The translations under genes were made by a program, and so were the position numbers. Source: Spirochaetota bacterium (GTDB lineage Bacteria > Spirochaetota > UBA4802 > JAFGDQ01). From it: DNA of 64,000 bases. Under the pieces are notes generated by a model, which saw only the letters and a list, made by a program, of their open reading frames with translations, was not told the DNA's origin and searched no databases. Location of the stretch: assembly GCA_016932015.1 (NCBI GenBank), contig JAFGDQ010000055.1, positions 1 to 64,000 of the forward strand, in the 5' to 3' direction. This document shows positions 1 through 64,000 of the stretch, piece after piece (position 1 is the stretch's first letter; every line of letters starts with the position of its first letter).

Positions 1-13
1 AAATTTCATTTCT

Positions 14-56
14 AAGCTCTTTTTATTCTATTATCGTAAAAAGAGCTTTCTTTCTA
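14..56 (+). terminator. Probable rho-independent terminator of a gene left of the window
   Basis: Bases 14-25 and 37-48 are a perfect 12-bp inverted repeat (arm AAGCTCTTTTTA) with an 11-nt loop. The right arm is followed by a T-rich stretch on the plus strand, which fits termination of a rightward gene outside the window. Confidence 0.55.
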
Positions 57-239
57 ATTCAGGTCTCCTAAATTCTACGCTATCAATATTTTATTTCAAT
101 GACTTAATAAAGACATTAATTCCTAAGCATCTGCGCCATATGGCAAATATTAGTTTAGGTGTGACTGCGAGTCAAATTTAGCTGTTGAGAATATTCAAAA
201 AATTCAACTGAAAAGGATTTTCCTTAGCGGAAAAATTTT

Positions 240-283
240 ACAAAAAAAATAAATAAAGGGGATACTGCTACAGCAATCCCCTT
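240..283 (-). terminator. Rho-independent terminator of the RRM protein gene
   Basis: A perfect 8-bp stem (256-263 with 276-283, arm AAGGGGAT) lies 47 bases beyond the stop codon of the minus-strand RRM gene. Read on the minus strand it is followed by a T-rich run (complement of the A-rich stretch 241-255). Confidence 0.75.
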
Positions 284-329
284 ATATTTAACTGCAAATT
301 TTTCCGGGATTTCTCCGAAAAATTCCGGA

Positions 330-662
330 TTACCAGCGTTTCCCATGGCCTCTGTCGCCGCCTCTGCCGCCGCCTCCGCTGCGTCTTCCTGAATTGCTGC
401 CATATTTTCCTTTTTTGTTATCCTTTGGCAAGGCTTCATTTACCCTGATATTTTTGCCTTTCATATCAGATCCGTCCAGTCCTTTAATAGCTGCTATTCC
501 TTCCTCTTTAACCGGCATTTCAATAAATCCGAATCCCCTTGACTCTCCACTAAAACGGTCTTTAATCAGATTAACAGAATTTACATTTCCATAGCTTTCA
601 AAAGCGCTCTGAAGATCCTCTTCTGTGACCTGATCTGACAAGTTTCCTGCATAAATATTCAT
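330..662 (-). CDS. RRM-family RNA-binding protein with RGG-like tail
   Basis: A 110-residue protein with one RNA recognition motif and a basic, glycine-rich tail, so it should bind single-stranded RNA in the cytoplasm. RNP2 (IYAGNL, residues 3-8) and RNP1 (RGFGFIEM, 42-49) are both intact, including the aromatic RNA-stacking positions. The tail from about residue 82 is Gly/Arg/Ser rich with RGG-like steps. This layout matches the short bacterial RRM proteins known from cyanobacteria, spirochaetes and Bacteroidetes, often cold-induced; cold regulation here is only inferred. AAAGGAGA lies just upstream of the ATG. It is monocistronic, with its own terminator downstream and a long upstream gap that could hold a regulated 5' leader. 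Confidence 0.93.
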   Translation of the reverse strand: MNIYAGNLSDQVTEEDLQSAFESYGNVNSVNLIKDRFSGESRGFGFIEMPVKEEGIAAIKGLDGSDMKGKNIRVNEALPKDNKKGKYGSNSGRRSGGGGRGGDRGHGKRW

Positions 663-1100
663 GATAATCTCCTTTAATTTATTTGAAGTATATAATCTTT
701 GCTTACCGATGTTTTCAGAAGATAATAATCAAACCCTTTAGCATTCGGAGTAAAACCGGATTATATCCTGAGTAAACTTAACAGACACATTCACCAGAAA
801 ATATGCGTTAAAAAGTAATAATCCAATTTTGAGCAAACATTCCATAACTTTTTATAGGATAATAATTTAGTAAGGCTTGTTCATTGATTTAAAAGTATAA
901 TCAAGGAGAGTTTTTATTAAAAATAACTATTTAAAAAGAATCCAATTAAGTTTAAATGAAAAAAATTTCCCGGGTAACGACCATTTTCAATGAAAAAGTA
1001 TTTTATTATCTTATGCGGGAAATCTCGCATTATATCCCAGAAAAAGCAAACACATATTATTAATTTAAATTATTTATTTTATTTATTAAGCAAATGAACA

Positions 1101-1160
1101 ACCCCGCCGCAACAGCAGGGTATCAAAAACAAAATACCCTTTACGCGGCAAGCCGCGGGG
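1101..1160. repeat. Cluster of GC-rich hairpins
   Basis: Three pairings lie within 60 bases: AGGGTAT (1117-1123) with ATACCCT (1134-1140); CGCGGC (1144-1149) with GCCGCG (1152-1157); and CCCCG (1102-1106) with CGGGG (1156-1160), which would close the whole block. The GC-rich islands stand out from AT-rich flanks and could be a structured RNA or remnant element. The function is unknown. Confidence 0.4.
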
Positions 1161-1199
1161 AATTATACCAAAAAAAATTAAATGAAGGGACAATTCACT

Positions 1200-1225
1200 T
1201 AATGGCCATTCATGAATGGCCATTA
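1200..1225. repeat. Perfect 26-bp palindrome
   Basis: Bases 1200-1225 equal their own reverse complement; the half-site is TAATGGCCATTCA. With no loop it suits a dimeric protein site on DNA, or the top of a hairpin in RNA. It sits about 480 bases before the radical SAM gene, 40 bases after the hairpin cluster. Confidence 0.5.
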
Positions 1226-1703
1226 TTCAGTATAATTACCCGCATCCGATTTTCTCCCGCGTCTTTGCGAACAGTCTGCTACATCGTATCCTGATAAAAT
1301 ATGAATAAGTTCAATTCTCATTCATATTTATCTTGACAACATATTTTTTTGCAACCAAATGGGCCAATAAACTGTCTGATAATATGTAAAGTCAAAAATA
1401 TATTATTAAGCAATTTGGAGCGCTTGCGCCATTTTATGTAAGTCATAATATAAATGACGGATGGCGTATTAATCCTGGGAAAATTCTATCCAGATAAATC
1501 TGCAGTCCAATAAATTGTACTTCTTTTCTCTGTATCCACTTTTCTTATATACAGACGTGCAATTGAATTCTATTGAAATTGCACCTGTATTGGCCGGAAA
1601 ATGGAATCGGGAAATCCGCTATTTAATTCTTTAATTCTATTAAAGTAAGTTCTCCTAAAAGCATGTCAGTAAAAGACTTATAAAATAAATTCAGGAGAAT
1701 TAT

Positions 1704-3458
1704 ATGAATAAATTATTATTAACCGGGGTTTTTAAACCTTATGGTGTAACAGATGAATACGGTGAAGCATTATGTTCCATGGAGCTTCTGTATAATCAGG
1801 TAACACGCGAACAGGGCATTCATTCCCCGAGATCCAATAATTTAAGCTTCGGACTATACTTATTGGCGGAAAACATACAAACTCAATCAACTGTGCTGGA
1901 TTTTCCTTCATGGAAAAATTTTACGAATGAAGTGGATAAGGGGCAGTACACTCACATAGGGATTTCATTTATAGTCCCCAATGTTCTGAAAGCTCATCGA
2001 ATGGCATCTTATATACGCAGGCATGCGCCTGATATTAAGATCATTCTCGGAGGCCACGGAACTGCCATCCCTGATTTACAAAATATGGTGGATTGCGATG
2101 AGATCTGCCATGGTGAAGGCGTATCCTGGCTCAGAAATTATTTCGGGGAGGATACAAACAGGCCTATCATTCATCCTGCTGTCAGGACAAGCGTCAGATC
2201 GTTTGTATATGGTGCTCCTTTAATGGAAAAAGCAGGTACTATTTTATCAGGCGTCGGCTGCCAGAACTCATGCAGTTTCTGTTCTACTTCTCACAAGTTC
2301 GACAGAAAATATATAGCGTTTCTTGATACAGGCAAAGATATTTACGATGCCTGCATAAAAGATGAAGAGGAGCTAGGTGTAACTGATTTCGCTCTTATGG
2401 ATGAAAATTTCTGTAAAAGCGATACAAGAGCAAGACAGCTGCTTGCGGAAATGGAGAAAAAGAATAAGGCATACACATTCAGCGCATTTTCCTCTGCTGA
2501 AGCTGTAACTAAAATGGGTGTTGATTTTCTTGTCAGAATGGGAATTAATTTATTATGGATCGGAGTTGAATCCAAAGCCGATCTTTTTGAAAAAACCAAA
2601 GGAATCGATCTCCATGCTCTGATCAAAAAACTGCAGGATAACGGCATCACAGTGCTTGCATCTCTTATACTTTTCCTCGAGCATCATGATAAAGAAAATA
2701 TTCATGAGGAAATTGACTGGGCAATCAGCATGGAATCGGACCTTCTTCAGTTTATGCAGCTTGGTTTAAATCCCGGAACCCGCATATATAAAGAATATGA
2801 TGAAAAAGGAAAGCTTATGCGCGACTTTCCATGGCAGCGCCGTCACGGGCAGGATACAATCTGGTTTAATCATCCGAATTTCACTTTACCTGAATCATCC
2901 GATTATCTGCGAAACGCATTCAGCAGGAAATATGAAACACATGGTCCTTCTATTATGAATATGGCGCATACCGCGGTAAAAGGTTATCTATCTGCTAAAA
3001 AAGCAATGGCAAAAAGAGAAAAAAAGAAACTCGTCTGGAATCCGGAAAAGAATGCATATTTAAAACAGTCCGGGGCAAAACCTGATTTGTATATGAAACT
3101 TCGCCTTGAAGCAATGAAAAAAAGTGCAATGAAATTCCGGCCTGCGCTTAAAACAATGATAAAATATTCTCCGAATAAAGAAGCAGCTGAGAAAGGCCAT
3201 ATGATTATAGACTTATTCAATCAAACTTTCGGGCCGGTTTCAATAAAAGACAGGATTATGGATTTTATAGTTCAATCAACAGCAATCGTAGAAAATTTAC
3301 GTTTTAAAATAAACGGTGTTATAATGCGTCAGCCGCCTGTTATCAGAACAGTCTATAAAGACCGTTCAAGAAAAAACACACAGGAGAGTAAAAATAACGG
3401 ACCAATAAAATCCGCTTCAATAGCTGAGCCTGTAAATGCTGCGGCATCTTTATCCTGA
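1704..3458 (+). CDS. B12-binding-domain radical SAM protein
   Basis: A 584-residue protein with the layout of cobalamin-binding-domain radical SAM enzymes. The N-terminal half (roughly 90-140) is Rossmann-like, with the segment IILGGHGTAIP recalling the B12-binding fold, though no classical DxHxxG motif is evident. The radical SAM core begins at GCQNSCSFC, a CxxxCxxC motif that binds the SAM-coordinating [4Fe-4S] cluster, followed by DENFC and GVES strands typical of the barrel. The last 150 residues are basic and helical. The substrate cannot be told from sequence; relatives act as methylases, cyclases or lipid-modifying enzymes. TTCAGGAGAATTAT gives a strong ribosome binding site for the ATG. 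The gene stands alone. Confidence 0.85.
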   Translation: MNKLLLTGVFKPYGVTDEYGEALCSMELLYNQVTREQGIHSPRSNNLSFGLYLLAENIQTQSTVLDFPSWKNFTNEVDKGQYTHIGISFIVPNVLKAHRMASYIRRHAPDIKIILGGHGTAIPDLQNMVDCDEICHGEGVSWLRNYFGEDTNRPIIHPAVRTSVRSFVYGAPLMEKAGTILSGVGCQNSCSFCSTSHKFDRKYIAFLDTGKDIYDACIKDEEELGVTDFALMDENFCKSDTRARQLLAEMEKKNKAYTFSAFSSAEAVTKMGVDFLVRMGINLLWIGVESKADLFEKTKGIDLHALIKKLQDNGITVLASLILFLEHHDKENIHEEIDWAISMESDLLQFMQLGLNPGTRIYKEYDEKGKLMRDFPWQRRHGQDTIWFNHPNFTLPESSDYLRNAFSRKYETHGPSIMNMAHTAVKGYLSAKKAMAKREKKKLVWNPEKNAYLKQSGAKPDLYMKLRLEAMKKSAMKFRPALKTMIKYSPNKEAAEKGHMIIDLFNQTFGPVSIKDRIMDFIVQSTAIVENLRFKINGVIMRQPPVIRTVYKDRSRKNTQESKNNGPIKSASIAEPVNAAASLS

Positions 3459-3810
3459 AAAATCAGGTCTTATTATCTATGCGTATAACGTTTTGCATTT
3501 GAATTGATTGATGAATTTGAATCTTTTGAATGATAAAAGATATGCTGCCCGATGGACAAACCTGTATACATCTGGAAAAATAATAACCAGTATCCAGGCT
3601 ATAGATCCTGATAAAAAACTCATCCATTTTAAAAATGAACCTGAGGGGTGAATCCTTCAAGGTCAGGAGCATAGAGTTCTAACTAAAGTTTTTACTTTTG
3701 CATTAATAAAGCTAGTGACAGCAGTGAAAAAATAAAAACTTCAGTATTACCTATAGTGCGGAATAAAATTAAAATGCTTAATTTGACTGGCTTTTATATT
3801 AGCATCATCG
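3459..3810. other. Convergent intergenic region, no gene seen
   Basis: About 350 AT-rich bases between the ends of the radical SAM and flavin reductase genes. A weak 12-bp inverted repeat with one mismatch near 3682-3693 and 3735-3746 could act as a terminator, but the loop is long. Nothing else is supported. Confidence 0.4.
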
Positions 3811-4473
3811 CTAAAATGATTTGATGCCGCTATTCCTGCGTATTCTTTTTTTTTGAACGGAAAAACCGAATTTACCAAGAGATTCCGAAACAGAACAGTA
3901 ATGTCCGTGATTGTAGCATAATAATTTTGCCTTATCAAGACGCAGCCTGTCGCTCTTGTCTATCAGGCTTGTCTCGACATTGACAGCAACCACCTCTCCA
4001 ATAAACATATGATGACTGCCGAGCTCCTTGATCGAATCAACACGGACTTCAATTCCAACCGGACACTCCTGAATAAGCGGCGCTTTTACAACTGAAGCCT
4101 GCTGAGTATGAAGGCCGCAGCTTTCGAATTTATTCAGATCACGCCCTGATTTTACACCGCAAAAATCAACTGCAGTTGCCAGGTTCTCACCCGGAAGGTT
4201 GACAATAAATTCCCCTGACTTTTTAATAAGCTCATAGGAATAGCGTTCAGGCCGTAATGATATGGACAGCATCGGAGGATTGGTGCATACTGTTCCCGCC
4301 CACGAAACAGTAATAACATTAATTGCATCTTTGGATTTCGATGTTACAAGTACAGCAGGAACAGGATACAGCATTGTACCCGGTTTCCATACTGTTTTGG
4401 AAAATGTTTCTCTCTTTGTTTTGCTTACTTTTATATATTTCTTTTTTTTCTTTCCGGAATAATCCATTTTCAT
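3811..4473 (-). CDS. Flavin reductase-like / flavoredoxin family protein
   Basis: A 220-residue protein of the FMN-binding split-barrel flavin reductase family. Diagnostic segments run in the usual order: PVPAVLVTS, NVITVSWAGTVCTNPPM, LSISLRPERYS, EFIVNLP and DFCGVKSGRD, then HHMFIGEVVAVN. Such proteins bind FMN and pass electrons from NAD(P)H, or act as flavoredoxins between redox partners in anaerobes. The N-terminus (about 30 residues) is unusually lysine-rich. The ATG used has only a weak upstream purine patch, and a second ATG lies two codons in. It lies 71 bases behind the methyltransferase gene on the same strand, so co-transcription is possible. Confidence 0.85.
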   Translation of the reverse strand: MKMDYSGKKKKKYIKVSKTKRETFSKTVWKPGTMLYPVPAVLVTSKSKDAINVITVSWAGTVCTNPPMLSISLRPERYSYELIKKSGEFIVNLPGENLATAVDFCGVKSGRDLNKFESCGLHTQQASVVKAPLIQECPVGIEVRVDSIKELGSHHMFIGEVVAVNVETSLIDKSDRLRLDKAKLLCYNHGHYCSVSESLGKFGFSVQKKRIRRNSGIKSF

Positions 4474-4544
4474 TTATTTCCATATATATTCAAATTTAAC
4501 AGTCAGTGCTTTCAATCAAAGTCGTGATACAAGTATGTATTGAA

Positions 4545-5189
4545 TCAATCAGCCGGCTTTTTTGCAAATACATAAGCTCTTCTGCTCTGATATTCAATAT
4601 CAGGATACGGCTCTCTCTCGATCAGATCAATACTACCAAAACCGCACTTTTTCAGACAGAGAGTAATAAATTCATTGCGGAAAAACATAAAGTCAATATT
4701 GATATTCTTACCAAGAAATTCATCCAGATGTATAGTTTCTCCGCCAATATGATAAGTGAAAAGGAAAAGGCCGCCAGGTTTTATAACACGGTAAATCTCA
4801 CGAAAAGCTTCAGCAACCTGATCTTCAGTAAAATGAACAATAGCATAGAATGATAATACCGCAGCAATCGAATTATTATCAAATTCAAGCTCAAGAATAT
4901 TTCCCTGCTGAAAGTGTAAATATGGATATTTTATTTTAGCCTGTTCAATAATCAATTCAGACAGATCAAGTCCGGATATTTCAACTCCAAGATTCTTTAC
5001 GTACGCCGCAGTATGCCCGGAGCCGCAGCCGAAATCCCATACCGGTTTTGCGCTGCCAACCTCACGTGAGAACCGATCCAGAATTTCCCTGTCTTTCGGT
5101 TTCTTTTCGTGTTCACCGGAAGAGGCTTCAGTATATTCATTTGACAGACTATTATAAACCCTGCTTATTTTATTTAAATCCTGTCCCAT
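4545..5189 (-). CDS. Class I SAM-dependent methyltransferase
   Basis: About 214 residues with a Rossmann-type methyltransferase core. Motif I is VWDFGCGSGHTAA, motif II ends in SGLDLSE, and post-motif segments are AVLSFYAIVHF and RVIKPGGLFLFTYH. These match small-molecule methyltransferases of the UbiE/Methyltransf_11 type. The substrate is not predictable. I place the start at the ATG at 5189 because AGGA sits eight bases before it. An upstream in-frame GTG at 5213 would add eight residues, but its purine-rich stretch abuts the codon. It is followed at 71 bases by the flavin reductase gene. Confidence 0.85.
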   Translation of the reverse strand: MGQDLNKISRVYNSLSNEYTEASSGEHEKKPKDREILDRFSREVGSAKPVWDFGCGSGHTAAYVKNLGVEISGLDLSELIIEQAKIKYPYLHFQQGNILELEFDNNSIAAVLSFYAIVHFTEDQVAEAFREIYRVIKPGGLFLFTYHIGGETIHLDEFLGKNINIDFMFFRNEFITLCLKKCGFGSIDLIEREPYPDIEYQSRRAYVFAKKPAD

Positions 5190-5437
5190 AGCAATTATCC
5201 TGATGATTTTCACTCCTATTATTCATAATGAAACCCGGATTAATTAAGATGCAAGCTAATTTATACTCTATTTGTAAAATCTTGTTTTTTTGAAAACAGG
5301 ATATAAAAAAGCTCAATCACAACAAAAACAAGACCTTTCATTCAGGTGTGTCTTCACGATCTAATTCCATAAAGCGGATCAACGACACGTACCATGCATA
5401 TAAATTAATATCAATTTAAAACCCGCGCAAAATCTGT

Positions 5438-5467
5438 TTGACAGCAAACCACCAGCACATGGATACT
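5438..5467 (+). promoter_or_regulatory. Putative sigma-70 promoter for the MATE gene
   Basis: TTGACA at 5438-5443 is followed after 18 bases by GATACT (5462-5467). Transcription would start near 5474. A second element, TGATATAAT (5482-5490), resembles an extended -10 but lies too close to the first possible start codon. Confidence 0.45.
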
Positions 5468-5520
5468 TTAAAATTCTTACCTGATATAATTTTGTTATGC
5501 TCACACAGGAGACATTACCC

Positions 5521-6882
5521 TTGGAACAGATAATTACCCGCGATAAAAACTTCTATAAAACATTTTTCCCTTTATTGATCGTAATAGGCCTTCAGTACCT
5601 GGCCGGCCTGACAGTAAACCTGGTGGACAACATCATGCTCGGGGCATATTCGGAACTCTCCCTTGCCGGAGCTACTATAGTCAACCAGATTCAGTTTATG
5701 CTTCAGCAGCTTGTAGCTGGAATCGGTATGGGTGTTGCTGTGCTCGGAGCACAGTATTGGGGCAAGGGAGAAGTAGACCCCATACGCAGGATCGCTTCAG
5801 TAGGACTGACCTTTGCGCTTGTGGCCGGATTCCTGTTTTTCATAACAACCGTAACCATGCCTTCATATGCCCTAAGACTTTTTACAGATGATAAAGCAGT
5901 AATAGCTGAAGGCATCACATACCTCAGACTCATGTGCTGGACATTTATTCTTTTTTCAATCTCAAACACTCTTGTGCACTGCCTGCAGAGCGTTGAAACA
6001 GCTTTTATCGGGACACTCATGTCCGTAAGTACCATAATAATAAATTCAATATTAAATTACTGTTTCATATACGGAAATTTCGGAGCGCCTGAACTGGGCA
6101 TAGTCGGAGCAGGAATAGCAACACTCGTAAGCCGTACAATTGAGCTTGTAATCATCATTGCATATATTCTTTGTGTAGATAAAAAACTCAAGATGAAAGT
6201 CAGTCATTTACTTTCATTTGATATGACATTTCTGAAAGACTTTTTCAGGGTTTCCGTTCCTCTGGTAATAAGCGGCGGCTTATGGGGCGTGGCACAGGCT
6301 GCACAGCTTTCAATACTGGGGCATATTGACGCGACAGTCATTGCCGCTAACAGCATCGCGAATATGGTGTTTGTTATTTTTGCTGTACTGGGAATTGCAA
6401 GCGCAAGCGCTTCCTCAGTTACCATAGGGAAAACAATCGGCAGCGGCAGGCTTGACCTTGTGCGGCCGTACGCAAGAACCCTTCAGTTTACTTATTTAAT
6501 TATAGGACTGCTCGCAGGAGCGGGCATTTTCTTCTGCAGAGAATTCATTGTAAATTTTTATTCAATAACCGGTGAAACACGTGAATTAGCTCTTCAGTTT
6601 CTGATAATATTAAGTATAACAACTGTCGGCACATGCTATGAATATCCTGTAGCATCCGGTATAATTGCAGGAGGCGGCGATACCAAATATCCCGCGATTG
6701 TAGAGAATACATTCATGTGGCTGTTTATAATTCCGTCAGCTTTTCTTAGCGCTTTTGTATTTGAATTCTCTCCTGTTGTGACATTCTGCTTTCTTAAAAT
6801 TGACCAGCTTTTAAAATGCATACCGAACGGGATACGATGCAACAGATACAAATGGGTGCGCCAGCTGACGAAACCCGATTAA
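5521..6882 (+). CDS. MATE family multidrug/cation antiporter
   Basis: About 453 residues with some twelve hydrophobic segments, resembling MatE exporters of the NorM/DinF type. The opening FFPLLIVIGLQYLAGLTVNLVDNIMLG matches the usual first and second helices, and the repeat start FFRVSVPLVISGGLWG marks the second six-helix half. It should export cationic drugs or metabolites using a Na+ or H+ gradient in the inner membrane. Start choice: ACAGGAG lies nine bases before a TTG at 5521. The in-frame ATG at 5497 has no ribosome binding site, so TTG is preferred, though 5497 is possible. The C-terminal 30 residues are basic and probably cytoplasmic. No regulator gene is adjacent. Confidence 0.88.
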   Translation: MEQIITRDKNFYKTFFPLLIVIGLQYLAGLTVNLVDNIMLGAYSELSLAGATIVNQIQFMLQQLVAGIGMGVAVLGAQYWGKGEVDPIRRIASVGLTFALVAGFLFFITTVTMPSYALRLFTDDKAVIAEGITYLRLMCWTFILFSISNTLVHCLQSVETAFIGTLMSVSTIIINSILNYCFIYGNFGAPELGIVGAGIATLVSRTIELVIIIAYILCVDKKLKMKVSHLLSFDMTFLKDFFRVSVPLVISGGLWGVAQAAQLSILGHIDATVIAANSIANMVFVIFAVLGIASASASSVTIGKTIGSGRLDLVRPYARTLQFTYLIIGLLAGAGIFFCREFIVNFYSITGETRELALQFLIILSITTVGTCYEYPVASGIIAGGGDTKYPAIVENTFMWLFIIPSAFLSAFVFEFSPVVTFCFLKIDQLLKCIPNGIRCNRYKWVRQLTKPD

Positions 6883-6895
6883 TAATTATTACATG

Positions 6896-6931
6896 TCAAA
6901 AAACAGCCCGCGGAATAATTCGCGGGCTGTT
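6896..6931 (-). terminator. Rho-independent terminator for the repeat lipoprotein gene
   Basis: A perfect 11-bp stem (6902-6912 with 6921-6931, arm AACAGCCCGCG) closes an 8-nt loop. On the minus strand it is followed directly by a run of T (complement of 6896-6903), so it serves the leftward lipoprotein gene. It also lies just beyond the MATE stop codon and may partly block rightward transcripts. Confidence 0.75.
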
Positions 6932-7024
6932 CACCATAAAAATTAAATATTTCTCAAAAAAGCCGTCCCGTCAGATTTTTTTGTCAACAGGACTCAGTTC
7001 ACAATTTTTTTACGATGTATTTGT

Positions 7025-9241
7025 TTATTCCTCTACTGTTTCATCAAGCTCCGGAAATTCAAGAACAGAATATCCAATTCCATTGCCGGCAATTGTCTCC
7101 CAGGTATCGTCATCACCATCGTCATTAAAAAATATCATATAAGTACCGTATTCTCTGTACTTTTCGATTTTATTAACAGTACTTCCGGTAATCGTATATA
7201 ACAGGTGATAATCCGCCTCATCATCCGGCGTTCCCCATGTCTCATCAGTACCGCTGCCCGTATAAAAATATTCATCAGTGAGATTATTTGATCCATCATA
7301 TGTGAAAGTCTTCAGGAGGGCGAGATTATCATCAGCAGTGCCCCAGTCTCCGTCAGCGCCCGGATCGGAATAATGCTTTGAAATTTCAAGCAGTCCGCTT
7401 GAGCCGTTATATTCAAATACCGTGTATGATGCAGTTGAAAAATTATCAGCTATCCATGAAGGATTTGCATCAGTAACAGTAATAGAGCCGGCTACTGATC
7501 CATTCAAAGAACCGGAAAGATTTCCTGTAAGGTCTATTGTTCCCTGCAGGGTCTTTATAATTTTGCCGTCAGCTAATATGTCACCGTCATCGTATCCGTT
7601 AAAGCAGTATTTAACTGTAATAACATCATCTTCTGAAACCCTGACAGTAATTGTAATATTGCCTGCTTTTGATCCTGTAATAATAACACCGTTATTGGTA
7701 ATTTCAAGATTATCATAAATACTTTCCAGCCTGTCTATGACTTCATTTACAAAATCAGCCATCTCAGGATCAATATTAATAATAGTGCTTAACTCAACGC
7801 CTTCGTGAGAAAAATTTGCTCCGCCTGCGTAATAATACCCGCCGTCAATATATCCCGCACTTACTTCAAGATTGAATGCAATTTCAAGAGAGTCAGCATC
7901 AGGGTGTGTATAGGTTGTTTCCTTAATCTTTTTTGAATCCGTATTATAGTCATATTCAGTATATTCAAGCAGAGTCGTATCATCAGAATCAACTTTTTCT
8001 TTCTTTGTCAATCTGCCGTTCGTATAAGTGTAATTAAATGTATAAAGTTTTTCATCCTTTGAAGGGCCGGTGTAGCAGACTGCACTCTGCGGAGAGCCGC
8101 TGCTGTATGAATACTCGGTATAAAGCCTGCAGCTCGTTTTGTTAACATCTTCATAGTCTGACTTTGTTAACACATTACCAGAACCATCATATGTATAATC
8201 TGTTATTTCAAATTCTGTATCTGTTCCGTAACCTTTAAATTTTGTCACGCTTGTAAGATTATCGCTCGCATCATACTGACATGTTGAATATTCTTCTATA
8301 TTATCATATTGATATGTCAAATACGAAACAGTATCACCCGGTGCAGAGAAAGAATCCAGTTTTTCAGTTACTGAACTTAATACTCCGCTCGTGGGATAAT
8401 CATATAACAAGTGACTTAGAACTGTAGTTTCATCAGAAGTATCATAATCGGAAATAACATTGATAGTACTGTCATCGTTATATGTATAACCGGTCATAAT
8501 TATCAGAGTATCATCCGCATCATATTCACGAAGATATGATAGATCATCATCGCTGTATTCATATGTCCAGTAGGCAAGTTTCTCATCTGAAGTATTGTAC
8601 TTTGTTTTAGTAACCGGTTTTCCTGAAGTATTGTTGTCATATGTATGGTAATTTGCAATAACATCATCCGATGTAATCCATTCGCCGTCTGTTCCGGGAC
8701 TAGTATATACAAAATCACCTGTTGCTGCTTCTCCGCTGTACTCAAAAACTGTATACTCTGCGATAATATCATCATTAGTGAACCATGTTAAGTCATCGCC
8801 TTTGCCTGCATATTTTACTTCAATAACTTTGTTTTCATTTCCGTCAAGTTCGGAGTATGTATAATATTCGACATTCCCGATTGAATTGTATTTAACATTT
8901 GCAGTTCGTGAAACAGCCGGCATTCTGTAGCTGACCACTTTAGAATCTATCATCTCATCTTTTGCTGCAAATGCTTTTATCTCTGTAAGAAAATCAATGG
9001 TAACTGAAGCGCCTTCAACAGCAGTGGAGCTGGTTTTGGGATCGCTCCCGTCGACTGTGTATTTTATTACAGCACCATCAGTTGAAGAAGACATCTGAAT
9101 TAAATAATTTGTCCCTCTCACATGGCTGAATTCAGGCGGGCATACATAATTGCTCATGTCATTATCATAACAGCCATCGCATCCGAACGCAAAACAGGCT
9201 CCGGACAGAAGTATCACAAGAAAACTCTTTGGAAATCTCAT
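7025..9241 (-). CDS. Large repeat-containing lipoprotein
   Basis: A 738-residue exported protein of unknown function. The N-terminus is a lipoprotein signal with two candidate lipidated cysteines, C16 (SGAC) or C21 (AFGC). Residues about 56-110 (AVIKYTVDGSDPKTSS) resemble the chitobiase/hexosaminidase C-terminal domain, a surface-protein module. The rest is Tyr/Asp/Thr-rich beta repeats recalling YD/RHS strands (for example ITDYTYDGSGNVLTKSDY). At both ends a unit with the pattern GxDxxWxTxDD recurs four times, with a degenerate fifth copy. A different beta-rich block near residues 460-600 interrupts the repeats. It is probably anchored in the outer membrane or periplasm. It is monocistronic, with a good promoter and its own terminator. 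Confidence 0.8.
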   Translation of the reverse strand: MRFPKSFLVILLSGACFAFGCDGCYDNDMSNYVCPPEFSHVRGTNYLIQMSSSTDGAVIKYTVDGSDPKTSSTAVEGASVTIDFLTEIKAFAAKDEMIDSKVVSYRMPAVSRTANVKYNSIGNVEYYTYSELDGNENKVIEVKYAGKGDDLTWFTNDDIIAEYTVFEYSGEAATGDFVYTSPGTDGEWITSDDVIANYHTYDNNTSGKPVTKTKYNTSDEKLAYWTYEYSDDDLSYLREYDADDTLIIMTGYTYNDDSTINVISDYDTSDETTVLSHLLYDYPTSGVLSSVTEKLDSFSAPGDTVSYLTYQYDNIEEYSTCQYDASDNLTSVTKFKGYGTDTEFEITDYTYDGSGNVLTKSDYEDVNKTSCRLYTEYSYSSGSPQSAVCYTGPSKDEKLYTFNYTYTNGRLTKKEKVDSDDTTLLEYTEYDYNTDSKKIKETTYTHPDADSLEIAFNLEVSAGYIDGGYYYAGGANFSHEGVELSTIINIDPEMADFVNEVIDRLESIYDNLEITNNGVIITGSKAGNITITVRVSEDDVITVKYCFNGYDDGDILADGKIIKTLQGTIDLTGNLSGSLNGSVAGSITVTDANPSWIADNFSTASYTVFEYNGSSGLLEISKHYSDPGADGDWGTADDNLALLKTFTYDGSNNLTDEYFYTGSGTDETWGTPDDEADYHLLYTITGSTVNKIEKYREYGTYMIFFNDDGDDDTWETIAGNGIGYSVLEFPELDETVEE

Positions 9242-9300
9242 AATTTTTACCTTATTTGTTCTTTATTTATATATTTTATGAAGAATTGGCATATCCAGTA

Positions 9301-9329
9301 AATATATACAGAATTTAGATTAGTGTCAA
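9301..9329 (-). promoter_or_regulatory. Putative sigma-70 promoter for the repeat lipoprotein gene
   Basis: On the minus strand TTGACA (complement of 9324-9329) is followed after 17 bases by TATATT (complement of 9301-9306). Transcription would start near 9294, giving a leader of about 50 bases. The match to the consensus is strong. Confidence 0.6.
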
Positions 9330-9468
9330 TAAGCGGATTATCAAAATAAACTGTTCTTTATTTTTTTATACACATCATAACTATTAGTATATTTTTAAAG
9401 CTTGACTATAATCCGGATTATTTATTTTTTAGATTAAAAATACTATACTGGCAAGAAAGGGATTTCTT

Positions 9469-10257
9469 ATGATGGAAAAATATTCATATATAGACTCATA
9501 TCTTGAAAGAATAAATTACAAAGGAAGTACAGCGGTATCGGAAGAGACACTACGCGAACTGCATATTGCGCATACATTGAACGTACCGTTTGAAAATATT
9601 GATGTTTTTTACAAACAGCCCGTACTTCTTGATGAGAATTCCCTGTTTGAAAAAATTGTTAATGGCAGACGGGGCGGTTATTGCTTTGAAATGAACGGTA
9701 TTTTTTCAATAGTATTAAAAAAACTGGGATTCAGGGTTACGGATCTGCTGGCAAGAGGAACTATAGACGGAATTAATTACTCACCCAGAACACATCAGGC
9801 ATTAATGGTTGAAACAGGAAATACAAAATGGATCGCGGACGTTGGTTTCGGCAATGACGGAATTATTGCTCCGCTTCTGCTTGAAGACGAATCTGATCAG
9901 AAACAGTTCGCGCATACATATAGAATAATCAGCGATCAGAATTCCGGTTATTTACTGCAAAAAAAACTGGAAGATAATTACAACAGTTTATACAAGTTTA
10001 CCCTGGAAGCATGCACACCGGAAGATTTTCTTATGTCAAATCATTTCACATCAACATTCCCCCAGTCCTTTTTTCTCATGATGAGAATGTGCACAATGCC
10101 CACAAAAGAAGGCAGAATTACTCTTACAGATAAACATTTTAAAATAATAAGCAACGGTAATACAACAGAAAAGCCTGTCGCAAATGAAGAAGAATTCAAA
10201 AAAATCCTTAATGAAAAATTCAGTCTGGATCTTGAGTTTATTCTTCAGACATGCTGA
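9469..10257 (+). CDS. Arylamine N-acetyltransferase family protein
   Basis: A 262-residue member of the NAT family, which transfers acyl groups from CoA to arylamines, hydrazines or related acceptors through a cysteine thioester. The catalytic triad is complete: Cys72 in RGGYCFE, His109 in RTHQAL and Asp124 in DVGFG. The early motif LNVPFENIDV is also typical. Length fits the family. The natural substrate is unknown; relatives include stand-alone detoxifying enzymes and amide synthases of ansamycin-type pathways, but no such cluster is near. Translation starts at the first of two tandem ATGs, preceded by AAAGGGA. It is divergent from the lipoprotein gene. Confidence 0.92.
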   Translation: MMEKYSYIDSYLERINYKGSTAVSEETLRELHIAHTLNVPFENIDVFYKQPVLLDENSLFEKIVNGRRGGYCFEMNGIFSIVLKKLGFRVTDLLARGTIDGINYSPRTHQALMVETGNTKWIADVGFGNDGIIAPLLLEDESDQKQFAHTYRIISDQNSGYLLQKKLEDNYNSLYKFTLEACTPEDFLMSNHFTSTFPQSFFLMMRMCTMPTKEGRITLTDKHFKIISNGNTTEKPVANEEEFKKILNEKFSLDLEFILQTC

Positions 10258-10334
10258 AACAGGCCGCATTTTTAATTGCTGATGACAATTAATGTACATT
10301 ATTGGCAGAAGCATCTCTTCCGGTTCAGGCAAAT

Positions 10335-10667
10335 ATGAAATATCTACTTTCATTACTAATATTATTTTTCATAAACACATGCCTGATCGCATTGCCCCGC
10401 GACGGTTATGTTTCAATTGAATCAGATAAGATATACACTCTCTCAAATAAATGGTTCTTTAAAGCAGAAGATAATCTGCGATATAAAGAGATTGATATAG
10501 ATACATCCGACTGGGATTTGACGTATTCACATTTACCATGGTCTCTAAGTAAAGGTAAAAATAAATACAAGGAAAACGGATGGTTTCGTTTAAACATCGA
10601 ACTGGACAGAATAAATCCCATCTCACTCCCATCCCCCGGCATTTCAGGGGAGCACAATTTTATCTGA
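10335..10667 (+). CDS. N-terminal fragment of a frameshifted 7TMR-DISM sensor kinase
   Basis: This frame carries a signal peptide (MKYLLSLLILFFINTCLIA) and the first half of an extracellular 7TMR-DISM-type beta domain (KWFFKAEDNLRYKEIDID, then ENGWFRLNIELDRINPISLP). It ends at a stop at 10665-10667. The other half of the same domain (GAQFYLNGYFVHETRPFSK) continues in a different frame of the next entry. A single missing base near the five-C run at 10633-10637 would join them. The ATG at 10335 is preferred for its signal peptide; a TTG at 10302 is an upstream alternative. Either the window has a base error, or the gene is mutated, phase-variable or frameshifted by the ribosome. Confidence 0.7.
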   Translation: MKYLLSLLILFFINTCLIALPRDGYVSIESDKIYTLSNKWFFKAEDNLRYKEIDIDTSDWDLTYSHLPWSLSKGKNKYKENGWFRLNIELDRINPISLPSPGISGEHNFI

Positions 10668-13393
10668 ATGGTTATTTTGTGCATGAGACACGCCCTTTTT
10701 CAAAAGACGGGAAAACACCTTTAATTGCAGGCAAGCCTGATATCATCAAATTTCCTTTACATTATCTGCGTAAAGGTATGAATATTTTAGCAATCAGAAC
10801 AGGTGCTCTTGATTTTTCCGGGGGGTTCGACGGGAAACTGCTCCTGGGAGCGAATGAAAAAATTAAGTCTGTCTGGATGAGAAACATCCTTTGGAATTTT
10901 TGTATCGGCTCTATCTTCATTTTTCTTAGTTTTTATTTTCTTCTTTATTATTGGAGAAGAAAAAATGAAAAATATTATCTGTTTTTTTCAGCCATGTCTT
11001 TTTTTGGCGGCCTCTGGAGTATAGCTTTTAAGGGTTATATTCAATGGATATTTGATTATCAGTGGATATATATATTATTTGTTCATAATGGTGAATTTCT
11101 TTTTTCCTACATGTTTGTTAATTTTGTTAATTCCTTTCTGAATTATAAGAAAACAATTATAACAAAAATATTTCTTCTTTTTTATATAATTCTCAGCATA
11201 ACTGTAACGATAGAATTTTTCATTACAGGATCTATTTTTTATTTTATAAAATATTTATACGACCTTTTTTTGTTTAGCTGCATACCTGTAAATCTTTATT
11301 TGATTTTCCTTTGTATTAAGGGTATAAAACAAAAAATATCTTTTTCAAATAGATTGTTATTAGGAATTATCTTGTACAGCATTGCTACAGTCTTAACTAT
11401 AATTATGTATACATTTGCCACAACTGAAAGTATATTTAATATTATAAATATTACCAAGTTTGACCAACCTGCAATGGAAGGCTTCTTTGCTATGATTATT
11501 GTCTTTGCCACAATACTTGCATCGCGTTTTTCTCAGATACATAATGACCTTGAAAAAGCGCATGAAGAATTGCTTAAAGTAGATAAAATGAAAGACGAAT
11601 TCATGGCTGTCACATCTCACGAGCTTCGCACGCCTCTTCTCGGAATTGAGGGACTTGCCGATTCAATGCTTGACGGCGCTGCAGGCAAACTATCACCGGA
11701 AGCAAGAAGAAATATAGAAATGATCGCTCTTTCAGGGAAAAGGCTGTCTACTCTTGTGAATGATATTCTTGACCTGTCAAGGATCAAGTACAGTAAGTTA
11801 AACCTGAATAAAAAAAATATTGATTTTAAGCATCTTGCAGGTGTGGCAGTAAAATTTTCAGAATCAGCATTCAAATATAAAAATATAAGGATTATAAATA
11901 ATATACCCGATGACTCCCCTGGAATATTCGCTGACCCTAACCGCTTTCTGCAGATAATGCATAACCTGATTGAAAACGCGATTAAATATACAAACAAAGG
12001 ACAAATCTTAATTTACTCACGAGTCCTTAAGAACTTTGTTGAAATAACTGTACAGGACACCGGGCTTGGCATTTCTCCTGAAAGATTTGAAGATATTTTC
12101 AAATCATTTGAACAGCTTGATTCCTCAATTACAAGGATGTACCAGGGAACCGGTCTCGGGCTTTCAATAACAAAACAGCTTATTGAACTTCATGGAGGTG
12201 AAATACATGTGGAATCCACTCCGGGCATTGGCAGCAAGTTCATTTTTACAATGCCGGTTTATTCTGATCAGGACAAATCAGATAAAACAAATCCTGAAAG
12301 TAATACCGATTCATCCTATACGGATGAAATTGTAAAACTTTCATCTTTTTCAATTCTTGGAACAGGCTTAACACAGCCTCACAATGAAAAAAAAACAGAC
12401 AGCTCAGCAGATACATCACACAGAAATGGAAAATATATACTTGTTGTTGATGATGAACCTGTTATTCAGAATGTATTGAAAAATATACTAACGCTAAACG
12501 GATACAGGGTTGACACAGCAGGTGACGGTAATGCTGCAATGGAAAAGCTTGAAACCGGAGAACTGCCTGATCTTGTTATACTCGATATTATGCTTCCCGG
12601 AATTTCGGGTTTCGACATATGCAGAAAAATACGCGAGAATCATCCTCTCTACGATCTTCCGATTCTTATGTGTACTGCAAAAACGGAGATTACTGACATG
12701 GTTACAGGCATGGAATCAGGAGCTAACGACTATTTAGCAAAACCATTTGACAAACGTGAACTTATCGCAAGAGTCAGCACGCTTATTCTGTTAAAAGACA
12801 CAATTGATGAATACAAAGTCACAAGATTAAGCAATCTGCAGAAAAGGCTAAGTCCTCATTTTCTGTTTAATGCTATTCATGCAATACATTCACTTATACA
12901 CACGAACCCTGAAAAAGCCGATGCAGGAATATTGAGACTTGCAGAGATATACCGCTATTTAGTGGACAGGTCACTGGAACAGACTGTGGATTTCAGTGAA
13001 GAATGGAATTTCGTAAAAAGTTATCTCGAATTTGAAAAAATAAGATTTCCTGAGATTCTTTCATATAAGCTTATATTAAACGGAGACTTTAAAAGAATAA
13101 AGATACCGCCTCTTATTCTTCAGCCTCTTGTTGAAAATGCTATCAAGCACGGCATACGCAGAAAAACAAATCCGGGCCTTATTGAAGTATATGCCGAAAT
13201 GGATGAGAATGAAATTATACTTACCGTAATTGATGACGGACCGGGCCCGGATTCCGGAAATCATTTCTCAAGATCTTTGGGAAATATTCGCGAAAGACTG
13301 AAGCTGCATTTCAGGGAATCTGAAATTACTCTGCAGAAATATAAGAAAAACGGTGCTATTGCTATTGTGAAATTCAGTGCTGATTCAAAATAA
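10580..13393 (+). CDS. Hybrid sensor kinase: 7TM, HisKA/HATPase, receiver, LytS-type kinase
   Basis: A 937-residue open frame holding most of a membrane sensor. Order: end of the DISM beta domain (about 22-92), seven or so transmembrane segments (about 100-315), a coiled linker, HisKA with the phospho-acceptor His347 in SHELRTP, HATPase with N, G1 (DTGLGI) and G2 (GTGLGL) boxes, a receiver domain (VVDDEP, phospho-acceptor Asp in LVILDIMLPG, conserved K in AKPFD), then a second kinase of the LytS/YehU type (LSPHFLFNAIHAI, LVENAIKHG). ATG 10580 has AAGGAAAA before it, but the domain start is cut off by the frameshift described in the previous entry. The output partner is unknown; no LytTR or OmpR regulator is adjacent. 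It ends in a strong terminator. Confidence 0.85.
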   Translation: MVSFKHRTGQNKSHLTPIPRHFRGAQFYLNGYFVHETRPFSKDGKTPLIAGKPDIIKFPLHYLRKGMNILAIRTGALDFSGGFDGKLLLGANEKIKSVWMRNILWNFCIGSIFIFLSFYFLLYYWRRKNEKYYLFFSAMSFFGGLWSIAFKGYIQWIFDYQWIYILFVHNGEFLFSYMFVNFVNSFLNYKKTIITKIFLLFYIILSITVTIEFFITGSIFYFIKYLYDLFLFSCIPVNLYLIFLCIKGIKQKISFSNRLLLGIILYSIATVLTIIMYTFATTESIFNIINITKFDQPAMEGFFAMIIVFATILASRFSQIHNDLEKAHEELLKVDKMKDEFMAVTSHELRTPLLGIEGLADSMLDGAAGKLSPEARRNIEMIALSGKRLSTLVNDILDLSRIKYSKLNLNKKNIDFKHLAGVAVKFSESAFKYKNIRIINNIPDDSPGIFADPNRFLQIMHNLIENAIKYTNKGQILIYSRVLKNFVEITVQDTGLGISPERFEDIFKSFEQLDSSITRMYQGTGLGLSITKQLIELHGGEIHVESTPGIGSKFIFTMPVYSDQDKSDKTNPESNTDSSYTDEIVKLSSFSILGTGLTQPHNEKKTDSSADTSHRNGKYILVVDDEPVIQNVLKNILTLNGYRVDTAGDGNAAMEKLETGELPDLVILDIMLPGISGFDICRKIRENHPLYDLPILMCTAKTEITDMVTGMESGANDYLAKPFDKRELIARVSTLILLKDTIDEYKVTRLSNLQKRLSPHFLFNAIHAIHSLIHTNPEKADAGILRLAEIYRYLVDRSLEQTVDFSEEWNFVKSYLEFEKIRFPEILSYKLILNGDFKRIKIPPLILQPLVENAIKHGIRRKTNPGLIEVYAEMDENEIILTVIDDGPGPDSGNHFSRSLGNIRERLKLHFRESEITLQKYKKNGAIAIVKFSADSK

Positions 13394-13437
13394 AAAAAGT
13401 CCGGTGAATAAATGAATAGGTTTACCGGACTTTTTTT
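13393..13437 (+). terminator. Rho-independent terminator
   Basis: A 13-bp stem (13393-13405 with 13424-13436, core AGTCCGGT) follows the sensor kinase stop codon directly and ends in a run of seven T. Its A/T symmetry means it may also work for the convergent NmrA-like gene. Confidence 0.85.
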
Positions 13438-13472
13438 ATGTTAAACTTTTAATGCCTGAAATATCAGCATCT

Positions 13473-14408
13473 TTATTCGGTCGCCGTTCTGTGTCCCACT
13501 CTGTGATTATCAATATCTTCAAAAACATCTTTTAATGATTTCGGTTTTCTGCCAGTAAGCAGCTCAACATGATCTGAGAGCATACTCATTTGATCAAGAC
13601 GGATTGCCTTGCCATAGGAAACCATGTCATCACTACAGAAAGGGAAAACCGCGTTGGAGAAATCGCCCGCAGTTGTTCTTGGAACACCCATTGAATCAAA
13701 ATGTTTAAACATTGCATCATCATCAATATTCCTGAATATTACATTTCCTCCGGTTACTTCATTGCCAATGCGTACAAGGTCAGCCATGCTTATCTGTTCA
13801 GGCCCCGTAATATCATAGATCTTATTGTCCTCACCCGCACCGGCAGCAACACAGGCAGCAGCTTCAGCACAGTCATTTCTTGTTATAAGTGACATTGTAC
13901 CTTCACCATGATTGTTAGATAAAACTCCGCCGCTTTCAACAGCATGCTCGTACGCGGTAACCATAGCTTCAACGTACTGTGAATCACGAAGTATATTCCA
14001 TTTCAAATCCGTAGTCCATATAAGATTTTCCGTAAATTCATGATCCACTTTTACGAGAGCGCCGTTTTCCCGTATTCCGGCACCAACCGTGGATGTGTAA
14101 ATTATTTTTTTCACACCGGCAGCAACAGCACTGCATATGGCGTTCTTATGCAGCTTACGGCGTTTTTCACCGACGAAAGGCAGTGAAATCATGAGAAGAG
14201 TATCCCCTCCTCTGAATGCTTCCTTTAAATCCTGCTCATTGTTATAATCAGCATATCTGGTTTCAACTCCCAGTTCCTGAAACGGCACAAGAGCCGCTTT
14301 GTTGGGACTTGTAAAAATAAGATTCTTTTTATTAATTTTATTCATAATGCTTACTGCTGCATATGAACCGAAATTACCGTCCACTCCGGTGATGATTATT
14401 TTACCCAT
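13473..14408 (-). CDS. NmrA-like NAD(P)-binding oxidoreductase
   Basis: About 311 residues of the atypical short-chain dehydrogenase group (NmrA / QorB-like). The dinucleotide-binding motif is ITGVDGNFGSYAA, a GxxGxxG form, followed by the strand VETRYADYNNEQDLKEAF used in this family to bind the cofactor. YTSTVGAG occupies the usual active-site strand position, without the classical YxxxK pair. Members act as NAD(P)H quinone reductases or redox sensors; the substrate is open. The start is set at the ATG at 14408 because GGAGG lies seven bases upstream; the ATG five codons earlier overlaps that site. It is a single gene convergent with the sensor kinase. Confidence 0.85.
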   Translation of the reverse strand: MGKIIITGVDGNFGSYAAVSIMNKINKKNLIFTSPNKAALVPFQELGVETRYADYNNEQDLKEAFRGGDTLLMISLPFVGEKRRKLHKNAICSAVAAGVKKIIYTSTVGAGIRENGALVKVDHEFTENLIWTTDLKWNILRDSQYVEAMVTAYEHAVESGGVLSNNHGEGTMSLITRNDCAEAAACVAAGAGEDNKIYDITGPEQISMADLVRIGNEVTGGNVIFRNIDDDAMFKHFDSMGVPRTTAGDFSNAVFPFCSDDMVSYGKAIRLDQMSMLSDHVELLTGRKPKSLKDVFEDIDNHRVGHRTATE

Positions 14409-14444
14409 TATGTAATCCTCCATTATTATCAGTTGCTTAAGAAT

Positions 14445-14473
14445 ATTATCCCGACAGCCGGACGTATTGTCAG
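14445..14473 (-). promoter_or_regulatory. Putative sigma-70 promoter for the NmrA-like gene
   Basis: On the minus strand CTGACA (complement of 14468-14473) and GATAAT (complement of 14445-14450) are 17 bases apart. The start point would be near 14438, about 30 bases before the start codon. Confidence 0.55.
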
Positions 14474-14707
14474 CCCTGTATAATTGCCAAAAGATACAAC
14501 TTATCCCGGAAATAAAAATCAGTTAATATAATATCTCATTAAAAGACAAATAAAAAATTATTTATAACTATTTGTACAGGTTTAATCAAAATAATTATTC
14601 CATGGTTAATAATAATTCAGCGATATTCCGCAATAAGTCAAATATTATTTTGTTATTAAATTCAAAGGCAATAATTTTTTGAAATGCTTTTTTTAAGACA
14701 ACTTTAA

Positions 14708-14735
14708 TTGACAAACAATATTACAATAATATATT
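14708..14735 (+). promoter_or_regulatory. Putative sigma-70 promoter for the GH3 gene
   Basis: TTGACA (14708-14713) and TATATT (14730-14735) are 16 bases apart. The start would be near 14742, leaving a leader of about 135 bases. The rest of the 14409-14877 gap is AT-rich with nothing else recognised. Confidence 0.5.
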
Positions 14736-14877
14736 TTAGCTTCCGGTTACTAAACAATTAAAAATAATATGACAGGCTCGATTCTTAACGTTCCGTTTCG
14801 TTTCTTAGATTTTTTTCTTCCGCTCAGGTTTGTAAAAAATTAGTTTATCTTTTAAATCATCCTTAAGGAAAAATCGA

Positions 14878-17061
14878 ATGTCCCGCAATAACTGCGATGC
14901 GAAAAACATAAGCACAGAGAAGTCGACAGCGTCAACCTCTCAACAGATTGAAAAGAAAACCGGTGAACTGCTTTCAAAGTTAACAATTGATGAAAAACTG
15001 CAGATGATGGATGGAGATGCTCCTTTCTGGCCCGGAATGGAAAAAATGCTCGACGGAAAATATAATGAGCACCCGTGGACTTCCGGGATTATTCCGGGAA
15101 TCGGTAATCCGGGAATTCGGTGCTCAGACGGGCCGCGCGGTATTGTACTTCAGGGAGCTACTACCTTTCCTGTTTCCATAGCCAGAGGCGCGGCATGGGA
15201 TACGGTGCTTGAGGAGAAAATCGGAGAAGCAATCGGACGGGAGCTCCGGGCATTCGGAGGAAATGTGTTTCTGGGAGTATGCGTTAACCTTCTGAGGCAT
15301 CCCGCATGGGGACGGGCACAGGAAACCTACGGGGAAGATTCTCATCACCTTGGCGAAATGGGAGTAGCCCTCACCCGCGGCGTACAGAAGCATGCGATGG
15401 CATGTGCGAAACATTTTGCTCTTAACTCAATTGAAAATGCCCGCTTCAAAGTAGATGTAAAGATCAGCAGGAGAGCTCTTCATGAGGTATATCTGCCTCA
15501 TTTCAGGCAGGTTGTTGATGAAGGTATTTCATGCATTATGAGTGCATACAACAGAATGAACGGGGAATGGTGCGGACAGAATAAAATTCTTCTCAGAAAA
15601 ATTCTGAAAGAAAAATGGGGATTTAAAGGCTTTATCGTGACAGACTGGTTTTTCGGCATAAGGGATGCCAAAAAAGCCGTTCTTGCAGGACAGGATCTGG
15701 AGATGCCTTTTCATATGCATTATCACAGCAATCTGAAACAGCTTGTTGATAAAGGCGAAGTCCCGGTCGAACTGATTGACGAAGCAGTTTCAAGACTGCT
15801 TCGGGAGCAGCTGCGCTATTCCGACTCTGACAGCGGTGAATACAGCCGGAAACTGATTGCTTCAGAAGAGCATCGCGCTCTGGCACTGGAAAGTGCAGAA
15901 AAATCAATTGTACTGCTTCAGAATAAAGAAAACCTGCTGCCTCTTACCGGAGTTAAAAAAATTGCAGTAATCGGAAAACTGGCTGACATCCCGAATACCG
16001 GAGACGCAGGCTCAAGTAAAACACGGCCGGATTATGTAATAACTCCTCTTGCAGGAATTAAAACAGCTTTTAAAGGTAAAATCAAAGCTGTTTACAATGA
16101 CGGAAGCGACCCGGAACATGCGGCAAAAACAGCTGCCGGGTCAGATGCAGTAATAATTGTTGCAGGATACACTCATTCCGACGAAGGAGAATTCCTTGAT
16201 CCTGAAACAATGAAAAAAATGGCCTCCTTTTATCCTGAACCAGCTCCGGAAGAAGAATATATTGCACGCAGACTTGAACAAATGAAACCTGAAGACAGTA
16301 CCGGTGCTTTTCTGCCCGGAGGCGACCGTGACTCTCTTACCTTGTCTTCTGAAGATGAAACATTAATAAAAACTGTTTCAGCTGCCAATAAAAAAACAAT
16401 CGTTGCGGTTATGGGCGGAAGTGCAATAATTATGGAATCCTGGCGGGAAAAAGTAAATTCCATTCTCATGATTTGGTATCCCGGAATGGAAGGAGGAAAA
16501 GCTCTCGCGAACATTTTACTTGGAAAAGTAAATCCAGGCGGAAAACTGCCTCTTGTGATTCCTGAAAAAGCTGAGCATCTGCCGTTTTTCGATAAAAATG
16601 CTGAGAAAATTGAATATGATTTATGGCACGGATACCGCAAACTTGAAAAAGAAAACCATAAACCCGCGTTCCCCTTCGGTTTCGGACTCAGCTATACTGA
16701 TTTTCAATATAAAAACCTTTTATTATGTGAAACGGTACTCAGTCCCTCAGATACACTTCAGCTTCAGCTTGAATTATCCAATACAGGAAAATTTTCCGGT
16801 GAAGAAATAGTTCAGGTTTATATTTCCGCAATAAATTCCTGTGTTGAAAGAGCCGTTAAAGAATTAAAAGCTTTTACAAGAGTTGCTCTTGTACCTGGTG
16901 AGAATAAAACTGTTCAATTCGAAATTCCACTTGCAAAATTAGCCTATTATAATGAAAGCAAAGAGGAATTTGTTGTAGAAGCTGTTAAATATGAAGTTTT
17001 TGCAGGATCACACTCCATGGACCCCAACGCATTAAAAGCCTGCTTTAGTGTTCAGGAATAA
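14878..17061 (+). CDS. Glycoside hydrolase family 3 (beta-glucosidase-like)
   Basis: A 727-residue GH3 enzyme with the usual three parts: N-terminal barrel (about 30-290), alpha/beta sandwich (about 340-580, with VAVMGGSAIIMESW and ILMIWYPGMEGG), and a C-terminal fibronectin-III-like domain. The catalytic nucleophile is Asp256 in VTDW, and the substrate-binding KH/F motif is at 178-180. It should cleave terminal beta-linked glucose or similar sugars from oligosaccharides by a retaining mechanism. No signal peptide is visible, so it is likely cytoplasmic and acts on imported oligosaccharides. AAGGA precedes the ATG. No sugar transporter or regulator is beside it, so substrate specificity is not indicated. 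Confidence 0.93.
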   Translation: MSRNNCDAKNISTEKSTASTSQQIEKKTGELLSKLTIDEKLQMMDGDAPFWPGMEKMLDGKYNEHPWTSGIIPGIGNPGIRCSDGPRGIVLQGATTFPVSIARGAAWDTVLEEKIGEAIGRELRAFGGNVFLGVCVNLLRHPAWGRAQETYGEDSHHLGEMGVALTRGVQKHAMACAKHFALNSIENARFKVDVKISRRALHEVYLPHFRQVVDEGISCIMSAYNRMNGEWCGQNKILLRKILKEKWGFKGFIVTDWFFGIRDAKKAVLAGQDLEMPFHMHYHSNLKQLVDKGEVPVELIDEAVSRLLREQLRYSDSDSGEYSRKLIASEEHRALALESAEKSIVLLQNKENLLPLTGVKKIAVIGKLADIPNTGDAGSSKTRPDYVITPLAGIKTAFKGKIKAVYNDGSDPEHAAKTAAGSDAVIIVAGYTHSDEGEFLDPETMKKMASFYPEPAPEEEYIARRLEQMKPEDSTGAFLPGGDRDSLTLSSEDETLIKTVSAANKKTIVAVMGGSAIIMESWREKVNSILMIWYPGMEGGKALANILLGKVNPGGKLPLVIPEKAEHLPFFDKNAEKIEYDLWHGYRKLEKENHKPAFPFGFGLSYTDFQYKNLLLCETVLSPSDTLQLQLELSNTGKFSGEEIVQVYISAINSCVERAVKELKAFTRVALVPGENKTVQFEIPLAKLAYYNESKEEFVVEAVKYEVFAGSHSMDPNALKACFSVQE

Positions 17062-17436
17062 TAACACAATACTTATGTGTTTAATTTTACAGACAGCTGT
17101 GACATCCGGAATTAAAAAAGCAGTTATTTTTGAGAAAAAAGCTTTACTTTTCTTAATTATTATTATATCCATCATAATAGTAGTGTATAAACCTTAAAAA
17201 CAAACCTTTAATTTTTAAAAATAATGATAATAATCTAAAAAATCATTGCACAGATTAAGCTTAAAATGTAAGCAAGTACTTGCAGTAAAATTACAGATGC
17301 ATTTCTGCAAAGGAGATAAACTCACTGATAATTTAAAATTTTTGATTTTCCGGTCGTATTTACAGCAGTTTTGTTACTATACAAATAATATGATTTACTG
17401 AGACGCTTTTTGCAGGTATAACATTGGAATTTTAAA
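17062..17436. other. Intergenic stretch after the GH3 gene
   Basis: About 375 AT-rich bases. A small AACACA/TGTGTT stem (17063-17081) followed by a T-rich patch could be a weak terminator. No gene is seen. Confidence 0.35.
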
Positions 17437-17465
17437 TTGACTTATTACTCAAATTTCCGTAAATT
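17437..17465 (+). promoter_or_regulatory. Putative promoter of the glycyl radical enzyme operon
   Basis: TTGACT (17437-17442) and TAAATT (17460-17465) are 17 bases apart. Transcription would start near 17472, leaving a leader of about 170 bases that contains the palindrome at 17575-17596. Confidence 0.4.
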
Positions 17466-17574
17466 AGAAGCAGAAGCGCAGTTTTAAATTATTAGTTTAT
17501 TATCAGAATTTTTCGGACAGCATAACTTGTTCCACTTTACAGCAGAGAATTATCTCCCGCTTAATATTACTAAA

Positions 17575-17596
17575 ACAATTCTGCATGCAGAATTGT
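17575..17596. promoter_or_regulatory. Perfect 22-bp palindrome before the glycyl radical enzyme
   Basis: The sequence from 17575 to 17596 is its own reverse complement; the half-site is ACAATTCTGCA. It ends 48 bases before the ATG. Its symmetry and position suggest an operator for a dimeric regulator, or an RNA hairpin if transcribed. No regulator gene is adjacent. Confidence 0.5.
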
Positions 17597-17644
17597 AATA
17601 TACTGTTAATCAAAAAAGCAACTAATTCTTCAGGAGGAAAAAAT

Positions 17645-20131
17645 ATGTACGACAACAGCCAATTTGCCGAACTCGTTAAAAATAATGGTCAGGCAGACGG
17701 CAGTACCAGAAAATTTAAACTAAGCCCGGTTACAGACCGTGTCAGAAAAATACGTGAAAAATACAGATCATCACAGCCTAAAATTGATATAGCACGTTAT
17801 AAAATAGTAACGGAATTTTTCATGGAAAATCCGCAGCTTCAGGGTATTCTAAAAAGAGCAAAAAGCTTTAAAACTCTTTGTGAAAAAATGCCGATCACAA
17901 TATATGATGATGAAGTAATTATAGGTGCTCAGGTAACTACATACAGGGCCTGTGCACTTTATCCGGAAACTTCATTCCACTGGCTTCTTGATGAACTAAG
18001 AGAAGGTTCAATTCCTAACAGGGAATGCGATCCGTATATTGTTGATCCCGAAGAAGCAAAATATGTTTTAGACACAGGCGAATTCTGGGTAAAAGAATGC
18101 CTTAGCGCAAAAGTTGACGAATACATTCCTCTGGGATGGTACAAACATGCAGGAAACGGAGTTGTTACATTCGGGGTTAAAAATACAAGTATGTCTCCTG
18201 TAGGTCACTTCGTGGCAAATTTCGAAAAAGCAATAAATAAGGGTTTTGGTGCCATCAGAGCAGAAGCCCAGGCAAAAATGGATGAACTTGAAGGAAATCT
18301 GTTCGGTGACAGCATTTCACAATATAATTTTTACCGCGCTGTTGTTATTATTTGCGACGGTTTAATAACTTTCTCTAAAAGACATGCTGAAAAATGCAGG
18401 CAGCTCGCGTCAGTTGAAAGCAATGAAGAAAGAAAAAAAGAACTTGAAGGAATGGCTGAAGTTCTTGACTGGATAATGGAAAATCCATGCCGCACCTATC
18501 ATGAAGCACTGCAATGTATGTATCTGTATCAGATGAGTATGTGCCTTGACGGCCAGCAGCACGGAATCAGCTACGGCCGTGTAGACCAGTATCTCGGCAA
18601 ATTCTACAAAGCAGACATAGCAGCAGGCAGAATTACTCACGACAGAGCACAGGAACTTCTTGACCTGTTTTATTTAAAAGTAGCAGAAATGAACAAGATA
18701 TGGCCTTACTTTGCCACTCTTTCAGGCCCGGGATACACAAGCGGGCAGCTTATGACTATAGGCGGTGTAGACAGAGACGGTAATGATGCGACTAATCCGG
18801 TTTCATTCATGATGCTTCAGGCTGCCGGTCGGCTTCTTCTCCACGATCCGCCGCAGGCAATGCGCGTTCATCAGGGAACTCCTCCCGAATTATGGGAAGC
18901 AGCTATTGAAACAACACAAATTGCCGGGGGTGTCCCGACATTCGAAAATGATGACGTTATTATTCCCGCACTCATGGAGAGAGGACTTCCTCTTGAAAGC
19001 GCAAGGAACTATTGCCTGATTGGATGTGTTGAACCTCAGGGATGCGGAGACGAATGGGCATCTCCCGGAGGAAATGGTACAGAGTCTTACTGGAACATGG
19101 TTAACGCATTTCTGCTTGCAATCAATAACGGCTATAATCCGATGCCGGACAGACACGGAGCAATGCATCCCGGACAGGTTGGGCTTCCTACCGGATACCT
19201 CTATGAAATGGAAACATTTGAGGACGTACTTGAAGCTACAAAAAAACAGATGGAATATTTCGCGAAATGGCAGGTGTCACTGGTCAATTCATGGGAATAC
19301 GTTGCCCGCGAGCATATGCCGCTTCCGCTTGTATCTGCGACAATTGACGGCTGCATGGAATCAGGCAAAGACGTTATGAACGGCGGTGCCAGGTACAATT
19401 CAACAGGCAATGCTGCTATCGCTATTGGAAACATTACAGACAGTCTTGCTGTCACAAAATACATGGTTTATGACAAAAAGCTGATTACTCCACGGGAGCT
19501 TTATGACGCGATTGTAACAAACTGGGAAGGGAAAGAAGAGTTAAGACAACAGATAATAAATGAAGCTCCTCATTACGGTAATGATAACGAATATACGGAT
19601 GAATTCGTTAAATGGGCTTCAGACGTGTATGCAGATACCATCAACTCCTCCACCGGTCCCCGTGGAAGATGGTCAGCTGGATTATACCCTGTTACAGCTC
19701 ACGTTCTTTTCGGATGGATCACAGCAGCAACTCCTGACGGAAGAAAAGCCGGCGATCCGTTAGCAGACGGCATTTCACCCGTTCAGCAGATGGATAAAAA
19801 CGGTCCGACTGCTGCAGTTAAATCTGTAGCAAATATTGATCAAAAAAAATTCGGGAATGGTACCCTGCTCAATATGAGATTTCATCCTACAGCTCTAAAA
19901 AATGAAACAGGCAAGGAAAAGCTCAAAGCTCTGATAAAGACATATTTCAAACTTGGCGGCATGGAAATGCAGTTCAATATTGTAAGTGCGGATACCCTGA
20001 GGAAAGCACAGGAAAAACCGGAAGAATATAAAGACCTTGTAGTAAGGATTGCAGGATTCAGTGCTTATTTTGTGGAAATTTACAAAGCTAGTCAGGAAGA
20101 TATTATCAAGCGTACTGAGCTGAATCTGTAA
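17645..20131 (+). CDS. Glycyl radical enzyme (PFL/dehydratase superfamily), substrate unassigned
   Basis: An 828-residue glycyl radical enzyme. The thiyl-radical cysteine is Cys461 with Glu463 in IGCVEPQ; the radical glycine is Gly804 in RIAGFSAYF, 24 residues from the end. The G-C-x-E active site belongs to the dehydratase/C-N-lyase/C-S-lyase side of the family (glycerol and propanediol dehydratases, choline lyase, hydroxyproline dehydratase, isethionate lyase), not to pyruvate formate-lyase, which has adjacent cysteines. Nothing visible fixes the substrate, and no microcompartment shell or aldehyde dehydrogenase genes are next to it. TTCAGGAGGAAAAA gives a very strong ribosome binding site for the ATG at 17645; an ATG 20 codons upstream has none. 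It pairs with the activating enzyme that follows. Confidence 0.92.
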   Translation: MYDNSQFAELVKNNGQADGSTRKFKLSPVTDRVRKIREKYRSSQPKIDIARYKIVTEFFMENPQLQGILKRAKSFKTLCEKMPITIYDDEVIIGAQVTTYRACALYPETSFHWLLDELREGSIPNRECDPYIVDPEEAKYVLDTGEFWVKECLSAKVDEYIPLGWYKHAGNGVVTFGVKNTSMSPVGHFVANFEKAINKGFGAIRAEAQAKMDELEGNLFGDSISQYNFYRAVVIICDGLITFSKRHAEKCRQLASVESNEERKKELEGMAEVLDWIMENPCRTYHEALQCMYLYQMSMCLDGQQHGISYGRVDQYLGKFYKADIAAGRITHDRAQELLDLFYLKVAEMNKIWPYFATLSGPGYTSGQLMTIGGVDRDGNDATNPVSFMMLQAAGRLLLHDPPQAMRVHQGTPPELWEAAIETTQIAGGVPTFENDDVIIPALMERGLPLESARNYCLIGCVEPQGCGDEWASPGGNGTESYWNMVNAFLLAINNGYNPMPDRHGAMHPGQVGLPTGYLYEMETFEDVLEATKKQMEYFAKWQVSLVNSWEYVAREHMPLPLVSATIDGCMESGKDVMNGGARYNSTGNAAIAIGNITDSLAVTKYMVYDKKLITPRELYDAIVTNWEGKEELRQQIINEAPHYGNDNEYTDEFVKWASDVYADTINSSTGPRGRWSAGLYPVTAHVLFGWITAATPDGRKAGDPLADGISPVQQMDKNGPTAAVKSVANIDQKKFGNGTLLNMRFHPTALKNETGKEKLKALIKTYFKLGGMEMQFNIVSADTLRKAQEKPEEYKDLVVRIAGFSAYFVEIYKASQEDIIKRTELNL

Positions 20132-20191
20132 ATCAGGAAACTTATTTCCGTTTTTTTAAAAGACAGCGTAATTCAATATAATTTTTTGCAG

Positions 20192-20213
20192 GGCGGCGTT
20201 TTCGCCGCCTTTT
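20192..20213 (+). terminator. Hairpin between glycyl radical enzyme and activase (attenuator-like)
   Basis: A perfect 7-bp GC stem, GGCGGCG (20192-20198) with CGCCGCC (20203-20209), closes a TTTT loop and is followed by TTTT. It lies 22 bases before the activase start. It could end most transcripts and keep the activase scarce relative to its enzyme, as expected of a catalytic activator. Confidence 0.6.
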
Positions 20214-20234
20214 GATTAGAAGGAACAAATTATT

Positions 20235-21191
20235 ATGGAAAAACAATTAACCGGAAAAGTATACGACATTCAGGGATTTTCCGTTCAGGACGGCCCCGGA
20301 ATACGAACAACCGTTTTTTTAAAGGGATGCCCTCTTCGATGTCCATGGTGCCACAGTCCGGAATCCCAGCAGTTCCATTCACAACTCAGCTGGATGGAAA
20401 TGAAATGTGCAGGAATTGACGCATGCGGAAAATGTATTGAAGCATGCCCAAGGGGCGCCATTTCCGAGGGAAAAACAAAAAAACATCCTACCACTCAGGA
20501 GAATATAAAACATATTACTATAGACAGGACACTCTGTGATAACTGCGGAGCATGTACAGAAGTCTGTAGTTATAAAGCACTGTATATTTGCGGAACGGAT
20601 TACACAGTGGAAGAACTTATGGAACGTCTGGTAAAGGACATTCCCTTTTATGAAGAATCCGGAGGAGGAGTAACAGTTTCAGGAGGTGAAGCTTTATCAC
20701 AGCCTGAATTTACACTGCAGCTGTTAAAAGCTCTGAAAGAGCGCGGAATCCATACAGCTCTTGACACTACCGGCCATGCCAATTTTAAATTTATCGAGCA
20801 GGTACTTCCCTATACTGATTTATTCCTGTACGATTTGAAACATATGGACAATGACCAGCATAAAGCAGTAATCGAAGTGGGAAATAAGCTTATCCTGGAA
20901 AATGCTCTGAAGATTGCACAGGCAGGCGGAAAAATGCAGATCAGGATTCCTGTTATTCCGAATTATAATGATTCGGAAGAGAACATAAAAAAAACAGGCG
21001 AATTCTGTAAAGAACTTGGCGACGCAGTGACTGTAGTACAGCTTCTTCCTTATCATAATCTTGGAGTTATGAAATACCAGCGGATAGATGACAGTAAAAA
21101 AGTACTCGAGGCTCCGCCTCCATCTGAAGAGAAAATCGCCTCACTAAAAAAAATACTTGAAGATATGGGGCTTCCTGTAACTGTTCACTAA
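20235..21191 (+). CDS. Glycyl radical enzyme activating enzyme (radical SAM)
   Basis: A 318-residue PFL-activase-type radical SAM protein that abstracts hydrogen from the glycine of its partner. The SAM cluster motif is CPLRCPWC (CxxxCxxC), preceded by DGPGIRTTVFLKG, diagnostic for these activases. An inserted ferredoxin-like domain carries two further [4Fe-4S] motifs, CGKCIEACP and CDNCGACTEVC, as in activases of glycerol dehydratase, choline lyase and similar enzymes; the plain PFL activase lacks them. This agrees with the GCVE active site of the enzyme upstream. Later conserved parts include VTVSGGEAL and LYDLKHMD. GAAGGAAC precedes the ATG. The partner is almost surely the upstream gene, 103 bases away. 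Confidence 0.93.
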   Translation: MEKQLTGKVYDIQGFSVQDGPGIRTTVFLKGCPLRCPWCHSPESQQFHSQLSWMEMKCAGIDACGKCIEACPRGAISEGKTKKHPTTQENIKHITIDRTLCDNCGACTEVCSYKALYICGTDYTVEELMERLVKDIPFYEESGGGVTVSGGEALSQPEFTLQLLKALKERGIHTALDTTGHANFKFIEQVLPYTDLFLYDLKHMDNDQHKAVIEVGNKLILENALKIAQAGGKMQIRIPVIPNYNDSEENIKKTGEFCKELGDAVTVVQLLPYHNLGVMKYQRIDDSKKVLEAPPPSEEKIASLKKILEDMGLPVTVH

Positions 21192-21262
21192 ACCTGATTT
21201 GAATATCCGTATTTTCATTGTATTTTAAAAAACAATATTACATAAATTACAGGAGTAGAACA

Positions 21263-21757
21263 ATGGCTGTAAAATGCTTTTTTGATATTACCGCAAATGA
21301 TGAATCTCTCGGCAGAATCGTATTTGAACTCGCTGAGGACATTGTACCCAAAACCGCTGAAAACTTCAGGGCATTATGCACAGGAGAACATGGCTTCGGT
21401 TATAAAGGAAGCTCTTTTCACAGAGTAATTAATGAATTTATGTGCCAGGGCGGCGACTTCACAAATCATAACGGTACTGGCGGAAAATCAATTTATGGAA
21501 ATAAATTTGAAGATGAAAATTTTGACCTTAAACATACAGGCCCCGGATTGCTGAGCATGGCAAACGCAGGACCGAATACAAACGGGTCGCAGTTTTTTAT
21601 TACGCTGCTTCCAACTCCATGGTTAGACGGCAAACATGTTGTTTTCGGCAAAGTAGTCGAAGGTATGGACGTTGTTAAGGAAATAGAAAGAAACGGTTCA
21701 CAAAGCGGTGCTACTTCAAAAAAGATACTTGTAGCAGACTGCGGTCAAATCGGGTAA
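21263..21757 (+). CDS. Cyclophilin-type peptidyl-prolyl isomerase, eukaryote-like
   Basis: A 164-residue single-domain cyclophilin without a signal peptide, so cytoplasmic. It catalyses cis-trans isomerisation of X-Pro bonds in folding proteins. The catalytic and cyclosporin-contact residues are all present: Arg54 and Phe59 in FHRVINEF, Gln62 in CQGGDF, Trp120 in TPWLDG and His125. The segments [22 protein letters not shown] and [14 protein letters not shown] read as in eukaryotic cyclophilin A, closer than the short E. coli PpiB form, as judged from memory. The start at 21263 is chosen because CAGGAG lies seven to eight bases before it; an upstream in-frame start has none. It ends in a good terminator. 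Confidence 0.95.
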
Positions 21758-21772
21758 TCATTTAAACGATAC

Positions 21773-21808
21773 AACCGGGGCTTACAGCTTTTCGTATGCC
21801 CCGGTTTT
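21773..21808 (+). terminator. Rho-independent terminator after the cyclophilin gene
   Basis: A 9-bp stem, AACCGGGGC (21773-21781) with GCCCCGGTT (21798-21806), is followed by T residues, 16 bases after the stop codon. Confidence 0.8.
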
Positions 21809-22224
21809 GAAGATTGCAAATAACTTTACGTAAAAATATAACTTATTTTTCCCCACTGAATACGACAGTACAGAATAATTTTTCTCCGCATCATACCTCA
21901 CTTTAAATATTATTATAAATTCAATCATTCTAACAAAAATTGATAAGATTAAACTTCATATTCTCCGATTTAATTAGTATGACGATTATGGTGAAATAAG
22001 GATTTGTTTTATTTATTTTTTATAGAAAAAATACTCTGTAAAACCTTGTAATAATTTCAAATTCAGTAACAAAAAGAAAACAGAATTATACTTTATAGTT
22101 TAGCTGTTTGTTTTAAAAAAAATAAATGTAGCTGCTCAGCTATTTGGATTTTTTATGTAAAAACCGTTCGGCAAGAATAATTATAAATAAATTTTAAACC
22201 ACTAATAGAGATAACTGAAATTAT
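21809..22224. other. AT-rich intergenic region, no gene seen
   Basis: About 415 bases between the cyclophilin terminator and the EAL protein. It presumably holds the latter's promoter. I see no clear -35/-10 pair, hairpin or coding frame. Confidence 0.5.
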
Positions 22225-24741
22225 ATGCTAAACAATATGTCCGATCTTCTGTCAAACATACCATCTCTAAATATTATTGTACCTGCAGTCTGCACCGGGA
22301 TAATTCTTGTCAGTACAAGTCTGTTTGCATATTTTTATATTATCTTCCGTGGTAAATCACATCTGACAATGATGATAACCGGAATGACAGCATTGTTTTT
22401 TTTAGGGAATGAATTTCTTGTCAGTGTATTTCTGGACCTGTTTAATCATGTCTCTATCGGTATGCAGTTTTACCGTATTCAGCAGGTTTGCTGTATATTT
22501 TTCATTATCTGTTTGCCAATGATTCTCGTAAACCTGCTTACTCTTAATAAAAAGTGGCAAAATATTAATTTACTGTTAACAAAACTCAGTATAGGCATTG
22601 CTGTTATTATTTCCGCCTCAGCTTTTATTATTCCTGATTCTTTTATTTCTCTGACAGATTTCCGGGAACATTCATTTAATGCTGCATGGAATATTGTCCG
22701 GGGAAAACAGGGAATATTATATTACATAAGGGATGCAGTCATTGGATTACTTATTTTATACAGCAGTATATGTTTTATTACTGACATGCTATGGCATAAA
22801 AAAAATAAAAATATTTTATATTTGATTGTTGGACTCGTCTTTGGTTTTTCAGGAGCAATTGATGATATGATTTTTGTTCACACCGGAAAATATATCAGTT
22901 TTTTCCCTGATATTCACTTCTCCCGTTTTTCCATTGGAATTACATTATTTATAATAACAGTTAACAGCGGAATAATAGTTCAATTCATTAAAGAAGTAAA
23001 AGATGTCGAGAATGCGTATGAAGAAAAGAATACGGTCAATCTGATACTTCAGGAGTCCAACGAAAGATTCAGGCAGCTCGCTGAAAACATTAACGAAGCT
23101 TTTCTGATTTATGACTATGAATACAAGGTATTTTCATACATCAGTACTGCTTTTGAATTTTTATGGAAGAGAAAAAGTTATGACCTCTATAAATCATCCC
23201 CAGCATGGCTGGATGACGTACATCCGAAAGACAGAAATTTTGTTAATTCAGTTATAAATTCTGATCAAATAGAAAAAAACTACGACATTGAATACCGGAT
23301 AATACATCCTGATAAATCAATTGCATGGATCAGGGAAAGAGGATTCCCGGTAAAGAATAAAAATACAAAGCCCGGACGTCTTATTAGAATACAGGAAAAC
23401 ATTACAGACAGAAAGAAAAGCGAAGAGAAGCTCATATATCTGGCATATTATGATGAACTTACAGGGCTGCTGAACAGAACTTCTTTTTTTGAAAAACTAT
23501 ATGATGTTATTACTCAATCCCAGCGGGAAACAAATAATATCAAAGCTGTTCTTCTTATAAGTCTTACTGATTTTAAAATTATTAATACCACATTTGGAGA
23601 CAGCTCCGGGGATAAAATTCTAAAGCTTGTCTCTGCAAGGCTTAAGAATTGTCTAAGAGAAACAGATTACATTTTTACTCTGATCAGATCGGAATTTGCT
23701 GTTATACTGAAAAATATGTCAACAGAAACCGATGCATCTCTTGTAGCACAAAAAATTTGTAATGAATTATCCAAAGCATACATTTGTGATGACAGAGAAA
23801 TATTTATCAACAGCCATATCGGTATCAGCGTTTTTCCCAAAGACTGTCTTAAAGCTGAAGATTTGTTTAAAAATGCGCACCTGGCGCTTTTTGAAGCGAT
23901 AGAAGAGAATAACTCATACAAATTTTTTAACGGTGCAATGAATATCAAAGCTATGGAAAAGCTGACAATAGAAAATTCTCTGAGACACGCACTTTCAAAG
24001 GGTGAATTCTCGATCTATTATCAGCCTTTTGTCAACATTAACGGTAAAATTACAGGAATGGAAGCCCTGCTTAGATGGAATAATCCTTCCCTGGGAAACA
24101 TACCGCCGGAAAAATTTATAACAATAGCAGAATCTACAAGAGATATAATAACTATAGGTGAATGGGTACTCCGTACAGCCTGCTGTCAGTTAAAAAAATG
24201 GCACGAAGACGGCTATGAAGATTTGCGTATTGCTGTAAATATTTCAGCTGTTCAGCTTATGGATAAAAATTTTGCGGGAAATGTTAACAAAATAATAAAA
24301 GAAACCGGACTTGAGTCCAGGTATCTGGAACTGGAGATAACAGAAAGCGCTGTAATGAAGAATCCGGAAAAAGCAATAAATGTAATTAATGAACTTAATA
24401 AAAAGGGCATTGCTTTTTCTATTGATGATTTTGGAGTTGATTATTCGTCTCTGAATTATGTAAAATCTCTCAGGATCAACCGCCTTAAAATTGACAGATC
24501 TTTTACAATGGATATCCTTACAAATGAGATAAATGCAGAAATTACAAAAGCGGTAATTATGATGTCACATAATTTAAATATTCAGGTTACAGCTGAAGGA
24601 ATTGAGAATATTAAGCAGAAAGAATATCTTGAATCTTTAGGATGCAACGAACTGCAGGGCTATTTATTCAGCCGCCCACTGCCTTCAGATGAAATTCAAA
24701 AAATTATAAAGACCGGATTTTCCTCTCATGCATTAAAATAA
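22225..24741 (+). CDS. Membrane c-di-GMP phosphodiesterase: 7TM-PAS-degenerate GGDEF-EAL
   Basis: An 838-residue inner-membrane signalling protein. Roughly seven hydrophobic segments fill residues 10-255, resembling the histidine-kinase N-terminal 7TM sensor. A PAS/PAC domain follows (about 275-400, ending ENITDRKK), then GGDEF-like (about 405-560) and EAL (about 580-835). The GGDEF signature reads IRSEFA, so the cyclase active site is lost. EAL residues are intact: MEALLRW, ELEITES, SIDDFG, KIDRSF and TAEGIEN. It should therefore hydrolyse c-di-GMP, with the GGDEF relic perhaps binding GTP. The ATG has only a weak purine patch before it. It is a single gene; its stop is nine bases from the end of the convergent OmpA-like gene. 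Confidence 0.9.
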   Translation: MLNNMSDLLSNIPSLNIIVPAVCTGIILVSTSLFAYFYIIFRGKSHLTMMITGMTALFFLGNEFLVSVFLDLFNHVSIGMQFYRIQQVCCIFFIICLPMILVNLLTLNKKWQNINLLLTKLSIGIAVIISASAFIIPDSFISLTDFREHSFNAAWNIVRGKQGILYYIRDAVIGLLILYSSICFITDMLWHKKNKNILYLIVGLVFGFSGAIDDMIFVHTGKYISFFPDIHFSRFSIGITLFIITVNSGIIVQFIKEVKDVENAYEEKNTVNLILQESNERFRQLAENINEAFLIYDYEYKVFSYISTAFEFLWKRKSYDLYKSSPAWLDDVHPKDRNFVNSVINSDQIEKNYDIEYRIIHPDKSIAWIRERGFPVKNKNTKPGRLIRIQENITDRKKSEEKLIYLAYYDELTGLLNRTSFFEKLYDVITQSQRETNNIKAVLLISLTDFKIINTTFGDSSGDKILKLVSARLKNCLRETDYIFTLIRSEFAVILKNMSTETDASLVAQKICNELSKAYICDDREIFINSHIGISVFPKDCLKAEDLFKNAHLALFEAIEENNSYKFFNGAMNIKAMEKLTIENSLRHALSKGEFSIYYQPFVNINGKITGMEALLRWNNPSLGNIPPEKFITIAESTRDIITIGEWVLRTACCQLKKWHEDGYEDLRIAVNISAVQLMDKNFAGNVNKIIKETGLESRYLELEITESAVMKNPEKAINVINELNKKGIAFSIDDFGVDYSSLNYVKSLRINRLKIDRSFTMDILTNEINAEITKAVIMMSHNLNIQVTAEGIENIKQKEYLESLGCNELQGYLFSRPLPSDEIQKIIKTGFSSHALK

Positions 24742-24750
24742 AAAATATAT

Positions 24751-26562
24751 TTAATCAGAAGAAACAACTTCAATCTCAACCCTGCGATTCTTCTGCCTTC
24801 CTGTATACGACGTATTCGGGGCAATATTCTTCAGAAAACCGAATCCTCTTGCATTCATTCTTTTCCCGGATATGCCTTTCTTTCTCAGATATTCCACAAT
24901 CGAATTGGCGCGCTGGTATGACAGCTGCATATTATATTCGTAACCGCCCACATTATCAGTGTTACCCGATATATCAACCTTTAAACCCGGATTTTTTGAC
25001 AAAAAATCATACACTCTTTCAAGATCCGGAAATGACTCCTCTCCTATAACATATGACCCGGTGTCAAAATAAATATTATCAGCTGTAAAGGAGTACCCCT
25101 TATTGATTCGTCCTTTTGAAAGAAAATAACGTTTTTTTATAAAAAGATGTTCGCTTTGAATTTCCATGTCAGCAGTTCCGTAAATATATCCTTCTGAAAA
25201 AAAGGATACAAAGTATTTTTTGTTTCTTTGAACAGAAAAACCGGCCAGCCCGTTTGTGTCAGTAACCTTTACGCAGATTTCCATTCCGGCACTGCTTTCA
25301 ATCAGCTTGACTTCGGAAACAAGCGGTTTTTTTGTCAATTTGTCAAGTGTGAATATATCTGCAAATGAAACTGAATTCGGGGAAAATTTTATGGCGCCTT
25401 CATAAATATAATTTTGCCCTGTTTTTAAAAAATTAAAAAACGCATTTTTCAAATCCACAGTTATCAGTGGCGGCCTGATTTCATTTCTGAACGTATTTAC
25501 TTCCCGGATATTTGTTATACCGGAAAAAGTAAAATAATTACCCTGTTTTAAAATTTTCGCTCCGTAAATATCATATCCTCCGCTTCCCCCCCTTCCGTTT
25601 GATGAAAAATATACTGTTTCATTATCAGGATGAAGGAATAAAGAGGATTCATCAAGTTCGGTATTGACCCCTAAAACCTTAACTGCTTTCTGCCATCTGC
25701 CGTCTCTTTTCTCGGAAATATATATATCCATACCATTAGCGGAATCCCTGTTTGAGACAAACAGAATATAAGTCCCGCCGGAAGTAAAATTTGCAAAATT
25801 ATTAACAGTTCCCTTATTTAAAACGGAAATGCTTTTCCAGGCGGACCATCTGTTTATTTCCGGAAGAAAACACTTGTATAAAACAAAGACTGCATTTTTA
25901 GAACCGGAAACAGAAGCAAGTATTTCCCTTTCATCAGGGGAAACGGAAAAGAAATAAAGATTCCTGAAATTTAGTCCTGAAAACATATCATGATTAAAAG
26001 CAGGCAGGAATTCAGCTTTTCTGATATCATAGTAAAAAGGCTTTTCATTATTATAATCATAACCCGCAAGGATCAGTCTTCTTTGAAGTATACCCGCGGC
26101 TGTTTTTCCCTTCCCCCATGGCACCTGCTTCAATCCTGAAGGTTCGGATACGGCAGCGTGGCTCTTTTCATAAACTTTTATTTTCTCATTTAACAGCTTT
26201 TCTTCAGAAGAGGAAACATTATAGTCTTTAAGAAGAGTTCTGACACTCTTAATCGCAGAAGTATAGTCCGACTGGCTGGCAAGGGCTGTTATTTTTAAAA
26301 ACAGGATCTCTTTACTTTTACTAATTCCAAGATATGCATCGGCATAGTTAACAGCAGCTGAAAATTTTTCAGCTGCGAAACACATCTTGACCAGCCTTTC
26401 CAGAGTAACAAGATCAGCGGGATTCTTTCTTAATATTTGTGTAAGTACTTTTATATCATTTTCATAAATCCGTATATTATGCCCCTTTGTTTTATGCACT
26501 TCGGCAACCAAAACACATTCAGCTAACAACAGGAGTACCATGAAAAATATTTTTATATGCAT
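24751..26562 (-). CDS. OmpA-family protein with TPR-like and PD40 beta-propeller regions
   Basis: A 603-residue envelope protein. A signal peptide (MHIKIFFMVLLLLAECVLVA) leads into a helical TPR-like region (about 30-130), then beta-propeller-like PD40 repeats (for example ADIFTLD, GGYDIYGAK, ANGMDIYIS) and a C-terminal OmpA domain (about 495-600; NIYFDTGSYVI, SGNTDNVGG, NRRVEIEV). The OmpA domain binds peptidoglycan noncovalently, tethering the complex to the wall. It is the last gene of a four-gene operon; its ATG overlaps the stop of the TonB-dependent receptor by ten bases, implying translational coupling and a joint role. In Bacteroidetes, similar OmpA/PD40 proteins partner with gliding or secretion machineries; that role is not assumed here. 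Confidence 0.88.
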   Translation of the reverse strand: MHIKIFFMVLLLLAECVLVAEVHKTKGHNIRIYENDIKVLTQILRKNPADLVTLERLVKMCFAAEKFSAAVNYADAYLGISKSKEILFLKITALASQSDYTSAIKSVRTLLKDYNVSSSEEKLLNEKIKVYEKSHAAVSEPSGLKQVPWGKGKTAAGILQRRLILAGYDYNNEKPFYYDIRKAEFLPAFNHDMFSGLNFRNLYFFSVSPDEREILASVSGSKNAVFVLYKCFLPEINRWSAWKSISVLNKGTVNNFANFTSGGTYILFVSNRDSANGMDIYISEKRDGRWQKAVKVLGVNTELDESSLFLHPDNETVYFSSNGRGGSGGYDIYGAKILKQGNYFTFSGITNIREVNTFRNEIRPPLITVDLKNAFFNFLKTGQNYIYEGAIKFSPNSVSFADIFTLDKLTKKPLVSEVKLIESSAGMEICVKVTDTNGLAGFSVQRNKKYFVSFFSEGYIYGTADMEIQSEHLFIKKRYFLSKGRINKGYSFTADNIYFDTGSYVIGEESFPDLERVYDFLSKNPGLKVDISGNTDNVGGYEYNMQLSYQRANSIVEYLRKKGISGKRMNARGFGFLKNIAPNTSYTGRQKNRRVEIEVVSSD

Positions 26563-28805
26563 AGCTCAAATCCTGCCCATATAAAAAAAGGCAAATCATT
26601 AAAATTTTCCGGATTGCCGCTGCTGTACGGTTCATCATTATCAAAATATTCAAAAATAGTATTGGTCTGATTAATAAGAGCATTCCATACTTCCACATAG
26701 AATCTCTTTCCGTCTTCCCATTTATACAAAGCCTTTAAATCAAGCCTGTGATGCATACCGAATCTCTCCGAATTTCTCTCTCCATAATAGGCTGTATAGT
26801 CCTCACCGGAACCGTTCGAACCTGCAACCGGAGTATACGGCAGAGAGCTGTACATGTGCCAGATAGAAGAGAATATCCATTTTCCCCAGTTCCAGGATAT
26901 CAGAAATCTGAACAGATGCGTCTGATCAAAGTCGGAATAAAAGTCATCAAGACTGTCGTTTGATCTTTTTGATACGCTGCAGGAATAGCTTGTTCTTCCT
27001 GAAAGGCTGCGCCACATCCATTTAACATACAGTTCTCCCCCATACGTCTTTCCTTCGCATTCCTCTGAAAAGGGATGCAGCTGTGCAAACTTTTTATAAA
27101 ATTCATCACTGACTGAGTAAAGAATATCAGAATTCAAATTTTTATATCTGGAATAATAGAGCTCGGCATTCAATAAAATCTTATTTGATAATTTGTAATC
27201 AGATCCGGCAGCCCAGTTAATCGCTTTTGCATCCTCGAAGTCCGGATCAGGTTCTCCAGGATAATAGTATATATCAGGATGCGCATAATTAACGCTGTGT
27301 TTCAGATAAACAGTTGTGTTATTATTGACGAAATATCCGGCGTCAGCGGAATAGGAGTTGGACTTATTATCAAGAGGTCCGTACTTTTCATGTTTAATAC
27401 CCAGATTGATCCAGCCTATGCTGTTTTCAAATCCTCCCTGGATAAAGACAGAATATGATTTTCCCTCAACCGGAAAATATACTGTCAGGTCAGTTGATGT
27501 CTGTTCAAGGAAATCAATATTCGCTATATCTGCAAGAGCAATGTTTGCCTCACATCCGTTTTTATGATTTACGTATTCATAACCAGCTTTCAGATAATAT
27601 TTCTTTTCTGTAAAGGAAAATTCCTGAAACAGTCTTTCCTGCTCAGGATAGATTCGTACATACGCGCCTACCCTGTCTGTATAGACCTGGGTATTTTTCA
27701 GGTACTGCTCCATCCTGTATCTGGATAAAACCGTTTTTAATAAAAGATTTTTACTTATGAGATATTCCCATTTTAAGCCGAAAATACTGTATCCTGAGCG
27801 TGCAGTATATTCCTCATAATCCATTTCATCATTTGAACCATGGGCAAGAAAAGTAAATCTGTGCTTATTGAAATGATTATATTCCACTTTAAAGAAATAA
27901 TCCTGAAAATATATATTGCTGTCTTCAGTATCAATGAACCAGTCAATATCGCTTCTTCTTATACTGCCAACAATGCTTATATCCTTATATGGAATAACAG
28001 TAAAAGCAAAAGTCGGCATAAGAGGAAGCACCGGGTCAAAAATAAGTCTGGCATGAGCTCCATCCTGTTCAGCTGTTCTTGTTTTTATATTTATTACATT
28101 ACCTAAATTGTCTCCTGTAGATACAGGTGAATTCCCTTTAATAACTATTATCTCATCAACGGACTCTTCGTTTAAGCCGGAAAAAAGCGGAATAAATGCC
28201 GCAATATAATGAAAAGGATAATCAACTGGGATATCATCAATATAATATTTATTGTAAAGAGGATTATTCCCGCGTATTATAGGAACAGTAGCGAGAGAGA
28301 ATCCTCCTCCTATACCGGGCAATGTCTGAAGCAGATGCGAGGTATCGCCCATTCCCCGCATAGGATAGTCTTTTATGTTATCACGTGTTATGCTATGCCG
28401 GGATCCGGTTTCAGGAAAGCTGCTGTATAAAATCTGTTTATCTCCTGTATTATATACTTTTCTCTCAAGCCTTTTTTCAATAAAGAAATCCCGTTTTGCC
28501 TTAATGTTTATTTTCTCGGTTCCGTAATTCTTATGCGAAAAATACAAAGTATATTTTCCTTCAGGGATATCATTAAACAAAAAGATACCGTGATTATCGG
28601 TTTCTGTAATAAGATTAAGTTCTTCAATTCCTGTTACAACTCCGCCCTCGGGCTTATTTGATTCCGGATCAATAACCTTTCCGGAAACAGTAACCGCCCG
28701 GGAAACACCCCAGGTCAGCAGAATGAAAAAAACTGTTAATAATATTGTCTTAAAAATGTGCATAAGGTTTAAATACAAATCTCGCGATAAATTCAGAAGG
28801 CCCAT
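26553..28805 (-). CDS. TonB-dependent outer-membrane receptor
   Basis: About 750 residues. After a signal peptide (HIFKTILLTVFFILLTWG) comes a carboxypeptidase-regulatory-like beta domain (about 40-115: VSGKVIDPESNKPEGG, EGKYTLYFSHKNYG), then a plug domain (LLQTLPGIGGG, PIIRGNNPLYNKYYIDDIPV) and a long beta barrel rich in aromatic strands, ending in phenylalanine-poor FIWAGFELCI. It should import a bulky ligand across the outer membrane using TonB energy. The ligand is unknown. The ATG at 28805 has AGGGG before it; an internal ATG at 28763 would begin exactly at the signal peptide and is a real alternative. The start overlaps the upstream TonB-like gene. Confidence 0.87.
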   Translation of the reverse strand: MGLLNLSRDLYLNLMHIFKTILLTVFFILLTWGVSRAVTVSGKVIDPESNKPEGGVVTGIEELNLITETDNHGIFLFNDIPEGKYTLYFSHKNYGTEKINIKAKRDFFIEKRLERKVYNTGDKQILYSSFPETGSRHSITRDNIKDYPMRGMGDTSHLLQTLPGIGGGFSLATVPIIRGNNPLYNKYYIDDIPVDYPFHYIAAFIPLFSGLNEESVDEIIVIKGNSPVSTGDNLGNVINIKTRTAEQDGAHARLIFDPVLPLMPTFAFTVIPYKDISIVGSIRRSDIDWFIDTEDSNIYFQDYFFKVEYNHFNKHRFTFLAHGSNDEMDYEEYTARSGYSIFGLKWEYLISKNLLLKTVLSRYRMEQYLKNTQVYTDRVGAYVRIYPEQERLFQEFSFTEKKYYLKAGYEYVNHKNGCEANIALADIANIDFLEQTSTDLTVYFPVEGKSYSVFIQGGFENSIGWINLGIKHEKYGPLDNKSNSYSADAGYFVNNNTTVYLKHSVNYAHPDIYYYPGEPDPDFEDAKAINWAAGSDYKLSNKILLNAELYYSRYKNLNSDILYSVSDEFYKKFAQLHPFSEECEGKTYGGELYVKWMWRSLSGRTSYSCSVSKRSNDSLDDFYSDFDQTHLFRFLISWNWGKWIFSSIWHMYSSLPYTPVAGSNGSGEDYTAYYGERNSERFGMHHRLDLKALYKWEDGKRFYVEVWNALINQTNTIFEYFDNDEPYSSGNPENFNDLPFFIWAGFELCI

Positions 28806-29199
28806 TAACACCCCTATGCGAGACAGGTTTGATTTTCAGTTTTTTAATAATTACAGTAATATATTGATCAAGGTCGAGGCCCGCCCTTTTCCTGAAATCG
28901 AAATCAGTAACTCTGCCCCTGTCATCTGTAGTAAAATGAACTATTGCTTCACCACTGATTTTTGAAGCGGAATAAATACTGTCAATCTTTACTGATTCAG
29001 GATCAATAAGAGCAGGTTTATCAATTTCTATATTAAGCAAAAAATGCTCCCTTCTGATTTGATGGATATAGTAATCATTCGAATATTCGTAATTCAGGAT
29101 TTCCCTGCTCCCGAGCCTGTCGTCGGTTTTCAGATATAACGAATCATTAACAGAACAGCTATAAATCAGCAATAGCAGGATGATGACTGTCTTTTTCAT
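28750..29199 (-). CDS. Lipoprotein with TonB C-terminal-like domain
   Basis: About 149 residues. The N-terminus MKKTVIILLLLIYSCSVND is a lipoprotein signal with the lipobox IYSC. The C-terminal half (GEAIVHFTTDDRGRVTDFDF, then VIIKKLKIKPVS and FIARFVFKP) follows the beta-alpha-beta pattern of the TonB C-terminal domain, which contacts receptor plugs. The usual TonB transmembrane anchor and proline-rich spacer are missing, so a lipid-anchored energy transducer would be unusual; a periplasmic adaptor is another reading. It overlaps the receptor gene directly downstream, supporting a partnership. An earlier in-frame start at 29226 would put ten residues before the signal peptide and is less likely. 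Domain assignment is by eye and moderately sure. Confidence 0.7.
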   Translation of the reverse strand: MKKTVIILLLLIYSCSVNDSLYLKTDDRLGSREILNYEYSNDYYIHQIRREHFLLNIEIDKPALIDPESVKIDSIYSASKISGEAIVHFTTDDRGRVTDFDFRKRAGLDLDQYITVIIKKLKIKPVSHRGVNGPSEFIARFVFKPYAHF

Positions 29200-29277
29200 C
29201 GTACAAAATTCTCTTAAAAATTTCATTTTGTTTGTAACTTTTTAAATAAATACTAACCGTATTTTCAGGTTTTAAAG

Positions 29278-30111
29278 TTACCTTTTGTTGTATTTAAAAT
29301 TGGGAATACTGTAAACGACCTCAATGCCAAGATAACTGCCCTGAATTCTGTAGGCAAAATCAAGATTACTACCCGAAACCTCAGCGTTATAGGCTATCTG
29401 ATCAAAATCATTTGAGAATTTAAGAAGCACCGCAACATCTTCCGGTTCATATAAAAAGCCGATTCCCAGTTCAGCGCCTGCAGTAACTGAATTTTTCCTG
29501 TCAATATTTTCAAACTGCAAATCGGAATCAAAGCTCTCTTTTCTGTATGTTCCAATAAAAGCATTGAACTTTACTGCAAACTCAATTGAAGATTTTATTC
29601 CAAAAGTGTAGAATCCTTCATAACCGGCAAGATAACCGTATGCTGCAAGTTCAAGATCTTCATAATCTGAACAGGAGCTCATTCTTTTTAATCCGAAATA
29701 TAAATAATGATATGTCGAATCTCCAGGGTCGGAAAATCTTTTACCTCCCCTTAATAGAAAGACTGTTCTTTCAGCCTCAATAATCTCATCTCCAAGGGAG
29801 GAATTGTCAAAAAGCTGGTTCCGTATTGTGGCAGATTCATATGATAAATCCGCCTGATAAGAAGCGTAAAAATAGCCCGCTGATACAGAGTATTTTCCTG
29901 CAGACTTAAATGAGCTACCTTCTTCAGGAAGGGTGTTCGCTGTTCCGGCAACAGCATCTGCATATGGTACATTCATTCTGCCGTAACCGAACGGGAAATA
30001 TGCAAGGCTGAATACAGTACCATGCTGAACAGATGCGAATACAGACTTAAACCCAGTCAGAATAATACATGATATCAAGATGGAAAGAATAAACGATGTT
30101 CTATTTTGCAT
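29278..30111 (-). CDS. Probable outer-membrane beta-barrel protein
   Basis: A 277-residue exported protein I cannot assign to a named family. A signal peptide (SFILSILISCIILTGFKSVFA) is followed by alternating polar/aromatic strands such as YSVSAGYFYASYQADLSY, HYLYFGLKR, VTAGAELGIGFLY and YLGIEVVYSIPNF, consistent with an outer-membrane barrel of roughly eight to twelve strands. It is the first gene of the envelope operon that continues with the TonB-like lipoprotein, receptor and OmpA/PD40 protein, so it may work with them, for example as a porin or accessory barrel. It has no paralogue in the window. Confidence 0.65.
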   Translation of the reverse strand: MQNRTSFILSILISCIILTGFKSVFASVQHGTVFSLAYFPFGYGRMNVPYADAVAGTANTLPEEGSSFKSAGKYSVSAGYFYASYQADLSYESATIRNQLFDNSSLGDEIIEAERTVFLLRGGKRFSDPGDSTYHYLYFGLKRMSSCSDYEDLELAAYGYLAGYEGFYTFGIKSSIEFAVKFNAFIGTYRKESFDSDLQFENIDRKNSVTAGAELGIGFLYEPEDVAVLLKFSNDFDQIAYNAEVSGSNLDFAYRIQGSYLGIEVVYSIPNFKYNKR

Positions 30112-30301
30112 ATTATCTTAGATAAACATATAAATAATCTCTGTTATTATTAATTAAGCGGATTATGAATATGTTAAATTATAATAATCTATATATTTTT
30201 TTATTGATTTTTCTTTATTAAGCAATCATAAAAACAGTTCAGCATATTCTTTGCAATTAAAAAAGAAAATACCCGGAACGTAATTTATATTTTTTTAATA
30301 A

Positions 30302-30310
30302 TGATATAAT
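30302..30310 (+). promoter_or_regulatory. Extended -10 promoter for the acyl-CoA dehydrogenase gene
   Basis: TGATATAAT is a perfect extended -10 element, 35 bases before the ATG and the only good match in this divergent region. No clear -35 is present, which is normal for extended -10 promoters. Confidence 0.5.
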
Positions 30311-30344
30311 TTCTTATGTTTAGAAAAAAATCGGAGGTTGATAT

Positions 30345-31679
30345 ATGCTTAATTTTACACTGACAGCAGAACAGGAAAAATTAAGACAAAAAGCTCGGGA
30401 ATTCGCCTTAAAGGAAATACTTCCGGTTGCATCTTATTATGATGAAACAGATGCTACTCCATTACCGGTTTTAAGAAAAGCATTCGAAACCGGGATAATG
30501 AGTTCAGATATTCCGAAAGAGTACGGCGGAAAAGGATACGGACTGATTGAATCTGCTCTACTCACAGAAGAGATCGCTGCAGCATGCCCTGGCCTCGCTA
30601 CTTCCATCTTTGACAACTCATTAGGAATGGAGCCGCTTATTCTTAGCAGGAATGAAGAAGTTAAGAAAAAATACCTGCCTAAAATTGCAAATGAATTCAA
30701 ACTTGTATGTTTTGCAACATCCGAACCCATGATGGGATCAGATGTTTCCGGTATACAATGCAGGGCTCAACAGGACGGTGATGATTTTATCCTTAACGGC
30801 ACCAAGTACTGGATTACAAACGGAGGAATTGCCGATTATATGACAGTATTTGCCACTGTGGACCCCACGTCAGCTCATGAAGGCATCTGCACTTTCCTGA
30901 TTGAAAAGGACTGGGAAGGTGTATCTGTCGGAAAAAAAATTCCCAAGCTGGGCCAGAGATGCTCAAATACTACAGCACTTCATTTTAACAATGTCAGAGT
31001 GCCGAAAGAGAATGTACTTGCTCCTCCGGGCAAAGGATTTGTGCTTGCAATGAAAACATTCTCAAGGACAAGGCCGATAATCGGCTCATTCGGTGTGGGG
31101 GCCGCCCGTTCTGCAATGGAGTACGCCATAGATTACGCTAAAAGGCGAAAAGCTTTCAGTATGACAATAGCCAGCTATCAGGCAATTCAGTTTAAATTAG
31201 CTGAGATGTACCAGAAGGTCGAGACTTCAAGACTTCTGACATGGAAAGCCGCATGGGAAGCTGATAACGGAATTGACCCTACAATAGACGCGTCAATTGC
31301 AAAATTTTACGCAACAGAATCCGCACTTGAAGTAGTCAATGATGCAATGCAGATTTTCGCGGGTTACGGCTACACAAAAATGTTCCCTGTTGAAAAGCTT
31401 TTCAGAGATACAAGGCTTCTCCGTATTTATGAAGGCACAAGCGAAATGCAGCGTATCATTGTTGCGAGTTATCTGCTTACTGGATACAAACCTGTTATGC
31501 CCGCACTGGAAGATCTTCCTGTACACAGAAACATGGATCCGTTATCGGAGGGTTTCGGGAAAGGTGTGAAAAAAACATGGAGATGCAGAATTTGCGGTCA
31601 TGTCCATTACGGGGATGAAGCTCCTGAGCACTGTCCTTACTGCTTTTTCCCCGCAACAGCTTTCAAGGAAATCAATTAA
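30345..31679 (+). CDS. Acyl-CoA dehydrogenase fused to a C-terminal rubredoxin-like domain
   Basis: A 444-residue protein. Residues 1-385 are a complete acyl-CoA dehydrogenase: N-terminal helical domain, the FAD/beta-barrel strand CFATSEPMMGSD, WITNGGIADYM, and the C-terminal helices with catalytic base Glu363 in IYEGTSEMQ. Residues 409-444 are a short rubredoxin/rubrerythrin-type iron domain with ligands Cys414, Cys417, Cys430 and Cys433 (CRICG and CPYC). The enzyme should oxidise an acyl-CoA or run in reverse as an enoyl-CoA reductase, with the iron site feeding or draining electrons in place of, or next to, electron-transfer flavoprotein; no ETF genes are nearby. ATCGGAGGTTGATAT is a strong ribosome binding site. 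Confidence 0.93.
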   Translation: MLNFTLTAEQEKLRQKAREFALKEILPVASYYDETDATPLPVLRKAFETGIMSSDIPKEYGGKGYGLIESALLTEEIAAACPGLATSIFDNSLGMEPLILSRNEEVKKKYLPKIANEFKLVCFATSEPMMGSDVSGIQCRAQQDGDDFILNGTKYWITNGGIADYMTVFATVDPTSAHEGICTFLIEKDWEGVSVGKKIPKLGQRCSNTTALHFNNVRVPKENVLAPPGKGFVLAMKTFSRTRPIIGSFGVGAARSAMEYAIDYAKRRKAFSMTIASYQAIQFKLAEMYQKVETSRLLTWKAAWEADNGIDPTIDASIAKFYATESALEVVNDAMQIFAGYGYTKMFPVEKLFRDTRLLRIYEGTSEMQRIIVASYLLTGYKPVMPALEDLPVHRNMDPLSEGFGKGVKKTWRCRICGHVHYGDEAPEHCPYCFFPATAFKEIN

Positions 31680-31731
31680 TTTAATAATAAATTTACTTGC
31701 CTTGTTATTGATACAGGATAAATATTTATAC

Positions 31732-31785
31732 AATTCCTCTGACTCGTCCGGCATTATTCTAAATGCCGGACGAGTCAGAGGAATT
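31732..31785. repeat. Perfect 24-bp inverted repeat with 6-nt loop
   Basis: Bases 31732-31755 and 31762-31785 are perfect reverse complements (outer AATTCCTCTGACTC, inner GTCCGGCATT), separated by six bases. No run of T follows, so it is not a typical terminator. It lies 52 bases after the acyl-CoA dehydrogenase stop and 40 bases before the next start codon. It may be a stabiliser, RNase III target, protein site or small mobile repeat. Confidence 0.75.
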
Positions 31786-31825
31786 TACATAAACATTAAA
31801 AACCCTATAATCACACGGAGTTATT

Positions 31826-32821
31826 ATGAGCGATTTAAAAACCACATACATGGGTCTTGAATTAAAAAATCCGATTATGGCAGGCAGTTCCGGATTTACT
31901 TCCACTGTTGATAAAGTAAAAGAACTTGAAGATAACGGTATTGGCGGTGTTGTATTGAAATCTATTTTTGAAGAACAAATCATGTTAGAAGCAGATTCGA
32001 TCATTAAATCAGGAGATTCCGTCAATGCTGATATCGCAGCTGATGATTATATCAAATATTATATCCAGCAGAACAATCTGAATAATTATTTAAAACTGAT
32101 AGAAGATCTGAAAAAACAGGTATCAATACCTGTAATCGCGAGTGTAGCCTGTGTATCAGACAAAGGCTGGACAGACTTTACAGAATCAATAGAGAATGCA
32201 GGTGCGGATGCTCTTGAATTAAACACTTATATACTTCCCTTTGAAAGTAAAATCAAAAGTAAAGAAATTGAAAAAAAATATTTTGATATTGTTTACAGCG
32301 CTAAAAAGCATATTTCCATACCTCTTGCTGTTAAACTGCCCTATTATTTTACCAATTTGTCCAGGATGATAATTGAGCTGTCAAAAACCGGTATTGACGG
32401 ACTTGTCCTTTTTAACAGATTTCTAAAATTTGATATTGATATTGAATCTATAAAAATTCAGCCCGGCGGAATTTTCAGCGCTCCCGAGGAAATTTCCGTG
32501 CCATTAAGATGGATAAGTCTTTTATCAGATGATGTAAAATGTGATCTTGCCGCTTCAATAGGAATCCATGACGGATATGATGCAATAAAGACAATTCTGA
32601 CCGGTGCGACATGTGTTGAAATAGCATCAACAATCTATAAAAACGGACCATCTTATATTGGAAAGATGATTGATCAGATGGAAGACTGGATGAAAAGACA
32701 TTCTTTTAAATCAATAAATAACTTTAAAGGCAAAATGAATCAGGCAAATGTAAAAGACCCCCAACAGCTTGAACGCGCCCAGTTTATGAAATATTTTTCA
32801 GGACATGATGAATTAGTTTAA
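31826..32821 (+). CDS. Dihydroorotate dehydrogenase-like FMN protein
   Basis: A 331-residue TIM-barrel flavoprotein of the DHODH-like group. MGLELKNPIMAGSSGFT at the N-terminus and SIGIHDGYDAIKTILTGATCVEIAS near the C-terminus match FMN-binding parts of class 1 dihydroorotate dehydrogenases. However, the catalytic loop that normally reads ELNxSCPN is ELNTYILPFES, lacking the base Cys/Ser and orotate-contacting Asn residues, so true pyrD activity is doubtful. Many anaerobe genomes carry this variant as an uncharacterised protein. The ATG follows a weak ACGGAG site. The preceding 24-bp hairpin may control it. No pyrimidine genes are nearby. Confidence 0.85.
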   Translation: MSDLKTTYMGLELKNPIMAGSSGFTSTVDKVKELEDNGIGGVVLKSIFEEQIMLEADSIIKSGDSVNADIAADDYIKYYIQQNNLNNYLKLIEDLKKQVSIPVIASVACVSDKGWTDFTESIENAGADALELNTYILPFESKIKSKEIEKKYFDIVYSAKKHISIPLAVKLPYYFTNLSRMIIELSKTGIDGLVLFNRFLKFDIDIESIKIQPGGIFSAPEEISVPLRWISLLSDDVKCDLAASIGIHDGYDAIKTILTGATCVEIASTIYKNGPSYIGKMIDQMEDWMKRHSFKSINNFKGKMNQANVKDPQQLERAQFMKYFSGHDELV

Positions 32822-33205
32822 ACTGCTGTATTACAGATTTGTCTCTTTTAAAAAGGTTAGCGGATATCCGAATTATTAAAATAATTTTAAAGTAATTTTC
32901 TTACATAAAATAACAATAAATAATTTATATTTTATTGGTTTTCGTACTATTTTCTGCAAAAATAATACTTGACGAACATCCGCTAAAAACATTTTAGTTT
33001 AATCAAGTGTTTTAGTTATTCAATCCTATTTTATCAACATTCCATAGGTATTAAAAAAAAAAAGAGGGTGTATTTAAGTCTGCCCGAAGAATATTCGATT
33101 TCCTTAATCACCGATTAAGTAATTGATATGAACCGGGGCTAAGCTTATCTATTATTTATCCACGGACTGAGGGTAGTCAAATATAGCCCAAAAGGAGATC
33201 GGCTT
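32822..33205. promoter_or_regulatory. Leader region of the hydrogenase operon
   Basis: About 380 bases. A possible promoter is TTGACG (32969-32974) with TTTAGT 18 bases on. Just before the ribosome binding site, GGGCTA (33136-33141) can pair with TAGCCC (33184-33189), enclosing a GACT/AGTC hairpin at 33165-33178. The pairing lies next to the AAAAGGAGA site and could affect translation. I cannot match it to a known riboswitch. Confidence 0.35.
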
Positions 33206-33745
33206 ATGAAAGCTACTGTGGAAAGTAAGACATTTAATGATTTTTCCAAAAATCAGCATCAGGAAATGTCTTCTACCGATGTTATTCATATTCTGGATAA
33301 CATAATCAATGAATACTCCGGCACAGAGGGAGCATTAATCCCCGTTTTACAATCAGCTCAGAACATGTTGGGATATCTTCCAAAATATGTTATGATTCAC
33401 ATCAGCGAACGCCTTGGAATTCCTTACAGTGAAGTAACAGGAGTCGTTTCATTCTATTCATATTTTTCAACTATTCCCAGGGGCAGACATGTTATCAGGG
33501 TATGCCTTGGTACGGCATGCTATGTAAGAGGGGGAAAAGAAGTACTTGAAGCTCTTGAAAAAGAGCTGTCAATCAGGGTTGGTGAGACTACTGAAGACCG
33601 TCAGTTTTCTCTGGAAATCGGACGCTGCTTCGGCGCATGCGGACTGGCTCCGGTTGTAATGGTAGGCGATGACGTTCATCAAAGGGTTAAGCCTGCAAAA
33701 ATCAAAGAACTGCTGAAACAGTATGAGGGGGCAGGAAATGAGTAA
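33206..33745 (+). CDS. hydC: NuoE/HydC-like [2Fe-2S] subunit of the hydrogenase complex
   Basis: A 179-residue thioredoxin-fold ferredoxin subunit, the gamma subunit of trimeric [FeFe] hydrogenases and homologous to NuoE of complex I. The N-terminal helical bundle (GALIPVLQSAQNMLGYLP, EVTGVVSFYSYF) precedes the [2Fe-2S] site formed by Cys in CLGTACYVRGG and IGRCFGACGLAPVV. It carries electrons close to the FMN of the NuoF-like subunit. AAAGGAGATCGGCTT is a strong ribosome binding site. The stop overlaps the next start by eight bases, so the three genes form a tight operon with fixed stoichiometry. Family assignment is certain; the symbol is by analogy. Confidence 0.93.
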   Translation: MKATVESKTFNDFSKNQHQEMSSTDVIHILDNIINEYSGTEGALIPVLQSAQNMLGYLPKYVMIHISERLGIPYSEVTGVVSFYSYFSTIPRGRHVIRVCLGTACYVRGGKEVLEALEKELSIRVGETTEDRQFSLEIGRCFGACGLAPVVMVGDDVHQRVKPAKIKELLKQYEGAGNE

Positions 33746-36700
33746 AAGCCAAACCATTAATTCCCTCGGAGATTTAATAAAAATTAAAGAGGAAATCCTT
33801 GCAAAAAAAAATAAAGTTAAAGGAACCGATGAAATTCGGATCTGTACCGGAGGCAGCTGCATTGCTTCAGGGGCTCTTGCAGTAAAGAAAGCATTTGAAG
33901 ATGCAATCAATTCAAAAAAATTAAATGTAAGGGTAAAAGAAACAGGGTGTATGGGACCGTGCGCCGGAGGGCCTGTAATTATGACATGGCCTGATGGAAT
34001 TATTTATGAAAAATTAACCCCTTCGGATGCGGACATTATTGTTAAAGAACATTTGATGGAAAGCCGGATTGTAGACAGCCTGGTGCATCGTAATATTTTA
34101 ACCGGCGAGCCTGCGCCGACACAGGATCAATCGGATTTCTTTAAAAATCAGCAGAAGATCGTTCTCAGAAATTCAGGAAGAATTGATCCCCTTGACATTT
34201 TTGATTACATTGCTGAAGACGGATACCAGGCTCTTGCCAAATCCATTACAGAATTAGGGCCGGACAAAGTTATTGAAGAAATGAAAAAATCCGGACTGAG
34301 AGGACGCGGTGGAGCCGGATTTCCAACATGGATGAAATGGAACTTTACGCGTGAAGCTGCAGGAGAAGTTAAATATGTTCTTTGCAACGCTGACGAAGGT
34401 GACCCGGGAGCATTCATGGACAGAAGCGTTCTTGAAGGAGATCCTCACAGTTTAATAGAGGGTATGACAATCGCGGCATTTGCCGTGGGAGCTCAGAGAG
34501 GTTTCGTATATGTAAGGGCGGAATACCCGCTGGCGGTTGCCAGGCTTGAAAAAGCTATTGAGCAGGCTAAAGAAAAAGGCCTTCTCGGAGAAAAAATAAT
34601 GGGAACCGACTTCGCCTTTGACCTGGAAATCAGGATGGGATCCGGAGCATTTGTATGTGGAGAAGAAACAGCCCTTATTCATTCCATCGAAGGAAAACGC
34701 GGCGAACCGAGGCCCCGTCCTCCATTCCCGGCTCAGCAGGGATTATGGGGCAAGCCAAGCGTTCTGAACAATGTTGAAACTTACGCAAACGTGGCTGCAA
34801 TTATACTTAAAGGAGCAGAATGGTATGCTTCTTTCGGCACTCAGTCAAGTAAAGGAACAAAGGTTTTTGCACTTGCTGGTTCTATTAACAATACAGGTCT
34901 GGTTGAAGTTCCGATTGGCACTCCTCTCGGCGAACTCATTTATGACATAGGCGGAGGAGTAAAGAATGGAAAGAACTTTAAAGCAGCTCAGATTGGCGGT
35001 CCGTCAGGGGGATGTGTTCCAAAGCCTTATTTAAATGTTCCGCTGGATTACGATTCATTAAAGGAACTCGGTGCGATTATGGGTTCCGGCGGCCTTATAG
35101 TTATGGATGACGATACATGTATGGTGGATGTTGCCCGCTATTTTCTTGAATTTGTTCAGGAAGAGTCATGCGGCAAATGTGTACCATGCAGGGTCGGAAC
35201 CAAACGAATGCTGGAAATACTCGAACGCATATGCAGCGGCATGGGCGAAGAAGAGGATATTGACCGGCTTATTGAACTCGGGAACGAAATCAGGGATACT
35301 GCTCTTTGCGGACTCGGACAGACAGCTCCGAATCCTGTACTTTCCACTATCAGGCATTTCCGTCATGAATATGAAGATCATATTAAAAATAAACACTGCG
35401 AAGCGGGTGTATGCCCGGGCCTTGTAAGAGCTCCATGTCAGAGTGCATGCCCTGCATCTGTTGATGTACCGGGTTTTGTATCCCTGGTCGGTGAAGCACG
35501 TTACGAAGAAGCTCTCAGGCTTCACAGGGAAAGGAATCCATTTGCTGCAATCTGCGCAAGGGTATGTTTTCATACATGCGAGGACAAGTGCAGGCGTGCC
35601 TCTCTTGACGATCCGGTAGCTATTCGCAGCATCAAGCGCTTTATGGTGGATCAGGAAGTTGTTATTCAGCATCCCACCGTTAAGGAAAACAAGGAAAATG
35701 AAAACCGCAAAATTGCAATAATCGGTGCAGGACCCTCAGGTCTTTCATGCGCATACTTCCTGGCTAGATTAGGCTACAAACCCGATGTTTTCGAAGCAGG
35801 GCCCCGTCCCGGAGGAATGATGGTTCAGACCATTCCTGCTTACAGGCTTCCGAGAGAAACCCTGGCAAGAGAAATCCGGATGATAGAAAGTCTTGGCGCG
35901 GTGATCCATACTGAGCAGAAATTAGGAGAAGACTTTACTCTGGAAGAACTTAAGGCAAAAGGATATGAAGCTGTATACGTCAGTGTCGGAGCTCCGGAAG
36001 GACTTCATATGGGAATTCCGGGAGAAGATGCCAACGGTGTTGTGCAGGCACTCCCCTTCCTCCAGAAATATAACATCAGAGGCTCTGTTTCTGTCGGCAA
36101 AAACGTTGTAGTAATCGGCGGAGGAAACGCAGCTATTGACGCCGCACGAACAGCACTGAGACTGGGTGCAGAATCCGTTTCCATTATCTACAGACGCGGA
36201 CAGGATCAGATGCCTGCTTATGACGAAGAAGTAGAAGAAGCATTAAACGAGGGTGTAAAACTTTGCGCTCTGAATCAGCCTGTTGAATTCCTTAAAGATG
36301 ATGCCGGAAACGTAAGAGCAGTAAAGTGTCTCCCCATGACACTTGGAGACTTTGACCGTTCAGGACGCCGCGCACCTACAGCCGGAAAAGCCGAACCTGT
36401 AGAATATACAGCAGATCAGGTTATAGTAGCTATAGGGCAGCGTCTTGATTCAAAAGTTATTTTCGGAGACGCTGATATTGAAAAGAATGATCATGGATTC
36501 ATTAAAACGGATCCTGTAACAGGCGAAACTTCCCTGCCCTGTATATTCGCAGGCGGAGATATGGCAGACGGGCCTTCTTCAGTAGTCGAGGCCATTGCTT
36601 CTGGTGAAAAAGCAGCAGTAGGTATTGACATGATGCTAAGCGGGGAAAACCGCGCATTCTGGCGTTATGAGCAGGAAATAAAAACGGATTACGATCCTGA

Positions 36701-36887
36701 TTCAGATCCGGTACCATACCCGCGTGAAAAGATCCGGGTACTGCCCAATAACAGACGCAGGCACAACTTTGACGAAGTTGAGCTTCCGTGGAATGAAGCA
36801 GTAGCACGCCGTCAGGCACATCGCTGTCTGCGCTGCGATTACGGAAAGAGTATACGTATGAGACCAAAGGAGGAAATACATGCCTGA
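33738..36887 (+). CDS. hydB: NuoF/HydB-like subunit fused to GltD/NfnL-like NAD(P)H module
   Basis: A 1049-residue fusion. Order: [2Fe-2S] thioredoxin-like domain (about 35-115, CTGGSC and CMGPCAGG); NuoF-type FMN/NADH domain (GLRGRGGAGFPT, CNADEGDPGAF), SLBB, and the N3 [4Fe-4S] motif CGKCVPC (about 145-560); then a GltD/NfnL-like part (about 560-1049) with two ferredoxin-type clusters (CQSACP, CARVCFHTCEDKC), an FAD site (IIGAGPSGLS) and a second nucleotide site (VVVIGGGNAAIDAARTAL, then YRR, which favours NADPH). Ordinary HydB lacks this last half. The subunit could thus handle NADH and NADPH at two flavins. The start is the ATG at 33738, behind GGGGGCAGG, overlapping hydC; the stop overlaps hydA by eight bases. 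Confidence 0.93.
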   Translation: MSKSQTINSLGDLIKIKEEILAKKNKVKGTDEIRICTGGSCIASGALAVKKAFEDAINSKKLNVRVKETGCMGPCAGGPVIMTWPDGIIYEKLTPSDADIIVKEHLMESRIVDSLVHRNILTGEPAPTQDQSDFFKNQQKIVLRNSGRIDPLDIFDYIAEDGYQALAKSITELGPDKVIEEMKKSGLRGRGGAGFPTWMKWNFTREAAGEVKYVLCNADEGDPGAFMDRSVLEGDPHSLIEGMTIAAFAVGAQRGFVYVRAEYPLAVARLEKAIEQAKEKGLLGEKIMGTDFAFDLEIRMGSGAFVCGEETALIHSIEGKRGEPRPRPPFPAQQGLWGKPSVLNNVETYANVAAIILKGAEWYASFGTQSSKGTKVFALAGSINNTGLVEVPIGTPLGELIYDIGGGVKNGKNFKAAQIGGPSGGCVPKPYLNVPLDYDSLKELGAIMGSGGLIVMDDDTCMVDVARYFLEFVQEESCGKCVPCRVGTKRMLEILERICSGMGEEEDIDRLIELGNEIRDTALCGLGQTAPNPVLSTIRHFRHEYEDHIKNKHCEAGVCPGLVRAPCQSACPASVDVPGFVSLVGEARYEEALRLHRERNPFAAICARVCFHTCEDKCRRASLDDPVAIRSIKRFMVDQEVVIQHPTVKENKENENRKIAIIGAGPSGLSCAYFLARLGYKPDVFEAGPRPGGMMVQTIPAYRLPRETLAREIRMIESLGAVIHTEQKLGEDFTLEELKAKGYEAVYVSVGAPEGLHMGIPGEDANGVVQALPFLQKYNIRGSVSVGKNVVVIGGGNAAIDAARTALRLGAESVSIIYRRGQDQMPAYDEEVEEALNEGVKLCALNQPVEFLKDDAGNVRAVKCLPMTLGDFDRSGRRAPTAGKAEPVEYTADQVIVAIGQRLDSKVIFGDADIEKNDHGFIKTDPVTGETSLPCIFAGGDMADGPSSVVEAIASGEKAAVGIDMMLSGENRAFWRYEQEIKTDYDPDSDPVPYPREKIRVLPNNRRRHNFDEVELPWNEAVARRQAHRCLRCDYGKSIRMRPKEEIHA

Positions 36888-38658
36888 GATAATTATGAAT
36901 GGGATGAAACTGAATCCCGCTGACAACACCACTATTCTTGACGCTGCTCGCGCAGCCGGAATAAAAATACCGACTCTCTGCTTTCTCGAAGGAAAGACTC
37001 CTCTGGGAGCATGCAGAGTCTGTATAGTTGAGATTGAAGGAAGCCAGGCACTTTCCGCTTCCTGCTGTACCCCGGTAAGGCAGGGGATGGTAATTCATAC
37101 CAACAGCCTCCGTGTCCGCAACGCGCGCCGCATGATTGTAGAGCTGCTGTTAAGCGAGCATGAAGGAGACTGTCAGTACTGCGACCGTTCCGAAGACTGC
37201 GAACTGAAAAAGCTCGCAAATGAGCTGGGAATAAGAGCACCTAAATATACCGGCGAAAAAACCGGATCGAAAATTGATGATACTACACCGGCCATTATCC
37301 GGGATTCAGGTAAATGCATAAAATGCAGACGATGTGTAACAGTATGCAATGCTGTTCAGAATGTCGGAGCTATTTTTCCGCAGGGACGCGGATTTGAAAC
37401 AACAATAAGCCCTGCCTTTGCTGCCGGCCTTGACTCTGTGGCATGTGTTCAGTGCGGGCAGTGTACAGCTGTCTGCCCTGTTGGAGCCATTATTGAAAGA
37501 GATCATACGAAGGGAGTATGGGCTGCTCTGGATGATCCGAAAAAACACGTTGTTGTTCAGACTGCACCTGCTATCAGGGCATCACTGGGAGAAGCTTTTG
37601 ACCTTCCTCCCGGAACACTTGTAACAGGACGCATGGTCACAGCACTCAGACATATGGGTTTTGATGCGATATTTGATACAAACTTTACTGCCGACCTTAC
37701 AATAATTGAAGAAGGCAATGAACTTCTGAAGCGTCTGAAAACAGTTCTGGTTGACGGCGGAGAAGCAGCTCTTCCGCAGTTTACAAGCTGTTCACCCGGC
37801 TGGATTAAATTCGCGGAATATTTTTATCCTGAATTTCTTCCGAATATTTCCACATGCAAGTCGCCTCAACAGATGTTCGGAGCACTTGCAAAGACTTACT
37901 ATGCGGAAAAAAAAGGAATCAATCCTGAGGATGTCATAGTAGTATCGGTAATGCCGTGTACTGCCAAAAAATACGAATGCCAGCGTGAGGAAATGTATGA
38001 CAGCGGTTATCAGGATGTGGATTATGTTCTGACAACACGCGAATTAGGAAGAATGATCAAACAGGCAGGGTTGAATTTCATAGAACTTCCTGAAAGTGAA
38101 ATGGATGCGCCTCTTGGCATGTCATCAGGAGCAGCGGATATCTTCGCCAATACCGGCGGAGTTATGGAAGCAGCTTTAAGGACTGTTTATGAAGTTGTAA
38201 CAGGAAGACCTCTTCCAATGGAAAATCTTCATGTAACACCTCTTACTACACTTGAAGGGGTAAAAACAGCCTCTCTGAAAATAGAAGGTGCAGTGCCTGA
38301 CTGGTCATTCCTTGAAGGTGTAGAAGTACGAGTTGCAGTTGCTCACGGACTGGATAATGCATCCAGGCTTCTGGAAACAATAAAGGACGGAAAAGAAAAT
38401 TTCCATTTTGTGGAAGTTATGACATGTCCGGGCGGCTGTATTGGCGGAGGCGGACAGCCGCGCTATACAACCGACGAAATACGCAAAGCACGTATTGAGG
38501 CCATATTCAAGGAAGATGAAGGGAAAGCTCTGAGAAAATCCCATGATAATCCTGCTATAATTCAGATATATGAGGAATTTCTTGGGCAGCCTCTTGGGGA
38601 GAAATCTCATCATCTGCTGCACACCTGTTATCAAAAGCGGGAAAAAGTGCTTCAATAA
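36880..38658 (+). CDS. hydA: [FeFe] hydrogenase catalytic subunit (HydA)
   Basis: A 592-residue iron-only hydrogenase. In order: N-terminal [2Fe-2S] (Cys34, 45, 48 and 62 or 63), His-ligated [4Fe-4S] (His94, Cys98, 101, 107), two ferredoxin clusters (CIKCRRCVTVC at 146-156, CVQCGQCTAVC at 189-199) and a complete H-cluster domain with Cys304 (TSCSPGW), Cys360 (MPCTAKKYE), Cys516 and Cys520 (TCPGGCIGGGG). It reversibly forms H2 in the cytoplasm. The residue after Cys304 is Ser where characterised enzymes have the proton-relay Cys. AAAGGAGGAAATAC gives an ideal ribosome binding site inside the end of hydB. No HydEFG maturation genes are in the window. Confidence 0.94.
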   Translation: MPEIIMNGMKLNPADNTTILDAARAAGIKIPTLCFLEGKTPLGACRVCIVEIEGSQALSASCCTPVRQGMVIHTNSLRVRNARRMIVELLLSEHEGDCQYCDRSEDCELKKLANELGIRAPKYTGEKTGSKIDDTTPAIIRDSGKCIKCRRCVTVCNAVQNVGAIFPQGRGFETTISPAFAAGLDSVACVQCGQCTAVCPVGAIIERDHTKGVWAALDDPKKHVVVQTAPAIRASLGEAFDLPPGTLVTGRMVTALRHMGFDAIFDTNFTADLTIIEEGNELLKRLKTVLVDGGEAALPQFTSCSPGWIKFAEYFYPEFLPNISTCKSPQQMFGALAKTYYAEKKGINPEDVIVVSVMPCTAKKYECQREEMYDSGYQDVDYVLTTRELGRMIKQAGLNFIELPESEMDAPLGMSSGAADIFANTGGVMEAALRTVYEVVTGRPLPMENLHVTPLTTLEGVKTASLKIEGAVPDWSFLEGVEVRVAVAHGLDNASRLLETIKDGKENFHFVEVMTCPGGCIGGGGQPRYTTDEIRKARIEAIFKEDEGKALRKSHDNPAIIQIYEEFLGQPLGEKSHHLLHTCYQKREKVLQ

Positions 38659-38830
38659 TATATATCTAACAGCTCGGTCTGCTGTTTATGAAATTTTTTC
38701 AATGATCAGCAGCCGGGCTTTATTATCATTTTTTCATCTTGACAGCACACAATAATACCTTAAGACTAATCATTTAGCTGTCTCTGCATCTTTTGCAATG
38801 TTATTCTGAAAAGCTGTTTTTCAAAAGTGA

Positions 38831-38861
38831 TATATGTCCCAATGTATCATCAGGACATATA
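38831..38861 (+). other. Hairpin before the small membrane protein gene
   Basis: TATATGTCC (38831-38839) pairs perfectly with GGACATATA (38853-38861) across a 13-nt loop, 28 bases before the start codon. A T-rich stretch follows. It may be a weak terminator of the hydrogenase operon or a leader structure of the next gene. Confidence 0.35.
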
Positions 38862-38888
38862 ATTTTATATTGAATAAAAGGATTCAAT

Positions 38889-39518
38889 ATGGAACTAAAT
38901 CAACCGCAGTTAACAGATCAGGCAATGCAGTTACTCAGAAATGTAAGCACCTTTCAATGGTACTTTATACCTCTGCTTGCTTTTGTAGTATATATTTACT
39001 TTAATGAAATTGAAAAAAAGAACTGGAAAGGCGTGGCCGCCGGGCTGTCATTATACTCGACTCACTGGTTTGCTGAAATACTGAACGCTTTGATACAGCA
39101 CTTCTCAGGACACGCGCTCTGGACCGTCCCTACAGGGACTTCATTCCTCCTGTTAGTAGGTGTAGGCTGGGAACTATCAATGATGTTTGCTGCGGCAGGA
39201 TTAATTTTTACCAAGATACTTCCCAAAGATCCGAAATTAAAAATCCTTGGCATAAATAACCGTATTGCGATGGCAGTTCTTAATGCAGCCTTCTTTTCTA
39301 TATTTGAAATCTTTCTCGCACGAACTCCGGCTTTCCACTGGGTTTATCCGTGGTGGGGAGCACTTCCTGTGTTTATAACAGTATATATCCCTTTTTTCCT
39401 GATGGCTAATTTTGCATATGACTGGAAACCAAAAGTCCAGAAAACAGTAATTGGATCCCTGATAGCCGTTGATATAGCAGCAATGATTATATTCGCAGGC
39501 ATACTTGAATTTATATAA
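38889..39518 (+). CDS. Multi-pass membrane protein of unknown function
   Basis: A 209-residue protein I do not recognise. It has about six hydrophobic segments: around 22-38 (WYFIPLLAFVVYIYF), 46-60, 82-108, 126-143, 152-175 and 185-206. Charged or polar residues that may matter lie between them, notably HWFAEILNAL and FHWVYPWWGALP. There is no signal peptide or soluble domain. AAAAGGATTC precedes the ATG. It follows the hydrogenase operon by 230 bases on the same strand, with a possible own promoter (TTGACA at 38739), so a functional link is uncertain. It could be a small transporter or an unassigned enzyme. Confidence 0.7.
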   Translation: MELNQPQLTDQAMQLLRNVSTFQWYFIPLLAFVVYIYFNEIEKKNWKGVAAGLSLYSTHWFAEILNALIQHFSGHALWTVPTGTSFLLLVGVGWELSMMFAAAGLIFTKILPKDPKLKILGINNRIAMAVLNAAFFSIFEIFLARTPAFHWVYPWWGALPVFITVYIPFFLMANFAYDWKPKVQKTVIGSLIAVDIAAMIIFAGILEFI

Positions 39519-39581
39519 ACTTATTATCTTCTGACTGCTATCCTGTTGAAGTGAGTCTTATACATCTTCTTTCGAAAAACC

Positions 39582-40364
39582 TTACTCAGCAAATCCCGAT
39601 AAATCAGTAATTACGGGATTTTTCCCGCATACAGGGCACTCAGAATTAGGCTCCAGAGAAACTGTATTTACATCAAAATGAAATGTATCGAAATAAAAAA
39701 GCTTATTTGTCAAAAGACTGCCTTTACCAATAAGATACTTTACAGCTTCTGTTGCCTGAATTGTTCCGAATGTTCCTGCAGCAGTTCCGAATATTCCCAC
39801 ATCGCTGCTTGAAGGGGAAACACCTGACGGCGGCGGAGAGCTGAACATACATCTCAGACACGCAGTACCCGGAGTATATGTAATTGTCTGCCCGTGAAAC
39901 ATTAGTACTCCGCAGTGTGAGTAAGGCTTTTTATTTAAAACACAGGCGTCATTTATTAAAAATTTAGCTGCAAAGTTATCAGTGCATTCTATAATAAAAT
40001 CATATTCCTTTATTATCTTCTCAATATTGCCTTTAGTCAGTTTTTCTTTGTAAGTTATTATGTTTACATCAGGATTAATTTTTACCGCTTTCTCTTTTGC
40101 TGACTCAATCTTCGGCCTGCCTACATCTGCGGACCAGTGAATTACCTGCCGCTGAAGATTTGAAATATCTACAACATCATAATCGGCTATTCCGAGAGTA
40201 CCTATCCCGCATGCACTAAGATAAAGAATATTCGGAGAACCTAGCCCGCCTGCTCCAATGACAAGAATCCTGGAGCTTAAAAGCTTTTCCTGACCTTCCT
40301 CTCCGATATCCCTGATCAGAATATTCCTGCTGTAACGCTGTCTTTGCTCATCTGTTAAAGCCAT
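39582..40364 (-). CDS. ThiF/MoeB-family adenylyltransferase (E1-like)
   Basis: A 260-residue E1-like enzyme that adenylates the C-terminus of a ubiquitin-like sulfur carrier. The ATP site is VIGAGGLGS (35-43) with the acidic strand IADYDVVDISNLQRQ; zinc ligands are CLRC (169-172) and CPVC (243-246). The site of the ThiF persulfide cysteine reads SSSDVG, with no Cys, so sulfur transfer may rely on a partner. No ThiS/MoaD-like carrier gene is in the window. It is the last gene of a likely minus-strand operon, 22 bases after the PP-loop thiolase gene, suggesting a shared sulfur-transfer pathway; thiamine, molybdopterin and RNA thiolation are all possible. Confidence 0.88.
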   Translation of the reverse strand: MALTDEQRQRYSRNILIRDIGEEGQEKLLSSRILVIGAGGLGSPNILYLSACGIGTLGIADYDVVDISNLQRQVIHWSADVGRPKIESAKEKAVKINPDVNIITYKEKLTKGNIEKIIKEYDFIIECTDNFAAKFLINDACVLNKKPYSHCGVLMFHGQTITYTPGTACLRCMFSSPPPSGVSPSSSDVGIFGTAAGTFGTIQATEAVKYLIGKGSLLTNKLFYFDTFHFDVNTVSLEPNSECPVCGKNPVITDLSGFAE

Positions 40365-40386
40365 TATATCTTACCCGTTCCTGTTT

Positions 40387-41394
40387 TTATTCTTTTGTTC
40401 CGGTTGTAATATTAAAAAAATCCGATTTCTCTATAAAAGAGATATTTCCGGTTATCTCATTACCCAGTTGATTTTCTCCGAAAAAAACAAGAGCTTCAGT
40501 ATCGTTAAAATCTGAATATCTTAAAGTTAATGCAGCAGCAAGTGCTTTTGATTCTTCAGACTTATTGCCCTGCAGTATAGTCGTTGGACCCGGGACTTCA
40601 TATGACAATTCAAAAACCAGATCACCCTGCCTTTTATATTTCCACAGGCTCTCATTCTCATTCATATTGCGTCCTACGATTATCTTGCTGTTTCCAAATC
40701 TGAAATGCCTTCCGAAATTAAGCACCTGAACATCATCCCAAGAGGTATTTTCATTATGCGCCAGCAGGTCCTTCATTTTCATCGCGAAATGCTTTTCAGT
40801 CAGCATACATCCGCCTGCTACAGGAGTGTATGTATCAATACCCGTTTCTTCTGCTAAGTGAAACTGCGCGTCTCTGCCTCGTCCGCTTATTGAAAGCATA
40901 TCTTCACGCCTCACCCAGCCTTCTTTTTCCGCAATTGTCTCAGGAAAGGACTTTGCTGACAAAGGCCTGAGTATTCTCCCCTTAAGACCGGAATCTTTCT
41001 CAAGCAACTCCATGGCATTCCGATGCTGAGACATGGGGCGTTGCCCAAGAACTTCTCCGGTCACTATAAATTCCGCCCCGATTTCCTCTGCAATTCTTTT
41101 CGCCTGTTTCAGCATATATATTTTGCAGTCAATACACGGATTTATGCCTGAACCATAACCATATCTTGGATTCCTTATAATATCAAGATAATCCTGTCCC
41201 ATGGTTTCCATGCGGCACTCCATGCCGAGCGTTGAGGCGGCCTCTGCTACAATATAGCAAGGTTTGTGATTTTTAATAAATGGCAGAACAAAATGCACCC
41301 CGATTACATCAATCCCCTGATCAAGCATTATTCTTGCGGCAAGGACAGAATCAAGTCCGCCTGAGAATAATGCTATAGCTTTTATCTTTTTCAT
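40387..41394 (-). CDS. PP-loop tRNA/RNA thiolase-like protein with NFACT-R-like tail
   Basis: A 335-residue PP-loop ATPase related to MnmA/ThiI. SGGLDS (11-16) is the adenylating PP-loop; Cys87 and Cys90 (NPCIDC) and Cys196 (AGGCML) stand where MnmA-type enzymes hold catalytic and disulfide-partner cysteines. Unlike MnmA, the C-terminal part (about 225-300: FRFGNSKIIVGRNMNENESL, then EVPGPTTIL) resembles the NFACT-R RNA-binding domain. Such fusions have been predicted to thiolate RNA; the exact target base is unknown. It lies between a methyltransferase-like gene (46 bases) and the ThiF-like gene (22 bases) on the same strand. MnmA itself is not excluded but the tail argues against it. Confidence 0.85.
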   Translation of the reverse strand: MKKIKAIALFSGGLDSVLAARIMLDQGIDVIGVHFVLPFIKNHKPCYIVAEAASTLGMECRMETMGQDYLDIIRNPRYGYGSGINPCIDCKIYMLKQAKRIAEEIGAEFIVTGEVLGQRPMSQHRNAMELLEKDSGLKGRILRPLSAKSFPETIAEKEGWVRREDMLSISGRGRDAQFHLAEETGIDTYTPVAGGCMLTEKHFAMKMKDLLAHNENTSWDDVQVLNFGRHFRFGNSKIIVGRNMNENESLWKYKRQGDLVFELSYEVPGPTTILQGNKSEESKALAAALTLRYSDFNDTEALVFFGENQLGNEITGNISFIEKSDFFNITTGTKE

Positions 41395-41440
41395 TATTAA
41401 TATCTTACTTTCATGTTCCTTTGAAAAAATCTGTAACCGG

Positions 41441-42346
41441 TTATTTTATCAGCATCCATCTGTATTCACGTATATGATCAAGCAATTCAAATATAATTTC
41501 CTGTTTATCTGTTCCGCAAATACGATTCAGGAAAATAAATCTCATTGAATCAATATTACGAAATCCCGGAACATCAATTAGCGGGCCGGTAATTACTTCC
41601 CTGCCGAATGACTGAGCGACTTTAACAAGATGAGAAAACCGTATTGTGAATTCAGAATGTTTATGCAGTTTAATTTCTCTCGGAAAACCCTGCTCAAGTC
41701 CCCTGTCAAGATATTCCATTCCCTCAGGGAATACCGGATCACTTGAATGCTCCGATAAGAAGACAGAATAGTTATGCCTGCTGATTTCCTCAACTAATCT
41801 TACTGCGCCAATATTAAAATTAAAAAATTCATATTCCGGTATTTCAAGATTATATTTACGGACCAGGTCATTTACTTCTTTCTTCATATTCCCCGGATCA
41901 TTATTGCATGCAACATTCATATCACCAATTACTTCGTTAAGTATAAGCAAATTAATACCGGAAATTGAAGCGAATAATTCATGTATGTCAGCCTGAATAA
42001 AATCTGTCTTTGCCTGCCATTTCCTGAGTGAATTTCTCTGGATTTTAAGCAGATAAAATGACAGATCAAACATGATAATGCGGTCTATAAGATGATCATG
42101 TTCCTGAAGCATTCCTATCATCAGGCTCCCGTATCCTCCTCCTGCTTCAGCTATTATACTGTCAGGATTCAGCACACCAAGTCTGATCAGAAAATCTCCC
42201 AGTAATGCACCGTACGGTTTCTTTACGTCAAAGGCAAGCGAACAGGGAGATTTTTCACTGGCAAACGATTCACATATCGTATATTCGTTTATTAAATCCG
42301 GTTTCCCGGATTTATGATAATCATATGTGGAATTTATTTCTGTCAT
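41441..42346 (-). CDS. Methyltransferase-like protein, putative
   Basis: A 301-residue protein with a Rossmann-like SAM-binding signature: IIAEAGGGYGSLMIGML (motif I), IIMFDLSFYLLKIQR (motif II) and INLLILNEVIGDMN, where a helper residue usually lies. The ends do not match a family I can name. The C-terminus is helical and basic. AGGTGAGAATAA precedes the ATG. It lies in the same-strand group between the Old Yellow Enzyme and the PP-loop thiolase. A joint role in RNA or cofactor modification is conceivable but only inferred from position; a stand-alone small-molecule methyltransferase is equally possible. Confidence 0.65.
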   Translation of the reverse strand: MTEINSTYDYHKSGKPDLINEYTICESFASEKSPCSLAFDVKKPYGALLGDFLIRLGVLNPDSIIAEAGGGYGSLMIGMLQEHDHLIDRIIMFDLSFYLLKIQRNSLRKWQAKTDFIQADIHELFASISGINLLILNEVIGDMNVACNNDPGNMKKEVNDLVRKYNLEIPEYEFFNFNIGAVRLVEEISRHNYSVFLSEHSSDPVFPEGMEYLDRGLEQGFPREIKLHKHSEFTIRFSHLVKVAQSFGREVITGPLIDVPGFRNIDSMRFIFLNRICGTDKQEIIFELLDHIREYRWMLIK

Positions 42347-42436
42347 TTATTCTCACCTGAGCAAAGCCTTGTTATTCAGTATATAAATCATTATACTCGT
42401 ATACCGGAAATTTCAGCTTTCTATTTCTGAAAAAAA

Positions 42437-44371
42437 TCAGTTGATATCAAGCCCCGCATAGTAGCCCCTGAACACAGCATCAGTTACACATCCCGGCTTT
42501 ACACAGTCTCCTATTTCAATAATTTCCGGTGCAGAGTTATAAAGCTCTTCAACAACCTTTCTGAGTGACTGCTGTCCGGCGGCGCAGATAAAAGTATCCG
42601 CATTCAGACAAACTTCAGCACCGTTATGATCAGCGCACAACATTCCCTGATCAGTAATGCTAAGCCCCCGCATATTCGTAATACATGTAACATGCTTTTT
42701 CAACTGTTCAAGAATCAGAGGCCTGTGACGCGGATTGGCGTCAAGACATACATCATCCCGCATTTCAACAACTGTAACGTCTTTCCCCATAATGGATAAT
42801 TGCAGCCCGGTTTCACATCCTGCAAGGCCTCCTCCGAGAATTACGACCTTATTGCCGACCTTATCGTAATTATCAGGAAGATTATTAGCGATAATAACAT
42901 TTGAAGCGTCAATTCCGGGAATTGAAGGTATTACAGGCTCGGCGCCCACTGCTATGATAAGAACATCAGGATTAATGCTGTCCGCGAAACCCGGAGTTAC
43001 CTCTGTATTCAGTTTAACCTCAACACCTGCTTTCTCCATAAGTAAAGCCTTTGTCGCAATATATCTGTACAGATCCTCTTTGAATGAAATGCCCCTGACT
43101 CCTTTTAATGCGCCTCCGAGCTCGCCAGTCTTCTCACAAAGAATTACATTATGCCCTCTTTCCGAGGCTGTTATGGCAGCCTGTATTCCTCCCGGACCGC
43201 CTCCTGCAACAAGAACTTTCTTCGGTTTTACAGCAGCACTTACAAAAGCCGATTCATACTCGCTGCCGATAACAGGATTTAACGAGCAGATACGCAGGCC
43301 TGTAGTCATACGCTCTGCCATACAAGTAAAACAGCGGCAGCAGCGAACAATCTCTTCATCCCTGTTCATAAATGCTTTTCGGGGAAGATACGGATCAGCA
43401 AGAAGAGCTCGTCCCATTACAACAACGTCGGCTCTGCCTGATGAAATTATATCGTCCATCATTTGCGGCTCATTTAATGCACCTATAGCCGCAACCGGAA
43501 TACTTATATTTTTTTTGATCTCTTCCGCATAGTGGACATTCACTCCCCTTTCCATAAACATTGACGGATGAGTCCTGTCAAAGCTTCCTTCATGAGCTCC
43601 TGTTGAAACCTGCAGCAGGTCGATTCTGCTTTCAAGCAGCTTCGCGAATTTAACAGCTTCTTCAATAGTATAACCGCCTTCCAGATATTCCTCTGCGCTA
43701 ATTCTTACCTCAAGGGGAAATTCCTGTCCTACAACCGAACGAACCTTGTCAATTATTTTTAGTGCAAGACGCGCCCTGTTTTCAAAGCTTCCGCCGTATT
43801 CATCAGTACGCTTGTTCGTTAAAGGAGAAAGGAACTGCTGCATAAGCCATCCGTGTCCCGCGTGTATCAGCAGCATTTCAAATCCTGCAGATTTACACAA
43901 CAATGCTGCTTTTCCGTAAGCCTCAACAATCTCGTTTATAAGTTCCTTTGGCATTTCACGGGCGACCAGTACTCCGTCAATAAAATCATCACTCGGTCCG
44001 TAGCTCACCGGAATTCTGCTTTTATCTGTAAGGGAGTATTTTCCTCCATGAGACAGCTCCATACTTGCTATTGCACCATGCCGCTTTACAGCACGGGCCG
44101 CAGCAGCTAAGCTGTCCTTTGCATTCGGCGCGTCCATTAGTACCTGTACAGGGTAATATTTACCTGTAGCACTATGAACAATAAGTTCGCTTACTGTAAC
44201 TGCACCGGCCCCGCCTTTTGCGCGCAGTTCATAAAATGCAATAGCTTCAGGAGTAAGGCATCCATCCGCGGTCAGCGCAGGGAAAGTCATCGGTGCTGAT
44301 ATAATTCTGTTTTTTAATATTACGTTACCCAGTTTTATTGGGTTGAAAAGGCTAGAAAATTTTCTTTTCAT
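42437..44371 (-). CDS. NADH:flavin oxidoreductase / Old Yellow Enzyme with Fe-S and FAD domains
   Basis: A 644-residue enzyme of the 2,4-dienoyl-CoA reductase / 2-enoate reductase / BaiCD-BaiH group. The N-terminal TIM barrel binds FMN (FNPIKLGNVILKNRI, LIHAGHGWLMQQFLSP, VVMGRALLADP). A [4Fe-4S] cluster is held by the cysteines of CCRCFTCM and the later RICSLNP. The C-terminal half has FAD and NAD(P)H sites (VLVAGGGPGGIQAAITA, VVILGGGLAGCETGLQLS). It should reduce activated C=C bonds of an unsaturated acid, CoA ester or steroid-like substrate under anaerobic conditions. It heads the minus-strand group with the methyltransferase 90 bases on. No matching CoA or bile-acid genes are near. Confidence 0.92.
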   Translation of the reverse strand: MKRKFSSLFNPIKLGNVILKNRIISAPMTFPALTADGCLTPEAIAFYELRAKGGAGAVTVSELIVHSATGKYYPVQVLMDAPNAKDSLAAAARAVKRHGAIASMELSHGGKYSLTDKSRIPVSYGPSDDFIDGVLVAREMPKELINEIVEAYGKAALLCKSAGFEMLLIHAGHGWLMQQFLSPLTNKRTDEYGGSFENRARLALKIIDKVRSVVGQEFPLEVRISAEEYLEGGYTIEEAVKFAKLLESRIDLLQVSTGAHEGSFDRTHPSMFMERGVNVHYAEEIKKNISIPVAAIGALNEPQMMDDIISSGRADVVVMGRALLADPYLPRKAFMNRDEEIVRCCRCFTCMAERMTTGLRICSLNPVIGSEYESAFVSAAVKPKKVLVAGGGPGGIQAAITASERGHNVILCEKTGELGGALKGVRGISFKEDLYRYIATKALLMEKAGVEVKLNTEVTPGFADSINPDVLIIAVGAEPVIPSIPGIDASNVIIANNLPDNYDKVGNKVVILGGGLAGCETGLQLSIMGKDVTVVEMRDDVCLDANPRHRPLILEQLKKHVTCITNMRGLSITDQGMLCADHNGAEVCLNADTFICAAGQQSLRKVVEELYNSAPEIIEIGDCVKPGCVTDAVFRGYYAGLDIN

Positions 44372-44550
44372 TACACTCTCACTTTCGGTAAAATAATTAA
44401 TATTAATTGATTTGTATTAATAGCGGATAATAACAAATCATGCATACAGGGTTGTATTTATTATGTCTCAATACTGTCTATTAAATCTTCCTGATATTTT
44501 TATTAACGAATAGAAATAAAAAAATTAAATGATTTTATCAATTATATTTT

Positions 44551-47500
44551 TTATGATCTTAAAGGCAGCCATAAAACAGCTTTTGTTCCTTTATTCAGCT
44601 TACTATTAATTGTTATTGAACCGTCATGTTCTTCTATAATTTTCTTTACTATGGAAAGCCCCAGCCCGGTTCCGCGTGCTTTTGTTGTAAACAGCGGATC
44701 AAAAGCCTTTTCAAGAGTAGTGCCATTCATTCCGATTCCGTTATCTTCTACTGATATCCTGAAGCCCCCTTTTTCTGAAATATCGCTGTAATTTACATCT
44801 TGTTCGGGGCCGATAAATTCCACATTTAAATTAATCTCCGGTTTAAACGGCCTGTTTTCAGCTTCTTCATTCTTAAGCCTTTCCTCAACAGCCTGAACAG
44901 CATTTGTAAGCAGATTGGCCACGACTCTGGTCATCTTTATACGGTCAATATAAATAGCCGGCAGATCATCAGGAATATTTTTACTGATTATTTCAATATT
45001 ATTATATTGTATGTCGTCAAATACATTGCTCAGCCACGAAACCGCATTCTCCTCACGGATTTCTGCATTTCTTTCGCGGGTATATTCAAGCAATTCCTCA
45101 ACTATAGAGTTACAAAGATCAATCTGATATTCAATTCTGTTCAGATGTTTTGCTATTTTTTCGTCAGCCAGTTTAATTTTTTCTTTTAAGTAAAATGCTG
45201 ATGAACGTATAACGCCAAGAGGATTTCTGAGTTCATGACTGACTGTTGCAGTAAGCTGGCCTAGAACTGAAAGACGTTCTTTTTTTATAAGCTCCTCCTG
45301 TGCCTCATCCAGTTTTTTTGTCCTTTCCAAAACCAGCTCTTCAAGATGCTCGCGGTGCTTTTCCAGTTCCTCTTCCTCATGTTTCCGCTTTGTAATATCC
45401 TGGACAATTGATACTACACCTATAATCTGCCCGTCTACGGCGATCAATGGAGTATTAAACCATTCGCAAATAATATTATTCCCATCGCTTGTTTTATTCT
45501 GAGTTTCACTGTATATACCTGTTTTATTTTTAAAAACATACTGCCAGGACGTTTCAATCTCAGAGCGGTTTTCTTCCGGAATCAGGAAACTGATATGCCG
45601 GTTAATAGCTTCATCTGATGAATAATTAAAAATACGTTCGGCTGCAGGATTCCATGATAATGCCCTGAAATCCATATCCCATTCAATAACCCCAAGCGGA
45701 GACTGCTGTACAAGAAGTGAAAGTCTTTGCTGCGATTCACGTATTTTTTCACGCAATCCTACAGTAAATAACGCAATACCTCCCTGATCAGCAAGAGTCT
45801 GATACAAAGACATTTGCTCATCACCAAAAAAATTCAAATGCGTAGAGTGTATACCTATGTACCCGATCCAGTCTTTACCGTTTGACAGGGGAAATGAAGC
45901 AATACTTTTCACATTGGATCTTTGAAACACATCTATACTTGCGGGATCCTGACGATAATCAAATTCAATGTTGTTTGAGACAAATGGCCTGTCAGGATTA
46001 TAAAAATCAATAGTTTCATAAGTAGAAGCAGGTAACCGGGTTCCCGTTGGAACAACATCAATTATACCGCTTTTAAATCCTTCCTGGCGGCGTAAAATCA
46101 CATCACGCGAATCCCCGGATTTATCAAAAGTACAAATTGTTACATGAGCTTCAGAATAAATTTCAGAATGCTGCATTAATATATCAAGCACTTCATCCTC
46201 AGTTTCAGCCTCAGAAAGAGCTTTGCTCACTTCATAACGTATTTGTGTTTCATTCAGATTACGCTTAATCTGTGATTCACTCTTCTTCCTGTCGCTAATA
46301 TCGCGCGCAACCACCAGTATACGGTCGCGTCCGTCTATTAAAGCTTTTCTCATGCTTATTTCTGTCCAGAATATACGGCCATTTTTATCCATAGATTTCC
46401 ATTCAAACAGCTGAGGCCCTTCGGACATTGTTTTTCGTATCCATTCGTCGGCTTCCTTACGGCTGAAACCTGTTTCATTTGAATTTATATCAGCTGCCGA
46501 TAATTTGAGTGCCTCTTCGCGGGTATATCCGAACATAGCACACATCTTGGAGTTTACATCAATTATTGCACCTGTGTGAAAATCGTGAATAATTATCGCA
46601 TCATTTACTGATTCAAAAATTGTTTTAAACCGCTCTTCACTTTCCTTAAGAGCTTTCTCCGCAGCTTTGCGTTCGGTAATTTCCTGCTGTGCCTGCTGGA
46701 ACAGTAAAGCATTTTCAATTGCAATAGCTGCCTGCCCGGACAGCATTTCAAGAATCTCGATTCGATCAGGAGTAAAAGCACTTGTTACAAGATTATTTTC
46801 GAGATAAAGAATTCCTGTAAGTTTTCTCCTGTTTGTCAGCGGAATACAAAGAATAGACCTGGCTTTATTATGTTTAATGTAAGGATCATCAGAAAACAGG
46901 CTGTCATTGATTGCATCATCAATCATAACACTTTCATGAGTCCGGCTAACATATCTGACTATCGACCTGCATATTGTATTGCTTCCATCAATATCAACGG
47001 AATTAAGATTTACCGAAGTCTTAAAATCGGTACCCGATTCGAAATCGACAGAACTGTCCGCTTCAATGAACCATCTGCCGTCTTTTTTAAGCAGAAGGCA
47101 CCCTCTGCCTGCTCCTGCATTTTCAATTAGAATTTTCATCAGATCATTCAGCAAATCCTCCATTATAATGCGTCCGGAAATAATCTGTGATGCTTTAATT
47201 ACGGATTTAATATCAAGTACGCCATGTTTTCCTGTATCAACAGTGCGGTACTCTTGCTGAATAGAAGACAAATCAAGAATTTGACTGAACTTGTTTTTAA
47301 TATAATTTGTCTTTGCCCAGGCCTGCCAGCGCAAATAACGTTCATAAGCCCTGGTTATATATAAACCTGCGATTTCTTCCTTTCCCTGCTGAAGATAAAA
47401 CCCGGCAGCAAGTTCATAAGACAATGCCTCTTCATTCAGAAAAAAATTCTCTCTTGATCCTTCAATAGCCCTTTCATAAAATAAAGCTGCATCTCCGAAC

Positions 47501-50500
47501 CTGCCTTCAATCCTGGCTTTTTCAGCCTTCATTAGGTATTTTTTATGCTGATGATTCATCGGGGCATTAGTTGCCCAGAAATCAAACTCTTTCATATTCC
47601 GGTCAACCCGGTCAATAATACGGTCCAGTTCTTCTGCATCATTTTGTGCAGAGGCTGTTGTATTAGCCAGTGTATCATAAAAATAAAAAAAAGGCATCAA
47701 ATACATACCTGTACAATATAACAGATGTTCCTCTGCTTCGCGAAACATTTCAACTGATTCTGGCTGCCTGAACATAAAACGAAGCCATGCTTTGTAGATA
47801 AGTATTTTGATTACTTCGCTGTGGTCTTTCTCTTCAAAAGCCGTTCTCAGCATATCATCTTCGTTATAATTTTCGCCTTTAAGAATCCAGGGAACCTCAC
47901 TCTTGCCCTGCAGATTTAAAGCAGCCTGATATACGGTCAAACTGCAGTTCTCTGCAGCCTTGATATCAAGTTTTCTTGAAATCTCCACAGCATTCCGGCT
48001 GTCTTTTTCAACTTCTCCCAAAGGTTCACCCAGATACAGACGATGAGATGAATACCACCAGGCACAATGAGCGGCGTTTTCCGACATTCCTGTATTGAGA
48101 CTCGATTTATATCCCTCTAAAAGAACTGGTAATGTATTTTTTAAATGTTCATACTGATGAAGCAAAAAAGCACCCGTCGTTATACTGATCTTGTGAGTAA
48201 GTTTACAGGATGAATATTTGGCAGCGAGAAGCTGCAGACCGGCATCCGTAATAAGTTTTGCTTTGGGAATATCATGTAAAGTGGAACTTACAGACATGGC
48301 AAAAATTACAAGCAATAGAGGCGCTTTAGGGGCAAGCCCTTTCTCGAAACAAAGCCTGGAAATCTGAGAAATCAATTGAAATGCAAGTGCTAAATCAATT
48401 GAATACAACGCTCTGATCATTGCATAGGATGTTTCATAAATCCATGACATACTGAGTGAAGCCTCTGGCAGGGTATAAAGTGTTTTGATACGGTCATGGG
48501 TAAACCAGTTTGCAGTATCCCTTAAATATTCAATCGACTCCCCGTATGAAGGATTTCTTTTGATTGTAATTCCAAGCGATTTCAGTAAATCAAGACCAAT
48601 ATCAACTGCATGACTATAATCCCTCCTGGAAAGAGCAGCTCTTAAATTCGCGTGTTTTGCAACCGCAGTATCTTCGACAGAAACAGCATTCTGTTCTATT
48701 GTCTGTACAATCTTTTTCAGTTGTCCGTAATTCTCTCCTAATGAAAGTAAATAGGCCATCTGTGAATGAATTCTCAACATGGAATCATAATGGGAATTCC
48801 AGGCATTATCAGGCATCAAATTTAAAGCGTTTTCAAGATATGTCCGTGATGAGCTGAAGGCCCCCGCTTTAGCAGCAGCATTCGAAGCTTCAATATTTAA
48901 TTCAGCAATCTGTGCGCCTTTCTCTGTACCTTTTACCGCAGAATCAGACAGATTATAATGGCGGACAATGTCAAAAAGCAGTTGTTCATCCTCCTGCGCG
49001 GATTGCCTGTTGTACTGGTCCATAAGTAAATTCGCAATTTTTAAATGAATACTCCGCCGTCTCTCTGGCTGTATCTGTTTATAAACAGCCTCCAGTACCC
49101 GGTCATGCTGAAACCTGAATCTCGCCTGTTCTACAGTTTCAGGAAACATGAAGTTATCATCCTTCGCGATTATTACTGCATCATCAACAGATTGAGATAA
49201 CATTTCCAGGACTTCCTCAGTATTCAAATTTCCGATTTTTGAAAGAATACCTAAATCGAACTCATTACCGATACAGGCTGCCAGCTCGAGTAATTTTATT
49301 TTTTCACCAGAATATTTTTTAATCTTACGCGATAACAGTTCCACATTATTCGTGAAGTTATTCTTGCTGATCTGATTCTTATCCCATTTCCAGACTTTTG
49401 ATTTATAATCAAAATAAAGCAATCCTGATTCAAAAATATTTTCCAGAAGCTGATGCAGCATAAATGGATTGCCGCTGGTTTTTTCAAAAAGCACTTCACT
49501 CAGTTCAGATACATTATCTGCTTTAAACGATAAAGTCTCCTGTATAAGCTTTTCGATATTTTCAATCTGAAGATTTTCCAGACTTATTTCCCTTACAGAC
49601 TTCCCTTCTGCCCGGATTTCATTGAAAGTATTTTTGCAGGCAAATACCTCTTCCGGATTATCTTCTCTGCATGCGGCAATTATCAACAGCTGATTTATCT
49701 GTTCACCTTCCATCAGTGTTTTTAACAAATCCAGAGAGGCTGCGTCAGCCCATTGCAGATCATCAATAAAAATAACAAGCGGAGGCCTGACACTGCTGAT
49801 GACGCGGATAAAATTTCTGAAAGCAAGTTTAAAACGGGTTTGCCCGCGCTGCCCTTCGAGTTCAGAGACAGGCATCTGCTTCCCGATTATTTTCTCAATA
49901 TCCGGTATTATATTCTTTAAAACCAGTCCATTTTCTCCAAGAACGGAAATAATTTTAGTCCGCCATAATGAGAGAATATTTTCATGTTCAATTAAAATTA
50001 ATTCCACAAGCTGACGGAATGCCTGAAAAAAACCCGTATATGGTATATCCTGTCTACTTTGTTCAAAATTGCCCCTGATAAAATAACCGTATTTCTTAAT
50101 AACTGATTCGCGCAATTCCACAGCAAAAGCAGATTTTCCCGTGCCTGTTGCGCCTGTAAGCAGAACCAGCTCGCAGCCTCCACGCGCAGCTTTGTTAAAA
50201 CTTTCTGATAATATTCTGAATTTCGATTCAATTCCATATAACTTCTGAGGGATACGAAGTTTCCCGGAAAAATCATCCTGTCCGGGAATAAACTTGTAAA
50301 ATTTTTTATCTTCATCTGAATAACTTAAAAATTGCCTGCAGCGTTCCAGATCCGTCTTCAGGCCATAAGCTGACTGATACCTGTCTTCCGCATTCTTTTC
50401 CAGAAGTTTCATAATTATTCCGGATAAACATTCCGGAACATCAGAATTTTTGACATTCAACGGTTTTGGAGAACGCGCTATTTGAGCATGGACAAGAGTA

Positions 50501-51177
50501 AGTAAATCATCACTTTCGAATGGAGGGGTGCCTGTTAGAAAAAAATAAAAAGAGGCTCCCAATGAGTAAAGGTCACTGCGGGAATCTGTGACTCTGTTTA
50601 TACGGCCAGTCTGTTCAGGTGAAATATATTCCGGAAAATATTTAAGTTTTCCCGTAATTACTGCTTCGGAATACTCTTCATCCATCATTGATGCATTAGC
50701 AAATCCCGCAATCCTGATTATACCTGTTCCGCGGTCATAAAATAATGAATAAGGGTTTATATTTTTATGAATGATCCCGGCTGCATGAATTTCAAGTAAC
50801 GTATTGGCAAACCGTATAGCAACATGCAGAAACTCGTCAATCGATTGAAAAATACTCTCATTTTTATCATGACGTATCAGAGCGGAATTGAGAGAACGGA
50901 AACCCAGGTCTTCCATTACCATAACAAGACAATCCGGATATGTCTTCAGATCAAACGCCTGAATTACACCTTCAATTTTTTTTAACCTGTTAAGTATCTG
51001 AAATTCTCTTTTAAAACGGTTTTGCTCCTCAACAGAAGAACTATCTTTTCTGAGAATTTTTACAGTAAAAATTTTACCGTCTTTTTCTCTGATTGCCCTG
51101 GAAAGAGAAACACTTCCAACCTCATCAAAAAGATGAAGAATTTGAAAACCGCTTATTATCTGTCCAAATCTGCTCAC
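44551..51177 (-). CDS. Giant signalling protein: pseudokinase-AAA ATPase-TPR-GAF-PAS-GAF-PAS-histidine kinase
   Basis: A 2208-residue protein. Order: Ser/Thr-kinase-like domain (1-285), AAA/STAND ATPase (Walker A GATGTGKS at 342-349, Walker B LVIFIDDLQWAD), long helical TPR-like region (about 700-1300), GAF, PAS (ending DISDRKKSE), GAF, PAS (ending DITKRKHEE), coiled coil, HisKA with SHELRNP near 1980, and HATPase (DNGIGM, GTGLGL). The kinase head keeps the ATP lysine (VKILRK) but its catalytic loop is HKN rather than HRD/HKD and the DFG position reads AGF, so it is probably inactive. Similar kinase-ATPase-histidine kinase giants occur in cyanobacteria and Leptospira. The start is the GTG at 51177, with CAGGAG six bases before it. 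No response regulator is adjacent. Confidence 0.9.
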   Translation of the reverse strand: MSRFGQIISGFQILHLFDEVGSVSLSRAIREKDGKIFTVKILRKDSSSVEEQNRFKREFQILNRLKKIEGVIQAFDLKTYPDCLVMVMEDLGFRSLNSALIRHDKNESIFQSIDEFLHVAIRFANTLLEIHAAGIIHKNINPYSLFYDRGTGIIRIAGFANASMMDEEYSEAVITGKLKYFPEYISPEQTGRINRVTDSRSDLYSLGASFYFFLTGTPPFESDDLLTLVHAQIARSPKPLNVKNSDVPECLSGIIMKLLEKNAEDRYQSAYGLKTDLERCRQFLSYSDEDKKFYKFIPGQDDFSGKLRIPQKLYGIESKFRILSESFNKAARGGCELVLLTGATGTGKSAFAVELRESVIKKYGYFIRGNFEQSRQDIPYTGFFQAFRQLVELILIEHENILSLWRTKIISVLGENGLVLKNIIPDIEKIIGKQMPVSELEGQRGQTRFKLAFRNFIRVISSVRPPLVIFIDDLQWADAASLDLLKTLMEGEQINQLLIIAACREDNPEEVFACKNTFNEIRAEGKSVREISLENLQIENIEKLIQETLSFKADNVSELSEVLFEKTSGNPFMLHQLLENIFESGLLYFDYKSKVWKWDKNQISKNNFTNNVELLSRKIKKYSGEKIKLLELAACIGNEFDLGILSKIGNLNTEEVLEMLSQSVDDAVIIAKDDNFMFPETVEQARFRFQHDRVLEAVYKQIQPERRRSIHLKIANLLMDQYNRQSAQEDEQLLFDIVRHYNLSDSAVKGTEKGAQIAELNIEASNAAAKAGAFSSSRTYLENALNLMPDNAWNSHYDSMLRIHSQMAYLLSLGENYGQLKKIVQTIEQNAVSVEDTAVAKHANLRAALSRRDYSHAVDIGLDLLKSLGITIKRNPSYGESIEYLRDTANWFTHDRIKTLYTLPEASLSMSWIYETSYAMIRALYSIDLALAFQLISQISRLCFEKGLAPKAPLLLVIFAMSVSSTLHDIPKAKLITDAGLQLLAAKYSSCKLTHKISITTGAFLLHQYEHLKNTLPVLLEGYKSSLNTGMSENAAHCAWWYSSHRLYLGEPLGEVEKDSRNAVEISRKLDIKAAENCSLTVYQAALNLQGKSEVPWILKGENYNEDDMLRTAFEEKDHSEVIKILIYKAWLRFMFRQPESVEMFREAEEHLLYCTGMYLMPFFYFYDTLANTTASAQNDAEELDRIIDRVDRNMKEFDFWATNAPMNHQHKKYLMKAEKARIEGRFGDAALFYERAIEGSRENFFLNEEALSYELAAGFYLQQGKEEIAGLYITRAYERYLRWQAWAKTNYIKNKFSQILDLSSIQQEYRTVDTGKHGVLDIKSVIKASQIISGRIIMEDLLNDLMKILIENAGAGRGCLLLKKDGRWFIEADSSVDFESGTDFKTSVNLNSVDIDGSNTICRSIVRYVSRTHESVMIDDAINDSLFSDDPYIKHNKARSILCIPLTNRRKLTGILYLENNLVTSAFTPDRIEILEMLSGQAAIAIENALLFQQAQQEITERKAAEKALKESEERFKTIFESVNDAIIIHDFHTGAIIDVNSKMCAMFGYTREEALKLSAADINSNETGFSRKEADEWIRKTMSEGPQLFEWKSMDKNGRIFWTEISMRKALIDGRDRILVVARDISDRKKSESQIKRNLNETQIRYEVSKALSEAETEDEVLDILMQHSEIYSEAHVTICTFDKSGDSRDVILRRQEGFKSGIIDVVPTGTRLPASTYETIDFYNPDRPFVSNNIEFDYRQDPASIDVFQRSNVKSIASFPLSNGKDWIGYIGIHSTHLNFFGDEQMSLYQTLADQGGIALFTVGLREKIRESQQRLSLLVQQSPLGVIEWDMDFRALSWNPAAERIFNYSSDEAINRHISFLIPEENRSEIETSWQYVFKNKTGIYSETQNKTSDGNNIICEWFNTPLIAVDGQIIGVVSIVQDITKRKHEEEELEKHREHLEELVLERTKKLDEAQEELIKKERLSVLGQLTATVSHELRNPLGVIRSSAFYLKEKIKLADEKIAKHLNRIEYQIDLCNSIVEELLEYTRERNAEIREENAVSWLSNVFDDIQYNNIEIISKNIPDDLPAIYIDRIKMTRVVANLLTNAVQAVEERLKNEEAENRPFKPEINLNVEFIGPEQDVNYSDISEKGGFRISVEDNGIGMNGTTLEKAFDPLFTTKARGTGLGLSIVKKIIEEHDGSITINSKLNKGTKAVLWLPLRS

Positions 51178-51215
51178 AAAATTCTCCTGCCATAAAACAG
51201 CTGGAAACAAAAAAG

Positions 51216-51245
51216 ATTATAATAAAAGTATAATGTTACAGTAAA
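51216..51245 (-). promoter_or_regulatory. Putative promoter of the giant kinase gene
   Basis: On the minus strand TTTACT (complement of 51240-51245) and TATAAT (complement of 51216-51221) are 18 bases apart. The start would fall near 51209, about 30 bases before the GTG codon. Confidence 0.45.
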
Positions 51246-51505
51246 TAATAACTACATGAAAAAGTCCGGTTGAAAATAAAAAATATAAACCAGAATAAAT
51301 ATTAACCTGAATTTATGTTTTTTGATATTTTTCCCAGCCAAATAAGCTTTACAGTTTTCCTGTATCCTGATTACTTTCACTATTAGAATTTTTTCAATAA
51401 GTCAAATATATTTTAATCAGGTATCCAATCCTATGAATGCACAGTAAAACAGTTTTTTATTAAAATAAACGTAACTATCCAGATTTTATCTATATTATAC
51501 GTGAA

Positions 51506-51634
51506 AGCTGCTTCACAAGAGGAAATAATTATCAATTTGGCCTTCTCGTAAGATACATCATGTATCACTCGAAGGTCGGAAACATCCTGTTTTCATTCAA
51601 ATTGAGAATTATTCCTTCTTGTGAAGAGGTAGCT
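51506..51634. repeat. Long nested inverted-repeat element before cinA
   Basis: A left arm (51506-51539, containing CTTCACAAGAGGAAATAATT) is the near-complement of a right arm (51598-51634, containing AATTATTCCTTCTTGTGAAG), with three mismatches and a 3-base bulge. Inside, GGCCTTCTCG partly pairs with CGAAGGTC, and GATAC pairs with GTATC at 51552-51566. The 129-base block would fold into a long branched hairpin, 120 bases before the cinA start. It could be a structured leader, an excised small RNA or a miniature transposable element. The flanking 51246-51505 stretch shows nothing else. Confidence 0.6.
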
Positions 51635-51753
51635 GAATAGTTACAAATTAACAGGCATTCTCAATTAATTTGAAAATATATATTGATTTTCTTCAATCAA
51701 ACTGAATGATTGAATTTTCAATATTTTCATATAAGATTATTAAAGAGGTCGAA

Positions 51754-53034
51754 ATGTTTGCGGAAATCCTCGCTACCGGAGATGAGATAAGAACAGGCGC
51801 TCTGGTAGATACAAATACAGCCTATATCTCTGAAAAGCTTGAACAGGCCGGGATAGAAGTTACAAGGCATACAGCTGTCGGAGACGAGATTCAGATAATG
51901 ACTTCTGTTTTACTGGAAATCAGTGAACGCTGTGACTTTGCCGTTGTCACCGGCGGTCTCGGACCTACCACTGATGACATATCGGCAGAAGCAGCAGCAA
52001 AAGCGGCCGGTGTAGAACTAATCCTTAACGAATCGGCACTTGAACAGATAAACTCCATGTTTCAAAAATTCGGAAGAAAAATGAGTCCGTCCAACAGAAA
52101 ACAGGCAATGTTTCCTGAAGGTTCGAAAATTATGAGCAATCCGGTAGGAACTGCACCCGGATTTTCCTTAAAAATAAATAACTGCCGCTTCTTTTTCGTT
52201 CCCGGAGTACCGTTCGAAATGTGTCGGATGATTAATGATCATGTTATGCCGGAAATTGCTTCAATCAGAGGAGATATTCAGCATAATCTTTTAAGGACTA
52301 TCTCGGTATTCGGACTTGGAGAATCCGTTGTCGGAGAAAAATCGGCAGATGTAGCAAGTGAATTTAAAGGAATAAAACTTGGACTAAGGGCAAAATTTCC
52401 TGAGACTCAGATAAAACTGTATATGCAGGGCATCGATGAACTTAAAATGCAGGATACACTTGATAAAGCGGCACAATGGATATATAAAAAAATAGGAGAC
52501 CGCATTTTTTCAATGAACGGCTTATCAATGGAACAGACAATCGGAAATCTTTTAAGAGAAAAAAAAGCCACTTTAGCAGTTGCGGAAAGCTGTACAGGAG
52601 GATTAATCGCGAATCTGTTAACAGACATTGATGGAAGCTCCGATTACTTTCTTTATTCCGGAGTCACATATTCAAATGATTCAAAAATTAATATTCTTGG
52701 AGTGAAACCCGAAACAATTGAACAATACGGTGCAGTGAGTGAAGAAACCGTTCGCGAAATGGCTGAAGGCACGAAAAGAATCTCAGGCGCGCATTACGGG
52801 CTAGCTACCAGCGGAATTGCAGGACCCGGCGGAGGCACGGAGGACAAACCGGTCGGAACTGTCTGTATAGGTCTTGCCACACCGGAGGCAACTTTCACTA
52901 TAAAGAAAAAATCTGTTTATGCAAGACTTGACGACTCATACGGCAACAGGCTCAGGAATAAACAATGGTTCGCAATGCTTGCTCTTGAAATACTTAGAAA
53001 AAATATACTTGGAATTAAAAATAATGATTTATGA
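51754..53034 (+). CDS. cinA: CinA family protein (nicotinamide-nucleotide amidohydrolase / pyrophosphatase)
   Basis: A 426-residue two-domain CinA. The N-terminal MoCF-like domain (ILATGDEIRTGALVDTN, VVTGGLGPTTDD) corresponds to the COG1058 ADP-ribose/FAD pyrophosphatase type. The C-terminal PncC-like domain (VAESCTGGLIANLLTDIDGS, ATSGIAGPGGGTEDKPVGTV) deamidates nicotinamide mononucleotide in NAD recycling. Full-length genes are common in spirochaetes and many bacteria. The start is the ATG at 51754, preceded by AAAGAGGT; an upstream in-frame ATG at 51706 would add an AT-rich, unconserved stretch. It overlaps the following amidohydrolase by 11 bases. The DNA-uptake name is historical. Confidence 0.93.
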   Translation: MFAEILATGDEIRTGALVDTNTAYISEKLEQAGIEVTRHTAVGDEIQIMTSVLLEISERCDFAVVTGGLGPTTDDISAEAAAKAAGVELILNESALEQINSMFQKFGRKMSPSNRKQAMFPEGSKIMSNPVGTAPGFSLKINNCRFFFVPGVPFEMCRMINDHVMPEIASIRGDIQHNLLRTISVFGLGESVVGEKSADVASEFKGIKLGLRAKFPETQIKLYMQGIDELKMQDTLDKAAQWIYKKIGDRIFSMNGLSMEQTIGNLLREKKATLAVAESCTGGLIANLLTDIDGSSDYFLYSGVTYSNDSKINILGVKPETIEQYGAVSEETVREMAEGTKRISGAHYGLATSGIAGPGGGTEDKPVGTVCIGLATPEATFTIKKKSVYARLDDSYGNRLRNKQWFAMLALEILRKNILGIKNNDL

Positions 53035-54187
53035 TTTCACAATCCACGCCGGATGGATGATTGACGGAATGAACAAGCCTGTAATCGAGGATGTTTACAT
53101 TAATATTAAAGACGGATATATAGAAACCATAACCGGGAAAGCAGAAGAAAAAAGCACCGTTATTGACCTCTCCTCTTACACTTTAATACCGGGCCTAATA
53201 GACAGCCATGTGCATCTTTCCTGGTTCGGTACAAATAATCCAGAAATAAGAAAAAGACAGTTTAACCAGGATTATGAAAAATCAAGAATAAACATCAAAA
53301 ATAATCTGGAGAAACACCTGAAGTACGGTATTATTGCTGTCCGCGATGGAGGAGACAGAGGCGCACATACCCTTAAATTTAAAAATAAAAATAACAGTCA
53401 GATTCATATCAGCAGTCCGGGATATGCTGTATACAAACTTGGAAGATACGGCGGTATCATAGGGAAACCGATTGATAAACCTGAAGCTATTAATTCTTTG
53501 ATCAAAAATTTATCAGGCATTGATCATATAAAAATTGTAAATTCAGGATTAAACAGTCTTGAAAACTACGGAGTACAGACCCCGCCTCAGTTCGACATAG
53601 ATGAATTAACATCCATAATCCGAATAGCTAAAAAACAACGCCTTGACAGCATGGTGCATGTTAACGGAGAAATTCCTGTTAAAGAAACAATTGAAGCCGG
53701 ATGTACCTCAATTGAACACGGTTTTTTTATGGGCCCGGATAACCTTAAACGCATGGCAGATAAAAAAGTTTACTGGGTACCGACTGCCGTCACAATGAAA
53801 GCATATGCAAAATATGCTGAGAAAAGCAGTCTTAAAGCAGAGGTCGCCGGAAGAAATCTGAATCATCAGATTGAACAGATATCCCGGGCAAGAGAATCAG
53901 GTGTGGAGATCGTAATCGGCACTGATGCAGGCGGCATGGGCATAGAACACGGAGAATCAGTCATAGAAGAAATGGAAATATTCCTAAAAGCCGGTTTTTC
54001 AATTCCGGAAATAATTCATTGCGCGACCGGTCGGTCTGCGGAACTGCTCCATCTTTCAGACTGTGGAAAAATCTTCCCGGGCATGAAAGCCAATATGATT
54101 TGTATTCCTTCCGAACCGGGCAATCTTATAAAAACCCTCAAAGAAGAGGTTCGTGTTTTTATTAAAGGAAAAGAAATAAATCGGTAG
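53024..54187 (+). CDS. Amidohydrolase family metalloenzyme
   Basis: About 387 residues of the amidohydrolase superfamily, imidazolonepropionase/prolidase-like branch. Metal ligands appear in order: HxH in DSHVHLSW, His in MVHVNG, His in SIEHGFF, and Asp in IGTDAGG. The small beta-sandwich halves flank the barrel (start: DGYIETITGK; end: MKANMICIPSEPG). It should hydrolyse an amide or cyclic amide of unknown identity; dipeptidase and hydantoinase-type roles are both possible. The start is the ATG at 53024, inside the end of cinA, so translation is probably coupled; an upstream in-frame ATG would overlap cinA by more than 100 bases. No signal peptide is present. Confidence 0.88.
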   Translation: MIYDFTIHAGWMIDGMNKPVIEDVYINIKDGYIETITGKAEEKSTVIDLSSYTLIPGLIDSHVHLSWFGTNNPEIRKRQFNQDYEKSRINIKNNLEKHLKYGIIAVRDGGDRGAHTLKFKNKNNSQIHISSPGYAVYKLGRYGGIIGKPIDKPEAINSLIKNLSGIDHIKIVNSGLNSLENYGVQTPPQFDIDELTSIIRIAKKQRLDSMVHVNGEIPVKETIEAGCTSIEHGFFMGPDNLKRMADKKVYWVPTAVTMKAYAKYAEKSSLKAEVAGRNLNHQIEQISRARESGVEIVIGTDAGGMGIEHGESVIEEMEIFLKAGFSIPEIIHCATGRSAELLHLSDCGKIFPGMKANMICIPSEPGNLIKTLKEEVRVFIKGKEINR

Positions 54188-54751
54188 TTGTTTCACACAG
54201 GAATGCAAATAAAAAAATACCTTCTTTGTTTTCCGCATTCCGGAATAATTTAATATTTTTAAATTTACCGGACTACCTTTTTTTAAGATTTAAAAAACCG
54301 GGCATATAATTTTTTAAACAGGTAAGCGTTAAATTCATCATTAAAGAATTAGCCTATAAACAATGCATTTTACTTTTGTGTAAGAAAAGTCCTGATCCGA
54401 TTTCATAGTATAAATAATTTTTTATTCCAACGACAATATAACAATTGACAATATAATAATTGAATTTAATAATCAAGTATTGAATTAAAAAAATAAAGGA
54501 GGTGTAAAATAAAATTATTATCAGCCTTTTTTCAAAATAAAAAAAAGGCCAGATTTTGTTTAAACTCAACGCGCCCTTACTATAAAGCATATCTTCATTT
54601 TTTTGTTTTTTGTCCCGTAAGTAGCACTTACCATTTAAATTTTCCATGATATATAGTGTATAAAATTTTTAGCTGATCTGTTTCAGAATTATCCAGGAAT
54701 ATCGGATGAATAATAATTCATCTGAATATATTAAAAAAATCAGGAGGATTT
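54188..54751. other. AT-rich leader region of the TRAP operon
   Basis: About 560 bases. GGAATGC/GCATTCC (54200-54206, 54235-54241) could be a weak terminator of the amidohydrolase gene. GCCTTTTTT (54524-54532) pairs with AAAAAAGGC (54541-54549), a possible attenuator. An AAAGGAGGT motif at 54496-54504 has no start codon at the right distance. No gene is supported on either strand. Confidence 0.45.
54445..54473 (+). promoter_or_regulatory. Putative sigma-70 promoter of the TRAP transporter operon
   Basis: TTGACA (54445-54450) and AATAAT (54468-54473) are 17 bases apart. The start would be near 54480, giving a leader of about 270 bases with the hairpin at 54524-54549. Confidence 0.5.
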
Positions 54752-55783
54752 ATGAAACGTTTTTGCAGAATCAGGTTACTCGTACTTTTGGCATTTACAA
54801 TATCAACATTATTTATTGCTGTCGGATGCGGAAAAGACAGTAATAAAGAATCAGCCTTAGAGATCAGATTTGCAACATTTTTCCCGCCTACTCATAAGCT
54901 GGCGATAATTACAGAAGAATGGTGTAAAGAAATAACAAAAAGGACTGACGGGAAAATCAAGGTCACTCAATATGCCGGCGGTACTTTAACTCCTGCGCCC
55001 CAAACTTATGATGCTGTTGTTGAAGGAGTTGCAGACGCAGGTAATACGGTACTTGGTTATACAATGGGAAAATTTCCGCTTTCAGAAGTGCTCGACTATC
55101 CTCTCGGATATACAAGCGGTACGCTGGCCACTAACCTGCTGAACTCATATTACAAGGAATTCAATCCAAAAGAATTTGATGATGTTAAAGTTATGTATTT
55201 CCATGCCCAGTCGCCGGGAATACTTCATTCTAAAGTTCCCATAAAAAAACTCGAAGATCTGAAAGGCATAAAGATCAGATGTTTCGGTTCAAACGCCGAA
55301 TTTGTGAAACTGCTGGGTGGAGTTCCGGTTGCAACGCCAATGGCTGAAGCATATGACGCTCTTTCAAAAGGTGTCGCCAACGGCGCTATGCTTGCATATG
55401 AAGCATTAGGAGGCTGGAAATTGGGTGAAGTTTTGAAATATAACATTGAGAATTATTACTCTGCCTACACAGCTTCTTTTATAGTAATGATGAATAAAGA
55501 TAAATGGGCAGGCATACCTGAATCCCAGCAAAAAATAATCGAAGATATCAACAGGGAATGGATTAAGAAACAGGGAAAAGTCTGGGATGAACTGGATGAA
55601 GTCGGGAAAAATTTTGCCAGAGAGAAAGGCAATATTGCCATTAAACTGTCAGAGAAGGAACAGGCAAGATGGCTGGAAAAAGCACAGCCCCTTTATGATA
55701 AATATGTTGCCAGCATGAAAGAAAAAGGCCTTCCAGGAGAAAAAGTATTAAAATTCTGTCAGGATTATCTGAAAAAAAATTAA
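54752..55783 (+). CDS. dctP: TRAP transporter substrate-binding lipoprotein (DctP family)
   Basis: A 343-residue extracytoplasmic solute receptor. The signal LLVLLAFTISTLFIAVGCGKD carries a lipobox AVGC, so the mature protein is lipid-anchored in the periplasm. The DctP fold is evident from LEIRFATFFPPTH, VVEGVADAG, IKIRCFGSNAEFVKLLGG and SKGVANGAM. The conserved Arg of IKIRCFG normally salt-bridges the carboxylate of a C4-dicarboxylate, sugar acid or related organic acid; the exact ligand is not predictable. TCAGGAGGATTT is a strong ribosome binding site. It is the first gene of dctP-dctQ-dctM and is followed by a hairpin that may raise its level above the membrane subunits. Confidence 0.94.
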   Translation: MKRFCRIRLLVLLAFTISTLFIAVGCGKDSNKESALEIRFATFFPPTHKLAIITEEWCKEITKRTDGKIKVTQYAGGTLTPAPQTYDAVVEGVADAGNTVLGYTMGKFPLSEVLDYPLGYTSGTLATNLLNSYYKEFNPKEFDDVKVMYFHAQSPGILHSKVPIKKLEDLKGIKIRCFGSNAEFVKLLGGVPVATPMAEAYDALSKGVANGAMLAYEALGGWKLGEVLKYNIENYYSAYTASFIVMMNKDKWAGIPESQQKIIEDINREWIKKQGKVWDELDEVGKNFAREKGNIAIKLSEKEQARWLEKAQPLYDKYVASMKEKGLPGEKVLKFCQDYLKKN

Positions 55784-55806
55784 AATATTTAACAAAACCG
55801 GATGCG

Positions 55807-55843
55807 GAATGGCGGGGGCGCATACTCCGCCATTCTATTTTTA
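55807..55843 (+). terminator. Attenuator-like hairpin between dctP and dctQ
   Basis: GAATGGCGG (55807-55815) pairs perfectly with CCGCCATTC (55827-55835) and is followed by TATTTTTA. It sits 24 bases after dctP. Partial termination or RNA stabilisation here would give more binding protein than membrane subunits. Confidence 0.6.
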
Positions 55844-55867
55844 TGAATTACTTTCCAAGGAGGAATT

Positions 55868-56356
55868 ATGAAAGCATTTCTTGGTATAGTTGAAAAAATT
55901 GCCCGTTTCCTTAATTCAATATCGGAATTATTCCTTGTTATTATGGTAGGGCTGACTGTGATTGATGTAGTGTTGCGGTTTTTCGGTTCATCTGCCATTA
56001 CGGGCGCATATGAACTGGTAGCCGTTATGGGCGGTATAGTTATCGCATTTGCTGTTCCCAAAACCTCCTGGGACAGAGGACATGTCTTTGTAGATTTTTT
56101 TATAGAAAACAGGAGCAAAGCAGTAAAAAATACAATTTACATTTTAACAAGAATAGCTGGAATTATTATTATGCTCCTCCTTTCATGGTCACTTGTAAAG
56201 AAAGGAATGCATCTTCAAAAAGCCGGCGAAGTTTCCATGACTCTCCATGTACCGTATTATCCCTGGTGTTACGCTTTTGGAATCTGCTTTTTTATTGAAA
56301 GCATTACTCTTCTTACTGATATTTTCAGAGTATTTGTGAATAGGGAGGAAAAATGA
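55868..56356 (+). CDS. dctQ: TRAP transporter small permease (DctQ family)
   Basis: A 162-residue small membrane subunit with four hydrophobic segments (about 20-36, 50-66, 88-110, 132-152), the DctQ pattern. VLRFFGSSAITGAYELVAVMGGIVIAFAVP contains the family-typical G-x-x-E-L segment. It binds the large subunit and is required for transport. CCAAGGAGGAATT is a strong ribosome binding site. Its stop overlaps the next gene by four bases (ATGA), so the two are translated together. Confidence 0.93.
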   Translation: MKAFLGIVEKIARFLNSISELFLVIMVGLTVIDVVLRFFGSSAITGAYELVAVMGGIVIAFAVPKTSWDRGHVFVDFFIENRSKAVKNTIYILTRIAGIIIMLLLSWSLVKKGMHLQKAGEVSMTLHVPYYPWCYAFGICFFIESITLLTDIFRVFVNREEK

Positions 56357-57657
56357 ACGAAGTAACAATAGGAATATTCGGCCTTATTTTTTTAATAGCT
56401 TTATTCTGTACCGGTATGGAAATGTTTATCACCATGGCTGTAGTCGGTTTTGTCGGATATGCAATTATAGTCTCGCCGGCAGCTGCAATGGCCGCTCTTG
56501 CTAATGATTTTTACGATTCACTGGAAAGTTATTCCCTTACAGTTGTGCCCTTGTTTATATTAATGGGCCAGATTGCATTCAATACAGGTCTTGCCCAGAA
56601 ATTATATAATGTTTTCAATAAATTTATAGGGCATATTGCAGGCGGTTTAGCTCTTGCCACAGTTATAGGTGCCGCGCTTTTTAAAACAATGTGCGGATCG
56701 CTGTTAGCTACTTCAGCAACATTTGCAAGTGTAGCTGTACCGGAAATGGATAAATTCAATTATCATAAAAGGCTATCATGCGGTATTGTGGCGACTGTTT
56801 CCGTACTCGGCAGTCTGCTGCCCCCAAGCACTATTCTGATAGTACTTGGAATCCTCACGCAGGAGTCAATAGGAAAACTTTTTCTCGCAGGCATAATCCC
56901 CGGACTGCTTCTGACTCTGTTATATATGCTTGTTATTTTCGGATGGTCGCGGATTAATCCCTGTATAGGTCCGGCAAGCAATATGAAGTTTTCATGGAAG
57001 GAAAAATTCATTACTCTCCCTGAAGTAATCTGGCCCTTATTGATCTTTGCGGTGATGATAGGAGGACTTATGAACGGGTTCTTTACTCCTACAGAAGCCG
57101 GAAGCATAGGTGTTGCCGTACTGATCCTGTTAAGTCTCTTAAAAAGAGACTTGTCTCTTTCTAACTTCAGGAAATCGCTACAGGAATCTCTCCGCACTGC
57201 ATGTATGATACTTATGCTGGTTGCAGCTTCGACTATCTTTGCTCATTTTATAGCCGTTACAAATATACCGTGCCAAATCGCCCAATGGAGCACTAATCTG
57301 CCGTTCCACCGCCACTTTATTATGATAATCATACTGGCAATATATATCTTTGGCGGCTCTTTCATGGATGACCTTGCATTTATGATTCTTGCTACGCCGA
57401 TTTTTTTCCCGGTTACTCTTTCACTGGGTTATAATCCTATATGGACGAGTATTATGATTGCGACTACAATAGGCATAGGCTGTGTAATTCCACCTATAGC
57501 TGCGCCTGTATTCATTGTAAAAAATATTACTAAAGTTCCTTTAGGTGAAATATACAGGGGGGTATTACCGTTCCTAATTTCTCTAATGGTACTTATTGTT
57601 ATAATGTTTATATTCCCGGATATAGTTACATGGCTGCCTTCAGTGCTTATGAAATAA
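56353..57657 (+). CDS. dctM: TRAP transporter large permease (DctM family)
   Basis: A 434-residue membrane protein with about twelve hydrophobic segments, the ion-coupled channel of the TRAP transporter. Typical DctM parts are present: VPLFILMGQIAF, AALFKTMCGSLLATSATFASVAVPEM, LGSLLPPSTILIVLGILTQESIGKLFLAG and the second-half repeat LAFMILATPIFFPV. The SLLPPST segment lies where the Na+ site and substrate path of the elevator domain are found. It should move the DctP-bound substrate inward, driven by Na+ or H+. GGGAGGAAAA precedes the ATG. It ends the operon. Confidence 0.94.
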   Translation: MNEVTIGIFGLIFLIALFCTGMEMFITMAVVGFVGYAIIVSPAAAMAALANDFYDSLESYSLTVVPLFILMGQIAFNTGLAQKLYNVFNKFIGHIAGGLALATVIGAALFKTMCGSLLATSATFASVAVPEMDKFNYHKRLSCGIVATVSVLGSLLPPSTILIVLGILTQESIGKLFLAGIIPGLLLTLLYMLVIFGWSRINPCIGPASNMKFSWKEKFITLPEVIWPLLIFAVMIGGLMNGFFTPTEAGSIGVAVLILLSLLKRDLSLSNFRKSLQESLRTACMILMLVAASTIFAHFIAVTNIPCQIAQWSTNLPFHRHFIMIIILAIYIFGGSFMDDLAFMILATPIFFPVTLSLGYNPIWTSIMIATTIGIGCVIPPIAAPVFIVKNITKVPLGEIYRGVLPFLISLMVLIVIMFIFPDIVTWLPSVLMK

Positions 57658-57672
57658 AACCTTTTTATGTCT

Positions 57673-57734
57673 TAGCTGTAACTCTGTCATACTTATTTAT
57701 AAATTTTATATTCCATTCAATAGAATTACAGCTA
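57673..57734. other. Long-loop inverted repeat after dctM
   Basis: TAGCTGTAA (57673-57681) is complementary to TTACAGCTA (57726-57734) with a 44-base loop, 16 bases after the dctM stop. A weak terminator role is possible, though no T run follows directly. Confidence 0.3.
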
Positions 57735-57807
57735 TAACTTTTCCTCTTTAATAAAATAATTTTTTAATCCGAATTCAACCGCGTATCAATACTTTCAAAT
57801 AAAATTA

Positions 57808-57836
57808 TTGACGCGGGAATACGGCGTTATTAGCAT
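57808..57836 (+). promoter_or_regulatory. Putative promoter and hairpin leader of the HNH gene
   Basis: TTGACG (57808-57813) and TAGCAT (57831-57836) are 17 bases apart. Just after the likely start point, GACCT (57839-57843) pairs with AGGTC (57850-57854), and CCTCT (57856-57860) could cover the AGAGG ribosome binding site (57863-57867). Both may tune expression. Confidence 0.4.
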
Positions 57837-57875
57837 GTGACCTGACTTTAGGTCGCCTCTAAAGAGGAAAATAAA

Positions 57876-58442
57876 ATGCTAAATACGGATGTATTGGTAT
57901 TAAATTCAGGCTTTATCCCAATCAGGATCACTTCAGCCAGGGATGCAATATGTCTGCTGACGGCAGATAAGGCAATACCTGTCCTTCAGAGCGATTATAT
58001 TGTGAGATCGCCTTCAGTTTCCATAAAAATACCTTCAGTCATTTCAATTCTCGGTTATAACGATCTGCCCAGACGAAAAGTCGTATTTTCAAAGCTGAAT
58101 GTAATATACAGAGATGATATGACATGCCAGTTCTGTCACCAGCGGTTTTTAATCAGAGACTTAACAGTTGATCATGTCATTCCCGGAAGCAGATGGCAGG
58201 AGATTACAGGCAGAAGTCTGAGAGACGGCTATTCAACCTGGACAAACATGGTATGCGCTTGCAGATGGTGTAATAACAGAAAAGGCAACAAGCTGCTTAG
58301 CGAACTTGGATGGACATTAAGAGAACAGCCGGAAGAACCAAAGTATATGCCGCATATCATTATATCCTTCGAAAAAGCGCAAAAGAAAGGATGGTTGCCT
58401 TTCTGTGCGTTTAATGTTAAGCTGATCAAGATGATCACATAA
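57876..58442 (+). CDS. HNH endonuclease family protein
   Basis: A 188-residue HNH protein of the type with an N-terminal non-catalytic beta region (VLVLNSGFIPIRITSARDAI) followed by the nuclease core. The core has four zinc-binding cysteines, CQFC (about 86-89) and CRWC (about 128-131), and the catalytic HVIP stretch in VDHVIPGSRW with NNRKGNK as the second N/H motif. Such genes are widespread and single-copy in many bacteria and are not part of a restriction system; their role is unknown. AAAGAGGAAAATAAA precedes the ATG. No methyltransferase or phage gene is beside it. Confidence 0.9.
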   Translation: MLNTDVLVLNSGFIPIRITSARDAICLLTADKAIPVLQSDYIVRSPSVSIKIPSVISILGYNDLPRRKVVFSKLNVIYRDDMTCQFCHQRFLIRDLTVDHVIPGSRWQEITGRSLRDGYSTWTNMVCACRWCNNRKGNKLLSELGWTLREQPEEPKYMPHIIISFEKAQKKGWLPFCAFNVKLIKMIT

Positions 58443-58610
58443 TTCTTTCTTCTTTATCTGACAGGAACGGCTTGTTTTATAACCCTAAACTTTATTTTAA
58501 TAAAAATATTCACTGTTAATTAATAATATCTTTGCAAATATTTAAAACTTGTTATATCAATATAAATCAAACAATATTAATTTACTGTTTATTATCATTA
58601 TGGAGAAAAT

Positions 58611-60011
58611 ATGCTTAAAATAAGAAAAACAAAAATCATTGCAACTCTGGGACCATCATCCTCCACAAATGAGATGATAAAAACCTTTATTGATCTCGGG
58701 GTTGATGCCTTCCGGCTTAACTTCTCGCACGGAAAATATGACGATTATACAAATTTGATCAGTACAATACATTCAATAAAAAAAGATATGCCCATAATGG
58801 CGGATCTTAAAGGCGCTGAAATAAGAACAATTGTAAAAAACCCGAATGGAATTACTCTTCAAAAAAATAAAGAAACGGAACTTATTTTTAACGGAGAGGA
58901 AGTAACTGATAATAATTTCTCTGTCAGCTATGACAAGATATTCCAGATCTCTAAAAGAAATAATCATATTATGTCCGATGACGGAAATATTGATTTCATT
59001 ATAAAGGACATAAAAAGCGACAGGCTTATTATCACTCCGACAAAGGACGGAATCCTTAAAGACAGAAAAGGGACTCATTTTATTGGAATTGACGTTCCTT
59101 TTCCGATATTAACCCAGAATGATAAAAAAGATATTGAGTTCGCAATATCTCAGGACGTTGATTTCATAGCGGCATCCATGATCAAAAGTGAAAAAGAAAT
59201 TTACGCGATAAGAGGACTGCTGCCTGAAAAAATCAAACTTGTGGCAAAGATAGAACACCCTCACGCACTTTCAAACATTGATAAAATAATCGATGCGTCC
59301 GACATGATACTGGTAGCTAGGGGTGATCTTGGAGTTGAACTGCCCATTACCGAAGTTCCTACTGCCCAGAAACTGATTGTAAAAGCCTCTCAGAAATTCG
59401 GCAAGCCTGTAATTATCGCCACGCAGCTTCTTGACTCAATGATGAACAGCCCGAGACCAACCCGTGCTGAAGTCAGCGACATTGCCAATGCAGTATTCGA
59501 CAGGGTGGACGCGCTGATGTTAACCGGAGAATCGGCAGCAGGGAAATATCCTGCAGAAGCAATCAACTGCCTTTGCGAAACAGTGGATAATGCGGAAAAG
59601 ACAATTGATTACACTAAATACAAAGATCGCACTCAGATAAATAAAAATGACGCGAGTGATGCAATAAGCTATGCTGCAGTTGACACTGCATACTCCCTTA
59701 AAGCCAAAGCTATCATCTGTTTTACTTCTTCAGGATCAACAGCCCTCCGTGCAGCCAAATTCAGGCCTGCCATACCTATCATATCCATATCCCAGAATGA
59801 AGACGTTGTAAGACAGCTTTCTATTGCTTTCGGGACTGTGCCTATAAAATCGGATATTTATTCAAATACAGATGAAATGATTGATAATGCTAAAAATATA
59901 ATCATTAAAGAAGGAATTGGAGAAAAGGGCGACATCTTTATTATAACAGCAGGTTTTCCTGTTGGAATTGCCGGAAATACAAATATGATGAAAGTAATCA
60001 CAATAGATTAA
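58611..60011 (+). CDS. pyk: Pyruvate kinase
   Basis: A 466-residue pyruvate kinase converting phosphoenolpyruvate and ADP to pyruvate and ATP, the last step of glycolysis. The start TKIIATLGPSSS and the active-site segments VDAFRLNFSHG, MADLKGAEIRT, LVAKIEHP, DMILVARGDLGVELP and ATQLLDSMM, then RAEVSDIANAVFDRVDALMLTGES, are all present. The C-terminal domain is complete, with no extra PEP-utiliser domain. Length matches the bacterial type. TGGAGAAAAT precedes the ATG. It stands alone. It supports a sugar-fermenting lifestyle together with GH3. Confidence 0.95.
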   Translation: MLKIRKTKIIATLGPSSSTNEMIKTFIDLGVDAFRLNFSHGKYDDYTNLISTIHSIKKDMPIMADLKGAEIRTIVKNPNGITLQKNKETELIFNGEEVTDNNFSVSYDKIFQISKRNNHIMSDDGNIDFIIKDIKSDRLIITPTKDGILKDRKGTHFIGIDVPFPILTQNDKKDIEFAISQDVDFIAASMIKSEKEIYAIRGLLPEKIKLVAKIEHPHALSNIDKIIDASDMILVARGDLGVELPITEVPTAQKLIVKASQKFGKPVIIATQLLDSMMNSPRPTRAEVSDIANAVFDRVDALMLTGESAAGKYPAEAINCLCETVDNAEKTIDYTKYKDRTQINKNDASDAISYAAVDTAYSLKAKAIICFTSSGSTALRAAKFRPAIPIISISQNEDVVRQLSIAFGTVPIKSDIYSNTDEMIDNAKNIIIKEGIGEKGDIFIITAGFPVGIAGNTNMMKVITID

Positions 60012-60145
60012 AAGAAACATAACAGCTGCCTGACCAGAATCTTTATCTTTACTCAGGATAAAAGGCATGGGTGCGGGAAAGATGAGCATGTCTGCATTAG
60101 AAGTCGGAGATGACGCGGAAAATAACCTTGCTTTAAAATTACTAT

Positions 60146-62296
60146 TTATTGTCCAAGGGGTTTGATGTTTCTGCTGTCAGCAATGTCATCCCCCCTGGCC
60201 TGAAAGGACATTATATACCAGTCCCCTTCTTTTTTTAGGGTTGGAATTTTTAGCAATCTTCCGATCAGCTGAGCCTGGGGAAGATTGGGAATATCCTGAA
60301 TAAAATAATCATTAAATTCAAGAATATATTTCAGTTCACCCGGATATTTTTTGTTTTCTCCGGCAGGGATAATAAAATACCCGTTTACCTTCAGCCTGAC
60401 ATCCGGCGAATTAAAAAGCATTGAATTTATATAACAGTTGTTTTCCAGTATGCTTGCATTCCCGTAAATTTTGTTGAATTCAATATCTTTTAATTTATAC
60501 TTTAATTCAGATAAATATACCGACAGACTTTTCTGCAGTCCGGTATTTACCAGCTTGCCTTTATCCACTTCAACTTCGATTTTAGCTTTAAGTGACTCAA
60601 AAAGGCTCTTACCTTTTTCAATGCCGAATTCAAAATTTACATTTCCACTTGCAGTACCGTAAATTCTTCCGGTTAAATCATCATCAAATTTTGAGAGGTC
60701 CTGCACTTTTATGTCTGTGAAATTTGTTTTAAGATCAACATACGGTATGCTGCTTTTAATATCCAGAAAACCTTTTGCTTCAATATTTCCGTTTAAAAAT
60801 ATGCTGCTGATCCGGTTAAGATTAAGGATCCCATTAATAAATGAATAATTTAAATAAATATCCGAAAAATTATAATCATCAATATAAAGATTACCTATTT
60901 CAACCAAACCGGTTATTTCCGATTGAATTGTTTCAACAGAAAACGATTTTCCTGCGTCCTGCGATTCATCAGTACTGTACCTGAATTCCGCAGCGTAAAT
61001 ATTTAACAGTATTTTCTGAAAATTGTCACCTGAAGTGCTTATGGAAAGTGTGCAGGGCTGATTATAAATAAAAGCAGGCAGCTTCTCAATATGAATATTG
61101 CTGTTAACAACAGGTATTTCACCGTTTATTCTTAATACTCTTGTCTTTCCGCTGTAATAGCTGGCATTGTTTAAAGTTATATTTCCGTTCAATTTATGAT
61201 TATAATAATTCAAATTACCGATTACTCTGCCGGAAGCATTGTCCGGCAGAAATGGAAGTACAGGCCTTAAATCATTAACGTATGAATCGATTTCAGTAAT
61301 ATTAAACTTCAATATTAAATCTTCTACCTGGCTGCTGTAGGAAATCATTATTTCATTTATAAAAAAAACTGACTTTTCCAGTTTACCTTCAATATTCAAA
61401 AGCTCGACAGTACTGTTTTCAATATCTACTTTACACTGTCCGTCAACTCTGGCAAATTTCGAATTTGTCAAAAGAGATTTTCCAACTGCAAATCCGTTGA
61501 CCATTTTTTTACTGACTTTTAAAGCATTTATATTTCCCGTAAAATTCTGATACGGCAAAGTAAAACCTTCCACCCATGTGTACACCCAAAGTAATGAGCA
61601 GTTTTCAAGTTTGTAATCACCGGTAACCAGAAAATCATCAGGATATACGTAAATATCGACATCATCAGACTCAATGACTCCGCGTTTACCCGGAAGAATT
61701 ACTTTACAGTCACGAATCTCTGTTCTGTCCTTCCTGTCCAGATATAATGTGCCGTTAAAAAGATATGTTCCTTCAAGAGGTTTTAAAATTTCGGGAGGGT
61801 CCTTCAGAGTAAGCTCGGCATTCTCAAGTCCGATAGCGGTTATCCTGGTTTCAATATCGGTTCCGCTTCCGCCGTTGCTTTTTATATCCTGAAGCAGACT
61901 TTCAATATTTGACATTTCGTCTTTATAAATTATATTTAATTTTAAATTATTTAAAATAATCTTGCTTATTACAAATTTTTTATTTAGAAGAGGTATCAGA
62001 GAAAATCTGATATTTGCAGTTTGTGCGGATGCAAAGACACCTGTTTCCGGTACAACCTGACCGGAATCATCCTTTGAGTAAATAGTGATATCGGTTAAAT
62101 TTATCCCGTTTAATCCGTATTTAATACCTGAAATTACAACTTTTCTGTTTAATATTTCTTCCGCTTTTGTTACGACTATGGATAACACTTTATCCCTGGG
62201 ATAATAATAAACAACCAGAAATGTTGAAACTGCAAGTAATATTATCAGGATAGAAATAACAAGTGCAACAAACTTAATAAACCTTACTTTCCTCAC
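60146..62296 (-). CDS. AsmA-like / large envelope protein
   Basis: A 716-residue protein anchored by one N-terminal transmembrane segment (FVALVISILIILLAVSTFLVVYYYP), with the rest periplasmic. The first 60 residues (VTKAEEILNRKVVISGIKYGLNGINLTDITIY) and the beta-rich tail (VYLSELKYKLKDIEF) fit the AsmA/TamB-like group, which bridges the inner and outer membranes in lipid transport. It is assigned by overall shape rather than strong motifs. The start is a GTG at 62296, inside the 3' end of the cyclic-nucleotide-binding gene, so translation is coupled and the two may share a function in envelope upkeep. Uncertain: other repetitive envelope proteins look alike. Confidence 0.7.
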   Translation of the reverse strand: MRKVRFIKFVALVISILIILLAVSTFLVVYYYPRDKVLSIVVTKAEEILNRKVVISGIKYGLNGINLTDITIYSKDDSGQVVPETGVFASAQTANIRFSLIPLLNKKFVISKIILNNLKLNIIYKDEMSNIESLLQDIKSNGGSGTDIETRITAIGLENAELTLKDPPEILKPLEGTYLFNGTLYLDRKDRTEIRDCKVILPGKRGVIESDDVDIYVYPDDFLVTGDYKLENCSLLWVYTWVEGFTLPYQNFTGNINALKVSKKMVNGFAVGKSLLTNSKFARVDGQCKVDIENSTVELLNIEGKLEKSVFFINEIMISYSSQVEDLILKFNITEIDSYVNDLRPVLPFLPDNASGRVIGNLNYYNHKLNGNITLNNASYYSGKTRVLRINGEIPVVNSNIHIEKLPAFIYNQPCTLSISTSGDNFQKILLNIYAAEFRYSTDESQDAGKSFSVETIQSEITGLVEIGNLYIDDYNFSDIYLNYSFINGILNLNRISSIFLNGNIEAKGFLDIKSSIPYVDLKTNFTDIKVQDLSKFDDDLTGRIYGTASGNVNFEFGIEKGKSLFESLKAKIEVEVDKGKLVNTGLQKSLSVYLSELKYKLKDIEFNKIYGNASILENNCYINSMLFNSPDVRLKVNGYFIIPAGENKKYPGELKYILEFNDYFIQDIPNLPQAQLIGRLLKIPTLKKEGDWYIMSFQARGDDIADSRNIKPLGQ

Positions 62297-63494
62297 GCTT
62301 TTTATCCATCATGGCCTTTTTCTTAAAATACTGAACACTTTTTTCCAGTTCTTCAAGATTCTTGCAAACAATTTTTCCGCCTTCAAGCGTAAAGAATTTA
62401 TCTTCTAAAAACTGGCTTATTAAGATACTGCCTTTTTCAGGAGGGATTCCGACCATCTGCAGCAATTCATTTGTTCCTATTTCAAAGTTATGCGCGTTAT
62501 GCGAATGAAGTGCTATCTTCTGCTTCTCAAGCTGAAGAAGAAGAATATCGTAAATTCTTGCCAGAGGATCTTTGATAGTAAGATTTTCAAGCTGGCGGTA
62601 GGCGGTCCATATTCTTTCGCTTAACAGACTGATTATTTTTATGGCAAGCTGAGGTTTCATATGGACCATTTCCTCAAAGTTGGCCTTGTTAATTGCCATA
62701 AGAGAAACATCGCCAAAGGAAATCGCGGAGGCGTTTCTGGGTTTATTATCCAGAAGAGACTGCTCTCCGAAAATATCTCCCGGCTTCAGAACCGCAAGGA
62801 GCATTTCCTCATCACCGCTAATACGGGTAATTTTAACTTTTCCACTCTGAATAATATATACTTCACTGCCCGGTTCATTTTCACAAAAGATCATCATATT
62901 ATCCGGGTACACTTTTTTAAGCTCATTCGCCGGATTTTCAGGAACTTTTAACGGAGCATTCATTGATTTCAGGCTGGAAATAGCATCTTCCACATTGTTA
63001 CCGTTCGGGCAATTCTCAATATATTTCTGATACGCATAAATCGCGTGCCTCAAAGATTTCTTTTTGTAATAATATTCGCCTATTGTAAACAGGTGCTCAA
63101 AATTTTCTTCAGCTGCGTTCTGCAAGGTAAGCCTGGTTATTGCCTGATTAAAAAGCCTTAATCTGCGGCTGAAAAACCTGATTATTTTCATTGCGATTAC
63201 AGGATTTTTCTGGATCAGCATGCCGAACTGTTCTCTTTCAACTGAAATAAGAGACACATTTGAAACAGCTACTGCAGTCTCAATTCTGGCACGATTACTC
63301 ATACATGAAATCACACCGAAAAAATCACCCGGTCCAAGAACGCTGGAAGTATCATCAGCGATTGTAGGATTTTCTTTAATAATTTTTACATTCCCGCTTC
63401 TGATAATATAGAAATTATCTGCATTTTTCTTACCTTCAACAATTATGAAGGATCTGGTTAGATAATTTACAACTTTAAATTGGGTTGAGGCCAT
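62274..63494 (-). CDS. Protein with two cyclic-nucleotide-binding domains
   Basis: A 406-residue protein with CNB domains at about 10-115 and 195-310 (GDFFGVIS and PGDIFGEQSLLDNKPRNASA, the phosphate-binding cassette of the second). Only the second cassette keeps the E...R.A pattern that binds cyclic nucleotides; the first (RIETAV) is degenerate. Between them lies a short TPR-like helical part (HLFTIGEYYYKKKSLRHAIYAYQKYIENCP). A C-terminal winged-helix-like stretch (TNELLQMVGIPPEKGSILISQFLEDKFF) recalls Crp, so DNA binding is possible. Similar proteins occur in Treponema-type spirochaetes, from memory. It is translated with the AsmA-like gene and lies divergent from the gene at the right edge. 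Confidence 0.85.
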   Translation of the reverse strand: MASTQFKVVNYLTRSFIIVEGKKNADNFYIIRSGNVKIIKENPTIADDTSSVLGPGDFFGVISCMSNRARIETAVAVSNVSLISVEREQFGMLIQKNPVIAMKIIRFFSRRLRLFNQAITRLTLQNAAEENFEHLFTIGEYYYKKKSLRHAIYAYQKYIENCPNGNNVEDAISSLKSMNAPLKVPENPANELKKVYPDNMMIFCENEPGSEVYIIQSGKVKITRISGDEEMLLAVLKPGDIFGEQSLLDNKPRNASAISFGDVSLMAINKANFEEMVHMKPQLAIKIISLLSERIWTAYRQLENLTIKDPLARIYDILLLQLEKQKIALHSHNAHNFEIGTNELLQMVGIPPEKGSILISQFLEDKFFTLEGGKIVCKNLEELEKSVQYFKKKAMMDKKREESKVY

Positions 63495-63828
63495 ATCTTT
63501 CTTGAACCTGCTGGCAGTGTATTCACTATAATATATTTATCATAATTAAAATCGGCATAAAATCAAGTATTTTCAATAAATAAACATCTAATTACAATAT
63601 TTTTATAATAAATGCAAAATCTCTTAATTTATTGATTATATACGTTAAAAAATATTCGATTGAATAAGAATGAACTATTAAGGATTATAATAATGGAAAG
63701 TCCCGGAATAAATGCCGCATAGTATTTTAAAACATAAATCATATGATTAAATACTACAGCATTTTATTTTATTATATTAAATATTTTATTTACATCTCTA
63801 AGATTAGAAGGAGGAAGATAATTAAAGT

Positions 63829-63857
63829 TGACATTTGCTACAATACCTTTTAATATT
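63829..63857 (+). promoter_or_regulatory. Putative sigma-70 promoter of the right-edge gene
   Basis: TTGACA (63829-63834) and TAATAT (63852-63857) are 17 bases apart, a near-consensus pair. Transcription would start near 63864, about 59 bases before the ATG at 63923. The stretch 63495-63828 shows no gene. Confidence 0.6.
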
Positions 63858-63922
63858 CCGTATCATTTATCATAAAAAATACTGTTTTTCTCTTGTTATA
63901 GTAAATAATAAAGAGGTGTCTT

Positions 63923-64000
63923 ATGTTAAGAAAAAAATCTGCTGATAAAAAAAAGGAGAAACCCGATAAAAATTATTTCATAGTTCTCATGAAAAAAAGC
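63923..64000 (+). CDS. Truncated gene at the right edge
   Basis: An ATG at 63923 is preceded by AAGAGGTGTCTT, a good ribosome binding site, and lies downstream of a good promoter. The readable 26 residues (MLRKKSADKKKEKPDKNYFI and on) are very lysine-rich and run off the window. The short fragment matches nothing I recognise. Confidence 0.6.
   Translation, partial: MLRKKSADKKKEKPDKNYFIVLMKKS

Follow-up and report, generated by a model that had tools for sequence, protein, structure and literature searches.

The nested inverted repeat that precedes cinA in the window (the whole stretch of 64,000 nucleotides of spirochaete DNA analysed here) is part of a 174-bp copy of a new family of miniature inverted-repeat transposable elements (MITEs) of the IS66/ISBst12 type, a kind that is already known. 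We consider it highly probable that the element belongs to an ISBst12/IS66-type MITE family moved in trans, in which the smaller size classes arose by internal deletion and the inner arms were kept matched by template switching. An earlier sequence-only reading had delimited a 129-base element and offered three options for it, a structured RNA, a miniature transposable element or a regulatory leader. The nested repeat proved real, but 51506-51634 is too short, the repeated unit being 51471-51644, and among the three options the transposable element is supported while the other two have no independent support.

Anatomy and setting of the window copy

The stretch 51506-51634 folds far more stably than its shuffled versions, with a minimum free energy of -50.4 kcal/mol on the + strand against -24.1 +/- 3.1 (z -8.4; 0 of 200 shuffles as low) and of -46.3 kcal/mol on the - strand (z -6.8). 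Its long arms, 51511-51539 and 51598-51626, are 29 nt each and 90% complementary, and they enclose the inner hairpins, which bears out the description of a nested repeat with few mismatches in its arms. The composition unlike that of the AT-rich flanks was also borne out, the GC content being 37% in this stretch, whereas the flanks on either side have 23% and 21%. On one side lies a large divergent ORF (44551-51210, - strand, 2219 aa), which by eye we take to resemble a fusion of a protein kinase with ATPase, GAF, PAS and histidine kinase parts, and on the other side lies cinA (likely start 51754; Pfam CinA match).

As expected of a MITE, the whole copy is 174 bp long, has paired terminal inverted repeats and contains no transposase gene (Table 1). 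The terminal repeats are imperfect (GTAACTATYCAG.../...CTGAATAGTTAC). With 3 mismatches in its left end and a 7/8 duplication, the window copy represents an insertion that is old and decayed, probably immobile and probably neutral for cinA. Two further inverted repeats were observed in the window, a perfect one of 24 bp with a 6-nt loop (31732-31785) and one of 25 nt that is 88% complementary with arms 12 nt apart (13384-13445).

Table 1. Features of the MITE copy upstream of cinA (window coordinates)
Feature	Position	Strand	Evidence
Whole MITE copy, 174 bp (172-bp size class)	51471-51644		Paired IS66-type ends, 8-bp flanks, alignment to five other long copies
Left target-site duplication, AAATAAAC, 7/8 match to the right one	51463-51470
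Right target-site duplication, AAATTAAC	51645-51652
Left terminal inverted repeat, decayed, 3 mismatches to GTAACTRYTCAGCTA	51471-51485	+
Right terminal inverted repeat, 0 mismatches to GTAACTRYTCAGCTA	51630-51644	-
Left inner arm, 29 nt	51511-51539	+
Right inner arm, 29 nt, covarying with the left arm between copies	51598-51626	+
Core hairpin 1, CCTTC...GAAGG around GATACATCATGTATC (51552-51566)	51541-51575	+	Fold, alignment; without covariation
Core hairpin 2, GGAAACATCCTGTTTTC	51578-51594	+	Fold, alignment; without covariation

Dispersed copies and their insertion signature

The 129-mer has six further long matches (82-125 nt, 85-89% identity) in the 116 contigs (4.42 Mb) of the genome, together with many matching end fragments. 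The copies inspected with their flanks have the outer end GTAACTATTCAGCTA in common, inverted at the opposite side, and the pattern GTAACTRYTCAGCTA with at most 2 mismatches occurs at 152 sites in the genome versus 19 for the reversed control. We examined 78 of 79 fetched stretches, one being dropped as a duplicate of another. To the extent checked, every listed site with 0-1 mismatch is represented in them apart from one contig end (C54), but only a few sites with 2 mismatches are, which makes the copy numbers given here lower bounds. In these stretches 39 end pairs were found, representing 38 small elements and one element of 1544 bp, and 39 of the 78 stretches had no end pair (single ends, contig ends and truncated copies). 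The lengths of the small elements are discrete, namely 51-53, 61-63, 69-77, 99-100 and 172-191 bp (n = 38, including a 180-bp pair with 1/8 matching flanks, L113, that is probably spurious).

When the left and right flanks of the 38 small elements are compared, their identity is highest at a length of exactly 8 bp, where it is 0.832 compared with 0.405 +/- 0.031 after permutation and with 0.534 and 0.488 at the neighbouring lengths; ties among candidate end pairs were settled by flank identity, which introduces a small bias towards good duplications. The 8-bp flanks are at least 7/8 identical in 27 of the 38 elements, versus 1.0% of 1406 mismatched cross pairs, and reach at most 6/8 in the remaining 11. 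When the flanks were rejoined at insertion sites with full flanks, 30 of 32 sites spanned fewer than 100 open codons and are thus intergenic-like, while 85% of 2000 random window positions span at least 100. Copies are many, dispersed and mostly intergenic, as in other MITE families. The genome search that the sequence-only reading had suggested, for further copies with target-site duplications, thus yielded dispersed copies with common termini and 8-bp duplications, and an insertion sequence (IS) with the same ends (see below). A comparison with an empty allele at cinA in genome G001 was unsuccessful because the upstream gene differs at that locus.

Two incomplete arrangements were also seen. 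At 22128-22142 of the window and in about 60 following bases, a single end GTAGCTGCTCAGCTA... is followed by an interior of subtype A, apparently a truncated copy of the family, and at another locus (C51:36599-36628 of this genome, G000) two element ends lie head to head with nothing between them, in 30 bp.

IS66-type ends and the putative source of the transposase

The 1544-bp element (C1:11436-12979) has the same ends as the small elements and contains a broken IS66 transposase (PF03050, in two pieces); its flanks are only 4/8 identical. In G008, a related genome from the same order, a 1536-bp IS bounded by these ends encodes an intact single ORF of 480 aa with DDE_Tnp_IS66 and zf-IS66 domains (PF03050, E 7e-43). 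Near-identical ends, GTGACTACTCAGCA / GTAACTGCTCAGCA, and likewise an 8-bp direct repeat are given for ISDge4, a member of the ISBst12 group of the IS66 family, in PMC12898284. Unlike the window element, which is 174 bp long and carries no gene, ISDge4 is autonomous and encodes a 449-aa transposase. For two other IS66 elements, PMC3281130 likewise gives 8-bp repeats. The window family combines ends of the GTAACTRYTCAGC type with an 8-bp duplication, as IS66 / ISBst12 elements do. Because the same ends bound IS66 elements and match those of ISDge4, we assign the MITE to the ISBst12/IS66 type.

Judging from these sequences, the element was most likely moved in trans by an ISBst12/IS66-type transposase. 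A transposase of the ISBst12 type (single-ORF IS66) would act on the GTAACT..CAGCTA ends and would move the MITE in trans, leaving the 8-bp duplication. Among the 116 contigs of this genome, no intact transposase is assembled. Of the contig ends fetched, fourteen break off about 80-87 bp into sequences that begin with GTAACTACTCAGCTAT, and these are of two kinds (8 and 6), from which we infer that they are both ends of a multi-copy IS collapsed by the assembly. When the MITE interior was compared with the IS of C1 and that of G008, only the ends matched (about 15-18 bp on each side), so the interior does not derive from either of these two IS; an interior derived from the parent IS is not required of a MITE.

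A REP/BIME-like extragenic palindrome, or a local quasi-palindrome, that spread without mobilisation by a DDE transposase would also be small, palindromic, intergenic and repeated, yet it would not account for the 8-bp flank duplications and the IS66-type ends, and we consider such an origin extremely improbable.

According to PMC10969869 and PMC2229807, bacterial MITEs are typically AT-rich and intergenic and form stable stem-loops, so the anatomy of the window element is what would be expected. Like it, the Correia/NEMIS, RUP and QMITE2 elements described there are small and intergenic, with terminal repeats, duplications and transcripts that form long stem-loops, QMITE2 having 7-9-bp repeats and a core of 113-145 bp. 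Their ends differ, many having TA at the termini and RUP being linked to IS630-Spn1, whereas the window element has IS66-type ends and, unlike them, a second palindrome inside that is separate from the terminal repeats. No published MITE family with IS66 ends was found in the open-access literature searched, and 'IS66' does not occur in the main text of the MITE review PMC10969869. The present family thus adds a dispersed MITE family bearing IS66 (ISBst12) ends.

Size classes and their probable origin by internal deletion

Copies of subtype A differ in a GCTCCGC repeat. It lies on both sides of the inner segment in a 172-bp copy and, on the other strand as GCGGAGC, also in some 100-bp copies, but occurs only once in 62-bp copies. 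This pattern suggests slippage deletion beside a palindrome. The smaller classes would accordingly have arisen from the ~172-bp form by internal deletion, partly at short direct repeats beside the palindrome. They bear 8-bp duplications of their own, and may either move by themselves or have shrunk in place. The same pattern could instead indicate nested elements, that is, the insertion of a second palindromic mobile element, consisting of the inner arms and core, into an IS66-ended MITE of ~62 bp, since the GCTCCGC repeat that flanks the segment and is single in the 62-bp class behaves as a 7-bp target duplication would. However, every long core match inspected sits within the outer ends or beside their remnant, subtypes B and C have no GCTCCGC direct repeat, and slippage deletion between the repeats yields the same pattern; we therefore regard nesting as quite unlikely and favour internal deletion.

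Covariation of the inner arms

Six copies of 172-191 bp were aligned. Of the segments measured in them, the inner arms vary most in their outer part (pairwise identity 0.70-0.72), compared with 0.92-0.94 for the inner part of the arms and 0.88 for the core. Despite this variability the arms match each other within a copy, the outer 13 nt having an identity of 0.923 within copies versus 0.710 between copies (2 of 720 matchings as good). No such covariation is seen between the terminal repeats of the 38 elements (0.809 within copies versus 0.817 between). In the arm helix 96.0% of cells are paired and 6 of 29 pairs are changed on both sides, and in the three core helices no pair is, in an alignment of only six sequences. 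Over the whole structure, 13 cells are changed on both sides versus 5.3 +/- 1.7 in shuffled alignments (0 of 500 as high); counted as pairs changed on both sides the excess is weak (29 of 500 shuffles as high), and the number of further pair types is not raised (433 of 500). Segments are also inverted: 2 of the 6 long copies have the core in the opposite orientation with respect to the asymmetric outer parts, and in the 100-bp class 5 of 8 copies have the outer left-arm part inverted. One long copy (L085; C69, within 283-473) has an extra core hairpin of 18 nt with GTAACCATTCAGGTTAC, resembling two joined end fragments.

Template switching between the arms of a palindrome is reported to homogenise the arms and invert spacers (PMC8604942), and both to create hairpins and to maintain them, with compensatory changes (PMC8794818). 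Since the inner arms covary, the terminal repeats and core hairpins do not, and segments are inverted, template switching between palindrome arms best explains the arm covariation. Polymerase template switching, by homogenising arms and inverting segments, would thus keep the inner arms matched, rather than selection on an RNA.

A small RNA or a leader under selection for its fold, dispersed by riding on the MITE, would be consistent with the strong fold, with the excess of cells changed on both sides in the arm helix and with the conservation of the core among the six copies. However, no core pair is changed on both sides, the core is absent altogether from many copies and was found only in this genome among 59 searched, and the few arm mismatches (3 G-T, 2 A-C) show no clear G-U excess. 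No structured RNA class had been recognised in the sequence-only reading, and the Rfam scan agrees, giving 0 matches at gathering thresholds in the whole window and, below threshold, 7 matches (best E 0.5) that are all far under their own cut-offs; scans for promoters and terminators gave no signal beyond chance. Taken together, such an RNA seems very unlikely. The lack of covariation that had been named as refuting turned out not to be decisive, as the arms covary and the core hairpins do not, and because palindromes can acquire covariation at the DNA level, that of the arms does not decide for RNA. Common tests for covariation are thus passed by the palindromic arms of copies of a probably functionless transposon, and in foldback elements covariation should not be taken as proof of RNA.

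Same-ended elements in other genomes

Outside this genome the 129-mer had a sole match among the 59 genomes searched (its own included), of ~36 nt at 86% identity in G001, which has no IS66-type ends nearby and was rejected as a copy of the family. The 174-bp element had no match in plasmid and phage collections. A conserved 23-mer of the arm had 0 matches in viral contigs and one in genome contigs (Flagellimonas), which we take to be due to chance because the surrounding ~520 bases contain no IS66-type end.

IS66-type ends are present in 25 of the 98 genomes tried, G000 included. Pairs of ends 137-204 bp apart were found in five genomes of the same order, with flanks matching at 8/8 twice in G002, 8/8 in G004, 8/8 twice and 6/8 once in G008, 0/8 and 6/8 in G010, and 7, 5, 5 and 3 of 8 in G033; G020 has a further pair 612 bp apart (flanks 3/8). 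With stricter exact patterns applied to the 46 genomes of the order, a pair 136-166 bp apart occurs in three (G002, G033 and G008), and a short pair of 51-81 bp only in G000.

The elements of these five genomes have ends like those of the window element and, by eye, unrelated interiors; those of G004, G008, G010 and G033 contain a long interior palindrome, and those of G002 do not. As unrelated interior palindromes recur in G000, G004, G008, G010 and G033, the interior hairpin may itself be useful to ISBst12-type MITEs, with the arm covariation reflecting selection on a DNA hairpin instead of a by-product of mutation, an idea that we consider conceivable though unlikely. If true, the hairpin could help to unite the ends while the DNA is single-stranded in replication, or it could limit read-through. 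MITE-like elements of 137-143 bp with the same or nearly the same ends were observed on C1, C13, C35 and C39 of G033, C18 of G004, and C8 and C24 of G010, and those of all three genomes have a GC-rich central hairpin (a C-run plus GCCGCC).
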